A stretch of DNA of 64,000 nucleotides from a virus. Shown here piece by piece: positions 1 to 64,000 of this stretch. The first letter of the stretch is position 1; each line of letters begins with the position of its first letter. The notes below the pieces were generated by a model. The model was given only the letters and a program-made list of their open reading frames with translations. It did no database searches and was not told the origin of the DNA. The DNA lies in IMG/VR virus record IMGVR_UViG_3300009149_000012, positions 84,882 through 148,881 of that record; one strand, 5' to 3'. The position numbers and the translations under genes are program-made.

Positions 1-1364
1 CGGACAGACGAAGAATGACGTGCCAGGAAGTCAGCACCCTCGTGGCAGTTTGAGAAGGACTCCTGAGTCGAGAAGATGACGCCGTACAGACCCGCCTGCT
101 TGAACAGGGGGCCCCACTGGGCTTGGGTGGCCTGAAGGTCACGCTCGTCGAATGCGAGCCGAAGGGCTTGGGTCAACTCTTGCTCGCTGCGTCCCTTGAG
201 CATCTCCCGCCGCAAGAGCGCGATGATGGGGGCCGCATTGTGGGCTGCCACCGCTTCCATGTCGCTTGCCTGGCGCTCGACCATGAGCCCCGAAGCATGC
301 TGGATGAATTCGTCCTGGGCAGCCTTGGAGATCTCAGGCATCGGGGGCTGCTGTCCAACCCCAGTGTAAACCGGGAGCTTGCGGGGAGCGACAGCGCCGA
401 TCGATTCCTTGACCGTGGTGAGATCCGCAGCGCTGCGTGCCGAAGCAACCGCCTTGTAGGCTGTCTGGGCTTCGACCACCGTGATGCGTCCACCACCGAA
501 AGCTTCGTCGACCGCCTCGTTGGCTTTCTTCCGCTGGACTGTCAGATCCGCTTGAATCTGAATTGGCACCGGAGCCTTGGCCGGTCGAAGATCCCGTGCC
601 GGGTCGGGCACCGGGTGGGGGGCCTGAGCGGCGACCGCCACCGGGATGTCGGAAGCCTGGTAGGCCGCACGGATCCGCTCACGGGCGTCGAGGTTCTCGG
701 ATGCCGGGACCGACTTGCCCTTGGCCCGCTGGATCTTCTCGACGGTGTCGGCGAGAGCCGGGGTGTAGGGTACCTGAAGCACGATCTGCTTGTGGAACAC
801 AGAGCAGTTGTCGTTCTTCGCATGCACACACGAACTGCATTCCGGCTTGGCCTTGATGAAAGGCGTGTCCGAGGCGTACTGCTTGACGAACGTCTGAAGT
901 TGCTTCGGGGAGTTGTGGCAACCCGGCAAGTCCGACGCGTTGATGTAGTAGTTGCCCAAAAGCCCGATCTCATTCGTCAATGCGATCAGTTCTGACCGGA
1001 CCGCTTCCAACGACTGGCGATCGAACTTGTGAGCCAAGAACGACCCAATCTTGCGGCCGTCAGATGTACGCGTGAACAGCAACCGTGCGTACTTCATGAT
1101 GTCCGCTGGCGCCGTCCGAAGCGGACCATGCACCTCCGACATGTCCCCCATCGTACGGGGGGCGCCCGCCTGATTGGGCACGAAGTAAGCCGATGGGGGC
1201 TGCCCCTCATGCGACCAAGCCGCTTCCAGGTCCGGCAGGACGTCGAGGTTCTGCCTTGGAAGCGTTTCAAGCTTCTCGTAATCCTCTTCGCTGACTTCCA
1301 GCCAATCGAGGTTCGGAACGCTGCCGTCCTTCATGAAGTTTCCGAGATCTCCTAGATCACCCAT
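1..1364 (-). CDS. Hypothetical protein, 3' end outside window
   Basis: An open frame runs from an ATG at 1364 off the left edge, giving at least 454 residues. I do not recognise the family. The N-terminal third is acidic and has a Cys/His-bearing stretch (CHNSP, then CSSC and a further C about 10 residues on), and the last visible part has NCHEG. These could form a metal or Fe-S site. An Ala/Pro-rich middle suggests a linker. The gene starts 9 bases after the neighbouring gene ends and probably shares its transcript. A structural role is only a guess from the neighbouring Ig-domain gene. Confidence 0.7.
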   Translation of the reverse strand, partial: MGDLGDLGNFMKDGSVPNLDWLEVSEEDYEKLETLPRQNLDVLPDLEAAWSHEGQPPSAYFVPNQAGAPRTMGDMSEVHGPLRTAPADIMKYARLLFTRTSDGRKIGSFLAHKFDRQSLEAVRSELIALTNEIGLLGNYYINASDLPGCHNSPKQLQTFVKQYASDTPFIKAKPECSSCVHAKNDNCSVFHKQIVLQVPYTPALADTVEKIQRAKGKSVPASENLDARERIRAAYQASDIPVAVAAQAPHPVPDPARDLRPAKAPVPIQIQADLTVQRKKANEAVDEAFGGGRITVVEAQTAYKAVASARSAADLTTVKESIGAVAPRKLPVYTGVGQQPPMPEISKAAQDEFIQHASGLMVERQASDMEAVAAHNAAPIIALLRREMLKGRSEQELTQALRLAFDERDLQATQAQWGPLFKQAGLYGVIFSTQESFSNCHEGADFLARHSSSV

Positions 1365-1373
1365 TTGTCAACC

Positions 1374-2456
1374 TCACTTCGGACGTTCCATGCCTGGTGT
1401 TGTGATGCGCTCATAGCTGTACTCGACGCCAGGCGTCGTGATGTCTCGTTGCGGACCCGACGTGTAGTCAGTGGGTAGCCCACTTTCAGGGCCGGGTCCA
1501 TCATAGTCGAGAGCTTCGCCTTCGCCCTGGCCAAGACCGAAAGAATCACCCTCTGTGGGGGTTCCTGGGTCATTGGGAAGCGCTGACTCCCCATGGTGGC
1601 CTGGCGACGGTTGCTCTTTGAGATTGTTGTCCCAATCCGAGGGATAGTCGTACTCGTTCCAACCACCACCGTCGCTCTCGGACCAATCGTCCCGAACCGG
1701 GGGCTCGTCACGGTTGTAGGATCCGAAAGGACCGTCGCCTTCGGCGGGGCCACGATGGTCGACCCGGGGGCCACCAAGCGCATCGGGATTGTTGGTCGCG
1801 TCCGCAACCTTCCACGATTTCACGTCGAGGATCATTGCGACACGAGTTTTGCCACGGGGGGAACGGAGCCGGCGAGCCTGCTTTTCCGTCGACACAGGCT
1901 CGGCTTCCGACTGGTACTTGTCCGAGGTGGGGAGCTTCGAACCGGGTTCTTCCGTGCTGGTACCACCAGGTCCGTCGTTCTCTTTCTCGATCTCGGTCAT
2001 CTCTTTCTCAGCGTCCTCGGTAGGATCGTCGAGATTCTCACGAGATTCCTCGATGAAACGCTCGACATCTTCGGCCTCGTTGTCGTCGAGAAGGGCGAGC
2101 TTGGGCTGCCAGTGGGGGCCCCGGACTTCGTCGAAGATGGTATCGCTGATCTGCGAAAGGATCTCGCAGGCGTCGTGGAGCTTTCCACGCATGGCGGTCA
2201 CTTCCATGACGTAGCCCCGCCCGCCAAGCATCCCATCTGGGCTCACCGTGGCGCTCTTGACCCGGGAAAGCTGTCGGTAGGCTGTCAAGGCATGACCCAA
2301 GCTCACGCTCGTGGCCCACAGCGCCTTAGCCATTGGCTTGAGCGCACGGGGATCAAAGGCATGGTCTTTGGGGATGTTACGTTGGCCCGGGCCCGGAGGT
2401 TCTTGAGGATCCTCCATCGGGGGGAACGCCGCCGTTTTGACCTTCCACTTGTCCAT
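1374..2456 (-). CDS. Hypothetical protein with long acidic, Gly/Pro/Asp-rich C-terminal tail
   Basis: 360 residues. I chose the ATG at 2456 because it follows the upstream stop (2459-2461) with an AAAGG ribosome site; the frame could be read further upstream only by overlapping that gene. The N-terminal half (about 1-160) looks folded and partly helical. Residues after about 165 are rich in Glu, Asp, Gly, Pro and Ser and are probably disordered. The C-terminus has tandem ITTPGVEYSYE / ITTPGMERPK-like repeats. Function unknown; disordered acidic tails are common in phage structural and scaffolding proteins, but that is inference. Confidence 0.75.
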   Translation of the reverse strand: MDKWKVKTAAFPPMEDPQEPPGPGQRNIPKDHAFDPRALKPMAKALWATSVSLGHALTAYRQLSRVKSATVSPDGMLGGRGYVMEVTAMRGKLHDACEILSQISDTIFDEVRGPHWQPKLALLDDNEAEDVERFIEESRENLDDPTEDAEKEMTEIEKENDGPGGTSTEEPGSKLPTSDKYQSEAEPVSTEKQARRLRSPRGKTRVAMILDVKSWKVADATNNPDALGGPRVDHRGPAEGDGPFGSYNRDEPPVRDDWSESDGGGWNEYDYPSDWDNNLKEQPSPGHHGESALPNDPGTPTEGDSFGLGQGEGEALDYDGPGPESGLPTDYTSGPQRDITTPGVEYSYERITTPGMERPK

Positions 2457-2458
2457 GA

Positions 2459-2719
2459 TCAACCTTTGACCGGGCCGGAACCTGAATCGAAGAGACGCTC
2501 GATTACGAATGCTTCGCCGTCTCGCCGCATAGACCACAGATCCTGTTCGCTCTTGTGGACCAACGTATCTTCGCTCACACGGACGAAACCCGCAAGCTCT
2601 TGCAAAGACGCGATCCGTCGTCGGGCAATCGGGCGAATCAGTTCAGGTGAGGTTTCGAAAAGCGCGTCCATCCCGCATGCGCCTTGCGTTTGAATACTTC
2701 CAAGATCGAACTTGCTCAT
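2459..2719 (-). CDS. Small hypothetical protein
   Basis: 86 residues from ATG at 2719, ending 3 bases before the next ATG, so it is probably co-translated. The sequence has a Pro-Ile-Arg-rich middle (PIARRRIASLQ) followed by an amphipathic helix. I recognise no family. It lies between a protein with a disordered tail and an Ig/BACON-like protein. Confidence 0.65.
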   Translation of the reverse strand: MSKFDLGSIQTQGACGMDALFETSPELIRPIARRRIASLQELAGFVRVSEDTLVHKSEQDLWSMRRDGEAFVIERLFDSGSGPVKG

Positions 2720-2726
2720 TGATTCC

Positions 2727-3629
2727 TCACGAGACGATGAGAATGATCGTGACGTCTACATGTCCGTTGCTGCTGTAACCACTGACACGAAGGATTGTCT
2801 CATAGGTGCCGGGGGTCAAGTCGTCGGGAGGCTGAACCGAAACCGTAACAAGGTCGTCAAAGCCACCGAGAACCGTGCCGGAAACCGGGGACCATCCTGA
2901 GAGCCACGATTCGATACACGTTAATGCTTGCACCTGGTAGTCGAGGACCGACGCTGCCGGTCCTGTGTTCCGTACCAAGAAAGTCTGTGTTGGGAGAGTC
3001 GGGAAGGGACCACCAGCGGGCTTGGTCACCGTAAACAGCAAAGTCGCTGGGACCACCTCGAACACGGCCTTGGGCCGAACGTTGATGGTCACCGGGAAAA
3101 CCTGTGGACTGTTGGTCGCGTCCGTGTCCTGAACGGTGATGGTCTCGGAGTACGGAGTAAGAACCGAATTCAGGTTTGTCGAGTCAACGAGAGCGCTGAA
3201 AGTTCCGCCCTCATTGGAAGCAAGATTACCCACGAGGGTCGGGGTAACCCGAAGATACGAAGCGGACGAGATCAGCGACGCGCTAAGCATCGAGCCGAAA
3301 ACGCCTGAGTTTGTAATCAGAACTTCCTGTGGAAGCGTCAAGCCTCGACCCTCATCCACATCGAAAACCAATGAGGGAGGGGGGCCCATCAAGATGGTGG
3401 GCTTGAAGTTGGCCTTGAGTTGCACGATCGAGTCATGCATCGCCGTGACGATGTCACCCGGAATCGGGATGCTGTCTCGATACAGACCCCACGGAGTCTG
3501 GAGATCCAAGACCTGAAAAATCACGCAGGCGCTTGAAACGTCCATGCGCGTAGTCCACCGCCAAACCCCAGCAGGCACGCGCTGCTCGAATTGATAGTCC
3601 TGGTGACGTAGATTGATCGCTTGGGTCAT
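2727..3629 (-). CDS. Protein with two BACON/Ig-like beta-sandwich repeats, probable virion component
   Basis: 300 residues from ATG at 3629. After an N-terminal domain of about 80 residues, two repeats of about 95-100 residues follow (roughly 85-185 and 190-300). Each has the pattern of a BACON or viral Ig-like domain: a short strand with PxxLxF, then Gly/Pro, Q-x-hydrophobic, NxG, and a final PGTYxxxLxV strand. The second repeat carries WLSGWSPVSG and LTPGTYETILRV. In large phages such repeats usually decorate virion proteins and mediate carbohydrate or cell-surface contact. Domain recognition is by eye; the virion role is inferred. Confidence 0.65.
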   Translation of the reverse strand: MTQAINLRHQDYQFEQRVPAGVWRWTTRMDVSSACVIFQVLDLQTPWGLYRDSIPIPGDIVTAMHDSIVQLKANFKPTILMGPPPSLVFDVDEGRGLTLPQEVLITNSGVFGSMLSASLISSASYLRVTPTLVGNLASNEGGTFSALVDSTNLNSVLTPYSETITVQDTDATNSPQVFPVTINVRPKAVFEVVPATLLFTVTKPAGGPFPTLPTQTFLVRNTGPAASVLDYQVQALTCIESWLSGWSPVSGTVLGGFDDLVTVSVQPPDDLTPGTYETILRVSGYSSNGHVDVTIILIVS

Positions 3630-3680
3630 GGACGCTCCGGTTCTGTCAGAGCGCTTGTATCAAAAGAACATGACCAAACG

Positions 3681-4007
3681 CTAGCGAGGGGCCAACAGAC
3701 GATGGACCCAGTCGTGCCATTCATCCAACAAAAGGCGCTCAACGTAGGCACCAAGCGGCTTGGTACGCTTATCCTGAACAGCTACCGAAAGCAGCCCGCC
3801 CGTGGCTGAAGCCTCAACGATTGCCTCGAAGATCATGGCCGGCATGACCACCGGAACCTTTAGTTCCAAGGACACGCTGATCTCGAAAACCTCGACTTTC
3901 GAAAAGTCGTCCTCACGAGTTTTGAGGTGTTTCATCCGAAGGAACGTCACCACCGTCTCGATGCGGTCCTTGATCTTCGTGCTGGCCGTTCGATCGTAGC
4001 TGTACAT
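3681..4007 (-). CDS. Hypothetical protein
   Basis: 108 residues from ATG at 4007. The middle alternates beta-like segments (VEVFEISVSLELKVPVVM) with helices and ends with a basic, Trp-containing helix. No motif is recognised. It sits between the Ig-like protein gene and the sigma-like gene on the same strand, with about 50 bases on the 3' side. Confidence 0.6.
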   Translation of the reverse strand: MYSYDRTASTKIKDRIETVVTFLRMKHLKTREDDFSKVEVFEISVSLELKVPVVMPAMIFEAIVEASATGGLLSVAVQDKRTKPLGAYVERLLLDEWHDWVHRLLAPR

Positions 4008-4031
4008 GGTGACTTTGATTACACCAGTGCT

Positions 4032-4667
4032 TTAACAACACTCATCGCCGCCCCGCCCCGCCCACTGCGGGAGCTTCACCTCTCGCAAGATGTTGAACTT
4101 CTTTCCAGCAATTGCCGAAAAGATTTCGAGGTAGGGTTGTAGGGATTCGTTGGTGGGGGCCTTCTCACGAAGGGCAGCGACGGCACGGAAGAAACGATGG
4201 CGCACGCGACCTTGGGTCAGGCCAAGGGCTTCGGCGACTTCGCTCTGACACGTCGTTTCCCACATGCCGACCAGGATGTTGACGTCGATGCTGTCTTTGA
4301 AGAGTGTTGGAAGATCTCGGCGAAGTTCTTCCTCGGAGACGGAGGGGATGCTCAAGAGGAACTTGATCCGTTTGATCCCCCGGTCGAGACGGTAACTGAC
4401 GGCTGCCTGCGTGATGCCAAAGATGATGGCGATGTCGGCCTGCCGCTTGTGGGAAATGAAGTACAGTTCGATGAGATCCGCTTCACGGGCTGGGATCCGG
4501 GGTAGGAGCGGGGCGACCTGTTCCTCGAAGGTTGGAACGTCGTCCGTTAGCTGTTCTGGCAGCGACTCCCCGTCCCACTCCTCGAAGAATTGGAGCAGTG
4601 TGTCGGGAGCAGCGAAGCGTGTTGCGATTTGTGCGGGGTCGAGAGGGATCACATAGCCACTGCTCAC
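4032..4667 (-). CDS. Sigma-70 region 4-like transcription factor
   Basis: 211 residues from GTG at 4667, chosen for an AGGAGG site 8 bases upstream. Residues about 50-105 (LPRIPAREADLIELYFISHK, then RQADIAIIFGITQAAVSYRL) match the sigma-70 region 4 pattern: an acidic entry helix and a helix-turn-helix with the GITQAAVSYRL recognition helix. A second helix-turn-helix (residues about 140-170, EVAEALGLTQGRVRHRFF) follows. No clear region 2 is visible, so it may recognise DNA without melting it or work with another subunit. It starts 10 bases after the NusG-FEN gene and is probably its transcription partner. Two more sigma-like genes lie at 57.7-59.4 kb. Confidence 0.6.
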   Translation of the reverse strand: MSSGYVIPLDPAQIATRFAAPDTLLQFFEEWDGESLPEQLTDDVPTFEEQVAPLLPRIPAREADLIELYFISHKRQADIAIIFGITQAAVSYRLDRGIKRIKFLLSIPSVSEEELRRDLPTLFKDSIDVNILVGMWETTCQSEVAEALGLTQGRVRHRFFRAVAALREKAPTNESLQPYLEIFSAIAGKKFNILREVKLPQWAGRGGDECC

Positions 4668-4676
4668 GAGGGCCTC

Positions 4677-6452
4677 CTACTTGGCCCGGTTTCCACTCTT
4701 GAGGAACCCGGCAGACGGTCGAAAGAACGTTTCGAGAAAATCTTCGGGGTTCACATCTACATCTTGGAGGTGCTGCGTAGCAGCGGCCTCATCTTCACTC
4801 GGATCGACGGTCTCGAACGGAATGTCTGTCCGAATGGACATGAGATCTGCATTCAGCTTGACCCTGATCTCGGCATCACGCAATCGTTGGTACTGAGATT
4901 TGGTCACCCCGGCGAGTCCAGAAGCGAAGATTCCGTCGACAGTATCATGAGAACGTACCAGTGATGCAAGAATTTTCTTAGGAACACGGCCCACTCCGGG
5001 GAGATTGTCCGACGTATCCCCCGCAAGTGCCCGAAGAGAAACCATTTTCTCTGGGGGAACGTTGTACTCGAATTCGACCAAGTCAGGATCGAATAGGATC
5101 TCTTTTCGACCACCGACGGACGGGACGAGAAGCACATCCGTGCGCGTCACAAGTTGAAGGAAGTCTCGGTCCGTCGAGATGATCACGTTCCGGTCGCCCT
5201 TGAGAGGGCCTCGAACCAACGTTCCGATGACGTCGTCGGCCTCTTCCTCAGGGTGAAACGCCTGTGCAATGCCCAGGTTGGGGAGCAAGTTGTCTCGCAG
5301 GTAGGTAATCTGATCGAAAAGCGGCACCCCATGGGGCTTTCGATTGGCCTTGTACTCGGGATTCAAAGCCTTTCGCCGTTGACTCGACCCATCCCAGCAC
5401 ACGAAGAACATCGCGTCGTGATAGCGCTTGCGCAGTGCGCCAAGGCTTCGCAAAAACGCGTAGATCACACCGGTCGGCCGACCTTTTGAATCCGCTAGAT
5501 CTTGCATGCCCGGTGCGTACAACGCACGGAACGCCATGTTATGCCCGTCTACGATGATGTTGCTGATCATGTCGTCACCCTCGAATTCCTGACACCGTTG
5601 GTTTACACCGTCGATCCAGGACCACTTTCGGAAAGCGTCTCGAAGCGGAACCAAATCGAGACTGGGGATGGGCTTGTTCAAGATTTGAGTTTGTTCAAGC
5701 CACTGAGTCAGCATATGCCAGCGCTGTAGAAGGGCTGCCGCCTGAGACATGTCGAGCATGTCGACATCCTCTGCGATCTTCGAAGGCTGAAGCTGTTGGT
5801 AGAAGGACAATACCCGGGAGTATTCTTGAAAACCGTCCCGGATGGGCACGATCTGACCCGCCCACCCGGCTACGACCTGAGCCTCTTGTGCCCAAGCCTT
5901 CAACTCCTGCACTCGTTTCAAAAACGTCATAGGGCGAGCTTTACGAACCAGTTGCAAGAACGAACGGGGAAGGGTGAGCAGTGACTGCTTGGACCGAAGC
6001 TGCACGAAGACCTGGACGGACTGTTTCTCTGGGATTTCCTCGACCACCGTCGCCTGAATGTTTCGGTAGGGGCCCGAAAGAATCAGAACTGTGTCGTCGA
6101 CGCCGATCCCTTGATCTACCTCAGCATTGGCCTGTTTTTTGAACTTGTTGATCTCCCGATCCGATATGGTCGCCAGGCAACGACACCGCCCCGTGCCTTG
6201 GGTTAAGATCGCCGCAACGTAACGATTCGAATTGGGGAGACGAAGGTAGTCGGAGTCGGGGCGCGTTCGCTGAGCAAACGCGTAGCCATCCACCAAGTAG
6301 TGCACCATGCGGTCGTCGCCGATCTGCGTGACGACGGCTGGGATGTACACCTCGGTGCCTCTCAACGCCTTGGAGATTGACCGTTGGAGAATCTCTGGAT
6401 CCTCCCCATCACTTTTTGAGTTGAGGGCCAGCACGACCCAATCAGTCGTCAT
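4677..6452 (-). CDS. NusG-like (NGN-KOW) domain fused to 5'-3' exonuclease/flap endonuclease
   Basis: 591 residues from the ATG at 6452, whose A overlaps the dnaX stop (TGATG), so translation is coupled. Residues about 1-100 match the NusG N-terminal domain (WVVLALNSK, VYIPAV, VDGYAFAQ, LTQGTG...ISDREINKF) and about 112-168 a KOW domain (GVDDTVLILSGPYRNIQATV). A helical linker spans about 170-290. Residues 295-591 are a complete FEN/PIN-like nuclease: IIVDGHNMAF, RRKALNPEYKANR, EEEADDVIG, STDRDFLQL and LAGDTSDNLPGVG supply the metal-binding acidic residues and the H3TH turn. FEN proteins remove RNA primers and flaps; NusG paralogues ride RNA polymerase. I know of no such fusion. An internal ATG at 5570 with a GAGG site could also give free FEN. 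Confidence 0.8.
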   Translation of the reverse strand: MTTDWVVLALNSKSDGEDPEILQRSISKALRGTEVYIPAVVTQIGDDRMVHYLVDGYAFAQRTRPDSDYLRLPNSNRYVAAILTQGTGRCRCLATISDREINKFKKQANAEVDQGIGVDDTVLILSGPYRNIQATVVEEIPEKQSVQVFVQLRSKQSLLTLPRSFLQLVRKARPMTFLKRVQELKAWAQEAQVVAGWAGQIVPIRDGFQEYSRVLSFYQQLQPSKIAEDVDMLDMSQAAALLQRWHMLTQWLEQTQILNKPIPSLDLVPLRDAFRKWSWIDGVNQRCQEFEGDDMISNIIVDGHNMAFRALYAPGMQDLADSKGRPTGVIYAFLRSLGALRKRYHDAMFFVCWDGSSQRRKALNPEYKANRKPHGVPLFDQITYLRDNLLPNLGIAQAFHPEEEADDVIGTLVRGPLKGDRNVIISTDRDFLQLVTRTDVLLVPSVGGRKEILFDPDLVEFEYNVPPEKMVSLRALAGDTSDNLPGVGRVPKKILASLVRSHDTVDGIFASGLAGVTKSQYQRLRDAEIRVKLNADLMSIRTDIPFETVDPSEDEAAATQHLQDVDVNPEDFLETFFRPSAGFLKSGNRAK

Positions 6453-7801
6453 CAAGGCCACGTCCGATCAAAGAGGGCCGTCCACTCGGCTGGCGACATG
6501 GTGGTGTTGAAGCCAACCGAGTCAAAGCGGGGTGGTGCGATAGCCTTCGCAGGCCGTGAGCCCCGGGGATGGTCCGCTGGAATCCCGTACGTGTCGACTT
6601 CCGTATGTGCGTACGGGTCGTCGCCCAGATTCCCAATGGTCTGGGGAAGCTTGGGTGCCGGTGTCGGGGTTGGTGCAGGGGTGGGCTGTGGTGCCACCTC
6701 GGAAGCCGCTTGTGGGGCAACCGGTTGGGGAGCGGCAGGGACCATGAGCGGCGCGCTGAGAACCGGCTGCGCTACCGGAGCGGTCACAACCAAGATCGCC
6801 TCACACACGAGCGACGTTCGGGTAACAGATCGCAAGTTGGCGAACCTCGAAGCCAACCTGATCACTGAATCGCCGTACTTCTTGTGAACCTCTTCCGCCA
6901 AGGTTTTGTCCAGGGCAGAATGGTCGACGAACATGTTGTTCGCCCACCGATACGAGTTCATGGCGGCTTCAGCGATTCCAGCGGCGACGTCACCGGGTTG
7001 CACCTGTTCACAAGCTGACTCGATGAATGCCGCTGCTTGAGCCGGCGTGTCGAGCTTGAGCAAGATCTCGAAGTAAGTCTTGGTGAGGGACAGGCGCAGA
7101 TAGCCCCGAACCGATTCGAGGGTGACGGGGCCCATCTGGGAGATCATCTCCAAACGGTTCATGACGTCCCGGACGTGACCCTGACAGTAGTCGATGACCG
7201 TGAGCACACCCTCATCCTCAAACTCGACGCCTTCAGCCTTGAGGATGAAAGCCATCCGCTCGAAGATGTCTTCCGGTGTGATGCGCCGAATCGAATGTTC
7301 TTCACAGCGAGAACGGATCGTCCCCCGGATCTTCTCGGGCTCGGTCGTGCAAAAGATGCCCACCATTCGCTTGTCTTCGATGGGCTTGAGCAAGACATCC
7401 TGCGAATCCCGACTCATTCGGTGCATTTCGTCGAACAGGAAGATCCGTTTGATGGCGTCAAGTACCGCAAAGGGCAGGTTGTCCACGATCGCCCGGATGT
7501 GCTCGATCGTTCCTTTGCTCGCTGCATCCAACTCGCTGAACGCCTGGCTGTTTTCCTCCAGGATGCTTATGCAGTTGTCGCATTCGTTGCAGGGCTCCTG
7601 ATCCTCCGTCAAAGCCTGGCAGAGCAGTGCTCTCGCCAGAATTCGGCTAAGAGTTGTCTTGCCCTGTCCATGCCCCCCGCTGAAGATGTAGCTCGTGTTC
7701 AGGGCAGAACCGGACTTAAGGCGCGCTTTGAGGATTTGGATCGCACCTTCCTGCCCCAACACATCCGAGAACCTCAGCGGTCGGTACTTGACGTCCCACA
7801 T
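6452..7801 (-). CDS. dnaX: DNA polymerase III gamma/tau clamp-loader subunit
   Basis: 449 residues from ATG at 7801. The AAA+ clamp-loader features are all present: WDVKYRP start, Walker A GGHGQGKTT (42-50), a zinc module with Cys 60, 70, 73 and 76, Walker B LFDEMH (about 121-126), and the SRC arginine finger (163-165). Domain III runs to about residue 335. A Pro/Ala-rich linker (about 350-395) leads to a short tail, so it is nearer gamma than full tau in length. It would load the beta clamp encoded at 10.2-11.4 kb, with delta and delta-prime at 26-28 kb. Its stop overlaps the start of the NusG-FEN gene. Confidence 0.93.
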   Translation of the reverse strand: MWDVKYRPLRFSDVLGQEGAIQILKARLKSGSALNTSYIFSGGHGQGKTTLSRILARALLCQALTEDQEPCNECDNCISILEENSQAFSELDAASKGTIEHIRAIVDNLPFAVLDAIKRIFLFDEMHRMSRDSQDVLLKPIEDKRMVGIFCTTEPEKIRGTIRSRCEEHSIRRITPEDIFERMAFILKAEGVEFEDEGVLTVIDYCQGHVRDVMNRLEMISQMGPVTLESVRGYLRLSLTKTYFEILLKLDTPAQAAAFIESACEQVQPGDVAAGIAEAAMNSYRWANNMFVDHSALDKTLAEEVHKKYGDSVIRLASRFANLRSVTRTSLVCEAILVVTAPVAQPVLSAPLMVPAAPQPVAPQAASEVAPQPTPAPTPTPAPKLPQTIGNLGDDPYAHTEVDTYGIPADHPRGSRPAKAIAPPRFDSVGFNTTMSPAEWTALFDRTWP

Positions 7802-7813
7802 GGGATAGACCCC

Positions 7814-8311
7814 CTAGCCGTGAGATTCCTGGCGTTCTTGCGTTGCCTCCGTTTGCTCGGGCTCGTCGAAATCGGCGATGTCGATCTGGGAGGCGATTTC
7901 GGTGAAGCCCTGCAAGTCCTCGTTCCATGCGCCGTGCCGACGAAGAATGGACGAGAATTCCTGCACGTCGTGGCTGCGCATGGACCACTTCATGGTGGCG
8001 CCCGGATCTTCCGGATCTTCCTCGCCGAAGCAATGCTCCAACTCGTGGTCGACAAGCGCCGTCCGTTGCTCGGCCGTCATGGGGTTCCACTGGTCCAGCG
8101 CGACCATGACCACGAAGTCCAGGTCCAACAGGAACTGGTTGACGCCCGTGATCTTTGTTGCGCTGGCTGCCGTGATCTTGCCGCCCTTCGTCGACGCCTT
8201 GTCAACGAACACGTACCGGATCCTTGCCGTTGCCAGGTGGGGGTGATGGGTTGGGATGAGCACGTTCGCCAATGCCTCAACCGCTTCTGCATTCTCGTAA
8301 GTCTTAGCCAT
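7814..8311 (-). CDS. Putative phage metallopeptidase-like protein (HExxH zincin)
   Basis: 165 residues from ATG at 8311, overlapping the end of the primase gene by 8 bases. It carries DHELEHC at about residues 88-94, the HExxH zinc motif, within an LVDHELEHCFG context typical of small phage and archaeal metallopeptidase-like proteins. Upstream beta strands (IRYVFVDKAS, LDFVVMVAL) fit that family. The C-terminal tail is acidic and Gln/Glu-rich. Its substrate is unknown. Its position between primase and dnaX suggests it is expressed with the replication genes, but no replication role follows from the sequence. Confidence 0.65.
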   Translation of the reverse strand: MAKTYENAEAVEALANVLIPTHHPHLATARIRYVFVDKASTKGGKITAASATKITGVNQFLLDLDFVVMVALDQWNPMTAEQRTALVDHELEHCFGEEDPEDPGATMKWSMRSHDVQEFSSILRRHGAWNEDLQGFTEIASQIDIADFDEPEQTEATQERQESHG

Positions 8312-8993
8312 CTGTCATTTTCTCCTGAAGAAACGCCTGAAGCTTGTCATCTCCCCAGGCGAGCCACAAATCAGCGGGATCCTTCGCCAGCTTCCCATCT
8401 ACAAGGAACGCCTCAGGATACCGCAAGCTCTCGATATGGAAAAGGTCTCCATGTGCACTTTTCGCCTCATCGAAACCTTTCCTCCCAGCACTGTCCCTGT
8501 CGTACAAGAACCACGCCTTGCCCACGAGTCGGTGAAGCAAGCGAGCGAATGAATTGGTCAAAGTCGCCGTCTGCGTCGCAACCGTGGCGGGTTCAGCACG
8601 TTGGCATGGAAACAAGTCAAAGGCACCCTCAACGAGCAAGACCTTCTCGCTCTCCCAGATATGAGGGGCGGCTTGTCCAAGCCCAAAGAAGGTGGGTTCC
8701 GGGAAGTCGGGGGCATGCCACGTCATGTAGCCCTTGATCTTCTCGTGAATACTCCGGAATTGGATCCCCGTGAGGTTTCCGAGAATGTTGGTCAGGGGTA
8801 GGACGTGGGACTGCTTGATGTCGTACCGGCGAATGAAACGACCAAGGGACGGCGGGGTATTGTCGGGAGCCCCTTCCATGTACCCAAGTCGAAATAGCTC
8901 GATTTGGTCATCCGACACCCCTCGACTCCAAAGGGCATCGAGTGCTTCCGACGTCAGGGCGTCATGCGCGCAATCGACAAACGAGTCCAACAT
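8304..8993 (-). CDS. DnaG-type primase with TOPRIM catalytic core
   Basis: 229 residues from ATG at 8993, placed just after the preceding stop at 9005. Residues 20-40 (LWSRGVSDDQIELFRLGY) match the DnaG RNA-polymerase-domain entry. The TOPRIM motifs are VLLVEGAFD (Glu at about 122) and LYDRDSAGRKG (Asp-x-Asp at about 165-167). It lacks the N-terminal zinc-binding domain and the C-terminal helicase-binding domain of bacterial DnaG (about 580 residues). The missing zinc module could be supplied by the neighbouring Cys-rich protein at 9005-9523, but that is speculation. The expected role is making RNA primers for phage DNA synthesis. Confidence 0.8.
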   Translation of the reverse strand: MLDSFVDCAHDALTSEALDALWSRGVSDDQIELFRLGYMEGAPDNTPPSLGRFIRRYDIKQSHVLPLTNILGNLTGIQFRSIHEKIKGYMTWHAPDFPEPTFFGLGQAAPHIWESEKVLLVEGAFDLFPCQRAEPATVATQTATLTNSFARLLHRLVGKAWFLYDRDSAGRKGFDEAKSAHGDLFHIESLRYPEAFLVDGKLAKDPADLWLAWGDDKLQAFLQEKMTDG

Positions 8994-9004
8994 GTCCCCA
9001 TGTC

Positions 9005-9523
9005 CTACACCTTGTCGCCGGACGAAAGCAATTTTCCGATGTCCACAGGGTCTTTTTTCGCTCGGCCCGTGACCCAGTGCCAGATTCGGCGCCACCACGG
9101 TACCTGAAGCTCGATTTGCCCGATGACCCACAGAAGGTTGTAGGCATGAGGCATGTGCTCCTGCACCCACTCGATCGACGTGATGTCCTGCTTGAACTGC
9201 GAGACAATCTGTTCCTGTGAGACAATCGGCGTGAAATATGGGCAACGCTCTGCGTCAATCTGATCCTCGCAGATGGTGCCACCCCACACTTCTGGATCTT
9301 CGGAGCCGTAGAGGCATAGCCCAATCGTCTTGGTGGTGCCCTCAATCCGGTTATACATGGGGTTCGAACCACCATCGACCCCCTGCTTTTGGACGTCGAG
9401 GGGTTGGCGATGGTTGTATTTGCAGCGCTCCGGGAAACGGGCAGCCGCATCCTGGAAGCGACGGTTCAACTCCTCTTGGAACACTTCCCTGATTCGGTCC
9501 CGAACTTCATTCTCGCTTCGCAT
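9005..9523 (-). CDS. Cys-rich hypothetical protein next to primase
   Basis: 172 residues from ATG at 9523 with a strong AAGGGGG site; it overlaps the Rad50 C-half gene by 17 bases. A helical start (SENEVRDRIREVFQEELNRR) is followed by CKYNHRQPL, CLYG and CEDQIDAERCPYF, which look like four metal ligands (Zn or Fe-S). A Trp-rich hydrophobic stretch near the end (PWWRRIWHWV) could contact membrane or protein. No known family is recognised. The gene order suggests a partner of the zinc-less primase that follows. Confidence 0.65.
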   Translation of the reverse strand: MRSENEVRDRIREVFQEELNRRFQDAAARFPERCKYNHRQPLDVQKQGVDGGSNPMYNRIEGTTKTIGLCLYGSEDPEVWGGTICEDQIDAERCPYFTPIVSQEQIVSQFKQDITSIEWVQEHMPHAYNLLWVIGQIELQVPWWRRIWHWVTGRAKKDPVDIGKLLSSGDKV

Positions 9524-10208
9524 CTGACCCCCTTGCCAGCCGAATGGAGAGGTGTCTGGCGCCGTCCTCGACCACCTGAGAGCAATGGTAGGCTCTCTTG
9601 GCATAGGTGGCGTAGGAGCGTTGCTGCGTCACGAGAAGCACATCCAAAGCGCTGCGGTCGGCTAGCTTTCGCAAAAACTCAGCGGCGCCCTCGATATATT
9701 CCGGGGAGATGGCACCAAGCGTCTCGTCAAGAAACAGCATTGGAGCCCGACGAAGCCGTAGCAAAGTGAGGATTCGAAGAATCAGGGAGGCCACGCTTGA
9801 GGGACCACCCCCGAACGCTTCCAAGGGGTTGTCTCGGATCTCGACCCGATCCCCCTGTTGAACGACGAAAAACTCGATCGAAACCTTGTTGTACTTCGTC
9901 GAGACTTCTGCCTCGAAGCGTAGGTTCTGATCTGGGAAGATTGCCTGAAGCCCCTCAGTGACGATCGACTCGATGCTGCGCATGTGATCGACCACCAACT
10001 GATCCATGAGCGCACGGAAAAGCTCACCGACCTTGAGGAGGCGTGTCTGACGCTCTTCAAGGTCCGTGATCTCCTGCCTTTTGGCACCTAATTCCGTCGC
10101 TACGTGATCCCGAAGCGTGATGAGACGAGTCCGGTTGGCTGACAAACGCTCGACACGCCCGGATAGATCACTCAGAGGTAGGACGGCATGTACCGAGTCA
10201 GCACACAC
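9507..10208 (-). CDS. C-terminal half of a split Rad50/SbcC-like ATPase
   Basis: About 233 residues if it starts at GTG 10208, which overlaps the clamp gene by 37 bases; the start is uncertain. Residues about 18-80 form a coiled coil. A globular lobe then carries the ABC signature-like FGGGPSS (133-138), Walker B MLFLDE (157-162) and a D-loop (TLGAIS), ending with the switch region LLVTQQ. There is no Walker A. The matching half with Walker A and zinc hook is a separate gene at 13501-14565, four genes upstream. The two should assemble into one Rad50-type head that works with SbcD/Mre11 at 12537-13499. Confidence 0.8.
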   Translation of the reverse strand: MCADSVHAVLPLSDLSGRVERLSANRTRLITLRDHVATELGAKRQEITDLEERQTRLLKVGELFRALMDQLVVDHMRSIESIVTEGLQAIFPDQNLRFEAEVSTKYNKVSIEFFVVQQGDRVEIRDNPLEAFGGGPSSVASLILRILTLLRLRRAPMLFLDETLGAISPEYIEGAAEFLRKLADRSALDVLLVTQQRSYATYAKRAYHCSQVVEDGARHLSIRLARGSDAKRE

Positions 10209-11419
10209 TTGTGTACACCGTCCTTCGTGCTGTCGGCTTCGACCTTGCCTGCGTCGTCCAAGAGGTACTCATCGATGGTCCGGAACAGGGCGGTCTCGCG
10301 CCCATCCTTCGTCACCAAATACACCCGAAGCTCAACTTGGTGGCTGCGCATGCTGTCGACGAGCTTCATGAAGTGCTCGAAATGCACATTTGCAGCGAAA
10401 CCACCCACATGACCCCCGCCTTCGCCGACGTCGGTGTTGTGGTGAGTCAGTTCAACCGGAAGGTGGCTGGTACCCTTGCTGGAGCTTGCCGCCGCATGGA
10501 ACACGAGCGTCGATTTATCGAGATCGAACGTCACACGCATCTTGGTGGACTTGCCCAGGTACGGACGAACCAGGTTTAGACAGCCGAGAAGCGCTGCCCG
10601 GTCGACCATCAAAACGTACTGGTCGTACTTGCGGTGATAGTAGGTGAACTTCGGGAAAACCTCTGCCAGATGCGTCCAGCCAAGGAAGGCGCCCGTCTCG
10701 TCCTCCAAGAACGAATAGCCCTTCCCGATCCGGAGCTTGACAGTCTTGCCGCACTTACCGAGGAACGAGATGATGCTGGGCAAGTGCTCCGAAAACAGAG
10801 CCATGTGCTTGCCCTTGAAGATATCCGTCTTGAAGTAGAAGCTGCGGGTGCCGTCCGACGTCTGAAGGAAGCCGTCGCCCTTGGCGAAATCCTTCACGTT
10901 CTTGTCGAACATCTGAGCCGTGTTCCAGGTCGACACCTCACCCGTGTACTTGGCAAGGTACGGACGCGACCCCGACAGCGCCTCGACCAGGATGGCCGTG
11001 GGGAACTCCTGCACATCGGTCGCCGCAGCGTAGTCCTTGTCCCGGGTTGAGACCATCCGAGGATCGATCGTGGATGTCTCGGCGCTGCCATGGTCGCTGC
11101 TATGGGAGACCGTGTGGCCTTCCGCCTTCGCAACCACCTCGAAGCTCAAGATATCACCCGCATGCTGCAAGGACGCTGCGAGAGCCGCTGGGAAAGTGAA
11201 CGAACCTTCCCCGTCCTCTTTCTCCACATCCGACACCTTGAACGAGGCTCGTGCGACTCGCTGAACATCCGTGGAGTAGACTTCGCAAGTGTCGTCCTTG
11301 ACGTTGAACAGGTACGCAACCCCCTCCATGGAATCGCTACTCGTGATGGGGCTGGGTGTCACCACCCCCACCACAGCGGTCGCTGCCAACAGGTCGTTTT
11401 TGTGAACCTTGAACTTCAT
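10172..11419 (-). CDS. dnaN: DNA polymerase III beta sliding clamp
   Basis: 415 residues from ATG at 11419. The three-domain clamp pattern can be followed: N-terminal MKFKVHKNDLLAA, internal repeats containing LVEALSGSRPYLAKYTGE, and a C-terminus of VLTRYMPSYL that corresponds to the MPMRL-type end of bacterial clamps. It is longer than the usual 365-380 residues because of a charged insertion near 85-120 and a longer tail. It should tether the phage polymerase, and is loaded by DnaX, delta and delta-prime from this window. It lies between the two halves of the split Rad50, so recombination and replication proteins share a transcript. Confidence 0.85.
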   Translation of the reverse strand: MKFKVHKNDLLAATAVVGVVTPSPITSSDSMEGVAYLFNVKDDTCEVYSTDVQRVARASFKVSDVEKEDGEGSFTFPAALAASLQHAGDILSFEVVAKAEGHTVSHSSDHGSAETSTIDPRMVSTRDKDYAAATDVQEFPTAILVEALSGSRPYLAKYTGEVSTWNTAQMFDKNVKDFAKGDGFLQTSDGTRSFYFKTDIFKGKHMALFSEHLPSIISFLGKCGKTVKLRIGKGYSFLEDETGAFLGWTHLAEVFPKFTYYHRKYDQYVLMVDRAALLGCLNLVRPYLGKSTKMRVTFDLDKSTLVFHAAASSSKGTSHLPVELTHHNTDVGEGGGHVGGFAANVHFEHFMKLVDSMRSHQVELRVYLVTKDGRETALFRTIDEYLLDDAGKVEADSTKDGVHKCVLTRYMPSYL

Positions 11420-11427
11420 CTAAATCC

Positions 11428-11727
11428 TCATTTGTCCGCTGATTCGTACGCTGCCAACGATTTCTCAACCGCCTCAAGCTCCGTTTCAAATTTGGTTAGC
11501 TCTGCAATGAGAGCCCCCTTCGCCTTCTCGACTTCCGCTGGGAGATTGGTAGGATCGTACCCAGCTTCCTTGACTTCCTTGACTAGCTGCGCCAGCGCCC
11601 CCTTCTTTTCGTCGAGTTTGCGCTGAAACTTGCCCTTGCGGTCTCGGACGTTTCGATGCCGCACGATCAAGCCTTGGATCTTCTCGCGCAACTGTTCCGG
11701 AGTCATGCTGTCACATGGAGATGTCAT
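11428..11727 (-). CDS. Small coiled-coil protein
   Basis: 99 residues from ATG at 11727, which has a GAGGTG site and overlaps the nuclease gene by 17 bases. Almost the whole chain is predicted helical with heptad-like spacing (VRDRKGKFQRKLDEKKGAL, KGALIAELTKFETELEAVEK). No enzyme motif. Position between nuclease and clamp genes suggests an accessory factor for one of them. The GGTGTA motif found before many genes here overlaps its start (GGTGTAGATG). Confidence 0.65.
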   Translation of the reverse strand: MTSPCDSMTPEQLREKIQGLIVRHRNVRDRKGKFQRKLDEKKGALAQLVKEVKEAGYDPTNLPAEVEKAKGALIAELTKFETELEAVEKSLAAYESADK

Positions 11728-12535
11728 CTACACCACCTCTAGTCTTGGAACAGTTCCCCTCGTACTCGCAGAACCTACACGAGTCGCCGACCTTTGGCCT
11801 GAAGAAATGCTCGGCTGATTCCTCATCGATCGCCGCCTGTATTCCGTCTAAAGCGGACACAATATCGGACTGAAGCTTGTCGAGATCTTCTGGATTGAAG
11901 TCGACCCAATCGATGCTTTCGTTCGGCTCGAACCGCCAATAGAGAAACCCTGCCTTGTCGGCGGTCTCGTCATGCAGGCGGAAAAGCATGGCATACCAGA
12001 AGATCTGCATGGGGTCGATGTATTTGTGCCGCCACTTCGATCCCTTGCCATCGATGATCACAAGATCTGAGAACGGCGCGACCCGGTGGAAAATGAAGTC
12101 GGCGCGACCCCCGATCTGGTGCGGACCAACCCGCTTGTCCAGCTTCACCTCAGCGTCGGCTCGTGGACCGAGCAACTTGTGCTGTTTGACAGAACGAAGG
12201 CCACGAGGAATCGCTTCCCGCACGTCAACGAGCAACTCCTCTCGGCTGTCATAGTTCGCCCGCTTCTCATCCCAGTCGATCTTGTCACCCTTTTTCAAGC
12301 GGTTCTTGATCTCCCGGTCCGTGTAGGGCTCGACCATCGTCAGAAGCCGCTGCCGGGCATCTGGACGCCGCCAGATCTTTTTCGTGTAGAAATCTTCGAA
12401 GATCTCCCCCACGATGGACCCGTACAGGGCGTTGACGGCGTTGTCGGCTGGTATCTTGGTCTTGTTCACATACCGATGCCAGTACGCCTCACGGCACATG
12501 AGAAAAAGCTTGAAGCCCGAGTAGGAGATGTACAA
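11711..12535 (-). CDS. Cas4/RecB-like PD-(D/E)XK nuclease with Fe-S cysteines
   Basis: 274 residues from TTG at 12535, chosen because a GAGGG site lies 5 bases upstream and the frame above it only overlaps SbcD. It matches the Cas4/AddB-type PDDEXK family: YSGFKLFLMCREAYW with the first Cys (about 14), GGRADFIF (Asp about 146), IIDGKGSK (Asp 162, Lys 164), a QxxxY helix (DPMQIFWYA), and CRFCEYEGNC at the end (Cys 253, 256, 262). The four cysteines should bind a 4Fe-4S cluster. It probably resects DNA ends together with SbcD/Rad50 for recombination-dependent replication. No Cas1 or CRISPR array is present. Confidence 0.8.
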   Translation of the reverse strand: MYISYSGFKLFLMCREAYWHRYVNKTKIPADNAVNALYGSIVGEIFEDFYTKKIWRRPDARQRLLTMVEPYTDREIKNRLKKGDKIDWDEKRANYDSREELLVDVREAIPRGLRSVKQHKLLGPRADAEVKLDKRVGPHQIGGRADFIFHRVAPFSDLVIIDGKGSKWRHKYIDPMQIFWYAMLFRLHDETADKAGFLYWRFEPNESIDWVDFNPEDLDKLQSDIVSALDGIQAAIDEESAEHFFRPKVGDSCRFCEYEGNCSKTRGGVDDISM

Positions 12536-12536
12536 C

Positions 12537-13499
12537 TTAGCCCTCGCGCGCCTTTTCCAGATAGTCCAACGCCAAGCTGCGCACGTCGTCTGCGAAGTCC
12601 AGCGCCCGCACATTATCTGCAATCGCTCGTGAAGGGTCAAGCACCGTGTCGTTCTGTAAGCGCAACACGAATTGGTCGATGTTGTCTTGCTCTTGCTCTC
12701 GGCGTTGTTTGGCTTCGATATCGAACACTTCCGTGGCAGGCGCCACTGCAAGTGAGAAAGGCTCCATCCCCAAACCATGTTCGTCGATTCGGATGATCGC
12801 AACCTTGGGGATTCGATCGAGGTTGTCTTTGATGAGAGCCCCCCGGCTGATCGCACCCAAGTTCACGAAGTGCTTACCGTCGATGATCGTGATGCCCTGA
12901 TCCTTGTGCCAGTGACCAAAGAGCCAGCAATCAGGACCGTTCTCGCTCACCATGTCGCCGTAGCGGAAAACAGTCTCGTTGAACAAGTCATCGACGTGGG
13001 AGGGTGGGTTCTCTGCCGCCAGGGCATGCACAACAGCAATCAGGATCTCGTCACCAGTCTTTTGGATGGCGAGAAGGTCTTCCAGCTTGAGCGACGTGCT
13101 GTACGGCACCCCCACCACCCGCACGACGCGCTCGCCGGGAAAGGTCACCTCCCCCAACCGTTTGAACACCCCTGAGGCGTACAGGACCCCCAAGGGCTGC
13201 CGTTCCAAGGTCTCCAGGTTGCTGTAGGCGATGTCGTGGTTGCCCGGCACCGCCCACACTGGGCATGGATACGCTGCGTGGATCTCGGCGGTCTTTGCTA
13301 CGAGCGCATGACTGTTGCGGCTCGCTGCCTTGGTGTGGAAGAAATCGCCACCGTCGAGCACCGCAATCGCCTTTTCATCCCGGGCGAGCTTGCCGATCTG
13401 CTCAAGATTGCTCCAAATCTCCCCGGGATAGTCCCCCTTCCATGAGGCGGGGTTCCGGTCGCACGCATGCACGTCGGTTCGAAAGATGATGTTGGCCAT
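12537..13499 (-). CDS. sbcD: SbcD/Mre11-like double-strand-break nuclease
   Basis: 320 residues from ATG at 13499. The calcineurin-like phosphoesterase motifs are in order: RTDVHACD (about 7-14), DGGDFFH, PGNHD, VVHAL and GHWHKDQ, giving the two-metal site. The C-terminal part (after about 245) is a charged helical extension that would bind the Rad50 coiled coil. It lies directly between the Rad50 N-half gene (1 base gap) and the Cas4-like nuclease, so Mre11/Rad50 end processing is encoded as one unit. Phage homologues such as T4 gp47 start recombination-dependent replication. Confidence 0.88.
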   Translation of the reverse strand: MANIIFRTDVHACDRNPASWKGDYPGEIWSNLEQIGKLARDEKAIAVLDGGDFFHTKAASRNSHALVAKTAEIHAAYPCPVWAVPGNHDIAYSNLETLERQPLGVLYASGVFKRLGEVTFPGERVVRVVGVPYSTSLKLEDLLAIQKTGDEILIAVVHALAAENPPSHVDDLFNETVFRYGDMVSENGPDCWLFGHWHKDQGITIIDGKHFVNLGAISRGALIKDNLDRIPKVAIIRIDEHGLGMEPFSLAVAPATEVFDIEAKQRREQEQDNIDQFVLRLQNDTVLDPSRAIADNVRALDFADDVRSLALDYLEKAREG

Positions 13500-13500
13500 G

Positions 13501-14565
13501 CTACTCCAGCGGTTTCATACACGTCGGGCAGTAGCCAAGTGCGTCAAGCTCGGCCTGAGCTTCCAATTCCTGACGCTCCCCTTCTTCAAAGTCCGTCTGT
13601 GCCGTCGACACCTCTGAGTCTAACGCACTGTGCCGTCGATGTAACGCACGAACCTTTTCGAAGTCTTTGAGCGCATTGAGTAGCGCTTGGGGTTCCGGGG
13701 GCTCACCGATGGGAGGCCGAGATTTGAAGAACCGTTTGAACCGTCGAAGGGTACCAAGCCGAACGGCGATCCAATCGAACGTCTCCCAGAGCCCTTCCAA
13801 CCGGGCGATGTCCGGGATCACGATGTCACCGAGCCCCTCAAGATAGCGCAAATCCAGCGCCTTGTCCTTGATCTGGCTCGTGTACTGCTGAAGAACAGAC
13901 AAGCTCCCCTGCAAACCCTGAAGCCCTTCTAGGCGCTTCTGGACGTCATCCACGGGCCTGGCGGCATCGTCCAAGCCTTCGTATGTGTCGAGCCCCTCTT
14001 GGAGCCCCTGGACGTCCTTGCGGCGCACCTTGAGCGTCGCCCTTGCGTCTCGAAGATCCTTGTCGGCCAACCGGCTCGCCACGTTGATCTGATCGAGCCG
14101 GGCCACGTCGGACAGGGTGTCCGCTACCGCTGGACCTGAGGCGTCGAGAAGGAAGATTGGCCGGAACTGATCGGCGACTTGTAGGAGAACTTGCTTGTCT
14201 GAGACACGTAAAGGAAGGAAGTCAGGCGAAAGGAAGGAAGGGGTGCCTCGTTCGACCTTGTCGTAAGTCGTTCCGTTGACGATGTAGCGATTGACCGCAT
14301 CGCCCTTTTCCCACAGAAGATCCAGCCCAGGCGCTTTGATGTGAACGGAAGCAAAGCACTTGCACTTCTTTTGGCCTACGAGCCGGGCACACGTCGCGCC
14401 ATGACGCACGAAGTTGTTGCCCGCCCGACCTGTCAGGGCTGACTTGACCGCACGAATGACGGCTGTTTTGCCAATGTTACTTCGTCCAACGAGCGTGGTG
14501 AACCCGTTGATTGGGAGCACCACATGCTCGATGGATTGGAAGTTACTGATTTCGACTTCAATCAT
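13501..14565 (-). CDS. N-terminal half of a split Rad50/SbcC-like ATPase with zinc hook
   Basis: 354 residues from ATG at 14565, overlapping the recA end by 8 bases. Walker A is GRSNIGKT (27-34) after the usual MIEVEISNFQSIE start. Residues about 160-345 form a coiled coil. The chain stops five residues after CPTC (346-349), the CxxC zinc hook that in normal Rad50 lies at the coiled-coil apex. Signature and Walker B motifs are missing here and are found in the gene at 9507-10208. The break therefore falls exactly at the hook, which makes a natural two-chain Rad50. Confidence 0.85.
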   Translation of the reverse strand: MIEVEISNFQSIEHVVLPINGFTTLVGRSNIGKTAVIRAVKSALTGRAGNNFVRHGATCARLVGQKKCKCFASVHIKAPGLDLLWEKGDAVNRYIVNGTTYDKVERGTPSFLSPDFLPLRVSDKQVLLQVADQFRPIFLLDASGPAVADTLSDVARLDQINVASRLADKDLRDARATLKVRRKDVQGLQEGLDTYEGLDDAARPVDDVQKRLEGLQGLQGSLSVLQQYTSQIKDKALDLRYLEGLGDIVIPDIARLEGLWETFDWIAVRLGTLRRFKRFFKSRPPIGEPPEPQALLNALKDFEKVRALHRRHSALDSEVSTAQTDFEEGERQELEAQAELDALGYCPTCMKPLE

Positions 14566-15805
14566 CGCCTTCGGGGTTGTCGACTTCCTCCTCCATGTCC
14601 TCTACACCGCACTGCTCCATCATTTGGTCATCGTCGAACACGCCGACTTCCGAAAGGATTTGGTCGGTCTCCGAAAGATCCGTGATGGGCTGCGGGGCCG
14701 TAGCGAGGATGGCAGCTTCCAAATCACTCTGAACCTGCTTGAACAGGGCGGGGTCCTCCATGAGAAGCTTGCGGAGTTGCTCACGGCCACGGACCTTCAC
14801 TTCGCCGATGGTGTAGTTGCCGCCGCCACCCGCCTGGATCACCTTGTGGGCCGAAGCCGCTTCGATCACCGACAGGTAGTTGTCCACCCCGTAGCCGTAC
14901 CGAATGAAGATGTGACCGCCCTGTCCCTGGTTGGCGTCGACCTTGGTCTTGACGATCTTCGCCTCGACCACGTTGCCGAACGGAAGGGAAACCTTCTTTT
15001 TCGTGACTGGGTCAATCCGTTCGACCTTCTCGGAGCGGACTCGCACGAGGCGCGTCCGACCATAGGCATAGAACTTGAGCGCCTTACCACCGGCCGAATC
15101 GCTCTGAGGCCCCTTGGCGCCGCCGCCCGTGTTGATCTTGGCTCGTTCCTGGTTGATGAACACGATCGCCGTTCCCGGGTGATCCGGGTAGTTCTTCGGC
15201 GGTTCGCTGAGCCAGTGAACCATCTTGGGAAGAACCTCGGACAGCTTGGATGCCCGAGCACCGACCTTGGCCGGGTCGTCGAGCTTCTTTTGCATTTCGG
15301 CCAGAGGCACCATGGCGGCAACCGAGTCAGCCACGACCAGGTCAATACCGGCTCGCATGCCGATAACCGCCATCTTGAAGCCCTCTTCCATGCTTTGGGG
15401 GGCGTAGTACAGAAGCTTGCTGGGATCGAAGCTCACGCCCACTTGCTTGGCGTACGCATGATGCAGGGCGTGCTCCCAGTCGAGGAACATGGCGACCCCT
15501 CCCGCTTGCTGACATGCGGCGATGGCAGCAAGCGTGAGGGTCGTCTTGCCGCTGGATTCAGGGCCGTACACCTCCCAAATCCGTTTGCGTGGGAAGCCGG
15601 GGCACAGCGGCGTGCCGGTTTCCGTCTTGGAACCTCCGATGAGGAAGTCAACGATCAAACTCCCCGTCGACACGTGTGGCAACGTATCGTACGAAGGGGT
15701 GAGGGGATCTTCTCCCGTCGCCTTCCGGATCAAGCTCATCGTCATATCGGCGATGATGGCTGACTCGGAGGTTGGTTTCGGTTCAGCCTTTTTACGTGGG
15801 GCCAT
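14558..15805 (-). CDS. recA: RecA recombinase
   Basis: 415 residues from ATG at 15805. RecA core motifs are clear: Walker A GPESSGKT (81-88), FLDWEHALH, a Walker B-like DLVVADSVAAMVP, and FINQERAKI with the following L2-like loop (TGGGAKGPQSDSAGGKALKF). The acidic C-terminal tail is like that of bacterial RecA. It is longer than E. coli RecA (353). It catalyses strand exchange, and is encoded with SSB, RuvC, Mre11/Rad50 and a resection nuclease in one transcription unit, so the phage carries a full recombination-repair set. Confidence 0.95.
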   Translation of the reverse strand: MAPRKKAEPKPTSESAIIADMTMSLIRKATGEDPLTPSYDTLPHVSTGSLIVDFLIGGSKTETGTPLCPGFPRKRIWEVYGPESSGKTTLTLAAIAACQQAGGVAMFLDWEHALHHAYAKQVGVSFDPSKLLYYAPQSMEEGFKMAVIGMRAGIDLVVADSVAAMVPLAEMQKKLDDPAKVGARASKLSEVLPKMVHWLSEPPKNYPDHPGTAIVFINQERAKINTGGGAKGPQSDSAGGKALKFYAYGRTRLVRVRSEKVERIDPVTKKKVSLPFGNVVEAKIVKTKVDANQGQGGHIFIRYGYGVDNYLSVIEAASAHKVIQAGGGGNYTIGEVKVRGREQLRKLLMEDPALFKQVQSDLEAAILATAPQPITDLSETDQILSEVGVFDDDQMMEQCGVEDMEEEVDNPEGDD

Positions 15806-15807
15806 GA

Positions 15808-16452
15808 CTACTCCATTAGAGAGAATTGGAAAAAGCGGTCATTTTCCCGATACATCGTTCCTTTTCGGGTGGTCATCCCCGCACGCTTACCTCTCGTGTA
15901 GGTGTGCGTTCGGGTGAAGGTGTGCGTTTCAGCCGGGGACAAGTCCTCGACCGAAAGGCATCCCTTCTGAAGCAACCAGAACCGGGCGGCGAACCGAGCA
16001 ATGTGGTACGCATCCGCCATGTTGTGGTTGAAGGGCCCCGTGATTCCGGTGTCGGCCTTGGCTGCGTCCACCATGTCGGCCTTGGTCATTTTGCCCTTGA
16101 TGACTGAAGGATCAACCTTCGTGAGGGCTTTGACTGTGACCGGATCGAAGTAAACTACATCCTTGCGCCGAGAGTAGATCGCCTCGTTGGTGTACAAGAA
16201 CAACCCGTAGAGCCCCTCAGACCACAACTCCCCGAAAGGGGGCGACTCGACACCCACGGCCTCGATCGCCGGGTAGGTATCGAGAAGCTCACCCACCTTT
16301 TCCCGCATGAACATGTACCGGGAAACGAAGATCTGCTTGGCGTTCGTCTTGAACATCCCACGTTCGACGACGCGTAGCGGTCCGGAGGCATCCGAGTCGT
16401 GAATACACCACCCGAAGCCCCGCAGAGACGGATCGAGCCCCAAGCAGATCAT
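15808..16452 (-). CDS. RuvC-like Holliday junction resolvase
   Basis: 214 residues from ATG at 16452. The RNase H-fold catalytic acids are in place: Asp7 in CLGLDPSLRGFGW, Glu69 in VGVESPPFG, and Asp147 in NHNMADAYHIA. The tail after about 165 (Thr/Arg-rich, THTYTRGKRAG) is an extension not in bacterial RuvC. It starts 4 bases after the SSB gene stops and ends 3 bases before recA. It would cut four-way junctions made by RecA or stalled forks before packaging. Confidence 0.85.
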   Translation of the reverse strand: MICLGLDPSLRGFGWCIHDSDASGPLRVVERGMFKTNAKQIFVSRYMFMREKVGELLDTYPAIEAVGVESPPFGELWSEGLYGLFLYTNEAIYSRRKDVVYFDPVTVKALTKVDPSVIKGKMTKADMVDAAKADTGITGPFNHNMADAYHIARFAARFWLLQKGCLSVEDLSPAETHTFTRTHTYTRGKRAGMTTRKGTMYRENDRFFQFSLME

Positions 16453-16455
16453 GGG

Positions 16456-17310
16456 CTAGACGTTTTCGAGGATACTGTCGAAGTCGTCGCTGCCCACGTT
16501 GCCAGGTCCGTCCATGCCGAGCTTCGCCCGAAGATCCGGCGTCGACATCTCACGGAAGGGAACGATCTTCTCGTACAGTGGGAAAGCCTTCTCCAAGACC
16601 TTCGCCTTGAACGAGTCGCTGCGTGTCCACAGAGCCGGGCCGGCGCCGCTCACGTCAACGTTCTTGAATTCCTCGTTCTTGCACTCCAACAGCAAGTCCT
16701 GCGAGGCGAGGCTCACCTTGTTCTCACGCAGGCTCTTGGCAGTCTTCCAGATGCCTTCGTAGATCTTGGAACCGAAACGCCAAGGGATGACGTCCCACTT
16801 CTTGGCGAGCAGATCAGGGTCGACGGTGCCGTCCTTGTCGGTCGGGTAGATGAGCAACACGGTCGTGAAGAACTTGCGCGACTCTGGGAGTTTCTTCCAG
16901 ACTTCGTCCGCTTCCGGTCCGTCGAGGCCAAGCCGGCTGATCACGTATCCGAGCCCGTCCTGGTAGTGCGCGATCAGCTTCTTGAACTGAACGGTACCAG
17001 TGTTGAGCTTCTGGATCTCGGTCATAGCATCCACGCCGACACCCAACTTCTCGGAGTAGGCTGCCATCGCCTTCGACCCGATGTCGCGCATCTCGTCCTG
17101 CGTCAACTCCCGTCCTTCCTTTTTGGCTTTCTTGACGGCCAAGCGGACAGCCGTCACGTGCACTGGGTGGAAGTACACCAGCGCCACACGGTCGATCTGC
17201 CCCTTGCGTGGGCTGTACCAGTCGGGACGGGCGTTTGAGACGCCTTCCTTGCGGTCGTCATCATCCAAGCCGATGTCGTCGAGAAAGTCGTTGTAATCGA
17301 AGTCAGGCAT
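16456..17310 (-). CDS. gp32-like single-stranded DNA-binding protein
   Basis: 284 residues from ATG at 17310, which has an AAAGGA site. The core resembles T4 gp32: a strand FFTTVLLIYP followed by KKWDVIPWRFGSKIYEGI, corresponding to the gp32 VFKYRFGKKIW segment, then a strand-rich region. The N-terminus is acidic (DFLDDIGLDDDD) and the C-terminus ends DSDDFDSILENV-like, an acidic tail typical of SSBs that recruit partners. It would coat ssDNA at phage forks and during RecA exchange. Assignment is by pattern only; no zinc-binding Cys set is evident, unlike T4 gp32. Confidence 0.6.
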   Translation of the reverse strand: MPDFDYNDFLDDIGLDDDDRKEGVSNARPDWYSPRKGQIDRVALVYFHPVHVTAVRLAVKKAKKEGRELTQDEMRDIGSKAMAAYSEKLGVGVDAMTEIQKLNTGTVQFKKLIAHYQDGLGYVISRLGLDGPEADEVWKKLPESRKFFTTVLLIYPTDKDGTVDPDLLAKKWDVIPWRFGSKIYEGIWKTAKSLRENKVSLASQDLLLECKNEEFKNVDVSGAGPALWTRSDSFKAKVLEKAFPLYEKIVPFREMSTPDLRAKLGMDGPGNVGSDDFDSILENV

Positions 17311-17425
17311 TGTGCGATCCTTTCGCAGTAGGGTTGCCCAAGGTCCACAAATGCTAAGCGGGTAAACCTCGGACAAGCATCCGGTTTCTTCTACACCAAT
17401 AGTTTGGGGATTCTGGTAGAAATCG
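17311..17425 (-). promoter_or_regulatory. Leader of the SSB/recombination genes with GGTGTAGA motif
   Basis: A 115-base gap between the coiled-coil gene and the SSB gene holds GGTGTA at 17392-17397 (minus strand). It lies about 80 bases upstream of the SSB ATG, longer than the usual 9-21 bases, so it may start a transcript with a real leader. No terminator hairpin is seen. Confidence 0.4.
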
Positions 17426-18157
17426 TCACAGGTTGTCGAGAATCTGGTCGTACTCGTCGTCCGTCATGGCGTCCGCAATCAGATCCTCTTCCGGCTCGTC
17501 GGCGGGGAGGCTCGACACTAGGGTCAGAACAGGCTTTTCCGGCACCTCAACGGGCACTTCAGGCGCGTTTTGCTCGGCCTCGTGCTCTTGGAACAAGCGA
17601 TCGATGTCATCGCCACTGAACCCGTCGTCGACCGCTTGCTTCGAAATCGGGAAGTTGTTCGATGTCATCGTCTCGCGCTCGTCCCCGAAGTAGGACTTGG
17701 TGTCCAACTCGTCACGAAGGAGACTCCGCTGAAGCCGGATTTCGCTCATCGTCGACTTCAACTCCCGGTGCACCATCCGCACAGCCTTATCGACGAAGTC
17801 TACGTTCTGGATTTCGGCCTTCAAAACGGAAATTCGCGCCAGGTTGTCTCGGAGCCGGACGTTGATCGACGCTTCACGGTCCTTGATGTTCGGTAGGTTC
17901 CGGATGACGACGTCGCCCTGCAAGATCTGATCGGCTTCGACGGAGAAAACGGTCTCTTCCCCTTGTAGACCCGTCGACAGGTTGTGCTTTTCCTCGTTCA
18001 ACTGTTGCAGAAGGCGAGCGACGTTGTTGAGGTAATTCCGGCACGTAGCGATCAACTCGTTGAGGTACCCAGCCCCGTGCCCCCCTGGGTTTTTTACCAA
18101 GGTGATCCGGTAGCCGTCGATCTCATCGTAGATCTCTTTGGCTCGCTTGGCATCCAT
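17426..18157 (-). CDS. Coiled-coil protein with SSB-like acidic C-terminus
   Basis: 243 residues from ATG at 18157. Residues about 25-60 and 85-145 are heptad-rich helices; after about 165 the chain is acidic and Pro-containing. The last residues (TDDEYDQILDNL) resemble the acidic end of the neighbouring SSB (DFDSILENV), suggesting both bind the same partner surface. Function unknown; a loader or mediator of SSB/RecA filaments is one possibility. Confidence 0.65.
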   Translation of the reverse strand: MDAKRAKEIYDEIDGYRITLVKNPGGHGAGYLNELIATCRNYLNNVARLLQQLNEEKHNLSTGLQGEETVFSVEADQILQGDVVIRNLPNIKDREASINVRLRDNLARISVLKAEIQNVDFVDKAVRMVHRELKSTMSEIRLQRSLLRDELDTKSYFGDERETMTSNNFPISKQAVDDGFSGDDIDRLFQEHEAEQNAPEVPVEVPEKPVLTLVSSLPADEPEEDLIADAMTDDEYDQILDNL

Positions 18158-18160
18158 AGG

Positions 18161-18577
18161 TCAGTCCTCACCCAACAGCTTCAACAGACGGTTGTCGTAG
18201 ACTCGAAGGATACCACCCAACTCGTTGCGAGCCGAGTTGGTCGCCAGGAACCCCCGTGCCACGGCATCCATGTAGCACATCGAAACGACCTGCTTGGACA
18301 TGAGCGCATGCACGATGTTGGACTCATCCCTCGTGAAGTTGGCCGGGGGAGCGTCCTCGTGGAGTTGCTGCACTTCGGCGCCATGACCCCGGCTACTGGT
18401 CAGGCTAATGAACGCCGACTTCTTTCGACCGGAGCGGTCACGGTCCTCGATCGAGAAGCTAACCGTGATCTTGTCCGTAGCGATCTCGGATTGAAGCTTG
18501 TCGAGTCGCGCTCGTTGCGCCTTGGTCAGAGACTCCAAAGGCTTCTGGGGCGACTCAGTCTGGGGCTTGTTGGGCAT
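18161..18577 (-). CDS. Hypothetical protein
   Basis: 138 residues from ATG at 18577 with an AGGAG site. A Pro/Lys/Gln-rich N-terminus leads to a beta-rich domain (DKITVSFSIEDRDRSGRKKS) and a helical end. It stops 3 bases before the next ATG, so is co-translated with the coiled-coil protein. GGTGTA lies 21 bases upstream of its start (18599-18604). No family recognised. Confidence 0.6.
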   Translation of the reverse strand: MPNKPQTESPQKPLESLTKAQRARLDKLQSEIATDKITVSFSIEDRDRSGRKKSAFISLTSSRGHGAEVQQLHEDAPPANFTRDESNIVHALMSKQVVSMCYMDAVARGFLATNSARNELGGILRVYDNRLLKLLGED

Positions 18578-18597
18578 GTAAATCTCCTGCCCAGTAT

Positions 18598-20748
18598 CTA
18601 CACCGAATCGCAGACAATCGACGGTACTTCAGACGGGGTTGATGCAGAAAACTGTGCGGAAACACGAGACCCAAATACGGTGTTCCGATGCTGCACCCGG
18701 TCATTGTCAATCGCCCGGCTGATCGCCCGTCCCTCACCCAAGAGCCAGACCTTCTCACGAGCCCGAGTCAGCGCCGTATAGAACAGGTTTCGTTGGAGCA
18801 TCTGCCCTTGACCATTGAAGATCGGCAGGATGATCGTGTCGAACTCGGAGCCCTGGCACTTGTGGACCGTGATCGCGTAGGCAAGCCGCAAGATGTTCCA
18901 AACGCCGGCTTTGGAGAACACCACCTCTTGCTCTGGGGTGTTGCCCTCAGCATGAATCCGCATATGCAAGCCGTAGCGGGTGATGGCGACCAACTTGCCC
19001 ACGTCCCCATTGTACACGCCAAGGTTGTAGTCGTTTCGGATCACCATGAGGCGGTCGCCGACCCGGACTTGAAGGGGGCCAAACTTACCCTCCGTCTGAC
19101 CACGCGCCGGGTTGAGCCGCTCTCGAAGCGCCTCGTTGAGCCGATCCACCCCGGCGACACCCTTGTACATGGGGCTTAGCACCTGGAAATTCTCGTCTCG
19201 CTCTTTGAGCTTGGCGCAGATCTCGACCACCAGCCGAACAGCGTCCTCTTGAGACGCCATCGAAACGAATTGAAACTCGGATTTCTTGGGGTACTTCAGG
19301 GGAATCATGTGCCCACCGTGAATTCGGTGAGCATTGACCACGATCTCTCCCTTGTCGTCTTGCCGGAAGATGCGGGTGAGCCGAACGTGCTCCACCTCTG
19401 GGCAGCTTAGAAGCTCTCGCAGGACATTTCCAGGACCCACGGACGGTAGCTGTGCATCGTCACCAACGAATACGACCCGGGTACCAGGCTTGAGCGCTGC
19501 CAGAAGCCGATACAGCAATTCTTGGTCGACCATGCTGACTTCGTCCACGATGACGACGTCGGCATCAATCGGCAGCCCCCCTCCATGCCCCCAATTGGAA
19601 CCATCGTACTTGAGCCCCCGATGAACCGTCATGGCAGGCTGGTCAACGATGCCGCCAAGACGCTTGGCAGCGATTCCGGTAGGGGCGAACAATCGAAGGG
19701 TCAGCCCGGCTCGTTGGAATACGTCTGCGAAGCACTTGACCAGCGTGGTCTTGCCGGTACCGGGGAGCCCCGTCAGGACCAAGACGTTGTGCTTGAGCAG
19801 TTTATCCACAGCAGAACGTTGAATCTCGTCCAACTGTATCTGGTTTGCCTTCTCGTACTGGGCAAGGAACGTTGGGACGTCCACGCTGAGCGAGACCTGG
19901 GTTCTAACGAGACGGCTGATCAGATCAGCAGATTCCTGTTCATACTCGTGAAGGGTCCGCAAGTAGACGCCAACGCCACGTTCCTGGACGATGAGGTGTC
20001 GCTGCGCCAGGGTCTCCAACCCCACATCCAGGTCATGATCCAGCACCTCACGGTCCTCGAACTTGAGGTTCCGCAAGACATGAGGAAGCTCCCACCGACC
20101 AATGTACAGATGCCCCCGGTGGGACTGCTCCCTGAGCGCCCACAGGATCAACCCACCGAACCGTCTTGGGTCATCCGCTGGTACCCCGACCACCTTGGCG
20201 ATCCGGTCGACCATGTCGAAGGACAACGATGGGACGGTCATCAACTGGTAGGGGTCCCGAGAAATGATCTCTGGTGCTTCCACTCCGAAGACAGCGAGGA
20301 TATCCCGGATCTCTCGACCTGAAACTTCGCAGGCTTGAAAGGTGCTCGCGAGGCGGCGGGTGACGTTGAGCCGCTCCCAAGCCAACAGGAACGCCGTCAA
20401 CTGGTCATAGGTGGCGTTGGGACCGGACATTGCCAGAATCTCGTCCGGCTTTTCGTCGATGGTCTGGTATGCGTCCGTACCGAAACGGCGGGAGATCCCG
20501 TAGGCCACGCCGGATGGCAGGATGCGATTCGAAAAGGCGTTCGTCAGGAAGACCTGAACGTCTTGATAGTCCTGTGCCCAGGGCTCCCAAGACTCGATCT
20601 TGACCTGACGCCCGTACTTGCGATGGTCGATCCACTCACCCGTGAGACGAAGCGGCATCTTTGGGACCGCCCGAGACAACCCCGGGAGGTACCCACACGC
20701 CTTGATCACACGATCGGGGGCACCGTCCGTGTCATAGACTTCGAACAC
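18598..20748 (-). CDS. RecD2-like superfamily 1B DNA helicase
   Basis: 716 residues if begun at GTG 20748, but the reading frame and RecD2 homology continue upstream to about 20805 (an OB-like stretch YVAGRIQKVIHDADGFYVL) with no ATG, GTG or TTG, so the real start is probably non-standard. Clear motifs: SxLPGLSRAV, LTGEWIDHRKYGRQVKIES, Walker A LTGLPGTGKTTL (about 340), VIVDEVSMVD, GDDAQLPSVGPG, RIFRQ, and the C-terminal VHKCQGSEFD and YTALTRAREKV. RecD2 unwinds 5'-3'. The role is likely in replication restart or recombination with RecA and SSB. Confidence 0.88.
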   Translation of the reverse strand: MFEVYDTDGAPDRVIKACGYLPGLSRAVPKMPLRLTGEWIDHRKYGRQVKIESWEPWAQDYQDVQVFLTNAFSNRILPSGVAYGISRRFGTDAYQTIDEKPDEILAMSGPNATYDQLTAFLLAWERLNVTRRLASTFQACEVSGREIRDILAVFGVEAPEIISRDPYQLMTVPSLSFDMVDRIAKVVGVPADDPRRFGGLILWALREQSHRGHLYIGRWELPHVLRNLKFEDREVLDHDLDVGLETLAQRHLIVQERGVGVYLRTLHEYEQESADLISRLVRTQVSLSVDVPTFLAQYEKANQIQLDEIQRSAVDKLLKHNVLVLTGLPGTGKTTLVKCFADVFQRAGLTLRLFAPTGIAAKRLGGIVDQPAMTVHRGLKYDGSNWGHGGGLPIDADVVIVDEVSMVDQELLYRLLAALKPGTRVVFVGDDAQLPSVGPGNVLRELLSCPEVEHVRLTRIFRQDDKGEIVVNAHRIHGGHMIPLKYPKKSEFQFVSMASQEDAVRLVVEICAKLKERDENFQVLSPMYKGVAGVDRLNEALRERLNPARGQTEGKFGPLQVRVGDRLMVIRNDYNLGVYNGDVGKLVAITRYGLHMRIHAEGNTPEQEVVFSKAGVWNILRLAYAITVHKCQGSEFDTIILPIFNGQGQMLQRNLFYTALTRAREKVWLLGEGRAISRAIDNDRVQHRNTVFGSRVSAQFSASTPSEVPSIVCDSV

Positions 20749-20810
20749 CAGGACGTAAAAACCGTCGGCGTCGTGGATGACTTTTTGAATCCGTCCGGCA
20801 ACATATATGG

Positions 20811-22658
20811 TTACTTGCCGAGTATCTCCAACAAATGATCCTCAGAGATGCATTCAGTGCCGTTCTTCCGGGCAGCCTTGGCTTTCGCCGTCGTGGAGTT
20901 GGGGTCTGCCAGAACCAAGTAGGTGACCCCCTTCGAAACGCTTTTCTTCACCAGTGCTCCCGCTGCTTCCGCCATGGCTGCTAGCTCTGCTCTCTTATAG
21001 CGCGTTTTCCCCGTAATACACAAGGATTTCCCGCTCAAGACCCCTTTTGCCTGGGTCTTGATCTTGACCCCGGTGTCCAGGATGGCTTGAATGATCAAGG
21101 TATTGGTCCTGAACCACAAGGACAGGGTCATCGCCTTCGTGGGGCCAATTGTCGGGATGGCTTCGAATTCCGAAATCGTCCGGGTTTGGATCTTCTCGAC
21201 CGTGTCGTAACCCGCTTGGATGATCGGCTGGAAGGTCGACGCACCACAGAGCGGAATAGAGAGCCCACCAAGGAACTTGTCCAGGGGGATAGGGTTGACC
21301 TTCCAAAGCTCCATGTGCGCAATCTCGGCCGAGCGAGGCCCCATACCCGGGAGGTTGTTGATGTCGGACAGATCGAGCTTGTACAGATCCGGAACCGACT
21401 TGACGAGCCCCTTCGTGACGAGAAGCTCGATCAAAGACTCGCCCCACTCCATGATTCCCTGGACCGAAATCCATCGCAGAAGCCGGCCTTGAACCTGAGC
21501 CGGGCACCCATACGTGTTGGGGCAGATGAGATATTCACCGTCGATGTCCAAGGGATGGTCACACTCAGGACAGCGGGTGGGGGGCTTGATCACCTCAGCA
21601 ACGTGCTGGACGACTTCCTCAACCCGGGGAATCACGTCGTTGGCCCGAACCACGAGGATGGTAGCCCCCTCATGATAGCCGATCTCGTTGACGTAGGCGT
21701 AGTTGTAGAGGCTCGCGTACGTCACCGTGGCACCTAGAAGGTCGACCGGCTCGAAGACCGCCACGGGGGTAATGCGGCCGGTACCGCCCACCTGGTTCTC
21801 GATTCCCTTGGCGATGGTCACCTTGCCCGGCGAGGCGAACTTGAACGCCCGAGCCCCCTTAGGCCGTCCGTCATGCTCACCCATCTCAAGCCGGGTTTCC
21901 ATATCGTTGACAACCACGACCATTCCGTCGATATCGTAATCGAGAGCATCCCGGTCGTGATTCTGCACAAGGTGCTTGGGCTCGGTCGTGACGGTCCACC
22001 AGGGCGTCTCGAAGCCGTGTTCGTCAAGCCAACGAAACTGTTCGTGCTCCTCCTCGCAATCGACGGTGGGCACCTGGTAGCAGATGACGGTCAGGTGTTC
22101 ACAACGGGTACCGTCGAAGCGCTTGGCCGTCCCAGCCGCCGCATTCCGGGTGTTTTTCTTGTCTTGGAAGTGCTTGGCGAAGTCACTCTTGCGAAGGATG
22201 ATCTCGCCCCTGACTTCGGCGTCGACGTCGAGCGAAACCGGGAGACCCTTCATCTTCAGGACGTTGGGGGTGATGTCCTCACCCACCTCCCCGTCTCCAC
22301 GGGTGACCGCTTGCACGAGGGTGCCGCCTTCATACTTCAGGCTGATACTGATTCCGTCAAGCTTTTCGCTCACGCAGTAGGAGTCGACCCCTGTGGTTTT
22401 GGCCCACGTGTCGAACTCCTCATCGGTCTTAACCTTTTCGAGCGACCCCATGGGGATCGTATGGTTAACCTTGGGCCATGCGCTCGAAGGGGTGTGACCA
22501 ACGGTTTTGAGAACCGGGTTGTCAGGGTCCCGCTCTTTGATCTCGTCCTTGACCGCATCGTAGGCGTCGTCGGACAGGTCGGGCTCATCGCCGTCGTGGT
22601 ATTGCTTGTCGGCCTTACCAACTTCGTCCATCAACTCGAAGATCGATCGTTGAGTCAT
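20811..22658 (-). CDS. ligA: NAD-dependent DNA ligase
   Basis: 615 residues from ATG at 22658. Adenylation-domain motifs include SEKLDGIS (catalytic Lys), RGDGEVGEDIT, VRGEIIL and IDGMVVVVND. Then come an OB fold (GGTGRITPVAVFEPV), a four-Cys zinc finger (CPECDHPLD...CPN...GCP), HhH repeats and a C-terminal BRCT domain (about 535-615, KSLCITGKTRYKRAELA). The Ia domain is present (YHDGDEPDLSDDAYD). It is slightly shorter than E. coli LigA (671). Most phages carry ATP-dependent ligases; a full LigA with BRCT is notable. It seals nicks left after FEN processing. Confidence 0.95.
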   Translation of the reverse strand: MTQRSIFELMDEVGKADKQYHDGDEPDLSDDAYDAVKDEIKERDPDNPVLKTVGHTPSSAWPKVNHTIPMGSLEKVKTDEEFDTWAKTTGVDSYCVSEKLDGISISLKYEGGTLVQAVTRGDGEVGEDITPNVLKMKGLPVSLDVDAEVRGEIILRKSDFAKHFQDKKNTRNAAAGTAKRFDGTRCEHLTVICYQVPTVDCEEEHEQFRWLDEHGFETPWWTVTTEPKHLVQNHDRDALDYDIDGMVVVVNDMETRLEMGEHDGRPKGARAFKFASPGKVTIAKGIENQVGGTGRITPVAVFEPVDLLGATVTYASLYNYAYVNEIGYHEGATILVVRANDVIPRVEEVVQHVAEVIKPPTRCPECDHPLDIDGEYLICPNTYGCPAQVQGRLLRWISVQGIMEWGESLIELLVTKGLVKSVPDLYKLDLSDINNLPGMGPRSAEIAHMELWKVNPIPLDKFLGGLSIPLCGASTFQPIIQAGYDTVEKIQTRTISEFEAIPTIGPTKAMTLSLWFRTNTLIIQAILDTGVKIKTQAKGVLSGKSLCITGKTRYKRAELAAMAEAAGALVKKSVSKGVTYLVLADPNSTTAKAKAARKNGTECISEDHLLEILGK

Positions 22659-22684
22659 ACCCTTGGTTTACACCAGGGAAGCGA

Positions 22685-23290
22685 TCATTTCTTCGGAATC
22701 AGAGCGTCCTCAACCGAAAGTTCGCCCTCTGCCACGAGCTTGGCAACACGCTCGACGGTTTCAAGAGAGGCGATGATGAGGCGAACCTCTTGCCCTTTGT
22801 ACTGCTTGAGCGTTTCCTGCACGTCGAACACCTTCACTTCGCCGCCCGGCACCTCGTACCGGATCACGAAGCGGTCCGACATCGGATCCTGTTCAACGAT
22901 TCCTTCAACCAGGTTCCCAAAGTCTTTCGGATCGATCATGGCTCTCCGGGGGCGGGGTTGGGTCGTGAAATCTGTCCACGAGCCTTCATGCTTGCAAGCC
23001 AGACATAGCACGAAGCTCAAATGGGGGGAATCCTGCTTGGGCCTCGTTCCGGCAGGAATGTCGTACCGACCAGAGAATACCACCCGGATGCTCCCGCACT
23101 TGGGGCAGCCATAGGGACGTGCCGCATCACAGGCGGCTTCTTCCTCAGCATCCCTTTGCTCTTCATAGCATTCGTAGCAGGCACCATCTTGCATTTCCTT
23201 CCCGGTCACGACCGGGCAATCGTCATAGCCGTACTTGCAGCCGTGGATGAGGCAACAGTGACTGGCACAGGAAGGATGCTTCTTGCTCAT
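22685..23290 (-). CDS. Cysteine-rich zinc-ribbon protein
   Basis: 201 residues from ATG at 23290, preceded by GAGAGG and the GGTGTAGA motif (23300-23305). The first 75 residues hold about twelve Cys (CASHCC, HGC, DDCP, CYECYEE, CDAA, GCPKCGS) and then CLACKH, so two or more zinc sites are likely. The C-terminal 80 residues are a separate helical/beta segment starting MIDPKDFGNLVEGI; internal initiation there is possible. Function unknown; lies between RNR and ligase. Confidence 0.65.
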   Translation of the reverse strand: MSKKHPSCASHCCLIHGCKYGYDDCPVVTGKEMQDGACYECYEEQRDAEEEAACDAARPYGCPKCGSIRVVFSGRYDIPAGTRPKQDSPHLSFVLCLACKHEGSWTDFTTQPRPRRAMIDPKDFGNLVEGIVEQDPMSDRFVIRYEVPGGEVKVFDVQETLKQYKGQEVRLIIASLETVERVAKLVAEGELSVEDALIPKK

Positions 23291-23340
23291 CCTCTCCTCT
23301 ACACCGGGGAGAGATCCAGATTGGTAATGTTGGGGAGACT

Positions 23341-26190
23341 CTAGCGAACGGGGCAGACGCCGCTCTTGCATTCTTCAGTTTCGAAGTCACCACCGTGAGC
23401 AAGTTGGTGCGTTCCATCAATTCCGGCTGTGATGGAATTGTAGGTGGCTTCGTCGATTTCTTCGTAGGGGGGCTGTTCGTAGCCATGAGCCTTCGAAAGG
23501 ACGCTCGTTGACTTGAGACGGGGCACGAACTCTTTGAACAAACCCGCCAACTGGTCACGCTCGCTGGCCTCAAATGAGATGGTCGACGACACGGCGTTGT
23601 CAGCCCAGAACTCTTGAACCTGTTGTTGGCGCTCGAACTGGTCACGCACAGTCTCGGTCACGACCATGTGCCGAGTGTGTCGAGCCTTCGAGGGGAAGCT
23701 GAACACGAGGGTGTTGCCGGTCTTGTCGTAGACGTCACGCTCGTAGGGGACGCCGGCTTCCATCAATGCGGGAACGAGCGGGTCGTTCTTGGCGTGACGG
23801 GTCCGACGAATGTAGAAGGGGGCGTAGGGAGCGTGAATGCCAGGACTTGAGCCGTTCAGGAGGCTGATTGTGCCTGAAGGTTTGACCGTCGTGGTTGTGA
23901 TCGGGGGACGAACGCCCATGGTCTCGGCGTATTGGTCGGCTTCGTTGCGGCATGTGTTGAACCAACTCGAAAGCTGGTCTGGGGTCCACTTGAAGTCGCA
24001 GATGCCGCCCAGGCCCACACCGATCCGGTTGTTGCGCTCGCCAACGGCTTGGCTCTTGGCGTCGGTCAGGGGGGTGAGGCGTTGACGCATCGTGTAGCGG
24101 GTGAGGAGACGGAACGCTGTCGCCGGATCCGTGCTGGCCTCGAACATGGCGGGGAACGCTTCGGCGAGGTTGCAGGACTCACGATCGTGCAAGCTCTGCT
24201 CACCACACGGGTTGACTCCGGTCGCCCCTGGGTCTGTGCGCCACACGAGCGGCAGATTGAGAACGCCGGGCTCACCGTAGTCGACGACGTCGTTGGCAAG
24301 CCCTTCCCAATCGAAATTCGCAATCTGATCCCAAGACCGGAAGACGATCGAGTTGTTGCTTGTGTGCCGGTGGGTCTTGACCGCCTCATAATCTTTCTTG
24401 GCGTTGCGGAAGTCGTGATCCTCAGCATCCCCAAGAACGATAAGAGCCGAGCGACGGACATTGCCCGCCTTGATGCACAGGCCAATGTGGTTGGTGATGT
24501 CGAGGGCCTCAACGCTGCGTAGCTTGCGTCCGGCTGCTCCACGGATGATTTCCCATGCGGCACGCATAAGCTGCACCAGGGGGCCGGGACCGGCTGCGAT
24601 GCCCCCAAATGTACGGATGGGAGCCCCTCGCTCACGCACCTCTGAGACGTCGATGATCTGATCACGGTTTTCGAACGCCGCTTGCATGGTCAGGCGAATG
24701 GCCTCGACCCAACCGCTGCGTGAATCATCAACCCGGTAAATAGGCGTCTGGCCGTTGAGGAAGCTGCGGTCTTGGGGCTTAACTTCGTCGATGTTCGGAT
24801 GTGAGTTGCCACACCAAACAGCAAAACGAGCTTCGCCATTCTTCACGACTGGGAAGTCGTTAATCCCAGCGAGACCGACACCAACGCCGCCGCCGAGCAT
24901 CAACTGATTGGCAACCCAGCACCAGTCATCGATCTCGTGAAGTGTGGTGTACCAACAATTTCCTGTGACGACGCCGCCCTCCAGCGTGAACGAACCCGTT
25001 TCAGGTTCCGTAACGCAGAAGGTTTCTTCTTCCCGTCCCTCATCCACCATTTCACGAACCGTGTATTCCACTGGCTCATTTCGAAGGGTCAAGATCTCCA
25101 AGCGAGAAGAGCGGGGGCCAAAGTTGGTTTCCATGCTGGGATCCAAGGATCGACCCGTCACGCAGTAGCCCAAGAACGGAGCACGCTCGACTGCCCAATC
25201 AAGAGCAGAGGCATTCTGCGAAGCCAATCGGTTGCCGCCACGCCCGTCAGAACGAATTGAACCATCCGCCGCCAACCAGCCTGCCAAGAAGCCAGCTTGA
25301 TATGATGATGGAGTGCCGTCGCCTGGAAGTTCTTTCCAATTCCGATCCGAACGGAAGAACAAAACAGGGTCGCCGTTGCAGGAAGGGGGTGTGCAAGTGT
25401 TCGTGTGCTGAATGACGCTTTCAAGGCGAGCTTGATGTTGGCGATCTTTCTCAGCACACAAGCGAATCTTGAACACCCCGGGCTTAAGGGTCTCACGCGA
25501 GCCGTCACCGAAAACGATGCCATGAGCAAAACCCTCTTCAAAGAGTTCCTTGTCATGCTCGGACGTCAGAAATGACTCGACTGGCGTAGGCGACACCAGG
25601 ATTCGGTCGCCAACCTTGAGATCTGTCACCTCACCCCGATTGGAAGTGAACCAACGGTGATTGGCCGTGGCTGAAAACTCAAAGGCAAAGTTCGTGCGAC
25701 CTGGAGGCTTCATCCGATAGCGAAGCAACTTCTGCACGCCGAACGATTTGACTTCCGCTGGACGCCATTGGCCGTCCTTTGCCAAAACCTCAACCGTTTG
25801 ACCAACCGCTTCCTCGAACGTCGTCAGAACGCCATTTGCCCAGAACCGGGTTTCCTTGGCGAAGCAATTGTACCTTGCGTCCGCTGGGATGCCTTCGATG
25901 CCGCCGACCCAGAGGCTTCGACCAGGGGGCAAAAGCTGGCCGGTCCAAAACAGGTGGAAGAGCATTTGCGCTTCCCGGCGCTCGACGTGTCGCTGAGCCA
26001 AATTGATGTTGGACTCGACCACCCGTTGGATGGTCGATGACCACACCTCCCCCTCACGGCAATACTTCGTGAGGTAGGTCGATCGAGAGAGAAGAGACTC
26101 GAATGGGTCACCCTTTTCAAAGTAGGGAGCCAAAAAAAGTCGCTGGAAGCGAAAACGCTCCATTTCCGTAGCCTGGTGAGTAATCAGCAT
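23341..26190 (-). CDS. nrdJ: Class II (adenosylcobalamin-dependent) ribonucleotide reductase, intein-containing
   Basis: 949 residues from ATG at 26190, which overlaps the delta gene stop. After intein removal (residues 109-411) the enzyme is about 646 residues. It resembles monomeric B12-dependent reductases: LPPGRSLW, the first active-site Cys in NCWYTTL, NPCGEQSLHDRESCNL with the thiyl-radical Cys and Glu, VKPSGTISLL, and the C-terminal redox pair CKSGVCPVR. It makes deoxynucleotides and works with or without oxygen if the host supplies cobalamin. It matches the nucleotide-supply role of the dCTP deaminase-like gene at 61.6-62.2 kb. Confidence 0.9.
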   Translation of the reverse strand: MLITHQATEMERFRFQRLFLAPYFEKGDPFESLLSRSTYLTKYCREGEVWSSTIQRVVESNINLAQRHVERREAQMLFHLFWTGQLLPPGRSLWVGGIEGIPADARYNCFAKETRFWANGVLTTFEEAVGQTVEVLAKDGQWRPAEVKSFGVQKLLRYRMKPPGRTNFAFEFSATANHRWFTSNRGEVTDLKVGDRILVSPTPVESFLTSEHDKELFEEGFAHGIVFGDGSRETLKPGVFKIRLCAEKDRQHQARLESVIQHTNTCTPPSCNGDPVLFFRSDRNWKELPGDGTPSSYQAGFLAGWLAADGSIRSDGRGGNRLASQNASALDWAVERAPFLGYCVTGRSLDPSMETNFGPRSSRLEILTLRNEPVEYTVREMVDEGREEETFCVTEPETGSFTLEGGVVTGNCWYTTLHEIDDWCWVANQLMLGGGVGVGLAGINDFPVVKNGEARFAVWCGNSHPNIDEVKPQDRSFLNGQTPIYRVDDSRSGWVEAIRLTMQAAFENRDQIIDVSEVRERGAPIRTFGGIAAGPGPLVQLMRAAWEIIRGAAGRKLRSVEALDITNHIGLCIKAGNVRRSALIVLGDAEDHDFRNAKKDYEAVKTHRHTSNNSIVFRSWDQIANFDWEGLANDVVDYGEPGVLNLPLVWRTDPGATGVNPCGEQSLHDRESCNLAEAFPAMFEASTDPATAFRLLTRYTMRQRLTPLTDAKSQAVGERNNRIGVGLGGICDFKWTPDQLSSWFNTCRNEADQYAETMGVRPPITTTTVKPSGTISLLNGSSPGIHAPYAPFYIRRTRHAKNDPLVPALMEAGVPYERDVYDKTGNTLVFSFPSKARHTRHMVVTETVRDQFERQQQVQEFWADNAVSSTISFEASERDQLAGLFKEFVPRLKSTSVLSKAHGYEQPPYEEIDEATYNSITAGIDGTHQLAHGGDFETEECKSGVCPVR
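24958..25866 (-). mobile_element. Intein with LAGLIDADG homing endonuclease in the RNR gene
   Basis: 303 residues in frame inside the reductase. The N-terminal splice residue is Cys (CFAKETRFW), a block-B motif TANHRW follows at about residue 68, and the C-terminal block ends FTLEGGVVTGN before the +1 Cys. The usual penultimate His is Gly here. Two LAGLIDADG-type helices are present: GFAHGIVFGDGS and GFLAGWLAADGS. The +1 Cys is the reductase's own active-site Cys, so splicing is needed for activity. Both the intein and its endonuclease look intact. Confidence 0.9.
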
Positions 26191-27164
26191 GCCCCTAAAC
26201 CCGCTATTGACAGAACAGCCAGTTCGACAAGCGTCCGTTTTGAAACGCTCGCGCCCTTCACATCTGAATCCAATTCGCACAACCGCTGCATGTGCCCGAT
26301 GAGCGCATTCACGGTGTGTAGTTTCGCTTGGGGAAGAATGGCGTTTTTGCAACGCCATGGGTTCATGTCCAAGCGAGCGGCAATGTCCTCGTGCTTGCTT
26401 CCCTTGTCGAGCATATGACGTGCCACGAGAAGCGTCTCAGCACGTTTCATGAGAGATCCAAGCACCTGGACATGCGCGCCGGGGCCCTCTTGCTGGTAGA
26501 GATGACCAAGAACGCGTGTTGCTTTCCTGGAGTCCTTTTGAAAAGCCGCTTCAGAGACCTGGTACGGGGCTGCCGGAAAGACCCGGGTCAAAACCAGAGC
26601 GAGATGCTCTTGCATGACCTTGCCGTCAACTCCGACCAGGAACTGAAACTTACGAAGCTCGTTTGACAAGCGGTACAAGTCGTTGCCGACGACTCGATAC
26701 ATTGAATCGGCGATGCCCTTGTCGAGCTTGATCCGCAGCCGGGTAGCTTCGGCGTCGATCCACCGAACCACCTGGTTGTTGTTCTCCCAGTCCTTAAGCT
26801 GCATGCACTTGGAGGACATGCCCTTGGCAGCGGCGAGCTTCCACACAGCAGGAAGATCCTTGTGCCGAACGATGGCTACGAGGATCGTTTGGTTTCCACC
26901 ATCATGGTCCTCGATGTACGCCTTCAGACTTCCATCATCCTTGAGCTTCTGAGCATCGTCGACAATGACCGTCTTGGACGACTGCTCCTGCCAAAGAGAG
27001 ATCTGAGAACACGCTGAGATCACTTCCGAGACAACCGGTGGGACGTGGACAACGAGCCGACCCTGTTTTTTCGAGGTGTTTTTGACCTTGAGAAGCTCCC
27101 GGTCTAGGAGCAATGACTCCGTTCCGTAGGACACAAAAAAGGCGGGAAGCTTGCTTTTGCCCAT
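26184..27164 (-). CDS. holA: DNA polymerase III delta subunit-like clamp-loader protein
   Basis: 326 residues from ATG at 27164. It shows the HolA layout: an N-terminal domain without Walker A, VIVDDAQKLKDDGSLKAYIEDHDGGNQTILV (the delta YxxxP/loss-of-ATP-site region), KGMSSKCMQLKDWENNNQVVRWI, and a helical collar domain with GNDLYRLSNELRK. It opens the beta clamp within the DnaX/delta/delta-prime pentamer. Similarity is moderate, but the adjacent delta-prime gene supports the call. Confidence 0.72.
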   Translation of the reverse strand: MGKSKLPAFFVSYGTESLLLDRELLKVKNTSKKQGRLVVHVPPVVSEVISACSQISLWQEQSSKTVIVDDAQKLKDDGSLKAYIEDHDGGNQTILVAIVRHKDLPAVWKLAAAKGMSSKCMQLKDWENNNQVVRWIDAEATRLRIKLDKGIADSMYRVVGNDLYRLSNELRKFQFLVGVDGKVMQEHLALVLTRVFPAAPYQVSEAAFQKDSRKATRVLGHLYQQEGPGAHVQVLGSLMKRAETLLVARHMLDKGSKHEDIAARLDMNPWRCKNAILPQAKLHTVNALIGHMQRLCELDSDVKGASVSKRTLVELAVLSIAGLGAC

Positions 27165-27171
27165 CGTGGCC

Positions 27172-28119
27172 TCAACCAGCGAAGGCGCGAAGCAGCGCCG
27201 TTTTGATGTGGAACGGGTATTTGATGGAGGGGGACCGTCCCTTCAGGGATAGAAGGTCCCGATGCAGTGAGAGCAGAATGGCATCGCTCGTGGTTTCCCG
27301 CATCCTCGCGACATCCTCAATGATGTCGACGTTGATTAGGCGAGAAACGTCGTGAGTTACCATTAGTAAATCGTGAATCAAGTGCTCCAGAAACCGGACG
27401 CCGAGAGGAAGGTCTTTGATGCCGTTGAGTTCTTCGAGAAGAGACGACAAGTCACCATGCAAGCCCATCCTAAACAACGAGACGACCTGGTTTCGAAGCT
27501 GTATTCGTTTGGAGCCCCAGAGCCTCAATGCATGGCCGACGGAGCCCTCAGCTATACGAGCATACACAAGTGCTTTCGCAGGATCCTTCTCACGCTTCGA
27601 AACCTCGGAAAGGACATAGCTTTCCGGGAGCTTACGGCACCAAACCAATCCGCACCGTGATCGGATGGTGGGAATTATTCTTTCCAGGGATGTCGCAAGT
27701 AGGAAAAACCTGATCGTACTTGGGGGTTCTTCCAGGGTTTTGAGAAGAGCATTTGCAGCGGCGCTTGTGATTCTGTCAATTCCATCAATGACGAAAAAAC
27801 GGACAGGGGCGCTGGTCGGGAAGAACTTGGAGTTTCCGACAACCTGTCGAATGCTGTCGACCTTGATGTCCTTGCCTTCGGGGTCGCTGACGTACACGAA
27901 GTCAGGATGCAACTCCTTGCGCATCTGAAAACAGGACGCGCATTGACAATCAGGCGCCCTATCCTCGGTACAAAACATCTGCATCGCCGCCTGTGAAACA
28001 GCGAACTTGCGGCCCACCCCTTCAGGTCCGACAAGTAGCAGAGGGGTTGTCAGATGCCCTTGCACCACCCGGGTCAGAACAGCGACAGCCTCATCCTGAC
28101 CCTTTACTTCGTCCAACAT
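27172..28119 (-). CDS. holB: DNA polymerase III delta-prime clamp-loader subunit
   Basis: 315 residues from ATG at 28119, overlapping the zinc-ribbon gene before it by 29 bases. AAA+ features: MLDEVKGQDEAV, Walker A-like LVGPEGVGRKF, a zinc module CTEDRAPDCQCASC, FVIDGIDRITSAAANALLKTLEEPP and TIRSRC. The retained GxxGxGxK P-loop is more complete than in many delta-prime proteins, so weak ATPase activity is possible. The phage thus encodes all three clamp-loader types plus the clamp, which implies a bacterial-style processivity system rather than T4 gp44/62. Confidence 0.87.
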   Translation of the reverse strand: MLDEVKGQDEAVAVLTRVVQGHLTTPLLLVGPEGVGRKFAVSQAAMQMFCTEDRAPDCQCASCFQMRKELHPDFVYVSDPEGKDIKVDSIRQVVGNSKFFPTSAPVRFFVIDGIDRITSAAANALLKTLEEPPSTIRFFLLATSLERIIPTIRSRCGLVWCRKLPESYVLSEVSKREKDPAKALVYARIAEGSVGHALRLWGSKRIQLRNQVVSLFRMGLHGDLSSLLEELNGIKDLPLGVRFLEHLIHDLLMVTHDVSRLINVDIIEDVARMRETTSDAILLSLHRDLLSLKGRSPSIKYPFHIKTALLRAFAG

Positions 28120-28270
28120 CCGAAGCCTCCGGTAACGATGGAATACGGAGAGGGTCCACCGGAACGAGTCGCATCTCAGCCACGTAATTCTGGCCGCACT
28201 TCTCGCAAACGAACCGCTGGGGTTCCTGCCCACTCGGCGCAAGGAAACCCTTACACCGGAGACATCGCAT
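28091..28270 (-). CDS. Small zinc-ribbon protein
   Basis: 59 residues from ATG at 28270. It has a CLRC...CEKC pair (MRCLRCKGFLA and FVCEKCGQNYV), a typical rubredoxin-knuckle zinc ribbon, then a Pro/Ser-rich tail. It starts 9 bases after another zinc ribbon and overlaps holB. Such minimal ribbons often bind nucleic acid or polymerase subunits; no specific role is known. Confidence 0.65.
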   Translation of the reverse strand: MRCLRCKGFLAPSGQEPQRFVCEKCGQNYVAEMRLVPVDPLRIPSLPEASDVGRSKGSG

Positions 28271-28278
28271 CAAACTCG

Positions 28279-28482
28279 TCAACCGAGGTTTACTCCCCCA
28301 CCGACATCGATCCCCCACGCCTGCTTGCACTTCACACACTGGTACATTCGCCCACGAGCACCTTTGGGTGTGATCTCGATCGCCACCATGTGACCGCAAC
28401 TCTTGCAGCGGATGTGAACTTCGTCGGGCTTCTTTTCGTTCGAAACGAGACCAGGCTTGGTACCGGTGGGGTCGACGGGCAT
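28279..28482 (-). CDS. Small zinc-ribbon protein
   Basis: 67 residues from ATG at 28482. Two knuckles, CKSCGHMVAIEI and YQCVKCKQAW, form a four-Cys zinc ribbon flanked by short charged tails. It is adjacent to a second, different zinc ribbon, so they may be a pair acting with the clamp loader or RNA polymerase. No family assigned. Confidence 0.68.
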   Translation of the reverse strand: MPVDPTGTKPGLVSNEKKPDEVHIRCKSCGHMVAIEITPKGARGRMYQCVKCKQAWGIDVGGGVNLG

Positions 28483-28491
28483 CGTGGGCTC

Positions 28492-29001
28492 CTAGTAAAC
28501 GGAAATCGGGAAGTCTTCGGGAAACAACTCCGTGAGCTTGTCCAAGATGCGCTGATACATCGACTTGTCCCCTACGAGGCTTCCATCCCTCACCGACTTG
28601 TTGCCCAGGGCAATAAGCTCATCGGAGGGAGGACCAGTGTACACAGAAAAGATACCCGCATCAAACCCTTCCCGTGCCTTCTCAACGAGCCTCAGATAGT
28701 CGGTTCCTGAAACGGGTTTTTGCACTGAAGCCGAATCCGGACCGATCGCCGTAGCCACCATGGGAGTCGAAAAGTATCCGTCCATGATGTACGGAAGAAT
28801 CTTGCTCCAATCCTCCCACATGATGACGACGTCGCCGTCATCGTGCTTGATCCTGACGAAGAAATCATCGTGGAAGGCTCCCTTGTCGATCCATGCGCGC
28901 TTGCGCAAAGCAGCCATGAGCGCAGAAGCAACAGCGGGGAGATCTGGCTTACGGAGTCGGTGCAGCCGACCGGGGCCGACCTGACGGAGACGAACGTCCA
29001 T
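28492..29001 (-). CDS. Hypothetical protein
   Basis: 169 residues from ATG at 29001. An Arg-rich N-terminus (RLRQVGPGRLHRLRK) precedes an alpha/beta domain with FFVRIKHDDGDVVIMWEDWSK. No motif recognised. It lies between GroEL and the zinc-ribbon genes, same strand, with gaps of 10-23 bases, so it is probably transcribed with them. Confidence 0.6.
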   Translation of the reverse strand: MDVRLRQVGPGRLHRLRKPDLPAVASALMAALRKRAWIDKGAFHDDFFVRIKHDDGDVVIMWEDWSKILPYIMDGYFSTPMVATAIGPDSASVQKPVSGTDYLRLVEKAREGFDAGIFSVYTGPPSDELIALGNKSVRDGSLVGDKSMYQRILDKLTELFPEDFPISVY

Positions 29002-29024
29002 ACCTCAGTCAGGTGATAGGAAAA

Positions 29025-30608
<1,584 letters not shown>

Positions 30609-30947
30609 CTAAATCTCCCCTTTCTCCTGATAGCACTTCCGAATCTCTTCGGGGTCAATATCAGGGGGATCCTCGACTTCGTTTGCTTTGCGAACGACAT
30701 CGCTCGTTGACAACTCGCTCGTTCGAGGCGCCCAGGCATTTGTTGGTGCTGGCTTCCCACGCACCTTGAGCCAACCCCAAGCATGGAAGGAAAGCAGACG
30801 CAAGTCTGGGTCGGCTCTCTCCCACACGACAGTTTCACCATCCAAAATAGCAGCCGACGCCGTCTCGGGATAGATCTCGTAGGACCAATCTTCCGGGAGG
30901 GCGTCTCGCACAGCCTGGACCGTTTGATCGACGGTCCATAGGGTCAT
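30609..30947 (-). CDS. Hypothetical protein upstream of GroEL
   Basis: 112 residues from ATG at 30947; a GTG six codons earlier is possible. The stop abuts the GroEL ATG (TAGATG). A compact alpha/beta start (VDQTVQAVRDALPEDWSYEI) resembles small phage DNA- or protein-binding domains, and the end is acidic. It has no GroES signature. Function unknown, but tight coupling suggests joint expression with GroEL. Confidence 0.6.
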   Translation of the reverse strand: MTLWTVDQTVQAVRDALPEDWSYEIYPETASAAILDGETVVWERADPDLRLLSFHAWGWLKVRGKPAPTNAWAPRTSELSTSDVVRKANEVEDPPDIDPEEIRKCYQEKGEI

Positions 30948-31001
30948 TTCTTGGAGTGTGGGCACCGGACGGATGATGATAGCCGGTGCCCCGGGGGGTG
31001 G

Positions 31002-31178
31002 TCAACCGCTTCCGTAATAGAAGCGATTCTCGGCTCGGAACACCTCGTTCCGAATCGCCGCCTGCACCATCTTGCGATGGGCCTTGCCCTGGATGCGGGG
31101 GGGATTGGCAGACGCCACCTTGTAGGTGATGACCACGGTGGGGACGGTCACGAGGCGGCGGGTGGTGTTGGTGTTCAT
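31002..31178 (-). CDS. Small basic protein with its own promoter
   Basis: 58 residues from ATG at 31178. It is Thr/Val-rich at the start and basic at the end (IQGKAHRKMVQAAIRNEVF). The ATG is 5 bases after the -10 box of a TTGATC-N17-TTAGAA promoter, so the transcript leader must be very short or absent. Function unknown; small genes behind such promoters in phages are often early host-takeover factors (inference). Confidence 0.6.
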   Translation of the reverse strand: MNTNTTRRLVTVPTVVITYKVASANPPRIQGKAHRKMVQAAIRNEVFRAENRFYYGSG

Positions 31179-31183
31179 GCCCC

Positions 31184-31212
31184 TTCTAAGGCACGAGCCT
31201 GGTACCGATCAA
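31184..31212 (-). promoter_or_regulatory. Sigma70-like promoter TTGATC-N17-TTAGAA
   Basis: Minus strand: -35 TTGATC (31207-31212), 17-base spacer, -10 TTAGAA (31184-31189). One of eight near-identical promoters in the window. Drives the gene at 31002-31178. Confidence 0.65.
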
Positions 31213-31385
31213 CTCTTTGATCGATATTCGTCACGAAGTAGCGGGAGGGAGTAGCGAAACGATTGCTCGGCCATGGCGCTTCGGGACAGACCCTTGGCCT
31301 TGGCGGCGGCTTCCAACAGTTCCAAGGCTTCCTCACTCAGCGCGATGGAAAGCTTGACCTTCTTCTTTCGCTTCGGAGCTTTCAT
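31209..31385 (-). CDS. Ribbon-helix-helix (CopG/Arc-like) DNA-binding protein
   Basis: 58 residues. KVKLSIALSEEALELLEAAA then KGLSRSAMAEQSFRYSL fits the ribbon-helix-helix fold: a basic strand, helix A, a turn and helix B. It should dimerise and bind operator DNA. The A of its ATG (31385) is also the last base of the CCA tail of the tRNA-Ser(TGA) immediately upstream, so tRNA 3' trimming would destroy the start codon. It may regulate nearby promoters; no toxin partner is visible. Confidence 0.7.
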   Translation of the reverse strand: MKAPKRKKKVKLSIALSEEALELLEAAAKAKGLSRSAMAEQSFRYSLPLLRDEYRSKS

Positions 31386-31470
31386 GGCGGAAAACAGAGG
31401 AGTCGAACCCCCAACCTTTCGGTCGCCCCGGTGTTCAAGACCGGTTGCCCACCACTGAGCAGTGTCTTCC
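31385..31470 (-). tRNA. tRNA-Ser(TGA), copy 1
   Basis: Seven-base acceptor stem GGAAGAC/GTTTTCC, anticodon loop CTTGAAC, long variable arm, T-loop TTCGACT, discriminator G and encoded CCA. The final A of CCA is the first base of the ATG of the ribbon-helix-helix gene. Confidence 0.85.
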
Positions 31471-31474
31471 GTAG

Positions 31475-31557
31475 AGGAGAATAGAGGAGTCGAACCTCCG
31501 ACCTTGCGGTCGCCCCAGTGTTCGAAACTGGTTGCCAGCCACCTAGCGGTATTCTCC
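31475..31557 (-). tRNA. tRNA-Ser(CGA)
   Basis: Acceptor GGAGAAT/ATTCTCC, anticodon loop TTCGAAC in a CCAGT/ACTGG stem, class II variable arm. CCA is not encoded. It lies 5 bases from tRNA-Ser(TGA), which it resembles in the D- and variable arms, suggesting duplication. Confidence 0.82.
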
Positions 31558-31579
31558 ATGGGCCTTGCGGCCCAACCCA

Positions 31580-33085
31580 TCACCAGTTCTTGCTAATGCG
31601 GTTCTTGGTGATGCGTTTCTTGACGGGATCCGAGTTTGTGCTTTCCGATTCAGGCGGGGAAACCTCGTAGACGGGCGTGTTGGCATCCGGCGTGTGGACT
31701 GCCGGGACCACGAACATCGAAGCCGCAGCATCCGAGTCGACCGCAAAGTCCTCCGAAAGCTGCTGTTGAGAAGCGTTGCAGGACACAACCCCAAGCTCCT
31801 GAAGGTCGGCAGAGGCATCCGAATCGGCCGAGAAGGTTCCGTAGCCTGCCGACATGCCCCGGCCCACGCTGCGCAGGTAGCCTTGGCCTTCGTTGAAGTT
31901 CTCGCTGGTTGCCATCCGTTGACCAAGACGCTGGCTCACGTTGGCGACCCCGACATGACCCCGGCGCTGGGCGCTTTCAGTGTGGACACGCATGATTGAC
32001 TGCGCCTGGGCGAAGTTGCCGTTGTTGGCCTGTTCTTCGGCTTCAAGCTGCGCCTTGGCCGTTTGAGCCAAGACCACGATGGCGTCGACGTCCTTGGTCG
32101 GCAAGTCCTGCTGTTCGCCGTTCTTGACGAACCGGACCTTGGCTTTGATGTCTTCGTTGTGATCCAACTTTTTGCCGTCCTTGTCGAGGCAACTGTACTT
32201 GACGTTCACCTCGAAGGCGTTGACGGCACGAGGGAAAGCTTGCTTTTGCTCTTTGAACTTGATCAAGAACACGAGGTGACGCGTTTCCTCAGCGAGAAGG
32301 TCAGGCGTCTGGACACTCACTTCGCCGGTCACTTCCTCTTCAACGTCGGCATCCGAGATGCACTCAACGATCTGGTGACCGTTGAGGGGTTTGACTTCCA
32401 ACGTGACGTCGGTTGCGTAGGTCGACACCAGCCCGCCAAGCTCTTTGCCGAAGGCGGCGAGAGCCGAGTCAGGGTTCTCGATGTAGGCGTAGTTGCCCTT
32501 GCCCTCTTTGGACCACTCGGTCAGAAGCTTTTGGTCGCAGTCACGGGCGTTGCCGTAGCCGAAAGCGCTGACAGACACCCGACCTCGGTTGGCTTCCAAG
32601 AGCTTGAGCAGTTCAGGAGCGCGCTGAGCGACGCCGCAGTTGGCGTAGCCGTCCGTGAACATGATGGCCCGGTGGATGATGTCCGAGCCCAGGTCCATGG
32701 AGTTCATCAACTCGACGGCCTTCAGGAAGCCGCCAGAAAAGTTGGTGCTCCCGCCAGGGGTGAGCTTGTTGACTTCGGCCTTGAGCAGTTCCTTGGTCTG
32801 AGGCGTGATCTCGGTCGGGGGGTAGGACCGCACACGGTCATCAAACGCCACGAGCCCACAGTAGTCGCCTTCCTGAAGGTGGTCGATGAGCTTGAGGACG
32901 GAACGCTTGGCGTACTCCATCTTGTTGCCCATGCCCATGCTGCCGGACACGTCCATGACCGGCATCACGAAGATGCGGGGCCGTTTGGCGGTCGCCGACG
33001 GGGCGGTGAGGCTGATCACAAGGTGGGCGTCGGTGTCGACGTCATGACGGACTTGGTCAAATGTATGGCGAGCTTCAATCTTCAT
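31580..33085 (-). CDS. von Willebrand factor A (VWA) domain protein
   Basis: 501 residues from ATG at 33085 with a GGAGGA site. The MIDAS metal site reads VMDVSGSMGMGNK (about 44-56); GGSTNFSGG and FTDGYANCG supply the other MIDAS positions. The VWA domain spans about 38-220, followed by a beta-rich domain (to about 340), a Gln-rich helical part and a low-complexity Ser/Asp tail ending KKRITKNRISKNW. The layout is like YfbK-type VWA proteins. VWA domains mediate metal-dependent protein contacts; a role with MoxR-type ATPases is common but none is in this window. Confidence 0.85.
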   Translation of the reverse strand: MKIEARHTFDQVRHDVDTDAHLVISLTAPSATAKRPRIFVMPVMDVSGSMGMGNKMEYAKRSVLKLIDHLQEGDYCGLVAFDDRVRSYPPTEITPQTKELLKAEVNKLTPGGSTNFSGGFLKAVELMNSMDLGSDIIHRAIMFTDGYANCGVAQRAPELLKLLEANRGRVSVSAFGYGNARDCDQKLLTEWSKEGKGNYAYIENPDSALAAFGKELGGLVSTYATDVTLEVKPLNGHQIVECISDADVEEEVTGEVSVQTPDLLAEETRHLVFLIKFKEQKQAFPRAVNAFEVNVKYSCLDKDGKKLDHNEDIKAKVRFVKNGEQQDLPTKDVDAIVVLAQTAKAQLEAEEQANNGNFAQAQSIMRVHTESAQRRGHVGVANVSQRLGQRMATSENFNEGQGYLRSVGRGMSAGYGTFSADSDASADLQELGVVSCNASQQQLSEDFAVDSDAAASMFVVPAVHTPDANTPVYEVSPPESESTNSDPVKKRITKNRISKNW

Positions 33086-33278
33086 GGGATTCCTCCGTAC
33101 ACGTTATCGGTCGGTGCCATCAACGCAGAGCCGGACATGCTCCCATAATCAATGACGTGCCTTACGATCGTCCTCAGTGTCTCCAAAACCCTTTCGGGCG
33201 CGATTCACTGTACGGGGACTCAACCTATGAAGGCGCATCCCCTTGCAGAAGCCATCCTCTCAAAGATGACTTTTGATG

Positions 33279-33536
33279 TCAAGCGTGTTTTTCACACCGC
33301 CACTGAAGTCGACCAAGAGAGTCTCGGCCGATGATCCGACGTGTCGCCGGTTCTCCACACAGAAACTTGAGTTTGCTAGACCGACACTTGTAAATCTTCA
33401 CATGGCGCCTGCCCCGGGGCAGGCCCCCGGTTTGAGCGTAACCGCACACGAGGCACTTGGAGCACTGCCAGTAGCGATCTGGCTTTTCACCAAGCGGGAT
33501 TCCTCGAAGGGGCTGCCAGTCATGTTCGCAATCCAT
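33279..33536 (-). CDS. Zinc-binding small protein
   Basis: 85 residues from ATG at 33536. Cys/His pattern: MDCEHDW, WQCSKCLVCGY, KCRSS and CGEP...WRCEKHA, enough for two zinc sites. Basic overall. It is followed by a 190-base gap before the VWA gene and preceded by tRNA-Ser(GGA). Function unknown; probably nucleic-acid binding. Confidence 0.6.
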   Translation of the reverse strand: MDCEHDWQPLRGIPLGEKPDRYWQCSKCLVCGYAQTGGLPRGRRHVKIYKCRSSKLKFLCGEPATRRIIGRDSLGRLQWRCEKHA

Positions 33537-33555
33537 GCGGCCGACACTAGCACAG

Positions 33556-33642
33556 CGGAAGCAGGAGGTATCGATCCCCAAGCAGCGTGAGCCGCTCGTA
33601 CACGTTTCCAACGTGTCCCGTACCCTGTACGGTTCAGCTTCC
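33556..33642 (-). tRNA. tRNA-Ser(GGA)
   Basis: Anticodon loop TTGGAAA in an ACACG/CGTGT stem, long variable arm, T-loop TCGATAC, discriminator G, no encoded CCA. The 5' acceptor bases contain the TGA stop of the gene at 33634-33903. Confidence 0.8.
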
Positions 33643-33903
33643 AGGCAGGGTCTCGTAGGTCGCCAATTGCTGGGACCACAAGACCCCTTCGATCCACCCA
33701 AGGGCTCCCGCTGCGGCGAGCGAGTTGCCTTCCCGGGCGATTCTCAAAACGTTCGGGATCATCCAGAGCACGTGGCACAGGACTTCCATCCGTTCCGGGA
33801 TCTTGCCCGGGAGCGTGTATTGCTTCGGAGTAGCACCCGCCTCTTGAAGCAAATCACGGTACTTCTCAAGAGCCCGCTCGAAATGAGGATCACTTGGTGC
33901 CAA
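33634..33903 (-). CDS. Hypothetical helical protein ending inside a tRNA
   Basis: 89 residues if begun at TTG 33903, overlapping the HNH gene by 14 bases; no ATG is nearby. Mostly helical with a hydrophobic core (MIPNVLRIAREGN, ALGWIEGVLW). Its TGA stop lies in the 5' acceptor strand of tRNA-Ser(GGA), so processing of that tRNA trims the mRNA at its stop codon. No family recognised. Confidence 0.5.
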   Translation of the reverse strand: MAPSDPHFERALEKYRDLLQEAGATPKQYTLPGKIPERMEVLCHVLWMIPNVLRIAREGNSLAAAGALGWIEGVLWSQQLATYETLPGS

Positions 33904-34405
33904 GGTACCACGTCCATTGCTCGGGAGCGTTGTTCATCGGGATGGGAGGCGGGGTGAGCGGCAGCGTCTTGGGCTGGACCGGCTTTTTCAGCAGCCGCAT
34001 CCCTGCTTGCTGCGGCGTGCGACCCGCTTTGCGGTTGTTGCACGGGTAGCAACACGTCACGATGTTCGTCCACACAGTCTTCCCACCTTGGGAGCGAGGG
34101 ATGACGTGGTCGTAGTTGAGCTTGCTCATCGTCGCCTTCGTTCCGCAATACTGGCAAACGAACTTGTCCCGGGTCATCACGTTGATCCGAGAGAACTTCA
34201 CAGCCTTTTTGCGAGCCGAAACCGTCTTCGTGAGTCGAGCCACGGCGGGAATGCTCATCTCCACCGAAGGACTACGGACCGTTTCCTCATACTCTTCCAG
34301 CACCTCGATCTTGCCCATCCACAGCAAGCACACGGCTTGCTCCCAGGGTACGATCCGGTGAGGCTGGAAGCCTTGAGTCAGGATAAGTGTGTGGGATGAA
34401 GCCAT
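33890..34405 (-). CDS. HNH endonuclease
   Basis: 171 residues from ATG at 34405. It matches the common HNH protein with an N-terminal ILTQGFQPHRIVPWEQAV domain, then FVCQYCG, LNYDHVIPRSQGGKTVWTNIVTCCYPCNNRK: the His-Asn-His site plus two zinc-binding CxxC pairs. Pro-rich tail. This family is found in bacteria and phages and is not a typical intron homing enzyme, though it sits beside the tmRNA and tRNAs. A GGTGTAAA motif lies 43 bases upstream. Confidence 0.85.
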   Translation of the reverse strand: MASSHTLILTQGFQPHRIVPWEQAVCLLWMGKIEVLEEYEETVRSPSVEMSIPAVARLTKTVSARKKAVKFSRINVMTRDKFVCQYCGTKATMSKLNYDHVIPRSQGGKTVWTNIVTCCYPCNNRKAGRTPQQAGMRLLKKPVQPKTLPLTPPPIPMNNAPEQWTWYLGTK

Positions 34406-34463
34406 GATAAGCCTACCGTTTCTTTTTCCGCATCATTCAGCCTTGTTTACACCGTGGAATTAG

Positions 34464-34820
34464 TGGAGTCGCCGGGAATCGAACCCGGGTCCGAAAAACA
34501 TCGTTTCAATCCGTCTACGTGCGTAGCCCTTCTACCCTCGGGCGGGGTTTGCCGATCTTCCAACCGACATGGGGATTTTCATTGTCTTGATCGGGGGTTA
34601 TCGACACGTCCCTCAATTTTGCCCCGAAGCATCCTGTGTGGGTTGACGTCGCCGGGGTACTCAGGACCCTTCCCGTTTGACGGACACTACGCTGCTGCGA
34701 GCATCAGGTTACCATTATCGTTGGCAATTGACGTTCCACCTGTTTGATCATGGCTGTTCAGGTGGCTCAGCCAGCACGCGAGATCGAACCTCCATCCTCC
34801 GTCGAAACCAAGTCGACCCC
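34464..34820 (-). ncRNA. ssrA: Phage-encoded transfer-messenger RNA (tmRNA)
   Basis: 357 bases. The 5' end GGGGTCG pairs with the 3' CGACTCC, with discriminator A; the 5' region reads GACTTGGTTTCGACGG as in known tmRNAs and the T-arm is CCGGG-TTCGATT-CCCGG. The resume codon GCC starts a tag reading frame at 34725 that encodes ANDNGNLMLAAA and stops with TAG at 34687-34689. CCA is not encoded. It would rescue stalled ribosomes and tag the stalled proteins for ClpXP-type proteases. GGTGTAAC lies about 20 bases upstream. Needs host SmpB; none is seen here. Confidence 0.93.
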
Positions 34821-34838
34821 AAATGAGTCAAGAGAAGT

Positions 34839-34844
34839 TACACC
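34839..34844 (-). promoter_or_regulatory. GGTGTA motif upstream of tmRNA
   Basis: Minus-strand GGTGTAAC ends about 19 bases before the tmRNA 5' end, with no start codon nearby, which favours a promoter or processing role over a ribosome-binding role for this recurrent motif. Confidence 0.4.
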
Positions 34845-34865
34845 GAGTTGATGCACCCGGCAAGC

Positions 34866-34952
34866 TGGTAGGGGTGACAGGAGTCGAACCTGCACGCCAC
34901 GAAGGGCACCTGAACTTAAACCAGGCGTGTCTGCCAGTTTCACCACACCCCC
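34866..34952 (-). tRNA. tRNA-Leu(TAA)
   Basis: Anticodon loop TTTAAGT, long variable arm, T-loop TTCGACT, discriminator A and encoded CCA. It lies immediately after the stop of the gene at 34954-35157. Confidence 0.88.
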
Positions 34953-34953
34953 G

Positions 34954-35157
34954 TCAGACGCAGGCTTCCCCAGCCTGGGAGAGCCTCAAGACACTGTGAG
35001 GCACGTCGCACTGCAAGACGTAGTCGAACCGAGTCGAGACCACGTAGTGCAGCAACCCCTTCTCGACCAAGGCATCCCGCACCCGCTTGGTGGGGAAGCG
35101 ACCCTGCATGGTCTTGAAGTATTCGAGAGCGGCTCGTTGGGGGGTTGTGATCTTCAT
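34954..35157 (-). CDS. Small hypothetical helix-rich protein
   Basis: 67 residues from ATG at 35157. An N-terminal helical segment (TTPQRAALEYFKTMQGRFP) and RDALVEKGLLHYV suggest a winged-helix-like shape, then a beta hairpin (STRFDYVLQCDV). The ATG is 5 bases after a TTGATT-N17-TTAGAG promoter. Could be a small DNA-binding regulator; unproven. Confidence 0.6.
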   Translation of the reverse strand: MKITTPQRAALEYFKTMQGRFPTKRVRDALVEKGLLHYVVSTRFDYVLQCDVPHSVLRLSQAGEACV

Positions 35158-35162
35158 GCACC

Positions 35163-35191
35163 CTCTAAGACAGCCGAGCCGCCTCAATCAA
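35163..35191 (-). promoter_or_regulatory. Sigma70-like promoter TTGATT-N17-TTAGAG
   Basis: Minus strand -35 TTGATT (35186-35191), exact 17-base spacer, -10 TTAGAG (35163-35168). It drives the 67-residue gene and probably tRNA-Leu(TAA) and the tmRNA. Confidence 0.62.
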
Positions 35192-35199
35192 CCGAAAGT

Positions 35200-35286
35200 T
35201 GGTGGCAACGGGGGGAGTCGAACCCCCACGCTCACATGGAGCACCTGGGTTTGAGCCAGGCGTGTCTGCCATTTCACCACGTTGCC
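35200..35286 (-). tRNA. tRNA-Leu(CAA)
   Basis: Acceptor GGCAACG/CGTTGCC, anticodon loop CTCAAAC, class II variable arm, discriminator A and encoded CCA. Perfect stems. Confidence 0.9.
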
Positions 35287-35477
35287 AAAAGCGAGAGCTA
35301 ACAGGACGGAGCAGAGATGCTCGGGTAGGGGCGATGAAAATGGAGTAACCGACTTGATAGTGGAAGAACTGTCGGTGTTCCAGATTGAAGTTTTTCGCAC
35401 ACTTTCCCGATTTGCCGTGAGCGTCTTTCAACGCTTATTGTAGGTAGGTCTTCTCTCGCCTCGTTTCCGCCCCCGGA

Positions 35478-35981
35478 TTACTCCGGGAGGGTTACGTTCA
35501 TTTCGATTTCGGTCAGGTTGCCCTTGGCGATGGCGGCTCGAATGACCGCCGCTTCTTTCGCCGCCTGGTTGGCGAACTTCAAGGCTTGTGCCTGGGTGAC
35601 CATGCGCTTGGCCCGGACCTCGTTGGGGTCACGGGTGAGCGTTTCGTCCCGGTAGCTGTAGCGGTCTTTCTTGACCCCGGCGACGCTTCGCCACATCTTC
35701 TCCAACCGACCCGCACCGCCGACGCTCTTGATCGCTTCGGTGAGGGTCATCGTGTCGGAGCCAACTTCAACACGAACCTGCATGTTGTAGTCGGTCTGCG
35801 CCGTCTGAAGCTTGGCGACCATCACATCATACGCATGGAACTTGTCAGCGATCTGCTGAGGCGTTTCCTTGTCGTCATCCTCGAAGGCGTGAAGCGAGCC
35901 ATCGAAAAGGGAAGCCGTCGTGTCTCGAACCATCACAGTTCGTTTGATTGCGTCTTTCAGAATGTGTCCGGTAACTTTCAT
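35478..35981 (-). CDS. Hypothetical protein
   Basis: 167 residues from ATG at 35981, with GAGGA and a GGTGTAGA motif 20 bases upstream. The middle (HAYDVMVAKLQTAQTDYNMQ, TMTLTEAIKSVGGAGRLEKM) recalls small bacterial proteins of the DIP1984 type, but the match is weak. The C-terminus is helical, Ala-rich, then ends with a short strand. Function unknown. The 190 bases after its stop hold nothing recognisable before tRNA-Leu(CAA). Confidence 0.6.
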   Translation of the reverse strand: MKVTGHILKDAIKRTVMVRDTTASLFDGSLHAFEDDDKETPQQIADKFHAYDVMVAKLQTAQTDYNMQVRVEVGSDTMTLTEAIKSVGGAGRLEKMWRSVAGVKKDRYSYRDETLTRDPNEVRAKRMVTQAQALKFANQAAKEAAVIRAAIAKGNLTEIEMNVTLPE

Positions 35982-36000
35982 GGTCGTCCTCTGATCTGAT

Positions 36001-36729
36001 CTACACCGACGGGTCAGTGTCGGCTGAATTTTCGGTCGTGAAAGAAGCGCCCGCCTGGTTCAAATGATGAGCTTGGGCCGACGTCAACGCAAATTCGGTG
36101 GGAATCCCATCCATAAGGGCGGCAGCGGCATGAAGCGGCACGTCAGGGAAAAGCTGGCGGTACGCTCGAAGGAAAGCGATCCGGTCTGACACCGAAGTGA
36201 GGGTGAGATTGAAACGTTCCTCTTGAATACCGACGGTCAGTTCCTGGTTATTCTCTTGGTAGGGCTCATCGGGTACCCCAGCCGTAGTCACAGACGGAAG
36301 AGCCTCCCGATACGGTGCAGGAGCAAGCCCAGAGAGCCTGCCAATACGGGGTGAGCGTCGAACAGGCGGGTGGTCGCCCTCTCGAAAGGGTGTCGGGGCC
36401 GAACCTCGAATCGGCTGCACCATGGCTTCAGCAAGGTCTGCCATCGCTTGCGGGTCGTGTATGATCTGTTCGACAAGGCTCGGATCCATGATCGGAGCGC
36501 GAGGTTCCGTACGGGTCTCCGTGAAGGGAGGCGCAACGTCTCCGCTCATGACCAACCCCCGGGGCCTCACATCACTGATATCGCCCGAATACTGAATCGG
36601 CTCACCCGGTTGCCGGGGGTACCCAGGCGGCGCCAAGCTCGAATAGATCCGAGCACTTTGGTCACGGAGCTTGAGCGCTGCCTTGTCCTCGGCTTCCTGC
36701 ACGAGTTGTATCAACCGCTGCTTGCTCAC
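36001..36729 (-). CDS. Protein with C-terminal ribosomal L7/L12-CTD-like domain
   Basis: 242 residues from GTG at 36729 with an AAGGA site; it overlaps the SGNH gene by 68 bases. Residues 1-165 are Pro/Arg-rich and probably disordered after an N-terminal helix. Residues about 170-235 (ERFNLTLTSV, RIAFLRAYRQLFPDVPLHAA, AALMDGIPTEFALT...QAGASF) follow the L7/L12 C-terminal domain order, where the helical hairpin that binds translation factors should be. Phages are known to encode bL12; here only the CTD is apparent. GGTGTA follows at its 3' side for the next gene. Confidence 0.5.
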   Translation of the reverse strand: MSKQRLIQLVQEAEDKAALKLRDQSARIYSSLAPPGYPRQPGEPIQYSGDISDVRPRGLVMSGDVAPPFTETRTEPRAPIMDPSLVEQIIHDPQAMADLAEAMVQPIRGSAPTPFREGDHPPVRRSPRIGRLSGLAPAPYREALPSVTTAGVPDEPYQENNQELTVGIQEERFNLTLTSVSDRIAFLRAYRQLFPDVPLHAAAALMDGIPTEFALTSAQAHHLNQAGASFTTENSADTDPSV

Positions 36730-37234
36730 GATGTAATTCCTTCCAGATCCACGTTGCCCAAATCTCTCGTCCCTTGAAGGTCGGGTGAAGTTGGTCCTCC
36801 CACATGGGAATGGTCACAGGCCTGGAATCAAGATACACCACGCCGGTTTCCAAGATGAGGTTGCGGACGTAGGTCGGACGGATCGACAAGGGAAGCTTGG
36901 GCATCCCCACCCACACGAGCCGTATGCCAGTTTGCCCCATCCGACGGTGGAACCGAGCCATGAAGGGCCCCGTCTGCACGTGAGGCTTCATGTAGGCGTC
37001 GTTGGCGCCGAGCACGATGACGACCAACGTAGGCCGAAACCGGCGCAAAGGCGTCAGGTCTGCTGTCGACCACGAGATGATGCTGGTACCTGGCACCGTG
37101 TCAGATCCGAAGGCATGGCCCTCGGTGACCGCAAGCTTTCACAAGGGCTCCACGAGACCATGCGCCAGCGAATCACCCGTGAGCCAGATTCGGTCCCCCG
37201 GATGCACGAGCGCTGCGAGTAGCAACGGCCACAT
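36662..37234 (-). pseudogene. SGNH/GDSL hydrolase with in-frame TGA codon
   Basis: Starting at ATG 37234 (its A overlaps the upstream TGA stop), codons 1-31 encode a hydrophobic start and block I (RIWLTGDSLAHGLVEPL). Codon 32 is TGA (37139-37141). The same frame then continues for 158 codons with KLAVTEGHAF, block III LGANDAY and block V DQLHPTFKG. All catalytic motifs are thus intact apart from one stop between block I and the rest. No tRNA with a TCA anticodon is in the array. It may be readthrough, a recent nonsense mutation or a sequence error; initiation at GTG 37096 would lack the catalytic Ser. Confidence 0.65.
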
Positions 37235-37404
37235 CAATAGCCGTCGCTCATGTAGCGTTTCCGCCATTGGGCGTAGTTGAGCCACTCGACGAGAATGCTT
37301 TCACATTCGGGGCAGTGCTCAACGTATCGCCGATGTTGGTGCCACACGTGCTTGCACTTGCAACACTTGAAGCGGGGTTTGATTTTCTTGCTAACTAATC
37401 CCAT
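37234..37404 (-). CDS. Small zinc-ribbon protein starting at a tRNA CCA end
   Basis: 56 residues. RFKCCKCKHVWHQH and EHCPECESI give a CxxC...CxxC zinc ribbon resembling small RNA-polymerase- or ribosome-associated ribbons, followed by an aromatic helix. The A of its ATG (37404) is the last base of the CCA of tRNA-Ile(TAT), and its TGA stop overlaps the next ATG (TGATG). Role unknown. Confidence 0.65.
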   Translation of the reverse strand: MGLVSKKIKPRFKCCKCKHVWHQHRRYVEHCPECESILVEWLNYAQWRKRYMSDGY

Positions 37405-37485
37405 GGTCCGCTGAGAAGGAATCGAACCTTAAGCTCTGGCACCTTATAAGGATGCTGCTGGCAAGCCCAGCCAGCGCCTCAGCGG
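37404..37485 (-). tRNA. tRNA-Ile(TAT)
   Basis: Acceptor CCGCTGA/TCAGCGG, anticodon loop CTTATAA, T-loop TTCGATT, discriminator A and encoded CCA. CCA and the ATG of the zinc-ribbon gene share one base. The 5' strand contains the TGA stop of the gene at 37479-37664. Confidence 0.8.
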
Positions 37486-37664
37486 GCAGCCTCAAGCTCT
37501 TCCACTATGATGAGCTTGTCCAGCCGCCGCCGACCCCGCCGAAGCCCCTTCTTCAGTCCCCATTGACACGGGTGACCGGGCTTGGAGTACCTTGCCAGGC
37601 TATGGGTTCCTGTGAGGCCACGGTTGACGCGAGCTTGTTTGATGACGCGTCTTCCAGCACCCAT
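37479..37664 (-). CDS. Small, strongly basic protein
   Basis: 61 residues from ATG at 37664, overlapping the upstream TAA as TAATG. Many Arg/Lys (GRRVIKQARVNRG, KKGLRRGRRRLDK) suggest RNA or DNA binding, with an acidic last segment. Its stop lies in the acceptor stem of tRNA-Ile(TAT). No family recognised. Confidence 0.55.
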   Translation of the reverse strand: MGAGRRVIKQARVNRGLTGTHSLARYSKPGHPCQWGLKKGLRRGRRRLDKLIIVEELEAAR

Positions 37665-37861
37665 TACGAGGCCCCTTTCTGGCACTGTTTGCAGAGCGCC
37701 CTGTTGTCAGGGGCCGTGCCCCGGTAAACCTTTTTGTGGCCGCATTCCAACGTCAAGGTGAAGATGTCGATCCCCCGCCGCCAGTTGAGGGTCTTGGGGG
37801 TGACGGACATCGAGTCACGTTCCTTGGTGACCTTACAGTCGACGATCTTGCGATAAGGCAT
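37664..37861 (-). CDS. Small zinc-binding protein
   Basis: 65 residues from ATG at 37861, with GGTGTA at 37871-37876, 9 bases upstream. Ligands look like CGHKK and CKQC (a CGH...CxxC knuckle common in tiny phage proteins), after a beta-rich part (IDIFTLTLECGHKKVYRGTA). Coupled to the basic protein by TAATG. Confidence 0.62.
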   Translation of the reverse strand: MPYRKIVDCKVTKERDSMSVTPKTLNWRRGIDIFTLTLECGHKKVYRGTAPDNRALCKQCQKGAS

Positions 37862-37881
37862 GCGATGTCCTACACCGGGCC

Positions 37882-38196
37882 TCAATCCCCAATCAAATGG
37901 TCCCAAGTGGTCTTCAGAGATTCGGGGGGCTCGGGAGGCTCGGGGGGTTCCAAGGGTTTGACTTCAACGTGAATGGTTCCGCCTGCATCGACGATGATCT
38001 TGATCCCACGTTGAGCCCAACTCAAGGAAGGCTCAACGATAATGAGCTTCGGAAAGGGGCCTTCTGCGACCACCGCTGCCGCACGTGGTGACAGATTGAA
38101 TGCATTGATCATGGCCGACACCATGCACTGGTTTGCCGGTGCCAAAGGGTACCGTGTCTGCGGCTCCCAACCATCGAGATAGACTTTGAGCGGCAT
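37882..38196 (-). CDS. L7/L12 C-terminal-domain-like protein
   Basis: 104 residues from ATG at 38196, GGTGTAAA at 38207-38212 just upstream. A strand (PLKVYLDGW), helix (CMVSAMINAFNLSPRAAAVV), PFPKLIIVEP, helix (SWAQRGIKIIVDAGG) and strand (TIHVEV) reproduce the alpha/beta order of the L7/L12 CTD, including the AGGTIHVEV end equivalent to AGAEVEV. Then a Pro/Glu-rich repeat tail. A second such protein is encoded at 36001-36729. Possible role: bringing translation GTPases or modulating ribosomes. Confidence 0.5.
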   Translation of the reverse strand: MPLKVYLDGWEPQTRYPLAPANQCMVSAMINAFNLSPRAAAVVAEGPFPKLIIVEPSLSWAQRGIKIIVDAGGTIHVEVKPLEPPEPPEPPESLKTTWDHLIGD

Positions 38197-38214
38197 GGGG
38201 TTGATTTACACCGG

Positions 38215-38288
38215 TACCCAGAGCGGGATTCGAACCCGCACCTGTACACGTTCTAAGCGTGTTGCCTCTGCCGTTGGGCTACCTGGGC
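38215..38288 (-). tRNA. tRNA with TAG anticodon, class I body (Leu by anticodon)
   Basis: Acceptor GCCCAGG/TCTGGGT, anticodon stem ACACG/CGTGT with loop CTTAGAA, T-arm GCGGG-TTCGAAT-CCCGC. The anticodon TAG reads the Leu codon CUA, yet the variable region is only about 5 bases, whereas tRNA-Leu normally has a long arm. Identity is therefore uncertain. Confidence 0.7.
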
Positions 38289-38302
38289 TCTTCTGAGAAA
38301 TG

Positions 38303-38377
38303 TGGTGCACGGCGTGGGAATCGAACCCACCTAAACTAGCATGTCGAGCTAGCGCTCTCCCAGAGAGCGAGCCGTGC
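38303..38377 (-). tRNA. tRNA-Val(GAC)
   Basis: Acceptor GCACGGC/GCCGTGC, anticodon stem CTAGC/GCTAG with loop TCGACAT, discriminator A, encoded CCA. Position 33 is C where tRNAs almost always have T. Confidence 0.78.
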
Positions 38378-38381
38378 GTAG

Positions 38382-38453
38382 TCGGGGTGACGAGAATCGA
38401 ACTCGTCATCGCTTCTACCCGAAAGAAGTGGCCCACCCTGAGCCTTCACCCCG
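38382..38453 (-). tRNA. tRNA-Pro(CGG)
   Basis: Acceptor CGGGGTG/CACCCCG, anticodon loop TTCGGGT in a CTTCT/AGAAG stem, T-loop TTCGATT, discriminator A. Confidence 0.85.
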
Positions 38454-38484
38454 TATCTCAAAACATTGGAACCAGAGGAGAGAA

Positions 38485-39144
38485 TCACCTTAGCCATTTC
38501 CGAATGGCGTTATCGCTCACACCATACTTCCGACCCACCCCAGTGAATCCCAGTTTTTTGATTTCCTCTTGAAGCACGGATAGGGTTGGCCGCTTGACTC
38601 TCCGGTATGGGAACTGGGCACACCTCCCGCACTGACCCCCCTGTTGCCCTACAAGAGCACCACACTTGCAAGAATGTATTTTTCTCGCATTTCTTCCTGC
38701 ATGTGTCGGTAGCTGGCTGGCACAATTGGGGCAAACAAGACGTAGATTCTCTATACGATGATCGTCGGCCACACCGTTTTTATGATCCAGCACCATAACC
38801 AAGGACTGCCCACGCCAAACGGGGGGCAGCCCGCAGACAGAGCACTCATTTTCCAGCACTTTTTCTTGTAGCAATCGCCGCTTTAAGTGACCACGACCAA
38901 AGGACGAGTTTTCAACTAGAACAGAATCAAGGGGTTTCTTAGGCCGAATCCCATGAGGATGCACTCCGAAATGAGAAACATCGACACCCTCCTCAGCCAA
39001 ACGACGGTGAAGGGTTCGACAGTTTCCCCCTTTGTTAACCAAACCGAAATGTGCCAAAACCTCGGTATAAGTGTGGCTTGAAGCTACCAAAGACCTGAAT
39101 TCATCCGAGGTCAGGCCCCAAATAGGGCTGGTCCGTTTACGCAT
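38485..39144 (-). CDS. HNH homing-type endonuclease
   Basis: 219 residues from ATG at 39144. N-terminal helix-turn-helix-like segments (WGLTSDEFRSLVASS, TYTEVLAHFGL) are followed by an HNH core: NECSVCGLPPVWRGQSLVMVLDHKNGVADDHRIENLRLVCPNC, then a second CKCG...CGRC zinc knuckle and a final HTH (GFTGVGRKYGVSDNAIRKWL). A free-standing endonuclease between tRNA-Pro(CGG) and tRNA-Gln, presumably mobile. The core is related to the HNH protein at 48977-49447 (CGLPPxW and LVCPNC). Confidence 0.85.
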   Translation of the reverse strand: MRKRTSPIWGLTSDEFRSLVASSHTYTEVLAHFGLVNKGGNCRTLHRRLAEEGVDVSHFGVHPHGIRPKKPLDSVLVENSSFGRGHLKRRLLQEKVLENECSVCGLPPVWRGQSLVMVLDHKNGVADDHRIENLRLVCPNCASQLPTHAGRNARKIHSCKCGALVGQQGGQCGRCAQFPYRRVKRPTLSVLQEEIKKLGFTGVGRKYGVSDNAIRKWLR

Positions 39145-39187
39145 GGGGTAGAGCTTACTCCACACCGCAAACAAAGTCTACCCCTAG

Positions 39188-39258
39188 CACCGAGAGCTAG
39201 ATTCGAACTAGCACAAAGGGCTTCAAAGGCCCTCGTCCTACCATTAGACGATCCCGGC
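39188..39258 (-). tRNA. tRNA-Gln(TTG)
   Basis: Acceptor GCCGGGA/TCTCGGT, anticodon loop CTTTGAA in AGGGC/GCCCT, T-loop TTCGAAT, discriminator G. Confidence 0.85.
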
Positions 39259-39301
39259 ATTGGTCGCAAAGTCCGGTGTCTTGCCGTTAGACGACCCTGG
39301 C
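39259..39301 (-). pseudogene. 5'-half tRNA remnant (Gln-like)
   Basis: On the minus strand a D-arm and anticodon-loop segment (TCGTCTAACGGCAAGAC, loop CTTTGCG) closely resembles the 5' half of tRNA-Gln(TTG), but it runs straight into that intact tRNA with no T-arm. A truncated duplicate. Confidence 0.55.
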
Positions 39302-39380
39302 AATAGTCGCGACGAAGGGACACGATCCCTTGCGGTGCCGGGTATGGACCGGCCCTCCAACCTCTGGACGTCGCGTTTGG

Positions 39381-39453
39381 AGTCTCCGGTGGGAGTCGAA
39401 CCCACAATCATCTGGTTCGAAGCCAGAAGCTCTGTCCATTGAGCCACGGAGAC
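39381..39453 (-). tRNA. tRNA-Arg(TCG)
   Basis: Acceptor GTCTCCG/CGGAGAC, anticodon loop CTTCGAA in TCTGG/CCAGA, T-loop TTCGACT. Confidence 0.86.
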
Positions 39454-39457
39454 GTAG

Positions 39458-39529
39458 CCCCCACGGAAGGATTCGAACCTTCATTGCAGGATTCGTAGTC
39501 CTGGATCCTATCCATTGGATGACGTGGGG
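39458..39529 (-). tRNA. tRNA-Arg(ACG)
   Basis: Acceptor CCCCACG/CGTGGGG, anticodon loop CTACGAA in CAGGA/TCCTG. The A34 would need a TadA-type deaminase to become inosine. Confidence 0.86.
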
Positions 39530-39536
39530 TTGTTGG

Positions 39537-39609
39537 AACCTACACCGGGACTCGAACCCGGATTTCAGCCGTCGGAAGGCTACGTGATGATCCATTTCAC
39601 TATGTAGGC
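39537..39609 (-). tRNA. tRNA-Arg(CCG)
   Basis: Acceptor GCCTACA/TGTAGGT, anticodon loop TTCCGAC in TAGCC/GGCTG, T-loop TTCGAGT. Confidence 0.83.
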
Positions 39610-39615
39610 ATTCAG

Positions 39616-39686
39616 CGCCCCCGGCAGGACTCGAACCCGCACCGAACCAGATAGAAGCTGGCTTGCCGTCCATCGGCGTCAGGGGC
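39616..39686 (-). tRNA. tRNA-Arg(TCT)
   Basis: Acceptor GCCCCTG/CGGGGGC, anticodon loop CTTCTAT. Its 5' base directly follows the TAA stop of the gene at 39687-39944. Confidence 0.84.
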
Positions 39687-39944
39687 TTATTTCAGCAGGT
39701 CGGTAGCCTTGATGGGCTTACCCTTCTCGGTCTCGACCAACTCGAACTCGACCACTTCCCAAGATGCAGGGATCTTGGCGGGCCGGACAACCGAACCTCG
39801 GTACCCTCTAAGGTGAAGCTTGAAGTGGGTTTTCACACCGCACAACCGATCCCAGGACTTGCCAATTTCGGTGAAGTGGGGGTTGTAGCCACCGGATGAG
39901 AAGAGCCCGGTTTTCGTGTCCCGAACCTTGAAGATGGTCTTCAT
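39687..39944 (-). CDS. Hypothetical protein
   Basis: 85 residues from ATG at 39944. KTIFKVRDTKTGLFSSGG resembles a recurrent small phage protein of unknown role; the rest is beta-rich with basic patches. It lies between tRNA-Cys and tRNA-Arg(TCT) with no space on the 3' side, so it is part of the tRNA transcript. Confidence 0.62.
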   Translation of the reverse strand: MKTIFKVRDTKTGLFSSGGYNPHFTEIGKSWDRLCGVKTHFKLHLRGYRGSVVRPAKIPASWEVVEFELVETEKGKPIKATDLLK

Positions 39945-39966
39945 GTAGGGGACTACACTGAATTGG

Positions 39967-40039
39967 AAGCACGGGTGGGAATCGAACCCACGAATACCTG
40001 TTTTGCAAACAGGGCCCTTTGCCATTTGGGTACCGTGCC
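39967..40039 (-). tRNA. tRNA-Cys(GCA)
   Basis: Acceptor GGCACGG/CCGTGCT, anticodon loop TTGCAAA in CCTGT/ACAGG, T-loop TTCGATT, discriminator T as in other tRNA-Cys. Confidence 0.87.
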
Positions 40040-40061
40040 AAGTTTTCATCTATGAAACGGG

Positions 40062-40892
40062 ATGGGCATGTCGTTCCCATCCAATCTTCAAGAACGTGAG
40101 CAATACATCCTGGACCAAGTCCAGGCTGGAAAGTACGAGATCGACTGGGTCCCGATCAAGTCGATGAATGACGATGACGAAGTCACCTTGTGGGTGAGCG
40201 CCGACGCCTTGAAGGTCGAAGGCACCCGGGTCAACGTCATGGCCGAGACGCAGCAAAAGATCGCTGACGTGTTGGGGGCCAAGCTTCTCACTGCCAAGAT
40301 CGCCGACCTGATCTGGTTGCAAGCAGACCTGATCTTGCCGCCCTTCCCTCGTGCCATCACGTCCTCAACGGAAGCGATGATCGAGCACAGCGGCAAGATC
40401 GACAACGCCATCGAGGCGCTTGGCGGGGCCGCTCCCGGCAACCTCATCTCGACCGTCGGCAAGCATTGGCTCATCGACAACAAGCTGGCCCAAAAGACCG
40501 TTGGTACCGCCATGAACTATGGCTGGCATTTCTTCGGTCAGAGCTACCAGGGGATCAACGGGGAGGCGGTCGCCTCTCTGGAGAAGGATCCCAAGACCGG
40601 CATGTACTACCGGCTCATCCAAGGCCGGGGGACCGCTCACGACATGCACCATGTCGACTACAGCCAGACCGCCATGTTCGTCCTGCGTGCCTGTCACGTC
40701 AACGGAGAGGCTGCCTGGCTCGACGACGTCATGGTCGATGAGAAGTATGCCAAGCTCGTCAACGTCGAAGGCGTCATGACCGTTCTACGCCAGCCCGGGG
40801 TACCTGAACCCGAAAACCCGGTCTGCGTTCTGCCTGAACAGATCATCACCGTTCCGCCCCCGCCGACATCTCGACGTTTCCGCAACTCCTAG
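40062..40892 (+). CDS. Hypothetical protein
   Basis: 276 residues from ATG at 40062 (a second ATG two codons on is equally likely). Opposite strand to the tRNAs. A central stretch HFFGQSYQGINGEAVASLEK then RGTAHDMHHVDYSQTAMFVL is rich in His and aromatic residues and may be a catalytic or metal site, but I cannot name a family. The C-terminus is Pro-rich. Its 3' end overlaps the convergent GNAT gene by 47 bases. Confidence 0.7.
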   Translation: MGMSFPSNLQEREQYILDQVQAGKYEIDWVPIKSMNDDDEVTLWVSADALKVEGTRVNVMAETQQKIADVLGAKLLTAKIADLIWLQADLILPPFPRAITSSTEAMIEHSGKIDNAIEALGGAAPGNLISTVGKHWLIDNKLAQKTVGTAMNYGWHFFGQSYQGINGEAVASLEKDPKTGMYYRLIQGRGTAHDMHHVDYSQTAMFVLRACHVNGEAAWLDDVMVDEKYAKLVNVEGVMTVLRQPGVPEPENPVCVLPEQIITVPPPPTSRRFRNS

Positions 40893-41352
40893 TCCAAAAC
40901 CACGTCGAAACGGGTCCTCGCTTGAACACGAGGCGGAAGCCTTGTGTCTCGTTCAGGTGCACGATGGAAGGATCCGACTTGCTTCCCGAACCCGTCAGGA
41001 TGCTGCGAAAGTCCTCTTGGAGTCTCGCTCGAAGGGCCCTGCCGTAGCCTTTGCCCCGGTGCTCGGGATGGACCGCCGTGGCGCTGATCGCAACCTCTGG
41101 ATCGAGAGCCTTGATGACGGCAAAGTTCTCGTCCTTTCGCCACAAAAGCAATGGTCTATGGTTGACCCGGCTCGTGGCTACGATGCTGCCGTTATCAAAA
41201 ACCCCGTAGGATGTGTATATCTTGGCAGAGAAGGGTTGACGACTACAAACCCGGGTACCGAAAACGAAAGCCTCTAGAACTCGGGCTTCGTACTTGTCAC
41301 TTGGCTCTTGAAGTTGGTGAACGCTATTCAGGGTATCTCTCAGCAAGTCCAC
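40846..41352 (-). CDS. GNAT-family N-acetyltransferase
   Basis: 168 residues from GTG at 41352, overlapping the nuclease gene by 29 bases. The acetyl-CoA site reads ISATAVHPEHRGKGYGRALRARL, the GNAT motif A (R/Q-x-x-G-x-G/A). Substrate unknown. The C-terminal 15 residues are encoded antisense to the end of the + strand gene. Confidence 0.75.
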   Translation of the reverse strand: MDLLRDTLNSVHQLQEPSDKYEARVLEAFVFGTRVCSRQPFSAKIYTSYGVFDNGSIVATSRVNHRPLLLWRKDENFAVIKALDPEVAISATAVHPEHRGKGYGRALRARLQEDFRSILTGSGSKSDPSIVHLNETQGFRLVFKRGPVSTWFWTRSCGNVEMSAGAER

Positions 41353-41656
41353 GCCTCACCATCTCCTCATTGACGTCGATGGTCTTTACACCGTCGTCAA
41401 CGTAGAGGGTGCCAATCCACCGACCATACTTACCAGTTTTCGTGGTTTTAACCGTGATCTGACCCTCTGCGAGAAGGTCTGTGATGACCGCCTTGGCAAC
41501 GAGCCCGGCTTCACGTTCAGAGCCACGAATCTCCGGGGTGTCTATCCCTCGAAGCCGAAAGGATTGGACCGTCGTGATGTGGAAGCCCAGATCGACTTTG
41601 AGGTAGACGGTGTCGCCATCGACGACGCGCACCAACTCGGCCTTGTATTCGTACAT
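41324..41656 (-). CDS. Staphylococcal nuclease-like (thermonuclease) protein
   Basis: 110 residues from ATG at 41656. ELVRVVDGDTVYLKVDLGF, FRLRGIDTPEIRGSE and TGKYGRWIGTLYV supply the SNase active-site Asp, Arg, Glu and Arg. There is no signal peptide, so it acts in the cell or virion. It may degrade host nucleic acid or process phage DNA. Slightly shorter than secreted SNase (about 149). Confidence 0.85.
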   Translation of the reverse strand: MYEYKAELVRVVDGDTVYLKVDLGFHITTVQSFRLRGIDTPEIRGSEREAGLVAKAVITDLLAEGQITVKTTKTGKYGRWIGTLYVDDGVKTIDVNEEMVRRGLAERYPE

Positions 41657-41683
41657 GCCCTAAGCCTTGGCACAAGATGATTT

Positions 41684-41758
41684 TGGTGGACCAGATGGGT
41701 GTCGAACCCACAATAGACGGCTTGTAAAACCGCTGCCTTACCGTTTGGCTACCGGTCC
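41684..41758 (-). tRNA. tRNA-Val(TAC)
   Basis: Acceptor GGACCGG/CTGGTCC, anticodon loop TTTACAA, T-loop TTCGACA, discriminator A, encoded CCA. Confidence 0.83.
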
Positions 41759-41825
41759 AAATTGATGGCCGGGCCCTATTACGGGCCTCTTCATAGCGGC
41801 TCCGCAAAGCAGAGCACGCAGCCTG

Positions 41826-41897
41826 AGCGGACGACGAGAATCGAACTCGCAACCGTCTGGATGGGAACCAGATGCGCTACCGTTGCGCCACATCCGC
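41826..41897 (-). tRNA. tRNA-Gly(CCC)
   Basis: Acceptor GCGGATG/CGTCCGC, anticodon loop TTCCCAT in TCTGG/CCAGA, discriminator T. Confidence 0.85.
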
Positions 41898-41963
41898 AAT
41901 AGTTGGCGTACTCTTTCGAGCGTAGGGGCAGTGTGTAGCGACGCCAGTATCCCTACCTTTCGG

Positions 41964-42046
41964 AGCGGACGACCGGGATCGAACCGGCCTGTGCTTTCGC
42001 ACGCCAGGGTGGAAACCTGGTGCCCCGCCATTGAGGCTTCGTCCGC
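41964..42046 (-). tRNA. tRNA with TCC anticodon (Gly) but long variable arm
   Basis: Acceptor GCGGACG/CGTCCGC, anticodon stem CCAGG/CCTGG with loop TTTCCAC, T-arm GCCGG-TTCGATC-CCGGT. The variable region is 15 bases and folds as GTGC-GAAA-GCAC, the class II form found only in Ser, Leu and Tyr tRNAs. The acceptor stem is almost that of tRNA-Gly(CCC), so glycine identity is plausible. Confidence 0.78.
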
Positions 42047-42209
42047 AACAGATGGGTTGTAGGGGATCTAATCCTACTTCCCACCAGGTCTTTGACTCAT
42101 CTTCCCCTCGTGCTGGTGATACATGAGCCTTCCCCTTCCATGGCACGAACCAGGTTGAGGCAAGTGCAGCCGTGCTTAATGGCACGCGACATGACGGCGA
42201 CAGCCGCCC

Positions 42210-42283
42210 TGGTGGAGTTGGGGGGAATCGAACCCCCATCCGAGGCTTGCAAAGCCCCTGTACTCCCGTTGTACTACAACCCC
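42210..42283 (-). tRNA. tRNA-Ala(TGC)
   Basis: Acceptor GGGGTTG/CAACTCC, anticodon loop TTTGCAA, discriminator A, encoded CCA. GGTGTATA lies 15 bases upstream, inside the end of the preceding gene. The 163 bases between this tRNA and the long-arm tRNA hold no feature I can support. Confidence 0.87.
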
Positions 42284-42285
42284 AA

Positions 42286-42549
42286 TCATGATTTTCTATA
42301 CACCGCCCGAAGCACCCCCGCTTTCTCGCGAGGATGGTCGTCGATGATTTGGTCGGCTAGGCTCTCCATGAGCCGATTGACCGACGTCAGAGCCTTCTCA
42401 GCGGGCTCTTGCATCCCAAGCTTGGCATTGTAGTGGTCATCAACGATCACCAGAATGCTGAAAATCTCATCACGAACCGCCCGGAGTCGTACTCCAAGCG
42501 CCTCGTGCTGGATCATCTCAAGTTTTGGTTTCTTTACCGAGCCTGACAT
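42286..42549 (-). CDS. Hypothetical helical protein
   Basis: 87 residues from ATG at 42549 (GGAG site 7 bases upstream), overlapping the upstream gene by 32 bases. Two long helices (ALGVRLRAVRDEIFSILVIV, ALTSVNRLMESLADQII). The TGA stop is 3 bases from tRNA-Ala(TGC), and its last codons contain GGTGTATA. No family recognised. Confidence 0.58.
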   Translation of the reverse strand: MSGSVKKPKLEMIQHEALGVRLRAVRDEIFSILVIVDDHYNAKLGMQEPAEKALTSVNRLMESLADQIIDDHPREKAGVLRAVYRKS

Positions 42550-43303
42550 CGCTCCACTCCACCGGTTTGACATTGGCAAACCGCCTGTCCAAATCAACAG
42601 CGATTTCCGCAGCGTATCGCCGTGCTTGCTGGTACCTCTTGCGCTCCTCGTGCGTGTCGTCTGAAGGGGTCGCTCGGTTGCGGTACATGAGCGCCGCCAT
42701 GTAGGCCGCTGCCACCCAGTCTGAACGAGCATCGTCGGGCACCAAGCACAGGTTCGAATGTTGGTCACTCAAGGGGTAGAAGAACCGGGGTTCCCCCTTG
42801 TCCTCGATAGGCCCAATCGGAAGAGCTTCGTTCTCGGCCTCGACCTTCTCGAAGACGTCCCGGATCTCTTTGGGGAACTTGCTCGTGTCCGTTCGGAAGT
42901 GCTTGCCAGGGTCAGGCTCCTGATTTGTTCGGATGATCGCCCCGTCAAGCCACTCGTACCCATTGCCAATGGTGAAGAAAAGCTGGCCGTCCGCATCCGC
43001 AATCGTCCGGAAGAGAGTCTTGTACTCACGGAACATGGTCTCAAGGGTCGCCTCATAGCTCGTGGGACCATCCTTGAGGTACATCTCGACCCAAGCCAAA
43101 CCGGCCTGCATGGATTCTTCCATGGTTGGGCGAGCCCCAAGGTTGATCCCAACCTCATTTTTGGTGCCGACCTTGTTGACCCAGACCTTCACACTCCACT
43201 CGGGCTCGTCACCGTAAGGCCACACCCCAATGAAGAATCTTTCATGGACCGTCGTTGCGTAGCCGTCATCCCAACGGTCCCATTTGTGTCCGAGCTTTTC
43301 CAT
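42518..43303 (-). CDS. Hypothetical protein
   Basis: 261 residues from ATG at 43303. Trp/Tyr-rich N-terminus (KWDRWDDGYATTVHERFFIGVW), an alpha/beta core and a basic C-terminal helix. A variant of the upstream motif (CGTGTAGG) lies 9 bases before the start. No domain recognised. Confidence 0.65.
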   Translation of the reverse strand: MEKLGHKWDRWDDGYATTVHERFFIGVWPYGDEPEWSVKVWVNKVGTKNEVGINLGARPTMEESMQAGLAWVEMYLKDGPTSYEATLETMFREYKTLFRTIADADGQLFFTIGNGYEWLDGAIIRTNQEPDPGKHFRTDTSKFPKEIRDVFEKVEAENEALPIGPIEDKGEPRFFYPLSDQHSNLCLVPDDARSDWVAAAYMAALMYRNRATPSDDTHEERKRYQQARRYAAEIAVDLDRRFANVKPVEWSDVRLGKETKT

Positions 43304-43354
43304 GAGGTATCCTACACGAGTTTAATATGAGGCCTTCAAGCACAGGAGATCATC

Positions 43355-43792
43355 ATGGACCCGAAAGACCGTCGTTGGAAAACATCCCGTACCGCCATGC
43401 TTGCTGATAGCCACCCCGTTGGCAAAGCGGTCTTGGAAGCCGCCGAAAAGGATATGCACCAGAAGTATCCCGACGCCGGCTTTGAAGGACATGAGGACGA
43501 GTCCAAAGAATCACGCGATGATGGTGCCATGTACCAAGCGTGGTTCGAGGGCGGATTCGAACGAGCCGAAGATGTTGGTGAGGATCTCGACAAGCTCATC
43601 AAACGGATCGGGAAGATCGAGCCCAAGCGGCTAAGCCGCTGGATCCCGGCTGCACGAGAACTGCAAACCGCATATGTCCAGGCTCAAAAGGCTCTTCGGG
43701 AAGCCAAAGGCGCCGTAGACGGCTTGGAGATGGCCTATCGTGGTGGACAAGATGGCATCCAAACCTTCCTGGAATCCACCGAAGACGATTAG
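43355..43792 (+). CDS. Hypothetical protein
   Basis: 145 residues from ATG at 43355 with AGGAG. Charged, mainly helical; begins MDPKDRRWK, similar to the start of the + strand protein at 44006 (MHSQDPRWK), so the two may be distant paralogues. Both are single + strand genes between minus-strand tRNAs. Function unknown. Confidence 0.62.
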   Translation: MDPKDRRWKTSRTAMLADSHPVGKAVLEAAEKDMHQKYPDAGFEGHEDESKESRDDGAMYQAWFEGGFERAEDVGEDLDKLIKRIGKIEPKRLSRWIPAARELQTAYVQAQKALREAKGAVDGLEMAYRGGQDGIQTFLESTEDD

Positions 43793-43863
43793 AGCCAACA
43801 GTGGGAGTTGAACCCACACCTCACCCATACCAAGGGCGTGCTCTGCCTCTGAGCTATGCTGGC
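43793..43863 (-). tRNA. tRNA-Thr(GGT)
   Basis: Acceptor GCCAGCA/TGTTGGC, anticodon loop TTGGTAT in CGCCC/GGGTG, T-loop TTCAACT. Abuts the stop of the convergent + strand gene. Confidence 0.85.
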
Positions 43864-43885
43864 AAGTTCTGGTACCTACACCAGA

Positions 43886-43959
43886 TGGTGGAGCCGGGGG
43901 GAATCGAACCCCCATTCTGAGACTGCCAGTCTCATGTCTTCCCGTTGGACGACGGCCCC
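43886..43959 (-). tRNA. tRNA-Ala(GGC)
   Basis: Acceptor GGGGCCG/CGGCTCC, anticodon loop CTGGCAG in TGAGA/TCTCA, discriminator A, encoded CCA. Confidence 0.88.
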
Positions 43960-44005
43960 ATGCAGATTCTTTTAATAGGTTGCTGTAAAGCAAAGGAACC
44001 TGGAA

Positions 44006-44473
44006 ATGCATTCGCAAGATCCTCGCTGGAAGTATGCCGACACACAACGTGAAGGCACCACCACGTTCAATTTCAAGTCCCCCTTCCCCAAGCAAAATGC
44101 ATACGATGAAGCCTACAAGGGCTGCATCAAGGCGTTTCCAGACTGGTGGCGGCAACGTGAACGGCAAGCCCGTCCCCCCGAATTCGTAAGGGAAGTTCAA
44201 AATCAACTGGGCGGGATCATCGCAGAGTATCAAAAGGCCATCGCCGAGCGCAAGCGAATGGAAAAGCAGGCTTGGGAATTGCAGAAGGCGCACATGGATA
44301 GCCTAAAGCCCTGGAACAAGGGGCTGAAGCTGGCACACGCTGATCTTGTGGACGTGGGGTGGTACTCCGTGTCGATCACAAAAGGTGCCAGGGACGCGAT
44401 CATCGAAACCATCAAACATCTGGAGGAAGCCATCGAGGGCATCGAAGCGTTCCAGATGGACGTGACCGACTAG
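44006..44473 (+). CDS. Hypothetical protein
   Basis: 155 residues from ATG at 44006 with AAAGGA. Trp-rich N-terminal half and a helical C-terminal half (EYQKAIAERKRMEKQAWELQ). Similar opening to the 43355 protein. No family recognised. Its stop abuts a tRNA fragment on the opposite strand. Confidence 0.62.
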   Translation: MHSQDPRWKYADTQREGTTTFNFKSPFPKQNAYDEAYKGCIKAFPDWWRQRERQARPPEFVREVQNQLGGIIAEYQKAIAERKRMEKQAWELQKAHMDSLKPWNKGLKLAHADLVDVGWYSVSITKGARDAIIETIKHLEEAIEGIEAFQMDVTD

Positions 44474-44505
44474 TGGAATCACGGGGATTCGAACCCCCGT
44501 GGCTC
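44474..44505 (-). pseudogene. 3'-half tRNA remnant
   Basis: A lone T-arm (GGGGG-TTCGAAT-CCCCG) and 3' acceptor strand (TGATTCC) follow tRNA-Ala(CGC) on the minus strand; the 5' half is missing. Confidence 0.55.
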
Positions 44506-44507
44506 AG

Positions 44508-44578
44508 TGGAGCTAGCGGGAATCGAACCCGCATTTCTAGCATGCGACGCTAGCGTCTTCCCGTTGGACAATAGCCCC
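44508..44578 (-). tRNA. tRNA-Ala(CGC)
   Basis: Acceptor GGGGCTA/TAGCTCC, anticodon loop GTCGCAT in CTAGC/GCTAG, discriminator A, no encoded CCA. Confidence 0.83.
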
Positions 44579-44591
44579 AATCGAAGCCAAT

Positions 44592-44611
44592 CACCGTTCG
44601 GCCGAACGGTG
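44592..44611. repeat. Perfect 20-base palindrome
   Basis: CACCGTTCGG followed by its exact complement CCGAACGGTG, between tRNA-Ala(CGC) and the mini-tRNA. It can form a hairpin in either strand's RNA; it may separate or protect processed RNAs. No T-run follows, so it is not a standard terminator. Confidence 0.5.
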
Positions 44612-44623
44612 ACCAGCCTCTAA

Positions 44624-44675
44624 GTTCCGCTGAGGATTTGAACCTCTTGACGCGTCTGCCTGCCAGGCACGGAAC
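44624..44675 (-). tRNA. tRNA-like RNA lacking a D-arm
   Basis: Ends GTTCCG and CGGAAC pair; a T-arm with loop TTCAAAT is present; and CTGGCAG, identical to the Ala(GGC) anticodon loop, sits in a 3-bp stem. The D-arm is absent and the total is about 52 bases. Either a decayed tRNA or a minimal tRNA-like RNA. Confidence 0.45.
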
Positions 44676-44679
44676 CTAG

Positions 44680-44750
44680 TTGCGGGAGATGGATTCGAAC
44701 CAACCAAGGAATGGCTTATGAGGCCATCCCGGGCGCCAGCCCTTCCCGCA
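44680..44750 (-). tRNA. tRNA-Met(CAT)
   Basis: Acceptor TGCGGGA/TCCCGCA, anticodon loop CTCATAA in ATGGC/GCCAT, T-loop TTCGAAT, discriminator A. The anticodon stem lacks the three G-C pairs of initiators, so elongator Met (or Ile after lysidine modification) is more likely. Confidence 0.78.
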
Positions 44751-44867
44751 CAAGTGATCGCATTTGTTTCATGACTACAGGGGCAGTCCGCAAACCCCTC
44801 ATGTGTCACCGGGCTCTCCCCGGGCACCATACTGCGATCAAGCCCAAGCATAGCATGGGCTGAAACT

Positions 44868-45323
44868 CTAGTAATCGTAATCGGCACGGGGACTTGAATC
44901 CGTCATGCCGTACCCTCGAAGCCACCTTCGGTTCTGCTCCGTGTGGGTGAACTGGGAAAAGGTTTCCCATGCGTCCGTTCGGCCTTCGCCCGGCTTTCGC
45001 TTGGGTAGGGGCTTGGCTTCCCCTGTGAGGTGGTCGTACTGCGTGGGGCCCGGGATGTGGTCCTCCGTGATCGAGAGAAGCTTCGTGGGAGGAAGCCCCG
45101 GGAAGATCGGATGCTCGTAGATACGCATGCCGTAGCCACCGAACATCTTGCTCGGGAACATCTGCGTCAGGAGTCGATGCGTTTTGATGACCTTGAGCAC
45201 CCGGTCGAAGTCAAGCTGGGGAAGCTCCCCCTCGGGTTTCCAATCAAGCGAACAGTTGTCGCCATGCTTGGGCCAAAGTCGAGCATGAAGCTCCCGCATC
45301 CATTCTAAGTCAGTTTCTTCCAT
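44868..45323 (-). CDS. Hypothetical protein starting at a tRNA-like CCA end
   Basis: 151 residues from ATG at 45323, whose A is the last base of the CCA of the tRNA-like element upstream. Pro/Gly-containing alpha/beta protein (MRIYEHPIFPGLPPTKLLSI). No family recognised. After the stop, an AGCCCA...TGGGCT hairpin may end the transcript. Confidence 0.6.
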   Translation of the reverse strand: MEETDLEWMRELHARLWPKHGDNCSLDWKPEGELPQLDFDRVLKVIKTHRLLTQMFPSKMFGGYGMRIYEHPIFPGLPPTKLLSITEDHIPGPTQYDHLTGEAKPLPKRKPGEGRTDAWETFSQFTHTEQNRRWLRGYGMTDSSPRADYDY

Positions 45324-45393
45324 GGTGGAGTCGGCCGGAATCGAACCGGCACCTGGGAGTTAGCGCCCCCTGCTCTACCTGCACCAGGGCCCC
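45323..45393 (-). pseudogene. Degenerate tRNA-like element with CCA
   Basis: T-arm GCCGG-TTCGATT-CCGGC, 3' acceptor CGACTCC with discriminator A and CCA are intact, but the 5' acceptor strand (GGGGCCC) pairs poorly and the anticodon loop (GCGCTAA or CGCTAA) lacks T33. Anticodon GCT is possible. The CCA overlaps the ATG of the next gene. Confidence 0.5.
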
Positions 45394-45452
45394 CGGGGAA
45401 CAGCGCTATTCTTGCCGGGTAGCATCCGATGAACTTGAGCTACAACCCCTTC

Positions 45453-45500
45453 TGGTGGAGTAGACGGGATTCGAACCCGCCGTGAAGCTACGGTATGCCT
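45453..45500 (-). pseudogene. Class II tRNA 3' remnant with CCA
   Basis: A long variable arm (CCGT-AGCTTC-ACGG), T-arm (GCGGG-TTCGAAT-CCCGT), acceptor strand CTACTCC and CCA are present. The preceding anticodon region does not form a stem and the 5' half is unrecognisable. Confidence 0.5.
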
Positions 45501-45615
45501 AAAGGCTGTTCTCCAGCCATCCAGAGCCACTGGGTCGCGAACACCAGCTTGATCCCTGGTCCTAGTTTTCGTTTGCAGCAAGGCGACCATGCCTTCCTAC
45601 CCCATGTTGTGTTCC

Positions 45616-45644
45616 TTCTAAGGGGTCTACACCGACAGGATCAA
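45616..45644 (-). promoter_or_regulatory. Sigma70-like promoter TTGATC-N17-TTAGAA within the tRNA array
   Basis: -35 TTGATC (45639-45644), 17-base spacer containing GGTGTAGA, -10 TTAGAA (45616-45621). It combines both recurrent upstream signals and points towards the tRNA-like elements and the gene at 44868. Confidence 0.6.
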
Positions 45645-45653
45645 CCACAATCG

Positions 45654-45728
45654 GAGCCCCCACTGGGATTCGAACCCAGAGCCTTCGGTGTAGGAAACCG
45701 CTGCACGATCCGTCGTGCTATAGGGACC
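45654..45728 (-). tRNA. tRNA-Arg(CCT)
   Basis: Acceptor GGTCCCT/GGGGGCT (with wobble pairs), anticodon loop TTCCTAC, T-loop TTCGAAT. Its first base is the last base of the TAG stop of the gene at 45728-46144. Confidence 0.77.
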
Positions 45729-46144
45729 TAGTCTTCCAGGATGCGCTGCCACAGGGTAGGGCGAACGATGGTGGGAGGGGCCGAAGCAAACAACGGGTCG
45801 AACCACTCGGTACCCGTCTTGGTCCAGATCTCAGCTAGCTTCCTACGACCCTCAGCGTGGCTGAAAAGCCCAGAAGTCCGAATCTTCTGCTTGACGTCGT
45901 CAGGGACCCGCTTCTCGTCATCAGTGAAGAACTCCTGGACTGCCGAAATAGGGCAACCCACCCACACCTGATCTTCGCCTTCGGTGGTTACCTCAAAGCC
46001 GATCTGCCTTCGAAACGGGATGTCGGCTGCGTAAACCCGATGCGCGCTGGGAAGCGACAGAACGCCCCGGATGCCCGCAAGCATGGCGAACAAGGACTTG
46101 TAGACCAGTTCATTGGAATAGGTGATGTCGTTGACGTCAGGCAT
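45728..46144 (-). CDS. Hypothetical protein
   Basis: 138 residues from ATG at 46144. An N-terminal helical/beta part (NELVYKSLFAMLAGIRGVL), then acidic and basic segments ending in a Trp/Pro-rich tail. A motif variant (ATGTGTAGA) lies just upstream. The stop overlaps tRNA-Arg(CCT). About 150 bases upstream to tRNA-His hold no feature. Confidence 0.6.
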   Translation of the reverse strand: MPDVNDITYSNELVYKSLFAMLAGIRGVLSLPSAHRVYAADIPFRRQIGFEVTTEGEDQVWVGCPISAVQEFFTDDEKRVPDDVKQKIRTSGLFSHAEGRRKLAEIWTKTGTEWFDPLFASAPPTIVRPTLWQRILED

Positions 46145-46297
46145 CTGTTGAGTCTACACATTGCAGGTATCGGACTGCACTCCAAAATTGAGGGGATTGC
46201 CCCCAGCCCCCTACAGTTAGCCGCTGAACACGGTCCGGCTATAGGGAGGTGGCGGGGGCGCTGTTCCATTCCAGGGATCCCCTTCCCTGGCAGCTAG

Positions 46298-46369
46298 GGT
46301 GACCGACGGGATTCGAACCCGCACATACCTGGACCACAACCAGGCGCTCTACCATTGAGCAACGGCCAC
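46298..46369 (-). tRNA. tRNA-His(GTG)
   Basis: Acceptor GTGGCCG/CGGTCAC, anticodon loop TTGTGGT in CCTGG/CCAGG, discriminator C as expected for His. Confidence 0.87.
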
Positions 46370-46371
46370 AG

Positions 46372-46452
46372 CGGAGAGTGTAGGATTCGAACCCGGCCTT
46401 TCGGCACCCGGTTTTCAAGACCGGTGTGGGGACCTTTCCCACCTCACTCTCC
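46372..46452 (-). tRNA. tRNA-Ser(TGA), copy 2
   Basis: Acceptor GGAGAGT/ACTCTCC, anticodon loop CTTGAAA in CCGGT/ACCGG, class II variable arm. The T-stem pairs poorly (CCGGG against CCTAC), so it may be decaying; a better copy is at 31385-31470. Confidence 0.68.
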
Positions 46453-46460
46453 AAACGCAG

Positions 46461-46532
46461 CGGAGACGACGGGAATCGAACCCGCACAGCCCACATCGAC
46501 AGTGTGGTGCCCTTCCATTAGGCTACGCCTCC
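46461..46532 (-). tRNA. tRNA-Asp(GTC), copy 1
   Basis: Acceptor GGAGGCG/CGTCTCC, anticodon loop CTGTCGA in CCACA/TGTGG, discriminator G. Confidence 0.86.
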
Positions 46533-46552
46533 AAATTCCTATGATTCTTGAA

Positions 46553-46636
46553 CGGTCTGGGTGGGATTCGAACCCACACCTCCGAGTTTACCACAGCATA
46601 CGCTTCTCGGCATTCTACCGTTAAACCACCTCTCGA
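46553..46636 (-). pseudogene. tRNA-like element with 19-base anticodon loop
   Basis: Anticodon stem CCGAG/CTCGG encloses 19 bases that include a small AGC-GTAT-GCT hairpin. T-arm GTGGG-TTCGAAT-CCCAC and a D-arm are present; the acceptor strands pair poorly. Either a tRNA with an insertion in the anticodon loop or a broken copy. Confidence 0.45.
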
Positions 46637-46795
46637 ACTGCCCTCATAGGCGTCACCACCATCCTCTTCCCACCCTGATCCGATGTCTCCAAGCATGACC
46701 TGTCCAGGCCCTTCCCCTGGCTCACGGTTTTTATAGCGTTAGCTGTGGTTATCATGCGAGTGAACACCGGGGGCTTTCCGCATCCGATGGCTACT

Positions 46796-46872
46796 TGGTG
46801 GGGAAAGGCGGAATCGAACCGCCGACGACGGAGATCTTCAGTCTCCCGCTCTTCCAACTGAGCTACTTCCCC
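46796..46872 (-). tRNA. tRNA-Phe(GAA), copy 1
   Basis: Acceptor GGGGAAG/TTTCCCC, anticodon loop CTGAAGA in GGAGA/TCTCC, discriminator A, encoded CCA. Confidence 0.87.
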
Positions 46873-46875
46873 ATG

Positions 46876-46985
46876 GACTCCGGGGTTGGGATCGAACCAG
46901 ACATCCCCCGGTGTGCGCAGCGCCCTTCCAACGACGCCCGCCTACACCAGATGCTCTTCCATTGAGCTACCCGAATACTTGTGGG
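46876..46985 (-). pseudogene. Rearranged tRNA-like element
   Basis: Starts with a normal 5' half (TTCGGGTAGCTCAATGGAAG) and ends with a T-arm and acceptor (CTGG-TTCGATC-CCA, CCGGAGT). About 35 extra bases with a second D-arm-like segment lie in the anticodon region. It looks like two tRNAs fused or a tRNA with a large insertion. Confidence 0.45.
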
Positions 46986-47111
46986 TGCTACCATGCTCTG
47001 GGCACGCACCCGGCACCCTGGTCCCTGCACGGCTGGGGGCTTCGGCTTATCGGGCAGCCTACACCATCACTGTTTTTGAGTCTGTCGACACCCCGAAGTG
47101 AGAACTGGACG

Positions 47112-47208
47112 TTCCTGCAAGGCGATTCGAACGCCATCCAGATCGCCCCCCTTTGCAGGGGACGTCGCCGCCAGGTACCATGCGACGACGACGCTGGTCC
47201 CTTCAGGA
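47112..47208 (-). pseudogene. tRNA-like element with an enlarged D-arm (Cys-like anticodon)
   Basis: Ends TCCTGAA and TGCAGGA pair at 6 of 7 positions; T-arm GGCG-TTCGAAT-CGCC; anticodon loop CTGCAAA (GCA). The D position is an 8-bp hairpin GTCGTCGC/GCGGCGAC with a 10-base loop, far larger than normal. An intact tRNA-Cys exists at 39967. Confidence 0.45.
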
Positions 47209-47235
47209 TGGTACCACCCTGAAGTGCAGAAACGG

Positions 47236-47307
47236 TCGGGGTAGTGGGGATCGAACCCACCAACGCCTGGACCCAAACCAGGTGGCCCTCCCTGAGCCCT
47301 CACCCCG
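47236..47307 (-). tRNA. tRNA-Pro(TGG)
   Basis: Acceptor CGGGGTG/TACCCCG, anticodon loop TTTGGGT in CCTGG/CCAGG, discriminator A. Confidence 0.86.
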
Positions 47308-47679
47308 TAATGTCACGACGAAAACTGCAAGACAACAGCCTTTCGGCTCCGGAGAGGCTACCAATTTCTCCACGTATCAGCCATCTCAGCGAACCGAGAG
47401 GACCGACCCGACGGGACTTGAACCCGCACGCCCTTTCGGGCACCGGTTTGCGATTGTAGTCCGACATGCATTCGTGACAAGTAGTAGGTCTCGACGAAAA
47501 TCGACGAAAGTCTTGGTTATGGCCGGCACATTGGGGTCTGGCTCTTTCGAGTAACCCCCGTTCGCCCCGCACCCGTCTGGTCAGAGACCTGAAAGGTGCC
47601 ATCACGCTACCTCAGTCGCCTGAAGATCGCTACCTTAGGACCATTGTAGTATTGTACTTCCGTCCGCATTCGAAACCAG
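47308..47679. other. Non-coding stretch with tRNA debris
   Basis: No convincing gene. Minus-strand pieces include a class II variable arm plus T-arm (GCGGG-TTCAAGT-CCCGT, about 47401-47450) and a Leu/Ser-type D-arm (GTGGAGAAATTGGTAGCC, about 47355-47375). Their missing halves are not found, so they are remnants. Confidence 0.45.
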
Positions 47680-47764
47680 TGCGTAGAGCGGGGCTCGAAC
47701 CCGCACGCCCACTATGGAGCACGAGCATCTCAAGCTCGCGTGTCTGCCATTCCACCACCTACGC
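47680..47764 (-). tRNA. tRNA-Leu(GAG)
   Basis: Acceptor GCGTAGG/TCTACGC, anticodon loop TTGAGAT in CGAGC/GCTCG, class II variable arm, discriminator A. Confidence 0.87.
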
Positions 47765-47791
47765 ATAAAATATTTGTACGCTTTGATAAGC

Positions 47792-48148
47792 ATGAACAAG
47801 TTTGCAACTCCACGAGAACTCCTCGTTGAACTTCGCAGTCTGATTGCCACCATCCAAAGTTATGGTGAAGACGGCAAACCTGACCGTCATATGGTCGCCG
47901 AAAAACTTGATGGCTTGGCGAATCGGATGGCCGGGGATCTTCGTCCAAAAAAGATGGCCCCCATCAGCTACACGTACGACCACCCAAGTCTCGGCAAACT
48001 TCTCGTGAACTGGGTAGGCCGAGATGGATGGGTTGTAATTGACGCATCACACAAGGTTTTGGTTGCAAAACTGCTGCCTGGTTTGCAACCCATGGACAAC
48101 CCACGAGCCGCAGACATCCTTCAAAGAGCCGTGGACAAGGCTCTCTAG
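47792..48148 (+). CDS. Hypothetical protein
   Basis: 118 residues from ATG at 47792. A helical start (PRELLVELRSLIATIQSYGE) and a beta-rich end (GKLLVNWVGRDGWVVID). No family recognised. It is inserted on the + strand between two minus-strand tRNAs, and its stop abuts tRNA-Gly(GCC). Confidence 0.62.
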   Translation: MNKFATPRELLVELRSLIATIQSYGEDGKPDRHMVAEKLDGLANRMAGDLRPKKMAPISYTYDHPSLGKLLVNWVGRDGWVVIDASHKVLVAKLLPGLQPMDNPRAADILQRAVDKAL

Positions 48149-48221
48149 AGCGGGTGACGAGAATCGAACTCGCCGGGGACTGCGATGGCAACGCAGCGCT
48201 CCACCTTGGAGCATCACCCGC
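48149..48221 (-). tRNA. tRNA-Gly(GCC)
   Basis: Acceptor GCGGGTG/CACCCGC, anticodon loop TTGCCAT in CTGCG/CGCAG, discriminator T. Confidence 0.87.
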
Positions 48222-48230
48222 AATTTGTCG

Positions 48231-48300
48231 GTCTGACGGGACTCGAACCCGCATAACCACTCCGTACCTGTTAGGAAAACGCGCTTCCCTACAGAACCCT
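48231..48300 (-). pseudogene. tRNA remnant
   Basis: A T-arm (TGCGGG-TTCGAGT-CCCGTC) and 3' acceptor strand are recognisable; the anticodon region (TTTTCCTAACAGG) does not form a 5-bp stem. The next 280 bases to 48582 hold short hairpins only (for example CTTCGGCCGAAG near 48520) and no gene I can support. Confidence 0.4.
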
Positions 48301-48582
48301 CTCGAACCCTGTCCGGTGCATCCGCAAACCCGGCACACGCTTGCTGGTTCTCCCTACCCGAGCATCACCCTGAAGGGTTTCCCCAGTTCACGTCGGAGCG
48401 TCAACCTTCCGATTGACCACGTTAACCGTTTTTCGTGGTGCGTACCCATTTTCGCCACAGACCGAGAAATTGAAGCTTCGAAGACCCAGGCCCGACGGGC
48501 GTTCATGAGAAGGTGCTTCGGCCGAAGTCCTAACTCCCGATGGGAGAGCCTTGCTACTCTCTTTCCTGAATCTTCGAAGCAG

Positions 48583-48667
48583 TGCCATCGGTGGGAGTTG
48601 AACCCACACGCCCACTATGGAGCACCAGATTCTGAGTCTGGCGTGTCTGCCGTTTCACCACGATGGC
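48583..48667 (-). tRNA. tRNA-Leu(CAG)
   Basis: Acceptor GCCATCG/CGATGGC, anticodon loop CTCAGAA in CCAGA/TCTGG, class II variable arm identical in core to the other Leu tRNAs. Confidence 0.88.
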
Positions 48668-48673
48668 AATCAG

Positions 48674-48748
48674 TCGGGACGGCCGGATTCGAACCGGCGA
48701 TCTCCTGTCCCCCAGACAGGCGCTTTTGCCAGGCTAAGCTACACCCCG
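48674..48748 (-). tRNA. tRNA-Pro(GGG)
   Basis: Acceptor CGGGGTG/CGTCCCG, anticodon loop CTGGGGG in CCTGT/ACAGG, T-loop TTCGAAT. Confidence 0.86.
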
Positions 48749-48825
48749 TAGTCCCAACGAGCCAGCCGACATTTCCGCACGAGACGGGATGACAGAACCG
48801 GCCAGGTCCTGAACTGACTCGTTGG

Positions 48826-48902
48826 TGGTGGGCGCACCGAGAATTGAACTCGAATTTCTCGGATATCAGCCGAGCGTGGAGAAACCACCCTACTATACGC
48901 CC
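48826..48902 (-). tRNA. tRNA-Ile(GAT)
   Basis: Acceptor GGGCGTA/TGCGCCC, anticodon loop CTGATAT in CTCGG/CCGAG, discriminator A, encoded CCA. The D-arm is unusual in sequence. Confidence 0.83.
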
Positions 48903-48914
48903 ATTCAGTCTCAG

Positions 48915-48986
48915 TGGTCAGAGCGGGAATTGAACCCGCATTGCTGGATTTTCAATCCAGAGCACTTCCAATTGTACTATCTGACC
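48915..48986 (-). tRNA. tRNA-Phe(GAA), copy 2
   Basis: Acceptor GGTCAGA/TCTGACC, anticodon loop TTGAAAA in CTGGA/TCCAG. Its 5' ten bases overlap the end of the HNH gene at 48977-49447. Confidence 0.83.
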
Positions 48987-49447
48987 TGGTCTGACTTGTA
49001 ACCCCAAGTAGCCAATTGTGTATGGCAATTAGGGCAAACAAATCTCAAGTTCTCACGACGACAGTCCAAAGAATCGCCATTCACGTGGTCGATTTGAAGC
49101 GTCAAAGAAGCTCCCTCCCACATTGGGGGCAACCCGCATCGTGAGCAGATATGGGGCACCCCTGATTCGAGAAGGGCTCTACGCAGCCTGTGTGTGTCCT
49201 CCCGTCGAGCCTTCCGCTTCACCAAGATCAACTCTGGTGGCTTCTTATGCGACGGCGGTCGCCCAACACCAGTTCGATGCCCAACAAAATGGGAGGTATC
49301 AATCCCAAAAACACGAAGTTTTGACCGAATCAAAGATGATGAGGCACCCGAATAGGTCTTGAACCCCATCCGACGCATCATTTCTGACACCGAAGTCGAA
49401 ACGGCAGCCACCTCTTCAAGCAGTTCCTTTGTGTACTTCCGCTTCAT
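48977..49447 (-). CDS. HNH homing-type endonuclease
   Basis: 156 residues from ATG at 49447. N-terminal HTH-like region (TSVSEMMRRMGFKTYSGASS), then HICSRCGLPPMWEGASLTLQIDHVNGDSLDCRRENLRFVCPNCHTQL: HNH site with two CxxC pairs. Its stop lies within tRNA-Phe. The start codon follows directly after an 11-bp perfect hairpin that could hide its ribosome site. Related to the HNH gene at 38485. Confidence 0.87.
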   Translation of the reverse strand: MKRKYTKELLEEVAAVSTSVSEMMRRMGFKTYSGASSSLIRSKLRVFGIDTSHFVGHRTGVGRPPSHKKPPELILVKRKARREDTHRLRRALLESGVPHICSRCGLPPMWEGASLTLQIDHVNGDSLDCRRENLRFVCPNCHTQLATWGYKSDQVR

Positions 49448-49448
49448 G

Positions 49449-49484
49449 GGACAAGGTACCTAGCATTGACGCAGTACCTTGTCC
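49449..49484 (-). promoter_or_regulatory. Perfect 11-bp hairpin at the HNH gene start
   Basis: Arms 49449-49459 and 49474-49484 (GGACAAGGTAC and its exact complement) flank a 14-base loop and end one base before the ATG. The only AGG-rich ribosome-site candidates are inside the stem. It also separates the gene from tRNA-Asp. Confidence 0.55.
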
Positions 49485-49486
49485 AG

Positions 49487-49561
49487 CGGTCCTGACGAGA
49501 TTTGAACTCGCGATCTTCACCGTGACAGGGTGACGGGGACTCCAGGCTCCCCTACAGGACC
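49487..49561 (-). tRNA. tRNA-Asp(GTC), copy 2
   Basis: Acceptor GGTCCTG/CAGGACC, anticodon loop CTGTCAC in TCACC/GGTGA, discriminator G. Confidence 0.82.
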
Positions 49562-49570
49562 AAATTTGCT

Positions 49571-49638
49571 GGGAAGAGGCTGGAAGTGAACCAGCCCACC
49601 GCACGCTGATCATACGTGTGTGCTCAACCGAGCTTCCT
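49571..49638 (-). pseudogene. Degenerate tRNA-like element (Ile GAT-like)
   Basis: Anticodon loop ATGATCA in CACGT/GCGTG, T-arm GCTGG-TTCACTT-CCAGC, D-arm reduced to GCTC-GGTT-GAGC. Acceptor strands pair at only 5 positions and the T-loop is atypical. Confidence 0.45.
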
Positions 49639-49644
49639 GGCAGA

Positions 49645-49671
49645 GGTGAAAGGAATCGAACCTTCCCTTAG
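49645..49671 (-). pseudogene. T-arm remnant
   Basis: An isolated GAAGG-TTCGATT-CCTTT T-arm with a short 3' strand lies next to the mini tRNA-Trp; no 5' half. Confidence 0.4.
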
Positions 49672-49729
49672 CGAGCCAGGCAGGAATCGAACCTGCTACC
49701 AGCGGTTTTGGAGACCGCCGAGCTGCCTC
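49672..49729 (-). tRNA. Minimal tRNA-Trp(CCA) without a D-arm
   Basis: Acceptor GAGGCAG/CTGGCTC (6 of 7 pairs), then only CTCG, anticodon arm GCGGT-CTCCAAA-ACCGC, variable TGGTA, perfect T-arm GCAGG-TTCGATT-CCTGC, discriminator G. Total about 58 bases. It is the only Trp anticodon in the window. Its 5' end touches the stop of the HNH gene at 49728. Confidence 0.6.
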
Positions 49730-50153
49730 AGCATTCTGACCCTCGTGTCCATCCATTTTCCTTCGCTGTCTTGCGACGATGGCAGTTGGCACAACGTATC
49801 TCACACTTCTCAAGCTCTTTCTGTACGGCTTCCCATGTGCGACCGGAAGTCAGCATCTTGGCGATCCCCGAAGCCTTCCGGCCACGCACATGGTCGGCAT
49901 CGAGTACCACCGGGTCTGATTCACCGCAATCCACACACTTCTGGGTAGCCAGCCACACCCGGTACGCTTTTTTGACCTTGCGCTTGTTCGCAAGAGCACG
50001 GTCTTTGTATGGTTGCGGATGGTTGCGGTAGTGCTCCTTGCGGTACAACCGAAGACAATCAGGACAGGCCGATTGCCTCCAGCCTTTCGCTTGGTTCTTA
50101 AAGGCGTAGGTTTCTTCGGGAAGATCGTCCCCACACCGAGAGCAATGCTTCAT
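49728..50153 (-). CDS. HNH endonuclease with zinc finger
   Basis: 141 residues from ATG at 50153 (an ATG two codons earlier is also possible). An N-terminal zinc finger (KHCSRCGDDLPEETYAF, CPDCLRLYR) is followed by QKCVDCGESDPVVLDADHVRGRKASGIAKML...EIRCANCHRRKTAKEN, the HNH fold of phage homing enzymes. It is distinct from the other HNH genes. Its TGA overlaps the minimal tRNA-Trp. Confidence 0.87.
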   Translation of the reverse strand: MKHCSRCGDDLPEETYAFKNQAKGWRQSACPDCLRLYRKEHYRNHPQPYKDRALANKRKVKKAYRVWLATQKCVDCGESDPVVLDADHVRGRKASGIAKMLTSGRTWEAVQKELEKCEIRCANCHRRKTAKENGWTRGSEC

Positions 50154-50245
50154 ACCCATGAGCGAAGTGTAGCACATGGTACTCCAAAGGCAAGACTCGG
50201 TTTTGGAGACCAATTCGCCGCCTTGGAACATGCACCCCTAAATAG

Positions 50246-50317
50246 TGACTCGCACGGGAATTGAACCCGTCTTTGCAGAATGAAAACCTGCCGTCCTTGC
50301 CGATAGACGAGCGAGCC
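50246..50317 (-). tRNA. tRNA-Glu(TTC)
   Basis: Acceptor GGCTCGC/GCGAGTC, anticodon loop TTTTCAT in GCAGG/TCTGC, T-loop TTCAATT. The 231 bases to the next tRNA hold nothing I recognise. Confidence 0.86.
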
Positions 50318-50548
50318 TTGGTTGGTGTTGGTCTCAGCGGACCCGAGAGCGGGGGCTGGGGAATTTGGAATTTGTCAACGACCATGGCACTCCCTGCTTC
50401 CCAAGCGAGGAGATTAGAGCACGTACGACCCGAGTAATAGGTACCTTTCGGCATTGCTGTTTTAACCAGACATCGCATCGTAAGGTTGGGAGCCCTACTC
50501 ACAAAGTCGTGCCCAAGTACCATGGTAGAGGCCCACGACCAACACCAG

Positions 50549-50631
50549 CGGAAACAGGAGGAGTCGAACCCCACACCTTGCGGTGCACTTCGGTTAGCAG
50601 CCGAGCCTTGGGCCATCCAAGTGCAGTTTCC
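50549..50631 (-). tRNA. tRNA-Ser(GCT)
   Basis: Acceptor GGAAAC/GTTTCC, anticodon loop CTGCTAA in TCGG/CCGA, class II variable arm, discriminator G. Confidence 0.82.
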
Positions 50632-50688
50632 AATGAGCCAGCGGGCGATCCAGATCGGGGGGCTTGAGAGGACCCACCCACGGCTCGG

Positions 50689-50762
50689 CGTTCCCAAGGG
50701 GAATCGAACCCCTGTTTTCAGATTGAGAATCTGACGTCCTTGCCGGACTAGACGATGGGAAC
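50689..50762 (-). tRNA. tRNA-Glu(CTC)
   Basis: Acceptor GTTCCCA/TGGGAAC, anticodon loop TTCTCAA in TCAGA/TCTGA, discriminator G. Confidence 0.87.
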
Positions 50763-50814
50763 AATCGGTGATGGGCAAGCCGTTGAGCAAGCCCGCCACC
50801 TTCACAATTGCGGG

Positions 50815-50887
50815 AGCTACCGACAGGATTCGAACCTGCTGACTCCGGTTTACAAAACCGGTGCACGACCTATCGTGCTTCGGTAGC
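50815..50887 (-). tRNA. tRNA-Thr(TGT)
   Basis: Acceptor GCTACCG/CGGTAGC, anticodon loop TTTGTAA in CCGGT/ACCGG, discriminator T. Confidence 0.87.
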
Positions 50888-51246
50888 ACAGGGCCCACAA
50901 GTTGGGCCCCTTCGAACTTCTTACCCTTGACTTAGTGTCAGGAAAACAATAGGTTGCCACTCAGACGGACCTTGGAAGTGCAAATTCTAGGAGACGCCCA
51001 AGTGGCGTCCGGTTTGCGACACGTCCGAGAACTTCGGTGACTCCGAAGAGTTTTCGCCCCTGTCAGGTCATGACGGGAACACCGATACCCAAACACGCGA
51101 CCCCCGGCAGGAGCGTTCTCGTAGGGCACATTCCACGCACTTTCACATGCGGGTCGACACCCGGTACTTGCCCCCAAACTTAGGGCCGGCAAAGAGTGAC
51201 GAGACGTAATGTTGTTGGATTGTAGTCTCGTCGGCATCCGGCCTAG
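50888..51246. other. Non-coding stretch with several hairpins
   Basis: About 360 bases without a convincing gene or tRNA. Perfect hairpins include GGGCCCA-CAAGT-TGGGCCC just right of tRNA-Thr(TGT), GACGCC-CAAGT-GGCGTC (about 51000), CTTCGG-TGACT-CCGAAG (about 51040) and GACGAGAC/GTCTCGTC (about 51200-51230). This could be a structured RNA or spacer between tRNA transcripts. Confidence 0.4.
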
Positions 51247-51319
51247 AGCCGCCAGGGGGAATCGAACCCACCTTACACTCGCTTACGAAACGAGGACTCG
51301 ACCATCGAGAATTAGCGGC
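51247..51319 (-). tRNA. tRNA-Thr(CGT)
   Basis: Acceptor GCCGCTA/TGGCGGC, anticodon loop TTCGTAA in CTCGT/GCGAG, discriminator T. GGTGTATA lies about 57 bases upstream. Confidence 0.85.
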
Positions 51320-51409
51320 AATGCCTATTCGGTTGTCAAGGGTCAGGGGGGCGACGCCCCCATCGTCTCATGGTATACACCGAATGTTCAGTGTTCGGCC
51401 AGACTTTCT

Positions 51410-51784
51410 TCAGACCCAACGAGAATCGTTGTTGGCAGGCTTCGTGCAAGCGAGGTGGCGGCAGACGTCGATGCCCTTGAAGGTCACGAAGTCATCGTTG
51501 GGAAGCCCTTCACGCTTGACCATGCGGCGGGTAGCGCTGCGCATGTACTCTTGCGCGAGCTTGTTGACGTCATTGTCGAAGTATTCTGTCATGACTTCGT
51601 CATCGGCCAAGTTGGCGTAGACGTGGACGACGTGCTTGTAGCCGGTGAGCATGTTGCCCTTGCGGCCCCCATACACGGGGATCTGAAAGTGGTACCTCAG
51701 CCCGATGACTTCTTCGCACTCGGCGATGGTCAACTGGGGGGAGGTGGGCTCTTTGGGGGCGGGGAAGTTGATTTCGGTCTGCAT
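51410..51784 (-). CDS. Hypothetical protein with its own promoter
   Basis: 124 residues from ATG at 51784. Beta-rich centre (LRYHFQIPVYGGRKGNML, YKHVVHVYANLADDEV) and a basic helix. The ATG follows the -10 box of a TTGATC-N17-TTAGAG promoter by 5 bases. Function unknown. Confidence 0.65.
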   Translation of the reverse strand: MQTEINFPAPKEPTSPQLTIAECEEVIGLRYHFQIPVYGGRKGNMLTGYKHVVHVYANLADDEVMTEYFDNDVNKLAQEYMRSATRRMVKREGLPNDDFVTFKGIDVCRHLACTKPANNDSRWV

Positions 51785-51789
51785 GGACC

Positions 51790-51818
51790 CTCTAAGGAAC
51801 GAGGGGCGAAGCGATCAA
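51790..51818 (-). promoter_or_regulatory. Sigma70-like promoter TTGATC-N17-TTAGAG
   Basis: -35 TTGATC (51813-51818), 17-base spacer, -10 TTAGAG (51790-51795). The -35 overlaps the end of the upstream gene (stop at 51815). Confidence 0.65.
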
Positions 51819-52222
51819 CCAAGATTCGCAGGTTCTTTGGGCAAGCCCTTCGAATCACGAAGGACCCGGATGGTCGCTGCCATGTCCGCAATCGCTTCCT
51901 CGGAAGAGTCTCGGATGTGCGACCAGTCGAACAACAAGGGAGAGTCCGGGTTCTTGCCGAAGCCATCCGCCATGCTGCGGATGATCTGCTTGTCCTCATG
52001 GGTCAGAGCGTCTTGGTCCGAACCCGTGGGGGCCAGATGGCCCACCACGAGACACCAGTCACGGCTCACGAAGTCGTAACCGACGTAGACGTAGCCAAGG
52101 TCTTCCATGTCCTTGACGACCTTGTTGGCCGCATGACCATCGTCAAGGTCGCCATCACGAAGGCGGGAGACGCCTTCACCAAGGGTGCGGAGAACTTCTT
52201 TGGAGAGATTGAGCGTTGTCAT
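51815..52222 (-). CDS. Hypothetical protein with its own promoter
   Basis: 135 residues from ATG at 52222. Helical N-terminus (LSKEVLRTLGEGVSRLRDGD), a strand pair (GYVYVGYDFVSRDWCLVV) and an acidic C-terminal helix. The start is 5 bases after a TTGATT-N17-TTAGGG promoter. No family recognised. Confidence 0.65.
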   Translation of the reverse strand: MTTLNLSKEVLRTLGEGVSRLRDGDLDDGHAANKVVKDMEDLGYVYVGYDFVSRDWCLVVGHLAPTGSDQDALTHEDKQIIRSMADGFGKNPDSPLLFDWSHIRDSSEEAIADMAATIRVLRDSKGLPKEPANLG

Positions 52223-52227
52223 GCACC

Positions 52228-52256
52228 CCCTAAGAGATGGGGGCAGGACCAATCAA
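52228..52256 (-). promoter_or_regulatory. Sigma70-like promoter TTGATT-N17-TTAGGG
   Basis: -35 TTGATT (52251-52256), 17-base spacer, -10 TTAGGG (52228-52233). The -35 overlaps the stop of the P-loop gene. Confidence 0.6.
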
Positions 52257-52462
52257 CCGACTTGGTCACCGTAAAGCGTTTGCTGGGTCACGATCTCGAC
52301 CGTCGTGTGAACAGAAAACTGCTTTTTGGCAGCTTCCTCATCCGACAGCACTTCGTCATCCTTGCAGACGACCGTGACGCCAAGCCCATTGAGAAGGTGA
52401 TACAGATGCCAAGCCAGCTTCGACTTGCCTTCACCAGTGGTGCCTTCGATGATGACTCTCAT
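52253..52462 (-). CDS. Minimal P-loop protein
   Basis: 69 residues from ATG at 52462, GGTGTAGA 9 bases upstream. It opens with MRVIIEGTTGEGKSKLAWHL, a Walker A loop on a beta-alpha unit, then VTVVCKDDEVLSDEE. It is too short for a complete P-loop NTPase fold (no Walker B). A nucleotide-binding fragment or a truncated kinase-like gene. Confidence 0.6.
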   Translation of the reverse strand: MRVIIEGTTGEGKSKLAWHLYHLLNGLGVTVVCKDDEVLSDEEAAKKQFSVHTTVEIVTQQTLYGDQVG

Positions 52463-52556
52463 GCCACCATCTACACCAGTGGAGCTTGGATGCCTCGAAC
52501 ATCCCGCCAAGGGCTCTCTTGTCCCCCACGCTGTCGCCACCCGACAAACCCCATAG

Positions 52557-52629
52557 AGGCGGTGGTGAGAATTGAACTCACGTAGGGCAAATTAACAATT
52601 TGCTGCCTGGACCACTAGGCTACACCGCC
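52557..52629 (-). tRNA. tRNA-Asn(GTT)
   Basis: Acceptor GGCGGTG/CACCGCC, anticodon loop TTGTTAA in GCAAA/TTTGC, T-loop TTCAATT. Confidence 0.87.
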
Positions 52630-52636
52630 AAACTTT

Positions 52637-52658
52637 GCCGGGGGGCGAACCCCCCGGC
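52637..52658. repeat. Perfect 9-bp hairpin with CGAA loop
   Basis: GCCGGGGGG and CCCCCCGGC around a CGAA tetraloop, 8 bases 5' of tRNA-Asn. Very stable in RNA of either strand; no T-run follows. Could define a transcript boundary or processing point. The 150 bases further right to tRNA-Gln(CTG) hold no gene. Confidence 0.5.
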
Positions 52659-52811
52659 GCACAAACTCGGGAGAGGACTAACCCCTTGCTGCCACCTGAC
52701 CCGCTGCCGGCTCCATGCCGGTCGTTGTGAGGTGCCCGGCCCTTATGAGGCCGATGAGGCGTTTCCAAATCCCGTCAAGTTGTCATGGATCAGCGGGGCT
52801 CGTGCCCCTAG

Positions 52812-52882
52812 ATGGAGTGGAGAGAATCGAACTCTCATTGACTGATTCAGAGTCAGGTGTCCTACCGTTGGACGACACTCCA
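52812..52882 (-). tRNA. tRNA-Gln(CTG)
   Basis: Acceptor TGGAGTG/CACTCCA, anticodon loop CTCTGAA in CTGA/TCAG, T-loop TTCGATT. Confidence 0.85.
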
Positions 52883-52960
52883 ATTGCTCGGCCCTCACGG
52901 GGCCTTTTCAAATTCCAAGTTTCATAAGCCTGCGTTTCATAATTTCCAAGTGATTCTCAG

Positions 52961-53031
52961 TGGGTCGTCGGGGAATCGAACCCCGCCCTGCCGGGTAAGA
53001 GCCGGATGCTCCGCCTTGGAGCTAACAACCC
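52961..53031 (-). tRNA. tRNA-Lys(CTT)
   Basis: Acceptor GGGTTGT/ACGACCC, anticodon loop CTCTTAC in CCGG/CCGG, discriminator A. Confidence 0.83.
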
Positions 53032-53034
53032 ATT

Positions 53035-53110
53035 TGGTAGGACCGAAGGGACTCGAACCCTCACCGAACAGATTAAAAGTCTGTCACGCTTCCAATTACG
53101 CCACGGTCCC
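53035..53110 (-). tRNA. tRNA-Lys(TTT)
   Basis: Acceptor GGGACCG/CGGTCCT, anticodon loop CTTTTAA in ACAGA/TCTGT, discriminator A, encoded CCA, 3 bases from tRNA-Lys(CTT). Confidence 0.88.
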
Positions 53111-53153
53111 AGGGGGACCTATTTCAACCTCGCCTTCATTCTGTTGTCCTCAG

Positions 53154-53238
53154 TGGGCCGTGAAGGAATCGAACCTCATAGTCATTAAGACGGGAGGGTT
53201 ACAACCTCCGGGCGGTCCCAGCCACCTATTCACGACCC
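53154..53238 (-). tRNA. tRNA-Tyr(GTA)
   Basis: Acceptor GGGTCGT/ACGGCCC, anticodon loop TTGTAAC in GGAGG/CCTCC, long variable arm as expected for bacterial tRNA-Tyr. First tRNA of the array in transcription order. Confidence 0.87.
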
Positions 53239-53249
53239 AAAACCTATGC

Positions 53250-53289
53250 CCCAAAAACGACAAGCCGCCGTGGTTTCCCAGGGCGGCTT
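53250..53289 (-). terminator. Terminator-like hairpin at the head of the tRNA array
   Basis: AAGCCGCC (53262-53269) and GGCGGCTT (53282-53289) form an 8-bp stem; on the minus strand it is followed by GTCGTTTTT. It would stop transcripts from the right-hand genes before tRNA-Tyr, unless antiterminated. Confidence 0.55.
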
Positions 53290-53552
53290 CGGTTTCTAGA
53301 GTACCTTTGCCGCCCTACGTACCCACCTCCGGATTGGCGATCATGATGGAGGTGGGAAGCTGGGAATACGCGCGATCATGCTTTGTCAAGGCTTCAGCGC
53401 TAAAGCTTCCCTGGACACACCACGACGCACAAGCCGTTTGGCTTGAGGTGCGTTTGGTTTCTTGTGTCCTGGTACTCATGGTGTCCTGTGAATGATGTTA
53501 CACCTGTCAGACGTGCGGTCAACCCAAAAAGAGCATTTTCTTTTCAAGTCAA
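53290..53552. other. Non-coding stretch with strong inverted repeats and a GGTGTA motif
   Basis: No gene seen. CCCACCTCC/GGAGGTGGG (53322-53356) is a perfect 9-bp repeat. 53413-53469 folds as a nested hairpin: GGACACA/TGTGTCC outside, CAAGCC-GTTT-GGCTTG inside. Minus-strand GGTGTAAC lies at 53499-53504, facing the tRNA array. Probable control region between the right-hand genes and the array. Confidence 0.45.
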
Positions 53553-54203
53553 TCAGAACACTGATTCGTTGCCCACCTGGGTTCGATGAATCTCGTCGCC
53601 AAAGGCAACGGCGCCGGGCCGGAACCCTGCCATGAGCCAGGTCGGCGTGAAGGGGGCCCAAGGCGCAATGGGGTCGACCGTCCAGGTCGGTGCCGGGTCC
53701 AAGACCCCGTCGATGAGCAAGACCGCATGACGGGTCCCTGCAATGGGACTGAGCGCGTTGTAGACGATCCGAGCCTGGTGCCTACCCGCAGCCAAAATCA
53801 ATGATGACGTCACGCCAGCCCGGACGGTACCAAGCTCATCCGTCACGCTCGCGAGGATCCGGTTGGCGACGTTGATGCCCACCTCGCTGATCGCTGTCGG
53901 AGCATCCGAATCCGTCAGGGACACAATGGTCCGAGCAACGCCGAGCGTCGTGAGGGTGAAGTCGACGTCAAGCACACCATGGAACTTGCTGACTCGCCCA
54001 ACGGTTGGTACCCCCAAAACTCCCGTGGCAGGATGAGATTTTTCCAACAGATACATGCGGCCGGAACCGACCATGTCGAAAGCGTAGCCAGGGATGGTTT
54101 GTGCCCACGTGGGGTCATGCATCCGACGTCCATCGAAAGCGTTGCCAGAAACCATGGCGTAATTGATGAGGGCCCCTTGGGGGTTCACGGTGCGATGTGC
54201 CAT
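53553..54203 (-). CDS. LamG/concanavalin-like beta-sandwich protein
   Basis: 216 residues from ATG at 54203. The chain is strand-rich and ends with GRHQARIVYNALSPIAGTRHAVLLIDG, FTPTWLMAGF, a LamG-type pattern (jelly-roll with the LLIDG turn and final strand). Probably binds carbohydrate or is part of the virion surface. It is divergent from the peptidase gene at 54245. Confidence 0.55.
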   Translation of the reverse strand: MAHRTVNPQGALINYAMVSGNAFDGRRMHDPTWAQTIPGYAFDMVGSGRMYLLEKSHPATGVLGVPTVGRVSKFHGVLDVDFTLTTLGVARTIVSLTDSDAPTAISEVGINVANRILASVTDELGTVRAGVTSSLILAAGRHQARIVYNALSPIAGTRHAVLLIDGVLDPAPTWTVDPIAPWAPFTPTWLMAGFRPGAVAFGDEIHRTQVGNESVF

Positions 54204-54244
54204 ACCAAGGGCAGAGCAAAAACACTTTTGCGAAACCCAAGGGT

Positions 54245-54856
54245 ATGACTCCGCTTCCGAAACCCGTTCTGGCACAACTCCGAACGGCTTCTTTCAAGGC
54301 TTCTGCCAAGTCTCCATTCCGTTGTCGGCACCTGAGCCCCGAATGGAATTCCTTCGTCGAATACTGGGCTGGCGTGTCCTACCACTTCATCGAGCAAGCT
54401 CTGGGACCCTACCAAACGCAGCCGCTTCCCCTCATCAAGTCCTTGGAGCCGGGGATGCGAGCCGTCGGGGCTACAGCCTCGTTCAATCTCAGCACGGGTC
54501 AAATCATGCTGGATTCAATCATCGAGGGGGACCCTGGCAAGACTTTGGAAAAGATCACTCATGAACTGATTCATGGGAGCCTCGCCAACTTCCCCGACGA
54601 CCCCTTTTACGATGAGGGCTACGTCGACTACACAACCTGGGTTCTGTCCCATGCCCCCATCTGGCGAGAGCACCAGGCGGCGATGAAAGTCGCTGCGGAG
54701 TACAACATCTCGGAACGGCGCCGTCGGGCCTTCCTCGACCAAAACGACTACGATCGGAAGCGTTGGGCCGGGGGCACGTTCGCAATGCTCGCCCGGGGTC
54801 CCTACATCGTCTCGATCCTGAGAATGAAGAAACTCGAAGGGGACTTCACATGGTGA
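54245..54856 (+). CDS. Zincin-type metallopeptidase
   Basis: 203 residues from ATG at 54245. The active-site helix is KITHELIHGSLANFPDDPFYDEGYVDYTTW: HExxH plus a downstream Glu (DEGYVDY) as third ligand, like gluzincin or SprT-like proteins. A basic N-terminus (KASAKSPFRCRHLSPEW) and helical C-terminus. It could act on cell wall or on phage proteins. The stop overlaps the next ATG (ATGGTGA). Confidence 0.72.
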   Translation: MTPLPKPVLAQLRTASFKASAKSPFRCRHLSPEWNSFVEYWAGVSYHFIEQALGPYQTQPLPLIKSLEPGMRAVGATASFNLSTGQIMLDSIIEGDPGKTLEKITHELIHGSLANFPDDPFYDEGYVDYTTWVLSHAPIWREHQAAMKVAAEYNISERRRRAFLDQNDYDRKRWAGGTFAMLARGPYIVSILRMKKLEGDFTW

Positions 54857-55299
54857 CCATGGCCCACGTCATTGCTTCCCGATTCCTCGACAGGATGCCC
54901 GGTGGTGTTGGCGACAAGAAAAAGCCCTCTGACTTCGACCCCGCTGCCGTTGCAAAGGGGAAGAAAGTCGAGATGGAACACACCGACGACCCTAACCGGG
55001 CAACCGAGATCGCCGTGGACCATCTCTCTGAAGACCCCAAGTATTATGACAAGCTCGAAGTCATGGAAAAAGGGGCTTCAGACGAAAGGGTCACGATCGA
55101 AGTCACCGTCTCTGCCGGACAATCGGTCAAGACCCTGAAGGAACTGCTCTTGGCGCTCAAGCACATGGGCGACATTGGCTCGACTCGGGAGATCAACATC
55201 CCCAACGACGGCCGGGAGAAGTTCTACAGCGGTGAATGGGATGGGGACGGGTCCGATCGAATCTACGAAATCAGGATCGACGGAGAACCAATCAAGTGA
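54850..55299 (+). CDS. DUF5661-like protein
   Basis: 149 residues from ATG at 54850, overlapping the peptidase stop; an ATG three codons on is possible. SDFDPAAVAKGKKVEMEHTD, then ATEIAVDHLSEDPKYYDKLE match the small DUF5661 family found in phages and bacteria, whose function is unknown. A beta-rich C-terminal part follows. Part of a four-gene + strand operon. Confidence 0.7.
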   Translation: MVTMAHVIASRFLDRMPGGVGDKKKPSDFDPAAVAKGKKVEMEHTDDPNRATEIAVDHLSEDPKYYDKLEVMEKGASDERVTIEVTVSAGQSVKTLKELLLALKHMGDIGSTREINIPNDGREKFYSGEWDGDGSDRIYEIRIDGEPIK

Positions 55300-55430
55300 G
55301 CTATCATGATGAGGATGACGATCAGAACGTCGCCCTCATCATCTTCATCCTGGTGTTGTTCATCGGGGGGTGGATTGGCTACGCCGTCTTGGAGTTCCTT
55401 GGATTCGTCACCTTCTATGACTTGCGCTGA
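55296..55430 (+). CDS. Small single-pass membrane protein
   Basis: 44 residues from GTG at 55296, which overlaps the previous TGA (GTGA) and has GGAGA upstream. An acidic N-terminus (HDEDDDQN) precedes one membrane segment (VALIIFILVLFIGGWIGYAV). Could be a holin-like, spanin-like or membrane-targeting peptide; too short to tell. Confidence 0.6.
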   Translation: MSYHDEDDDQNVALIIFILVLFIGGWIGYAVLEFLGFVTFYDLR

Positions 55431-55686
55431 TTGGTTCGTGTACATTCTCCAAAGCGAGGCGACGGGGACCTTGTACACAGGAGTGAGCAACGACCCATGG
55501 GCACGTTTGGTGAAACACAATACTGGCAAAGGTGCCAAATTCACGCGTTCAAGACGACCGTGGAAGATGATCTATCTGGTGGGTGGACTGTCGAAGTCCG
55601 AAGCCCTGAAAGCCGAAGCGTGGATCAAGAAAATGAAGCGAGTCCAAAAGCTCAAGCTCGTTTCCGGCGCTTCTTGGGCAAGTTGA
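55417..55686 (+). CDS. GIY-YIG domain protein (YhbQ/UPF0213-like)
   Basis: 89 residues from ATG at 55417, overlapping the membrane-protein gene. FVYILQSEATGTLYTGVSND, KHNTGKGAKFTRSRRPWKMIY and EALKAEAWIKKMKR are typical of the single-domain GIY-YIG family related to UvrC/Slx1 nucleases. Unlike homing GIY-YIG enzymes it has no DNA-recognition domain. The 3' end overlaps a convergent gene by 35 bases. Confidence 0.85.
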   Translation: MTCADWFVYILQSEATGTLYTGVSNDPWARLVKHNTGKGAKFTRSRRPWKMIYLVGGLSKSEALKAEAWIKKMKRVQKLKLVSGASWAS

Positions 55687-56185
55687 TCTCGAAGACCGGA
55701 AGAGACAACGGTTCCCGGTCGAGCCCTGCCAGGTAGGCGACCCAGCCGCCCGCCACTGTCATCCCGATCGATCTCTCCCCAAGCAGCGTCGTCGAATTCC
55801 AGGCGGCGATCTTCTGAAACCACAGCCCGTCGAGAAGCTTGGCAAGCCTCACTGCATCCACAGCAACGCCAAGTAGATTGCACGGGGCGATCCCCGTGTC
55901 CTCTTCCCTCGAAATCTGAGTCACGTCTTGTGCCCACTTGGCAAGTTCAGGAACCGAAACGGCAGCCTTGTCTTGGGGGATCTTGGATTCCAGGATGTTG
56001 GTGATCCGAGTCACTTTGTCAATTGGACCTTCGTAGGGCTCAAAGTCACCACCTCGCATGGCAACGACCCACTTGCGATCCGTGGCGACGCTCCATTGAA
56101 CCTTGTTGACTTCGAGCCGAAAAGGCCGTTTGTTCCAATCAGAAGGTCCAACGAAGTCTTTGAGCTTCGTGGTCAGGTACGTCAT
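55652..56185 (-). CDS. Hypothetical protein
   Basis: 177 residues from ATG at 56185, 3 bases after the methylase gene ends. Strand-rich, with an ending (LLGVAVDAVRLAKLLDGLWF, MTVAGGWVAYLAGLDRE) that recalls a clamp-like or substrate-mimic domain, and a basic C-terminus (PKKRRKRA). No firm family. Downstream of the methyltransferase, so may be its partner. Confidence 0.58.
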   Translation of the reverse strand: MTYLTTKLKDFVGPSDWNKRPFRLEVNKVQWSVATDRKWVVAMRGGDFEPYEGPIDKVTRITNILESKIPQDKAAVSVPELAKWAQDVTQISREEDTGIAPCNLLGVAVDAVRLAKLLDGLWFQKIAAWNSTTLLGERSIGMTVAGGWVAYLAGLDREPLSLPVFEINLPKKRRKRA

Positions 56186-56187
56186 TT

Positions 56188-57729
56188 CTAAAGATCCGGG
56201 TCACAGTCCAGGTCGTTAATCATGTCGAAGATGTTGCGGGCATGCTGCTTGTCCCGCTCGACCCCCTCAACGATAGCCAAGCGCTTGGTTGCTGTATCAT
56301 GATACACCGGGTCTCGTTCAATCCCGACATATTGCATGCCAAGCTCGACCGCCGCTGCACATGTCGTCCCGCTCCCACAATACGGGTCGAGCACGAGCCC
56401 ACCGGGCCGGGTGACGAGCTTCACAAGCCACCGCATCAAAGCGATGGGCTTGCGGGTCGGATGCTTGTTTTCAAGTTGACCACCCATCGTTGACTCCGAA
56501 GGGCTCACCTTCGCTGTGTACATGAACGGGGCGTCAGGGATCTCTTGTCCCTCGAACTGTGGGAAGAAGCGGGAAGCCCCTCCGGAATCGTCATGACTGA
56601 CTTGCGGGGTTCCCACAGGGGTAGTTCGTTCTTTATAGGTATTCCATTGGTAACCTTTAGCAGTAGCTTTGACCACAGCACCCGAACCGCTGGTGAGCAT
56701 CCCGCTTTGCTCATCCAAGGCTTTGACCGGACAACCATCGGCGCATTCGTAGACCGCTTCCTCGATCTCGCCGCCCTCGGTTGACTTGAACGAATGCCCA
56801 GCGCCATCACCGAAGGGCTTCATACCGTCATCGAAGCGGTTGATGGTCGGAGCCTTGACCTTCTTTGTTCCAACGAGCTTGCACTCAGGAAGATGAGTGA
56901 ACGTCACATTCGGAGGCCAACGCCCCTCACCCTCATTGACCCGGGCCTTGGCCCTGTCTTCGGTGCCGTCCCGCTCGTGACTCCACAGCCGGCCCCCGCC
57001 CCCTTTGAGAATCTCACCGCTGCCGACCCGGCACTCACCGATGTTCAAGGCGCCGGTTCCGTGCTTGAGGACGTTTTCGGCCACAGTGCCTTCGAGCGGC
57101 TTTCTAAAAACAAGGATTGGTTCCCACAGGGGTCTCAGAGCCGTGCCCCATCCATCCCACATCTCAGCTTCGGCCGTGGCCGGGGCTGTGACGTCAGGAA
57201 CCTCTTGCCATCCACTACCACTGGCGTGTGGACGACCCATAGTGTCAATCCGAGTAGTTGATGCGGGAGATGAATGTTTTCCAATCACCTCTCGCTCGGC
57301 TCCCGCCGCCTTGTCAATGGCTTTGCTCACGTCGTGGTTCTTCGGGAAGCCTTGGCCTCGAAGCCAGATGAGAACGCCGCCGTAGATGCTGGCGATCGTG
57401 TCCCGGTCCGTGAACCCCGCCATCCGGATCCCCATGCTCATCAAATCCCACGTCCTGGTACCTGCCAAACTCAGCAGATAGCCCCCGGGCTTCAGGACCC
57501 GGTAGCACTGGGTCCAAAGCTCAACGGGTGGAAGATCCCAATCCTTGCCCATGAAGTCCCCACCCGTGTTCAAACCGCCGCCTTGAAGGAAGGCGATGAT
57601 CTCTTCTGGGGTGGGCTCATGGTTGCCGAGCCCGTAGGGAGGGTCGGTCACGACGGAGTCGACGGATTCGTCTGGGAAGGATTTGAGAACTTCGAGGCTA
57701 TCGCCCCACAGGATGACGTCTGACTCCAT
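56188..57729 (-). CDS. DNA (N6-adenine or N4-cytosine) methyltransferase, beta class
   Basis: 513 residues from ATG at 57729, with GGTGTATA 11 bases upstream. Motif IV is TDPPYG near residue 28 and motif I DPYCGSGTT near residue 455, the order of beta-class enzymes. A large middle region (about 120-410) includes CADGCP and probably recognises the target. C-terminal VGIERDPVYHDTATKRL completes the AdoMet site. It may protect phage DNA from restriction. No matching endonuclease is adjacent. Confidence 0.88.
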   Translation of the reverse strand: MESDVILWGDSLEVLKSFPDESVDSVVTDPPYGLGNHEPTPEEIIAFLQGGGLNTGGDFMGKDWDLPPVELWTQCYRVLKPGGYLLSLAGTRTWDLMSMGIRMAGFTDRDTIASIYGGVLIWLRGQGFPKNHDVSKAIDKAAGAEREVIGKHSSPASTTRIDTMGRPHASGSGWQEVPDVTAPATAEAEMWDGWGTALRPLWEPILVFRKPLEGTVAENVLKHGTGALNIGECRVGSGEILKGGGGRLWSHERDGTEDRAKARVNEGEGRWPPNVTFTHLPECKLVGTKKVKAPTINRFDDGMKPFGDGAGHSFKSTEGGEIEEAVYECADGCPVKALDEQSGMLTSGSGAVVKATAKGYQWNTYKERTTPVGTPQVSHDDSGGASRFFPQFEGQEIPDAPFMYTAKVSPSESTMGGQLENKHPTRKPIALMRWLVKLVTRPGGLVLDPYCGSGTTCAAAVELGMQYVGIERDPVYHDTATKRLAIVEGVERDKQHARNIFDMINDLDCDPDL

Positions 57730-57745
57730 GTGGGGGAGTATACAC

Positions 57746-58606
57746 CTAGACGGCGGCTTTGATGTACTCCTCCAAGACGTCCAGAACCTTGGGCTTGTAG
57801 TTTTTGTGGAAGTTGCGGTAGGAGATCGGGTTCTGTTGGAAGAAGGGGATCATGGCCGGCTTGTCCTTGTCCTTGTCTCCCACAAGCTCGTTCGTATCGT
57901 AATCCAGAACGAGCCCCATCACGTATTCATCGGCAGGCCACTGAAAGTTGCGCTGAAGGATCCGACGAAGGTCCCGGTGAAGCTGCCCGGTGGTCCGATC
58001 GATGATGTAATCTTCGAACGCTTCCAGGTCGGAGGTGTCCTCGACGTCGACCTGAACCTCGCCACCACCCTCATCATCCGTCTTGGTCAAGGAATCCGGC
58101 TCGCCACGGCGCCGGACCTTCGTCATCCACTCACGCAGGATGTACTTCATCTTGCCGATGACGTAGTTCTCCGCTTCCGTCCGAGTGCCCGTGAGCTTTT
58201 TGAAGTTCTTGAAAAAGAAGATGTAGACCGCTTGAAGCGCGTCGTTGGCACCTTCGACCGGGTTGTTCATCCCAAGCTGCCGAGCCACGGCATAGGCTTT
58301 CTTCCATGCCTTGTCAGCAAACTGCGTTGCCTCCCGAATCGTCGGCGACGGGGGCACCCGAACGAACTGGTCATCCTTCGGAGCACGCTCGGCCCACTCG
58401 TAGAAAGGCTTGCCCTTGATTTCGGGCATGTCCTCGATCTCCGCACGCCCGAAGATCCCGTACATGGCGGTGGCCCAATTGTACTGGTTGGTGGCGGAAA
58501 GGACGTAGAAAAGGTGGGCGACGCGAACCGACCTGGGCAGGGTGGCGAAGATCCTGCGGCGGGTGTCAGCAGCCGAGCGGATGAGGTGTGCTTGTCGAAG
58601 TTCCAT
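57746..58606 (-). CDS. Sigma-70-like protein (region 2)
   Basis: 286 residues from ATG at 58606. The segment ANDALQAVYIFFFKNFKKL, then EAENYVIGKMKYILREWMTK matches the sigma region 2 core helix pattern (D-x-x-Q-x-V-F...W-L-x-x-I-A-R). The C-terminus has a helical DNA-binding-like end (NPISYRNFHKNYKPKVLDVL). N-terminal 100 residues are unfamiliar. It is next to a second sigma-like gene with the same orientation. Confidence 0.55.
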   Translation of the reverse strand: MELRQAHLIRSAADTRRRIFATLPRSVRVAHLFYVLSATNQYNWATAMYGIFGRAEIEDMPEIKGKPFYEWAERAPKDDQFVRVPPSPTIREATQFADKAWKKAYAVARQLGMNNPVEGANDALQAVYIFFFKNFKKLTGTRTEAENYVIGKMKYILREWMTKVRRRGEPDSLTKTDDEGGGEVQVDVEDTSDLEAFEDYIIDRTTGQLHRDLRRILQRNFQWPADEYVMGLVLDYDTNELVGDKDKDKPAMIPFFQQNPISYRNFHKNYKPKVLDVLEEYIKAAV

Positions 58607-58630
58607 CGCCTTAGCAATGGGACAAGTAAA

Positions 58631-59404
58631 TCATCCGTGTCGAACGGCCTGGAAGGTGCGGGTCGAGATCTGAAGCTTGGTCGCCACTTCGGACAGGGTG
58701 TAGCCCTGGCGCATCATGTCGAGCACGTTGACCATCTTCTCTTCACCGATGGCGTCACGCAGACGGCCCAAGGTCATGTTGCGGTCGGTCACTTCGTCCA
58801 CGCCCGTGCACTCAGTGTCGGCGACGTGGGATTCCCACGAGGTGCCGTCCTCGAAGGGGGCAAGGTACATGTCCCGGTCCTTGCGGCTCTTGGTCCGCAG
58901 CCAGTTGGCGAAGTGCCGACGCACAGACAGCGTCAGGTAGGCTTCGAACTGTCCCTTGGTCACGTCGCCAAGCTTCGCAGCAACCCGGGGCTCCGGATGC
59001 TTGCGGAAGTAGTTCGATGCGTCAAGCGCTTCGATGTCCTCGTAGGAGTAGACGGCCGACTTGGCTCCGAAGCCACCACTGAGGGGCTTGGGCATCATTC
59101 CGACAGTCTTGCGTCCCTTGTTGTTGCGGACGCCCCGCCAGATCGCGACCTTGAAGGTCGGGAAGGGTACCCCAAGGTACGCCGCAGCTTCGGCACCCGT
59201 GAAGGTCGCTTGGCATGCCGACTGCTTGAACTTCTTGAGCACGCCCACGCCGCCCGCCGACACGAGCCGCACCCAGATGTCCCCTTGGATGTCGTCGAAG
59301 TCGCTAGGGATGACGTTGTACTTGCGCAGAAGGCGAGCCACGAAGGATGCGTATCGGATGTACAGTTCTTGCTCGTCCCGAGGGACTTGGAAGGTGTCGC
59401 CCAT
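58631..59404 (-). CDS. Sigma-70-like protein with an inserted helix-turn-helix domain
   Basis: 257 residues from ATG at 59404. Region 2-like start (YIRYASFVARLLRKYNVIPS, DFDDIQGDIWVRLVS), then an insertion of about 75 residues containing FTGAEAAAYLGVPFPTFKVA, a MerR/excisionase-type helix-turn-helix, followed by the rest of region 2 (EAYLTLSVRRHFANWLRTKS) and a region 4 ending with GYTLSEVATKLQISTRTFQA. It sits behind a TTGATC-N17-TTAGAA promoter. It could redirect host RNA polymerase to phage promoters such as the GGTGTA class. Confidence 0.68.
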   Translation of the reverse strand: MGDTFQVPRDEQELYIRYASFVARLLRKYNVIPSDFDDIQGDIWVRLVSAGGVGVLKKFKQSACQATFTGAEAAAYLGVPFPTFKVAIWRGVRNNKGRKTVGMMPKPLSGGFGAKSAVYSYEDIEALDASNYFRKHPEPRVAAKLGDVTKGQFEAYLTLSVRRHFANWLRTKSRKDRDMYLAPFEDGTSWESHVADTECTGVDEVTDRNMTLGRLRDAIGEEKMVNVLDMMRQGYTLSEVATKLQISTRTFQAVRHG

Positions 59405-59446
59405 GATGTGATCCCCTTAGCAGTCGGTGTAGTGTCGGGTTGCTAC

Positions 59447-59475
59447 TTCTAAGGCACCAAGGTTGTCCCGATCAA
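59447..59475 (-). promoter_or_regulatory. Sigma70-like promoter TTGATC-N17-TTAGAA of the sigma-like genes
   Basis: -35 TTGATC (59470-59475), 17-base spacer, -10 TTAGAA (59447-59452), about 43 bases before the sigma-like gene. Confidence 0.65.
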
Positions 59476-59540
59476 CCGTGATGTCCCAATAATTGGAGCG
59501 GATTATCCGCAGCGAACAGTGAAGTTCGCACCTATTCTCG

Positions 59541-59592
59541 TACACCAAACGACCCACGGGGTCAATCCTTTTTTACCTCTTCCCTTGGTGTA
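59541..59592. promoter_or_regulatory. Divergent pair of GGTGTA motifs
   Basis: Minus-strand TTGGTGTA (59541-59548) and plus-strand TTGGTGTA (59585-59592) form an inverted repeat between the sigma-like genes and the + strand gene at 59604, 11 bases before its ATG. Suggests two outward-facing starts of the same class. Confidence 0.45.
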
Positions 59593-59603
59593 GGAGAAGC
59601 CAT

Positions 59604-60128
59604 ATGCCCCCCGCACAACTTCCACCTGAGGTGAAATGGTATTCCAAAGAACTAAAGGCCCGAAGCGCAGCCATCGAGGCGGCAGACAAAGAAAAAGCCA
59701 TTGAGCCTGATTCCAAGGAAACCCTCGCCGAGCTACTCGGTACCATCGAAGATTCGTCGCTCTCGCACCACGTCATGCAGCATGCCATCGCTCGCCTAGC
59801 ACAAGAGACGACGCCACCCTATCCGCTCACACAACCCAAGACATACTTCGACCTTGCATGCTTCGCTTGGCTCAATCTCGAAAATGCCTCAGCGCGTCAT
59901 TGGTTCGAACGGCTCGATCCACTTTTCGAAGAGGAATCAGCCTTGTGGCAAGGACTTGAGGCTCAAGAGCTTCGGCTTTGGGTCCAGGCGATGTGGGCGT
60001 TCAAGAATGGTGAGAGGAAAGCTTCGAAGCGTTTTTGGTCTCAGGCGGTGAAGATCAGTGGTTCGTTTGGGACGGACGCTCATCCTACGATTGCTTGGAC
60101 GTATGCTTGCACTTTCGCTCACGCGTAG
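59604..60128 (+). CDS. Hypothetical helical protein
   Basis: 174 residues from ATG at 59604 with TAGGAG and GGTGTA upstream. Predominantly helical with Trp/Phe-containing repeats (FDLACFAWLNLENASARHWF, LRLWVQAMWAFKNGERKASK) that look like TPR-type helical hairpins. No family assigned. Confidence 0.65.
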   Translation: MPPAQLPPEVKWYSKELKARSAAIEAADKEKAIEPDSKETLAELLGTIEDSSLSHHVMQHAIARLAQETTPPYPLTQPKTYFDLACFAWLNLENASARHWFERLDPLFEEESALWQGLEAQELRLWVQAMWAFKNGERKASKRFWSQAVKISGSFGTDAHPTIAWTYACTFAHA

Positions 60129-60450
60129 CGTTTCGCTCAGACTCAACGTACTCGCCAGGCTCGTACTATGGGGTGGGATGATCTTTGTATCAGGAGCAGC
60201 AAGCTTCAGACGCTAGGAGTCTAGAGAGACTCCTAGAAGTGTATCCTCTTAGGAAGGTGATCATACACTTCAAGGGAACTACTTAGCTCAACCCCCACTG
60301 AAGGCGTGGATCAACACACCGTGGGGATGTACAAGCGCGTCGATCAAATCGACCCTACTGACCCCAGATCAATCTCCAACTGGTGTAAGTACCATGGCCA
60401 AGCTCGTTTTGGCAACACCCTAATCCACCGATAGGAAACTCACCTAAGAG
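60129..60450. other. Intergenic region with two tandem perfect hairpins
   Basis: No gene seen. CTAGGAGTCT-AGAG-AGACTCCTAG (60213-60236) is a 10-bp perfect stem, immediately followed by GAAGTGTAT/ATACACTTC (60236-60271) with an 18-base loop. A plus-strand GGTGTAAG lies at 60382-60387. Possibly a terminator plus leader, or an origin-like or regulatory RNA structure. Confidence 0.45.
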
Positions 60451-60771
60451 ATGATCGGACCTACTTTAATCGAGCTTTCGGACGTGAACGGCAAACCAAA
60501 AGCCCTCGTGGGGGATCTTCCCACCCCCTTGCGTGTAGGTGACCGGCTCACACTGAAGTTCACGATCCGTCGCACGAACAAGGGACGGCTCGAACAACTC
60601 GATGTAAATGGGGAATTTCGTATCACGACCGTGTCCTTCGACGCCTCAGCGAGCCCCCCTCGCCAGGTGATTTCCGTCCAGAGCGAAGACGTGCCGAAGT
60701 GGCGATCCGTGAAGAAAGCTTCCAAGAGCCGAATGGCCCCTGCGAAGTTTCCTCGAACCAAGATCAGGTAA
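60451..60771 (+). CDS. Hypothetical basic protein
   Basis: 106 residues from ATG at 60451. Beta-barrel-like first 75 residues (LRVGDRLTLKFTIRRTNKGR, LDVNGEFRITTVSFD) resembling an OB or SH3-like strand pattern, then a basic tail (KWRSVKKASKSRMAPAKF). Followed after 3 bases by the next gene. Nucleic-acid binding is possible. Confidence 0.6.
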   Translation: MIGPTLIELSDVNGKPKALVGDLPTPLRVGDRLTLKFTIRRTNKGRLEQLDVNGEFRITTVSFDASASPPRQVISVQSEDVPKWRSVKKASKSRMAPAKFPRTKIR

Positions 60772-60774
60772 ACC

Positions 60775-61089
60775 ATGCAGCCGACGATTGAAAGCAACCG
60801 TCCTTCCCGTCCCCCGTCTGCCATTTGGATTCCCGACAAAGGCGAAGTCAGCATCTACCGTGGAACCCCTGTTGAGATGGTTCAGCAGATGGCTGAGGAG
60901 ATGACGGATACGGAAGGCACCCCTGACATCTTCGAAGCGGTCGACATGCTTTTGGAGAGTCTCGCCGATCACCGGGACATCTACGTCAATGTCGACCTTG
61001 ATGGGGTCTCTGACGAATCGGTGATGGCGTCGACGCTCATCCAAGTCCTTCTCGGCATCGGCATTGCTAAGCCAATGCCCAAAGCGTAG
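60775..61089 (+). CDS. Hypothetical acidic protein
   Basis: 104 residues from ATG at 60775. After a Pro-rich start it has helices (PVEMVQQMAEEMTDTEG, IFEAVDMLLESLADH) and a strand (IYVNVDLDGV). Co-transcribed with the basic protein upstream; the opposite charges hint at a complex. No family recognised. Confidence 0.6.
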   Translation: MQPTIESNRPSRPPSAIWIPDKGEVSIYRGTPVEMVQQMAEEMTDTEGTPDIFEAVDMLLESLADHRDIYVNVDLDGVSDESVMASTLIQVLLGIGIAKPMPKA

Positions 61090-61108
61090 CGCCCCTTCCT
61101 GCCCTCCG

Positions 61109-61396
61109 TCAGTCTTCCAGGTCGAACAGCATCTGGAGACTGACGAGCGCCGTGTACAGGTCCCCAAGGTACGTCAGAAGCTCACACGCTCGCTGGCTCG
61201 GCAAGTCCTTGCGGCCCTTAAGCTCGGCTGCCATGCGCAAGGCCCGGGAGTCGTCGGTGTGCTCCAAGTCGAACGTGAAGAGCCGACCCGCAAGGTTGAT
61301 CGTCGAGTCGTAGGACCCAAGCTCGATCCCCTCTTGGCGGATGTAGACGGCGGCTTCGTCCACGATGGCTCGGTAGTGGTTGAGGGCGGCGTTCAT
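61109..61396 (-). CDS. Hypothetical helical protein
   Basis: 95 residues from ATG at 61396, two bases after the upstream TAA. Mainly helical (NHYRAIVDEAAVYIRQEG, LLTYLGDLYTALVSLQMLF). No family recognised. Second gene behind the promoter at 61586. Confidence 0.6.
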   Translation of the reverse strand: MNAALNHYRAIVDEAAVYIRQEGIELGSYDSTINLAGRLFTFDLEHTDDSRALRMAAELKGRKDLPSQRACELLTYLGDLYTALVSLQMLFDLED

Positions 61397-61397
61397 G

Positions 61398-61580
61398 TTA
61401 GCTGATATCCCAGGCGGTGACATTGTGGGTGTCGATGATGTCAGTGTCGCCACGACGGATGGCCTGGCGAGCGGCACGGCGGTTGGCACGGTGAGCCTTG
61501 CGGGCAAGGCGGGTAAGGTCACGGGCACCGCCATATACGAGGCGGGTGCTGCGGCGGGCGGCTTTGGTGACAGTGTTCAT
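61398..61580 (-). CDS. Small, very basic protein with its own promoter
   Basis: 60 residues from ATG at 61580, 5 bases after the -10 box of a TTGATC-N17-TTAGAG promoter. Residues 5-45 are Arg/Ala-rich (RRSTRLVYGGARDLTRLA, HRANRRAARQAIRRG), so it probably binds nucleic acid. Likely a minor or early regulator; function unknown. Confidence 0.62.
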   Translation of the reverse strand: MNTVTKAARRSTRLVYGGARDLTRLARKAHRANRRAARQAIRRGDTDIIDTHNVTAWDIS

Positions 61581-61585
61581 GCCCC

Positions 61586-61614
61586 CTCTAAGGCGGGGGA
61601 GACGGCTCGATCAA
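61586..61614 (-). promoter_or_regulatory. Sigma70-like promoter TTGATC-N17-TTAGAG
   Basis: -35 TTGATC (61609-61614), 17-base spacer, -10 TTAGAG (61586-61591). The -35 overlaps the TGA stop of the deaminase gene. Confidence 0.66.
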
Positions 61615-62243
61615 CTGCCGGGGGGCTTTTTTCTGAAGGCGTCGATATCGGTACCAACGGGGCCACGAGCTTTATCCCCGCAGTAGTGACCGGCATAGGG
61701 CTCGATATCCCCAACGACCGTGTGAAAACGCACCTGGGCGATGCGCATCCCGGGAAACACCCTCACCGGGTGCTGAACGGTGACTTCCATTGTGTATTGC
61801 CCGTCGAATCCGGGATCGATGTAGCCCGCCGTCATGTGAACTTGGATGAATAGCCGCCCCAAACTCGATTTTCCGTCGAGCACGGCGACGTAGTCCTGCG
61901 TGCACACACGCTCGTTCGTGTGCATGAGGTACCCAACACCAGGCTTGAGCACCCACCCCCGGTCCGGATCAATCTCGAAAGTCTTCGTGTCGAAGGGCTT
62001 GCGAATGTCGAGCGTCCGATCATGCGGGAAAACCCCACATCCGTCCGGCCCACGTCTTTTCTTGTCAGAAACGCCGGCCCATTCGTCGATCCACGTCCAA
62101 CCAGCATAGACCGCCACAGTCTTGCCAAGCGTCAGGTCATAGCTCGCTGGGTTGATCTGTGCCGGGTCGTACGGATCGATGAAAATCCGTCCTTGCAAGA
62201 TCTTCTGTTGGATTGCCCTGCCCGAAAGAATCCCTGCTTCCAT
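61611..62243 (-). CDS. dcd: dCTP deaminase / dUTPase-family enzyme
   Basis: 210 residues from ATG at 62243. Family motifs: INPASYDLTLG, LDGKSSLGRLFIQVHMTAGYIDPGFDGQYTMEV with the catalytic Glu (TMEV) and substrate Ser/Arg, and PGMRIAQVRF. It resembles Dcd more than dUTPase. It would turn dCTP into dUTP (or directly to dUMP in bifunctional forms), feeding dTTP synthesis. No thymidylate synthase is in this window. Confidence 0.85.
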   Translation of the reverse strand: MEAGILSGRAIQQKILQGRIFIDPYDPAQINPASYDLTLGKTVAVYAGWTWIDEWAGVSDKKRRGPDGCGVFPHDRTLDIRKPFDTKTFEIDPDRGWVLKPGVGYLMHTNERVCTQDYVAVLDGKSSLGRLFIQVHMTAGYIDPGFDGQYTMEVTVQHPVRVFPGMRIAQVRFHTVVGDIEPYAGHYCGDKARGPVGTDIDAFRKKPPGS

Positions 62244-62277
62244 GGGAGCGTACCTTACCGCATCTGATTCAGATGCC

Positions 62278-62628
62278 TCAAGAGGGGGGATTGCAGACAG
62301 GTTCGATTTCGGAACAGTACGTGATCGTATTCACGATGCACTCCGTGTTCCAAAAAACGCCGTCTTTGTGTCCTTGGATGCAGTCCATCTCACAGGTGAT
62401 GATGCCGCCGTCGCCATCATTGTAGTTCAAGGATTCCTCGCAGGCGAATGCCTCCGGGGCAGCATCCGGGTACAGGGGCATGATGCGCATCTTGGCGCAC
62501 GCCTCATCGCAAAGCTCGGCCCCTGTGACCGGAGTGACGTGCGGAGCCGGGTCACCGGAAGGGTGCCCGGAGCAAGCCGCCAAGGAAATGGCGAGGATTC
62601 CAGCGATGGTGTAAACGTGCAAAGTCAT
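62278..62628 (-). CDS. Cys-rich lipoprotein
   Basis: 116 residues from ATG at 62628, overlapping the peptidase stop (TGATG). Signal peptide YTIAGILAISLAAC with lipobox LAAC gives a mature Cys at about residue 19. The mature part has eight further Cys (ELCDEACAKM, CEES, CEMDCIQ, CIV, YCSE, VCNPP), likely disulphide-bonded outside the membrane. Phage lipoproteins can block superinfection or inhibit host enzymes; here it is coupled to a papain-like peptidase. Confidence 0.75.
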   Translation of the reverse strand: MTLHVYTIAGILAISLAACSGHPSGDPAPHVTPVTGAELCDEACAKMRIMPLYPDAAPEAFACEESLNYNDGDGGIITCEMDCIQGHKDGVFWNTECIVNTITYCSEIEPVCNPPS

Positions 62629-63455
62629 CACAGCGCACCTCTCGTGGGGACCCAAAGGGACTTGGTCCGGCTCCACTTGACGAAGTCGGGGTTCATCCAG
62701 AAGTAGCCCTTGTCACCCCACCGTGTGCTCCAAGAATTGCGGGCACGGAACGCGTTGCGGGTTTTCGACCACCCGCAGATGACCATGGCGTGACCGCCGA
62801 CGATGGTGTCACGTGGGATTGTGACCGTAGCGGTCCCCTTGTGGGCCACGAAGCTCTTTGAGACCTTGGTACCGAACAGTACCGGGTGCTTGGCACTCAG
62901 GGCCTTGATGACGGCTTCTACGCGATCGTTGCCTGTGTCCCCGATGCAGTAGAACTTGTCGCACCGGTTTGGGCTGGCTTCCCGGAAGCTCATGATGCTC
63001 GGGCGGCGGGTAGCCTGATTCGTGTCGTAGGGCCAACGAACCTCTGTGCAGATGCCGTAGCGGGCGACCACATCCATGGCGAGCCGGTTGAAGGTGCCGG
63101 ATCGAGCGTTGCCCGTCTGGTTGGGGTTCATCAAGTTGCGGGCGCACCACCAGACGAACATCCTCGACAAGTGAGGTACCTGGCTCGGTGGGATGTCCTT
63201 CCAAATGGACTGCGCCGCCTCCCACAAGTCTGCCGTCGCGTTGCCGACGCAGCTTGGAAGGTGGAACTGATCCGAGACTTCCTTGAAGTGGGGCGTCAGG
63301 TCAATCTCCCCTTGCGGGGTCACGCCTGATCCAATCCCACTGAGGCTGAATGGAAGGTCCCGGGTGTCAGGCGGGTCGTCCACCCAACCGAACGTACGTG
63401 GAACCGTGACTTCGGCGATTCGGATTCGCCGGAACCGATTGAAGATGCTGAACAT
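62628..63455 (-). CDS. Papain-like (C1-type) cysteine peptidase
   Basis: 275 residues from ATG at 63455. Active-site residues can be read: VSDQFHLPSCVGNATADLWE (Gln and catalytic Cys), VGGHAMVICGWSK (His) and FRARNSWSTRWGDKGYFWM (Asn in NSWS-x-x-WG). There is no obvious inhibitory propeptide; residues 1-60 are a basic start and a DWRD-like segment (DDPPDTRDLPF). No signal peptide. Papain-like enzymes are rare in phages. The target is unknown, possibly the host envelope or the coupled lipoprotein's partner. Confidence 0.82.
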   Translation of the reverse strand: MFSIFNRFRRIRIAEVTVPRTFGWVDDPPDTRDLPFSLSGIGSGVTPQGEIDLTPHFKEVSDQFHLPSCVGNATADLWEAAQSIWKDIPPSQVPHLSRMFVWWCARNLMNPNQTGNARSGTFNRLAMDVVARYGICTEVRWPYDTNQATRRPSIMSFREASPNRCDKFYCIGDTGNDRVEAVIKALSAKHPVLFGTKVSKSFVAHKGTATVTIPRDTIVGGHAMVICGWSKTRNAFRARNSWSTRWGDKGYFWMNPDFVKWSRTKSLWVPTRGAL

Positions 63456-63494
63456 GTCGAGTCTCCCTATGCTGAGAGACTCTTCACAAGAGGA

Positions 63495-63641
63495 TCAACC
63501 CTTGCGAGTGGCACCGGATAGGTAGGTCGCGTTCCTGGCATCGGCAACCGCACTCAAGTCGGCAGCGCCCACGTTCACGAACACACCAGCGAGCCGAATG
63601 GCGCAGACGATGATGTGAACGTGGTGGGCGACTTTGGACAT
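63495..63641 (-). CDS. Very small protein with its own promoter
   Basis: 48 residues from ATG at 63641, too short for most gene finders. Sequence starts MSKVAHHVHIIVCAIRLAGV and ends with a polar tail. It is preceded by a TTGATC-N17-TTACGG promoter, like the other tiny genes. The middle is hydrophobic and could be a short membrane helix. Confidence 0.5.
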   Translation of the reverse strand: MSKVAHHVHIIVCAIRLAGVFVNVGAADLSAVADARNATYLSGATRKG

Positions 63642-63646
63642 GACAC

Positions 63647-63675
63647 CCGTAAGGGACAGGTACCAGGCCGATCAA
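63647..63675 (-). promoter_or_regulatory. Sigma70-like promoter TTGATC-N17-TTACGG
   Basis: -35 TTGATC (63670-63675), 17-base spacer, -10 TTACGG (63647-63652); the weakest -10 of the set but with the same spacing. The -35 overlaps the stop of the next gene. Confidence 0.55.
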
Positions 63676-64000
63676 CCGAGTTTTTGCTTTAGCTGTTCAG
63701 GAGGGTATGCCCACACGCCGGGGGAGACAGCCTTGACGGAATGACCCGGTACATAGTCACTTCGGATTCGGGTCGGAACCGCTACGAGCCACCGCTGAAC
63801 GGGGATCGCCACATGCTTTCGAAAGTGCCTGACCGCCGCATCCGGCCCCTGACCGCCCTTCTCGAATCCGATGACCCTTCCTTTCGGGCCTTCCACCAAG
63901 ATCGTCCAGAAGGTCCCTCCTACCCGCTTGATGCCCCGCTTCTCAGACAAGCCATGCAGGTAGAGGACGGCTTCCCACAGCCCGGTTTTGATCAACCCCA
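63672..64000 (-). CDS. Hypothetical protein, 5' end may lie outside window
   Basis: At least 107 residues; a TTG at 63995 could be the start, but the frame is open to the edge. GGTFWTILVEGPKGRVIGFEK then AAVRHFRKHVAIPVQRW is a compact alpha/beta pattern with a basic middle. No family recognised. Confidence 0.55.
   Translation of the reverse strand, partial: GLIKTGLWEAVLYLHGLSEKRGIKRVGGTFWTILVEGPKGRVIGFEKGGQGPDAAVRHFRKHVAIPVQRWLVAVPTRIRSDYVPGHSVKAVSPGVWAYPPEQLKQKLG

Follow-up and report, generated by a model that had tools for sequence, protein, structure and literature searches.

Canonical tRNAs carry U8 and A9 ahead of a D stem formed by positions 10-13 and 22-25, a D-loop of at least seven nucleotides that includes A14, G18 and G19, and a single base at position 26. 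A short D-loop is found in tRNAPyl, in which one base lies between the acceptor and the D stem. For tRNATrp, G73 and the CCA anticodon are the main determinants for the bacterial TrpRS. Bacterial tRNASec combines a 6 bp D stem with a 4-nt D-loop (PMC7609411), and an engineered tRNA with the entire D-arm removed is accepted by HisS, EF-Tu and the ribosome of E. coli (PMC11551756). Here, a viral tRNATrp gene is analyzed whose D-arm consists of a 4-bp stem and a 3-nt loop instead of the usual 7-10 nt. Dozens of other phages have this miniature arm too, with compensating base changes, which suggests a genuine tRNA design that has gone largely unnoticed, as opposed to a damaged gene. A search of the open-access literature found no description of a tRNATrp whose D-arm has a 3-nt loop. 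Shortened D-loops in general have been described for tRNASec (PMC7609411).

The tRNATrp gene and its 5' end

The analyzed stretch of DNA (the window, 64,000 nt) spans bases 84,882-148,881 of the 148,881-b IMG/VR record IMGVR_UViG_3300009149_000012, a phage with genes for UvsX, a clamp loader, NAD ligase and GroEL and with a cluster of 44 tRNAs and a tmRNA (ARAGORN). A tRNATrp was called by ARAGORN at complement(49671..49742), the Rfam tRNA model matched 49742-49672 with 34.9 bits, and a Trp-specific model (R1) scored 59.6 bits (Table 1). The gene shows a 7 bp acceptor stem, a CCA anticodon, a T-arm and G73, as expected of tRNATrp(CCA), and its CCA tail is only partly encoded (GCTA, with C74 at 49671). 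Read from 5' to 3', the sequence is GGGUCAG-AAU-GCUG AGG CAGC-UCG-GCGGU CUCCAAA ACCGC-UGGUA-GCAGG UUCGAUU CCUGC-CUGGCUC-G73 C. The preliminary description was right in placing a tRNATrp here, in regarding it as the only one (no second tRNATrp was detected in the 148,881-b record) and in finding its anticodon and T-arms well formed, both being fully paired.

Table 1. Features of the tRNATrp locus in the window and D-arms of compact tRNATrp genes in related phages.
Feature	Position	Strand	Details
tRNATrp(CCA) gene	49672..49742	(-)	71 nt including discriminator G73 (49672); ARAGORN, Rfam, Trp-specific model R1, alignment with 8 phage tRNATrp
True 5' acceptor strand	49736..49742	(-)	GGGUCAG; pairs 7/7 with CUGGCUC (49673-49679); identical in Salutena (L022) and G054 (L333)
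Compact D-arm	49722..49732	(-)	GCUG (49732-49729), loop AGG (49728-49726), CAGC (49725-49722); MFE fold and covarying stems in relatives
D-arm linkers	49735-49733; 49721-49719	(-)	AAU; UCG
Anticodon arm	49702..49718	(-)	GCGGU-CUCCAAA-ACCGC; anticodon CCA 49711-49709, 5 bp stem; sequence
T-arm	49680..49696	(-)	GCAGG-UUCGAUU-CCUGC; sequence
False 5' acceptor strand (58-nt reading)	49723..49729	(-)	GAGGCAG; 6/7 with G-G mismatch; spans D stem and loop
HNH endonuclease ORF	49728..50231	(-)	phrog_2255, E=6.6e-33; final 15 nt, TGA stop included, coincide with tRNATrp nt 1-15
D-arm, G054 (L333)			GCUA-AGG-UAGC
D-arm, G013 and G020			GCGU-AGG-ACGC
D-arm, G021			GCAA-AGG-UUGU
D-arm, G053			GUGC-AGG-GCAC
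D-arm, G044			GCCA-AGG-UGGC
D-arm, G001 and G034			GGCUA-AGG-UAGCC
D-arm, G031			GUCA-UGG-UGAC
D-arm, G014 and G008			4-bp stem with 5-nt loop

The same description had given the tRNA a total of 58 bases, with about four bases where the D-arm should be. A well-paired acceptor stem does exist, as was claimed, but with another 5' strand than the one chosen: the partner 13 nt upstream of the 58-nt start (49729) forms all seven pairs, whereas the chosen strand forms six around a mismatch. Among 11 offsets, a 7/7 partner arises in 1.7% of random sequences and a 6/7 partner in approximately 19%. The 72-nt RNA is also predicted to fold more stably than the 58-nt RNA (-31.0 vs -25.1 kcal/mol). Because of this pairing, the more stable fold and the identity of the 5' acceptor strand with that of phage Salutena, the 5' end is placed at 49742, so that the gene covers 71 nt plus C74 and its D domain (AAU GCUG AGG CAGC UCG) has 17 nt and not four. 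The 58-nt form still has its six acceptor pairs, and blastn matches to other tRNATrp often start near its 5' end; its lower stability and G-G mismatch, the conservation of the upstream acceptor strand in Salutena and G054 and the covariation of the D-hairpin make it barely credible. A D-armless tRNA has no D stem and 4-5 nt joining the acceptor and anticodon arms. The proposed likeness to D-armless mitochondrial tRNAs is not borne out, as the 17-nt domain contains a covarying stem and a conserved loop with GG. The locus is a real tRNATrp gene that had been drawn wrongly in the 58-nt reading.

That the D region is strongly non-standard, and that this could be of consequence, was correctly noticed. 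ARAGORN draws a single D pair in this gene (fewer than three D pairs are drawn in 22 of 778 other phage tRNAs), Rfam left the D-arm out of its alignment, and A8, the 3-nt loop and the 3-nt linkers all depart from the canonical arm. In a first survey, 120 other viral tRNATrp had the usual D-arm of approximately 18-21 nt and none was compact; the pattern employed (GTNG in the variable region) disfavours compact genes, and 1/121 is therefore no measure of frequency. We define compact D-arm tRNATrp by a D domain of 14-17 nt, a stem of 4-5 bp and an NGG triloop, all of which are found in the window gene. In this class, 0-3 nt precede the stem and 2-3 nt follow it, compared with the standard arrangement of 2 nt, a 4 bp stem with a 7-10 nt loop, and 1 nt. 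As 12% of shuffled 17-mers also yield such a hairpin, the single sequence proves little and relatives are needed.

Several unusual elements lie in the same tRNA cluster. Directly downstream of tRNATrp, positions 49638-49670 hold an orphan T-arm and a 3' acceptor strand with CCA (GAAGG TTCGATT CCTTT CACCTCT GCCA). An odd tRNA 3 kb away (46553-46640) begins with AGAGGTG, the missing partner of the orphan 3' acceptor; its own 3' strand CCAGACC misfits, and its anticodon stem bears a 19-nt loop. Are these two elements swapped or split halves? In the tRNA at 45323-45450, with a 7/7 acceptor (GGGGTTG/CGACTCC), the D stem GCTC/GAGC is split by an insertion of approximately 50 nt and the 6-nt anticodon loop is read 'ct' by ARAGORN. 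A tRNA-like element at 44619-44675 combines a 7/7 acceptor with a T-arm and a small D-hairpin but has no anticodon arm (GTTCCGT GCCTGGCAGGC AGACGCGTCA AGAGG TTCAAAT CCTCA GCGGAAC), and an Ile(GAU)-like remnant at 49567-49643 (D-hairpin GCTC-GGTT-GAGC, only 5 acceptor pairs) receives no ARAGORN call. A second compact arm in this genome belongs to tRNAMet(CAT) at 44679-44750, with a 16-nt D domain (GGGC-UGGC-GCCC).

Covariation and distribution of the compact D-arm

Two relatives of the phage that carry a similar tRNA cluster were found by a GroEL search at 52-55% identity, and a three-sequence Dda-helicase alignment added approximately 30 at 43-49% as well as more distant ones. Searches with the HNH, DNA ligase and vWA proteins alone found no relatives, and the helicase alignment gave only distant matches (30-36% identity) in bacterial assemblies. 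In the relative G001, a tRNATrp missed by ARAGORN was recognized (ACGGCGG-A-GGCUA AGG UAGCC-GG). A pattern consisting only of the anticodon loop and the T-loop retrieved 12 compact tRNATrp from 65 related records (D-arms in Table 1), and GG is kept in 12/12 of them without having been required by the pattern. G028 carries two tRNATrp, one of them short, and a search for a TTCCAG-type Trp in the related records lacking a pattern match gave no clear tRNA. The gene of G054, whose helicase falls in a clade distant from that of the window phage, differs from the window gene at seven positions; all pairs stay intact, two of them through changes of both partners. Across the 12 genes, pairing in the D helix amounts to 83% and three of its five pairs show both-side changes; the covariation score of the D, anticodon and T helices is 0.62, compared with 0.06-0.15 when partners are slid. 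On the helicase tree the compact form is scattered and does not follow the branching, which would fit an exchange of tRNAs or a change that occurred repeatedly.

IMG/VR was scanned with a pattern that fixed the outer G-C pair, an (A/U)GG loop, CUCCAAA and UUCGAUUC but put no constraint on the three inner D pairs. Among the matches listed, 82 of 86 distinct hits form all three inner pairs; shuffling the partners of these 86 gives a mean of 13.4 and a maximum of 23, which is strong evidence from comparative sequence data that the arm is a selected structure. At least 28 different stems and at least 68 full compact genes were obtained, with G73 in 68/68 among the matches listed; in 35 of the 41 linker-bearing genes among these matches, the linker begins with A. 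ARAGORN calls a tRNATrp in just 31 of 86 listed loci that hold one, so counts of phage tRNA repertoires are too low. None of 799 genomes from two bacterial phyla matched a slightly looser pattern; the compact class may be viral, on a bacterial sampling limited to these two phyla. Only partial tRNA-like matches (under 60%) were obtained from plasmids. Under a stricter test, 13 of 1,473 tRNAs of other isotypes at the same loci are compact, mostly Cys and Met; a permissive all-isotype test was dropped since an ordinary 7-nt loop can also pass for a long stem closed by a small loop. Compact D-arms with TGG triloops also occur in tRNACys(GCA) genes (L433, L436, L441, L443, L450, L394) on contigs that carry compact tRNATrp.

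Cultured phages also carry the compact gene. It was found at full length and 84-100% identity in 22 Acinetobacter phage records (saclayviruses). There it is usually missing from the annotation or overlaps a feature labelled GroES or hypothetical protein; the overlap with groES lies at the end of that gene. Acinetobacter phage records such as L465, L466 and L474-L476 miss or bury the gene beside groES, an annotation that can be corrected. The stem differs by a compensated change between AM24 and Mithridates (CCAC-UGG-GUGG) and phiAbaA1 (CCGC-UGG-GCGG; KJ628499, labelled tRNA-Trp), and Streptomyces phage phiHau3 (JX182369) has GCGC-GUGG-GCGC with a 4-nt loop.

Predicted function and alternative explanations

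Judged from its sequence, the gene very probably encodes a working elongator tRNATrp that decodes UGG with a compact D-arm. The conserved GG and the normal T-loop suggest that the elbow contacts survive: the GG of the NGG loop would meet the T-loop (G18-psi55, G19-C56) and keep the L shape in miniature. Once transcribed, the tRNA would be accepted by the RNase P, CCA enzyme and EF-Tu of the host and charged by host TrpRS via the anticodon and G73 for use in translation. Charging by the host enzyme is expected because the gene retains both G73 and the CCA anticodon and a search of 23 lineage records found no TrpRS-type protein (PF00579); co-adaptation with a phage TrpRS was accordingly dropped (0/23). 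Host acceptance of the compact arm is plausible by analogy, as the D-arm-less tRNA tolerated in E. coli suggests (PMC11551756). Co-adaptation with RNase P was likewise discarded as an overall explanation, since only 2 of 34 records contain an RNase P RNA. In two related phages, a class A RNase P RNA (RF00010, 263 and 300 bits) adjoins tRNATrp (L314:1135-1487 in G020; L480 in G028). Against a working tRNA count the absence of U8, which is rare throughout the compact class, the low ARAGORN recovery (far from the norm), the fold energies of some relatives, which are no better than those of shuffled sequences, and the scattered distribution on the helicase tree.

Decay into a pseudogene, perhaps through damage from the HNH gene with which the tRNA shares its first 15 nt, would fit the clearly broken tRNA pieces in the cluster, such as the orphan T-arm at 49665, and the HNH stop codon that falls inside the D domain. 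Decay, however, would not keep pairing. The three perfect arms, the compensatory changes and the presence of an identical triloop in phages that are only distant relatives make this explanation highly improbable, and it is in the main refuted by the IMG/VR scan. Only marginally better placed is the idea that the altered D-arm lets the tRNA read UGA as well as UGG, like a Hirsh-type suppressor, and thereby pass stops such as the in-frame TGA of an SGNH-like ORF (37141-37139, VEPL*KLAVTEG), as had been suggested. D-arm changes in E. coli tRNATrp are established to raise UGA reading, and a 4-bp anticodon stem with an open top pair has been linked to it (PMC13092985). Some other compact genes have such an open top pair; among the matches listed, 27-43 is unpaired in 30/68 and 31-39 in 16/68. 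The window gene, in contrast, has a 5 bp anticodon stem (GCGGU/ACCGC), and position 24 of its proposed D stem is G as in the wild type. TGA is moreover the commonest stop in the window, ending 22 of 37 long ORFs, and is not depleted in carriers of the compact gene (TGA use 0.61, 0.65 and 0.59 in phages with compact, canonical and no detected tRNATrp). A homologue of the SGNH gene that would give the expected residue at the TGA was not found in the phage collection, and the suggested link receives no support. Open anticodon-stem pairs (C31.A39 or 27-43), a feature associated with UGA reading (PMC13092985), occur in many viral tRNATrp (L305-L333 and the scan list).

Why phages would use the compact form is addressed more tentatively. 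The NGG 3-nt D-loop on a short D stem could possibly be a phage-specific architecture, widespread in tRNATrp and present in some tRNACys and tRNAMet, that was selected for a viral need, such as evasion of host enzymes that cut tRNAs in defence or modify them, or a tuning of decoding. Loss of modification sites or escape from tRNA-cutting defence is our leading guess, and a rather speculative one. The narrower proposal that the arm was selected to hide a working tRNATrp from host defence or modification enzymes is more doubtful still. Candidate targets would be anticodon nucleases and elbow-reading enzymes; the gene offers no U8 for 4-thiouridine and no D-loop uridines for dihydrouridine. In its favour are the detection of the compact form in many viral contigs, as against 0/799 bacterial genomes searched with a similar pattern, the prevalence of A at the first linker base and the known existence of phage tRNAs that counter host tRNA cleavage (AriB/PARIS work, PMC12409363). 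Against it, the missing modification sites may simply be a side effect and the bacterial sample covers two phyla only. The compact tRNATrp would provide natural substrates for studying the elbow needs of RNase P, TrpRS, EF-Tu and the ribosome, and would also let one ask why phages drop standard modification sites.

Comparison with known tRNAs

The tRNATrp of Streptomyces phage Salutena (MT708548), a canonical one, shares the GGGUCAG acceptor strand, the anticodon arm, the T-arm and G73 with the window gene. Its D-arm, however, is ordinary (GCUC-AACUGGUA-GAGC after U8 A9), whereas the window gene has GCUG-AGG-CAGC between AAU and UCG linkers. A short D-loop on an intact D stem is also a feature of tRNASec, from which the window gene differs in sequence by lacking the 6 bp D stem, the 13-bp acceptor domain and the long variable arm. 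The likeness to tRNAPyl lies in the shortened D-loop and, in some compact members, the single 5' linker base; the window gene differs in its Trp anticodon, its 5-nt variable loop and the GG kept in the D-loop. D-armless mitochondrial tRNASer and the engineered mini HisT (PMC9427863, PMC11551756) likewise have a reduced D domain but lack any D stem, whereas stem and loop are present and conserved here. The tRNATrp genes of phiAbaA1 and phiHau3 carry a compact D-arm, as the window gene does, and were annotated as ordinary tRNATrp, the arm not being remarked on.
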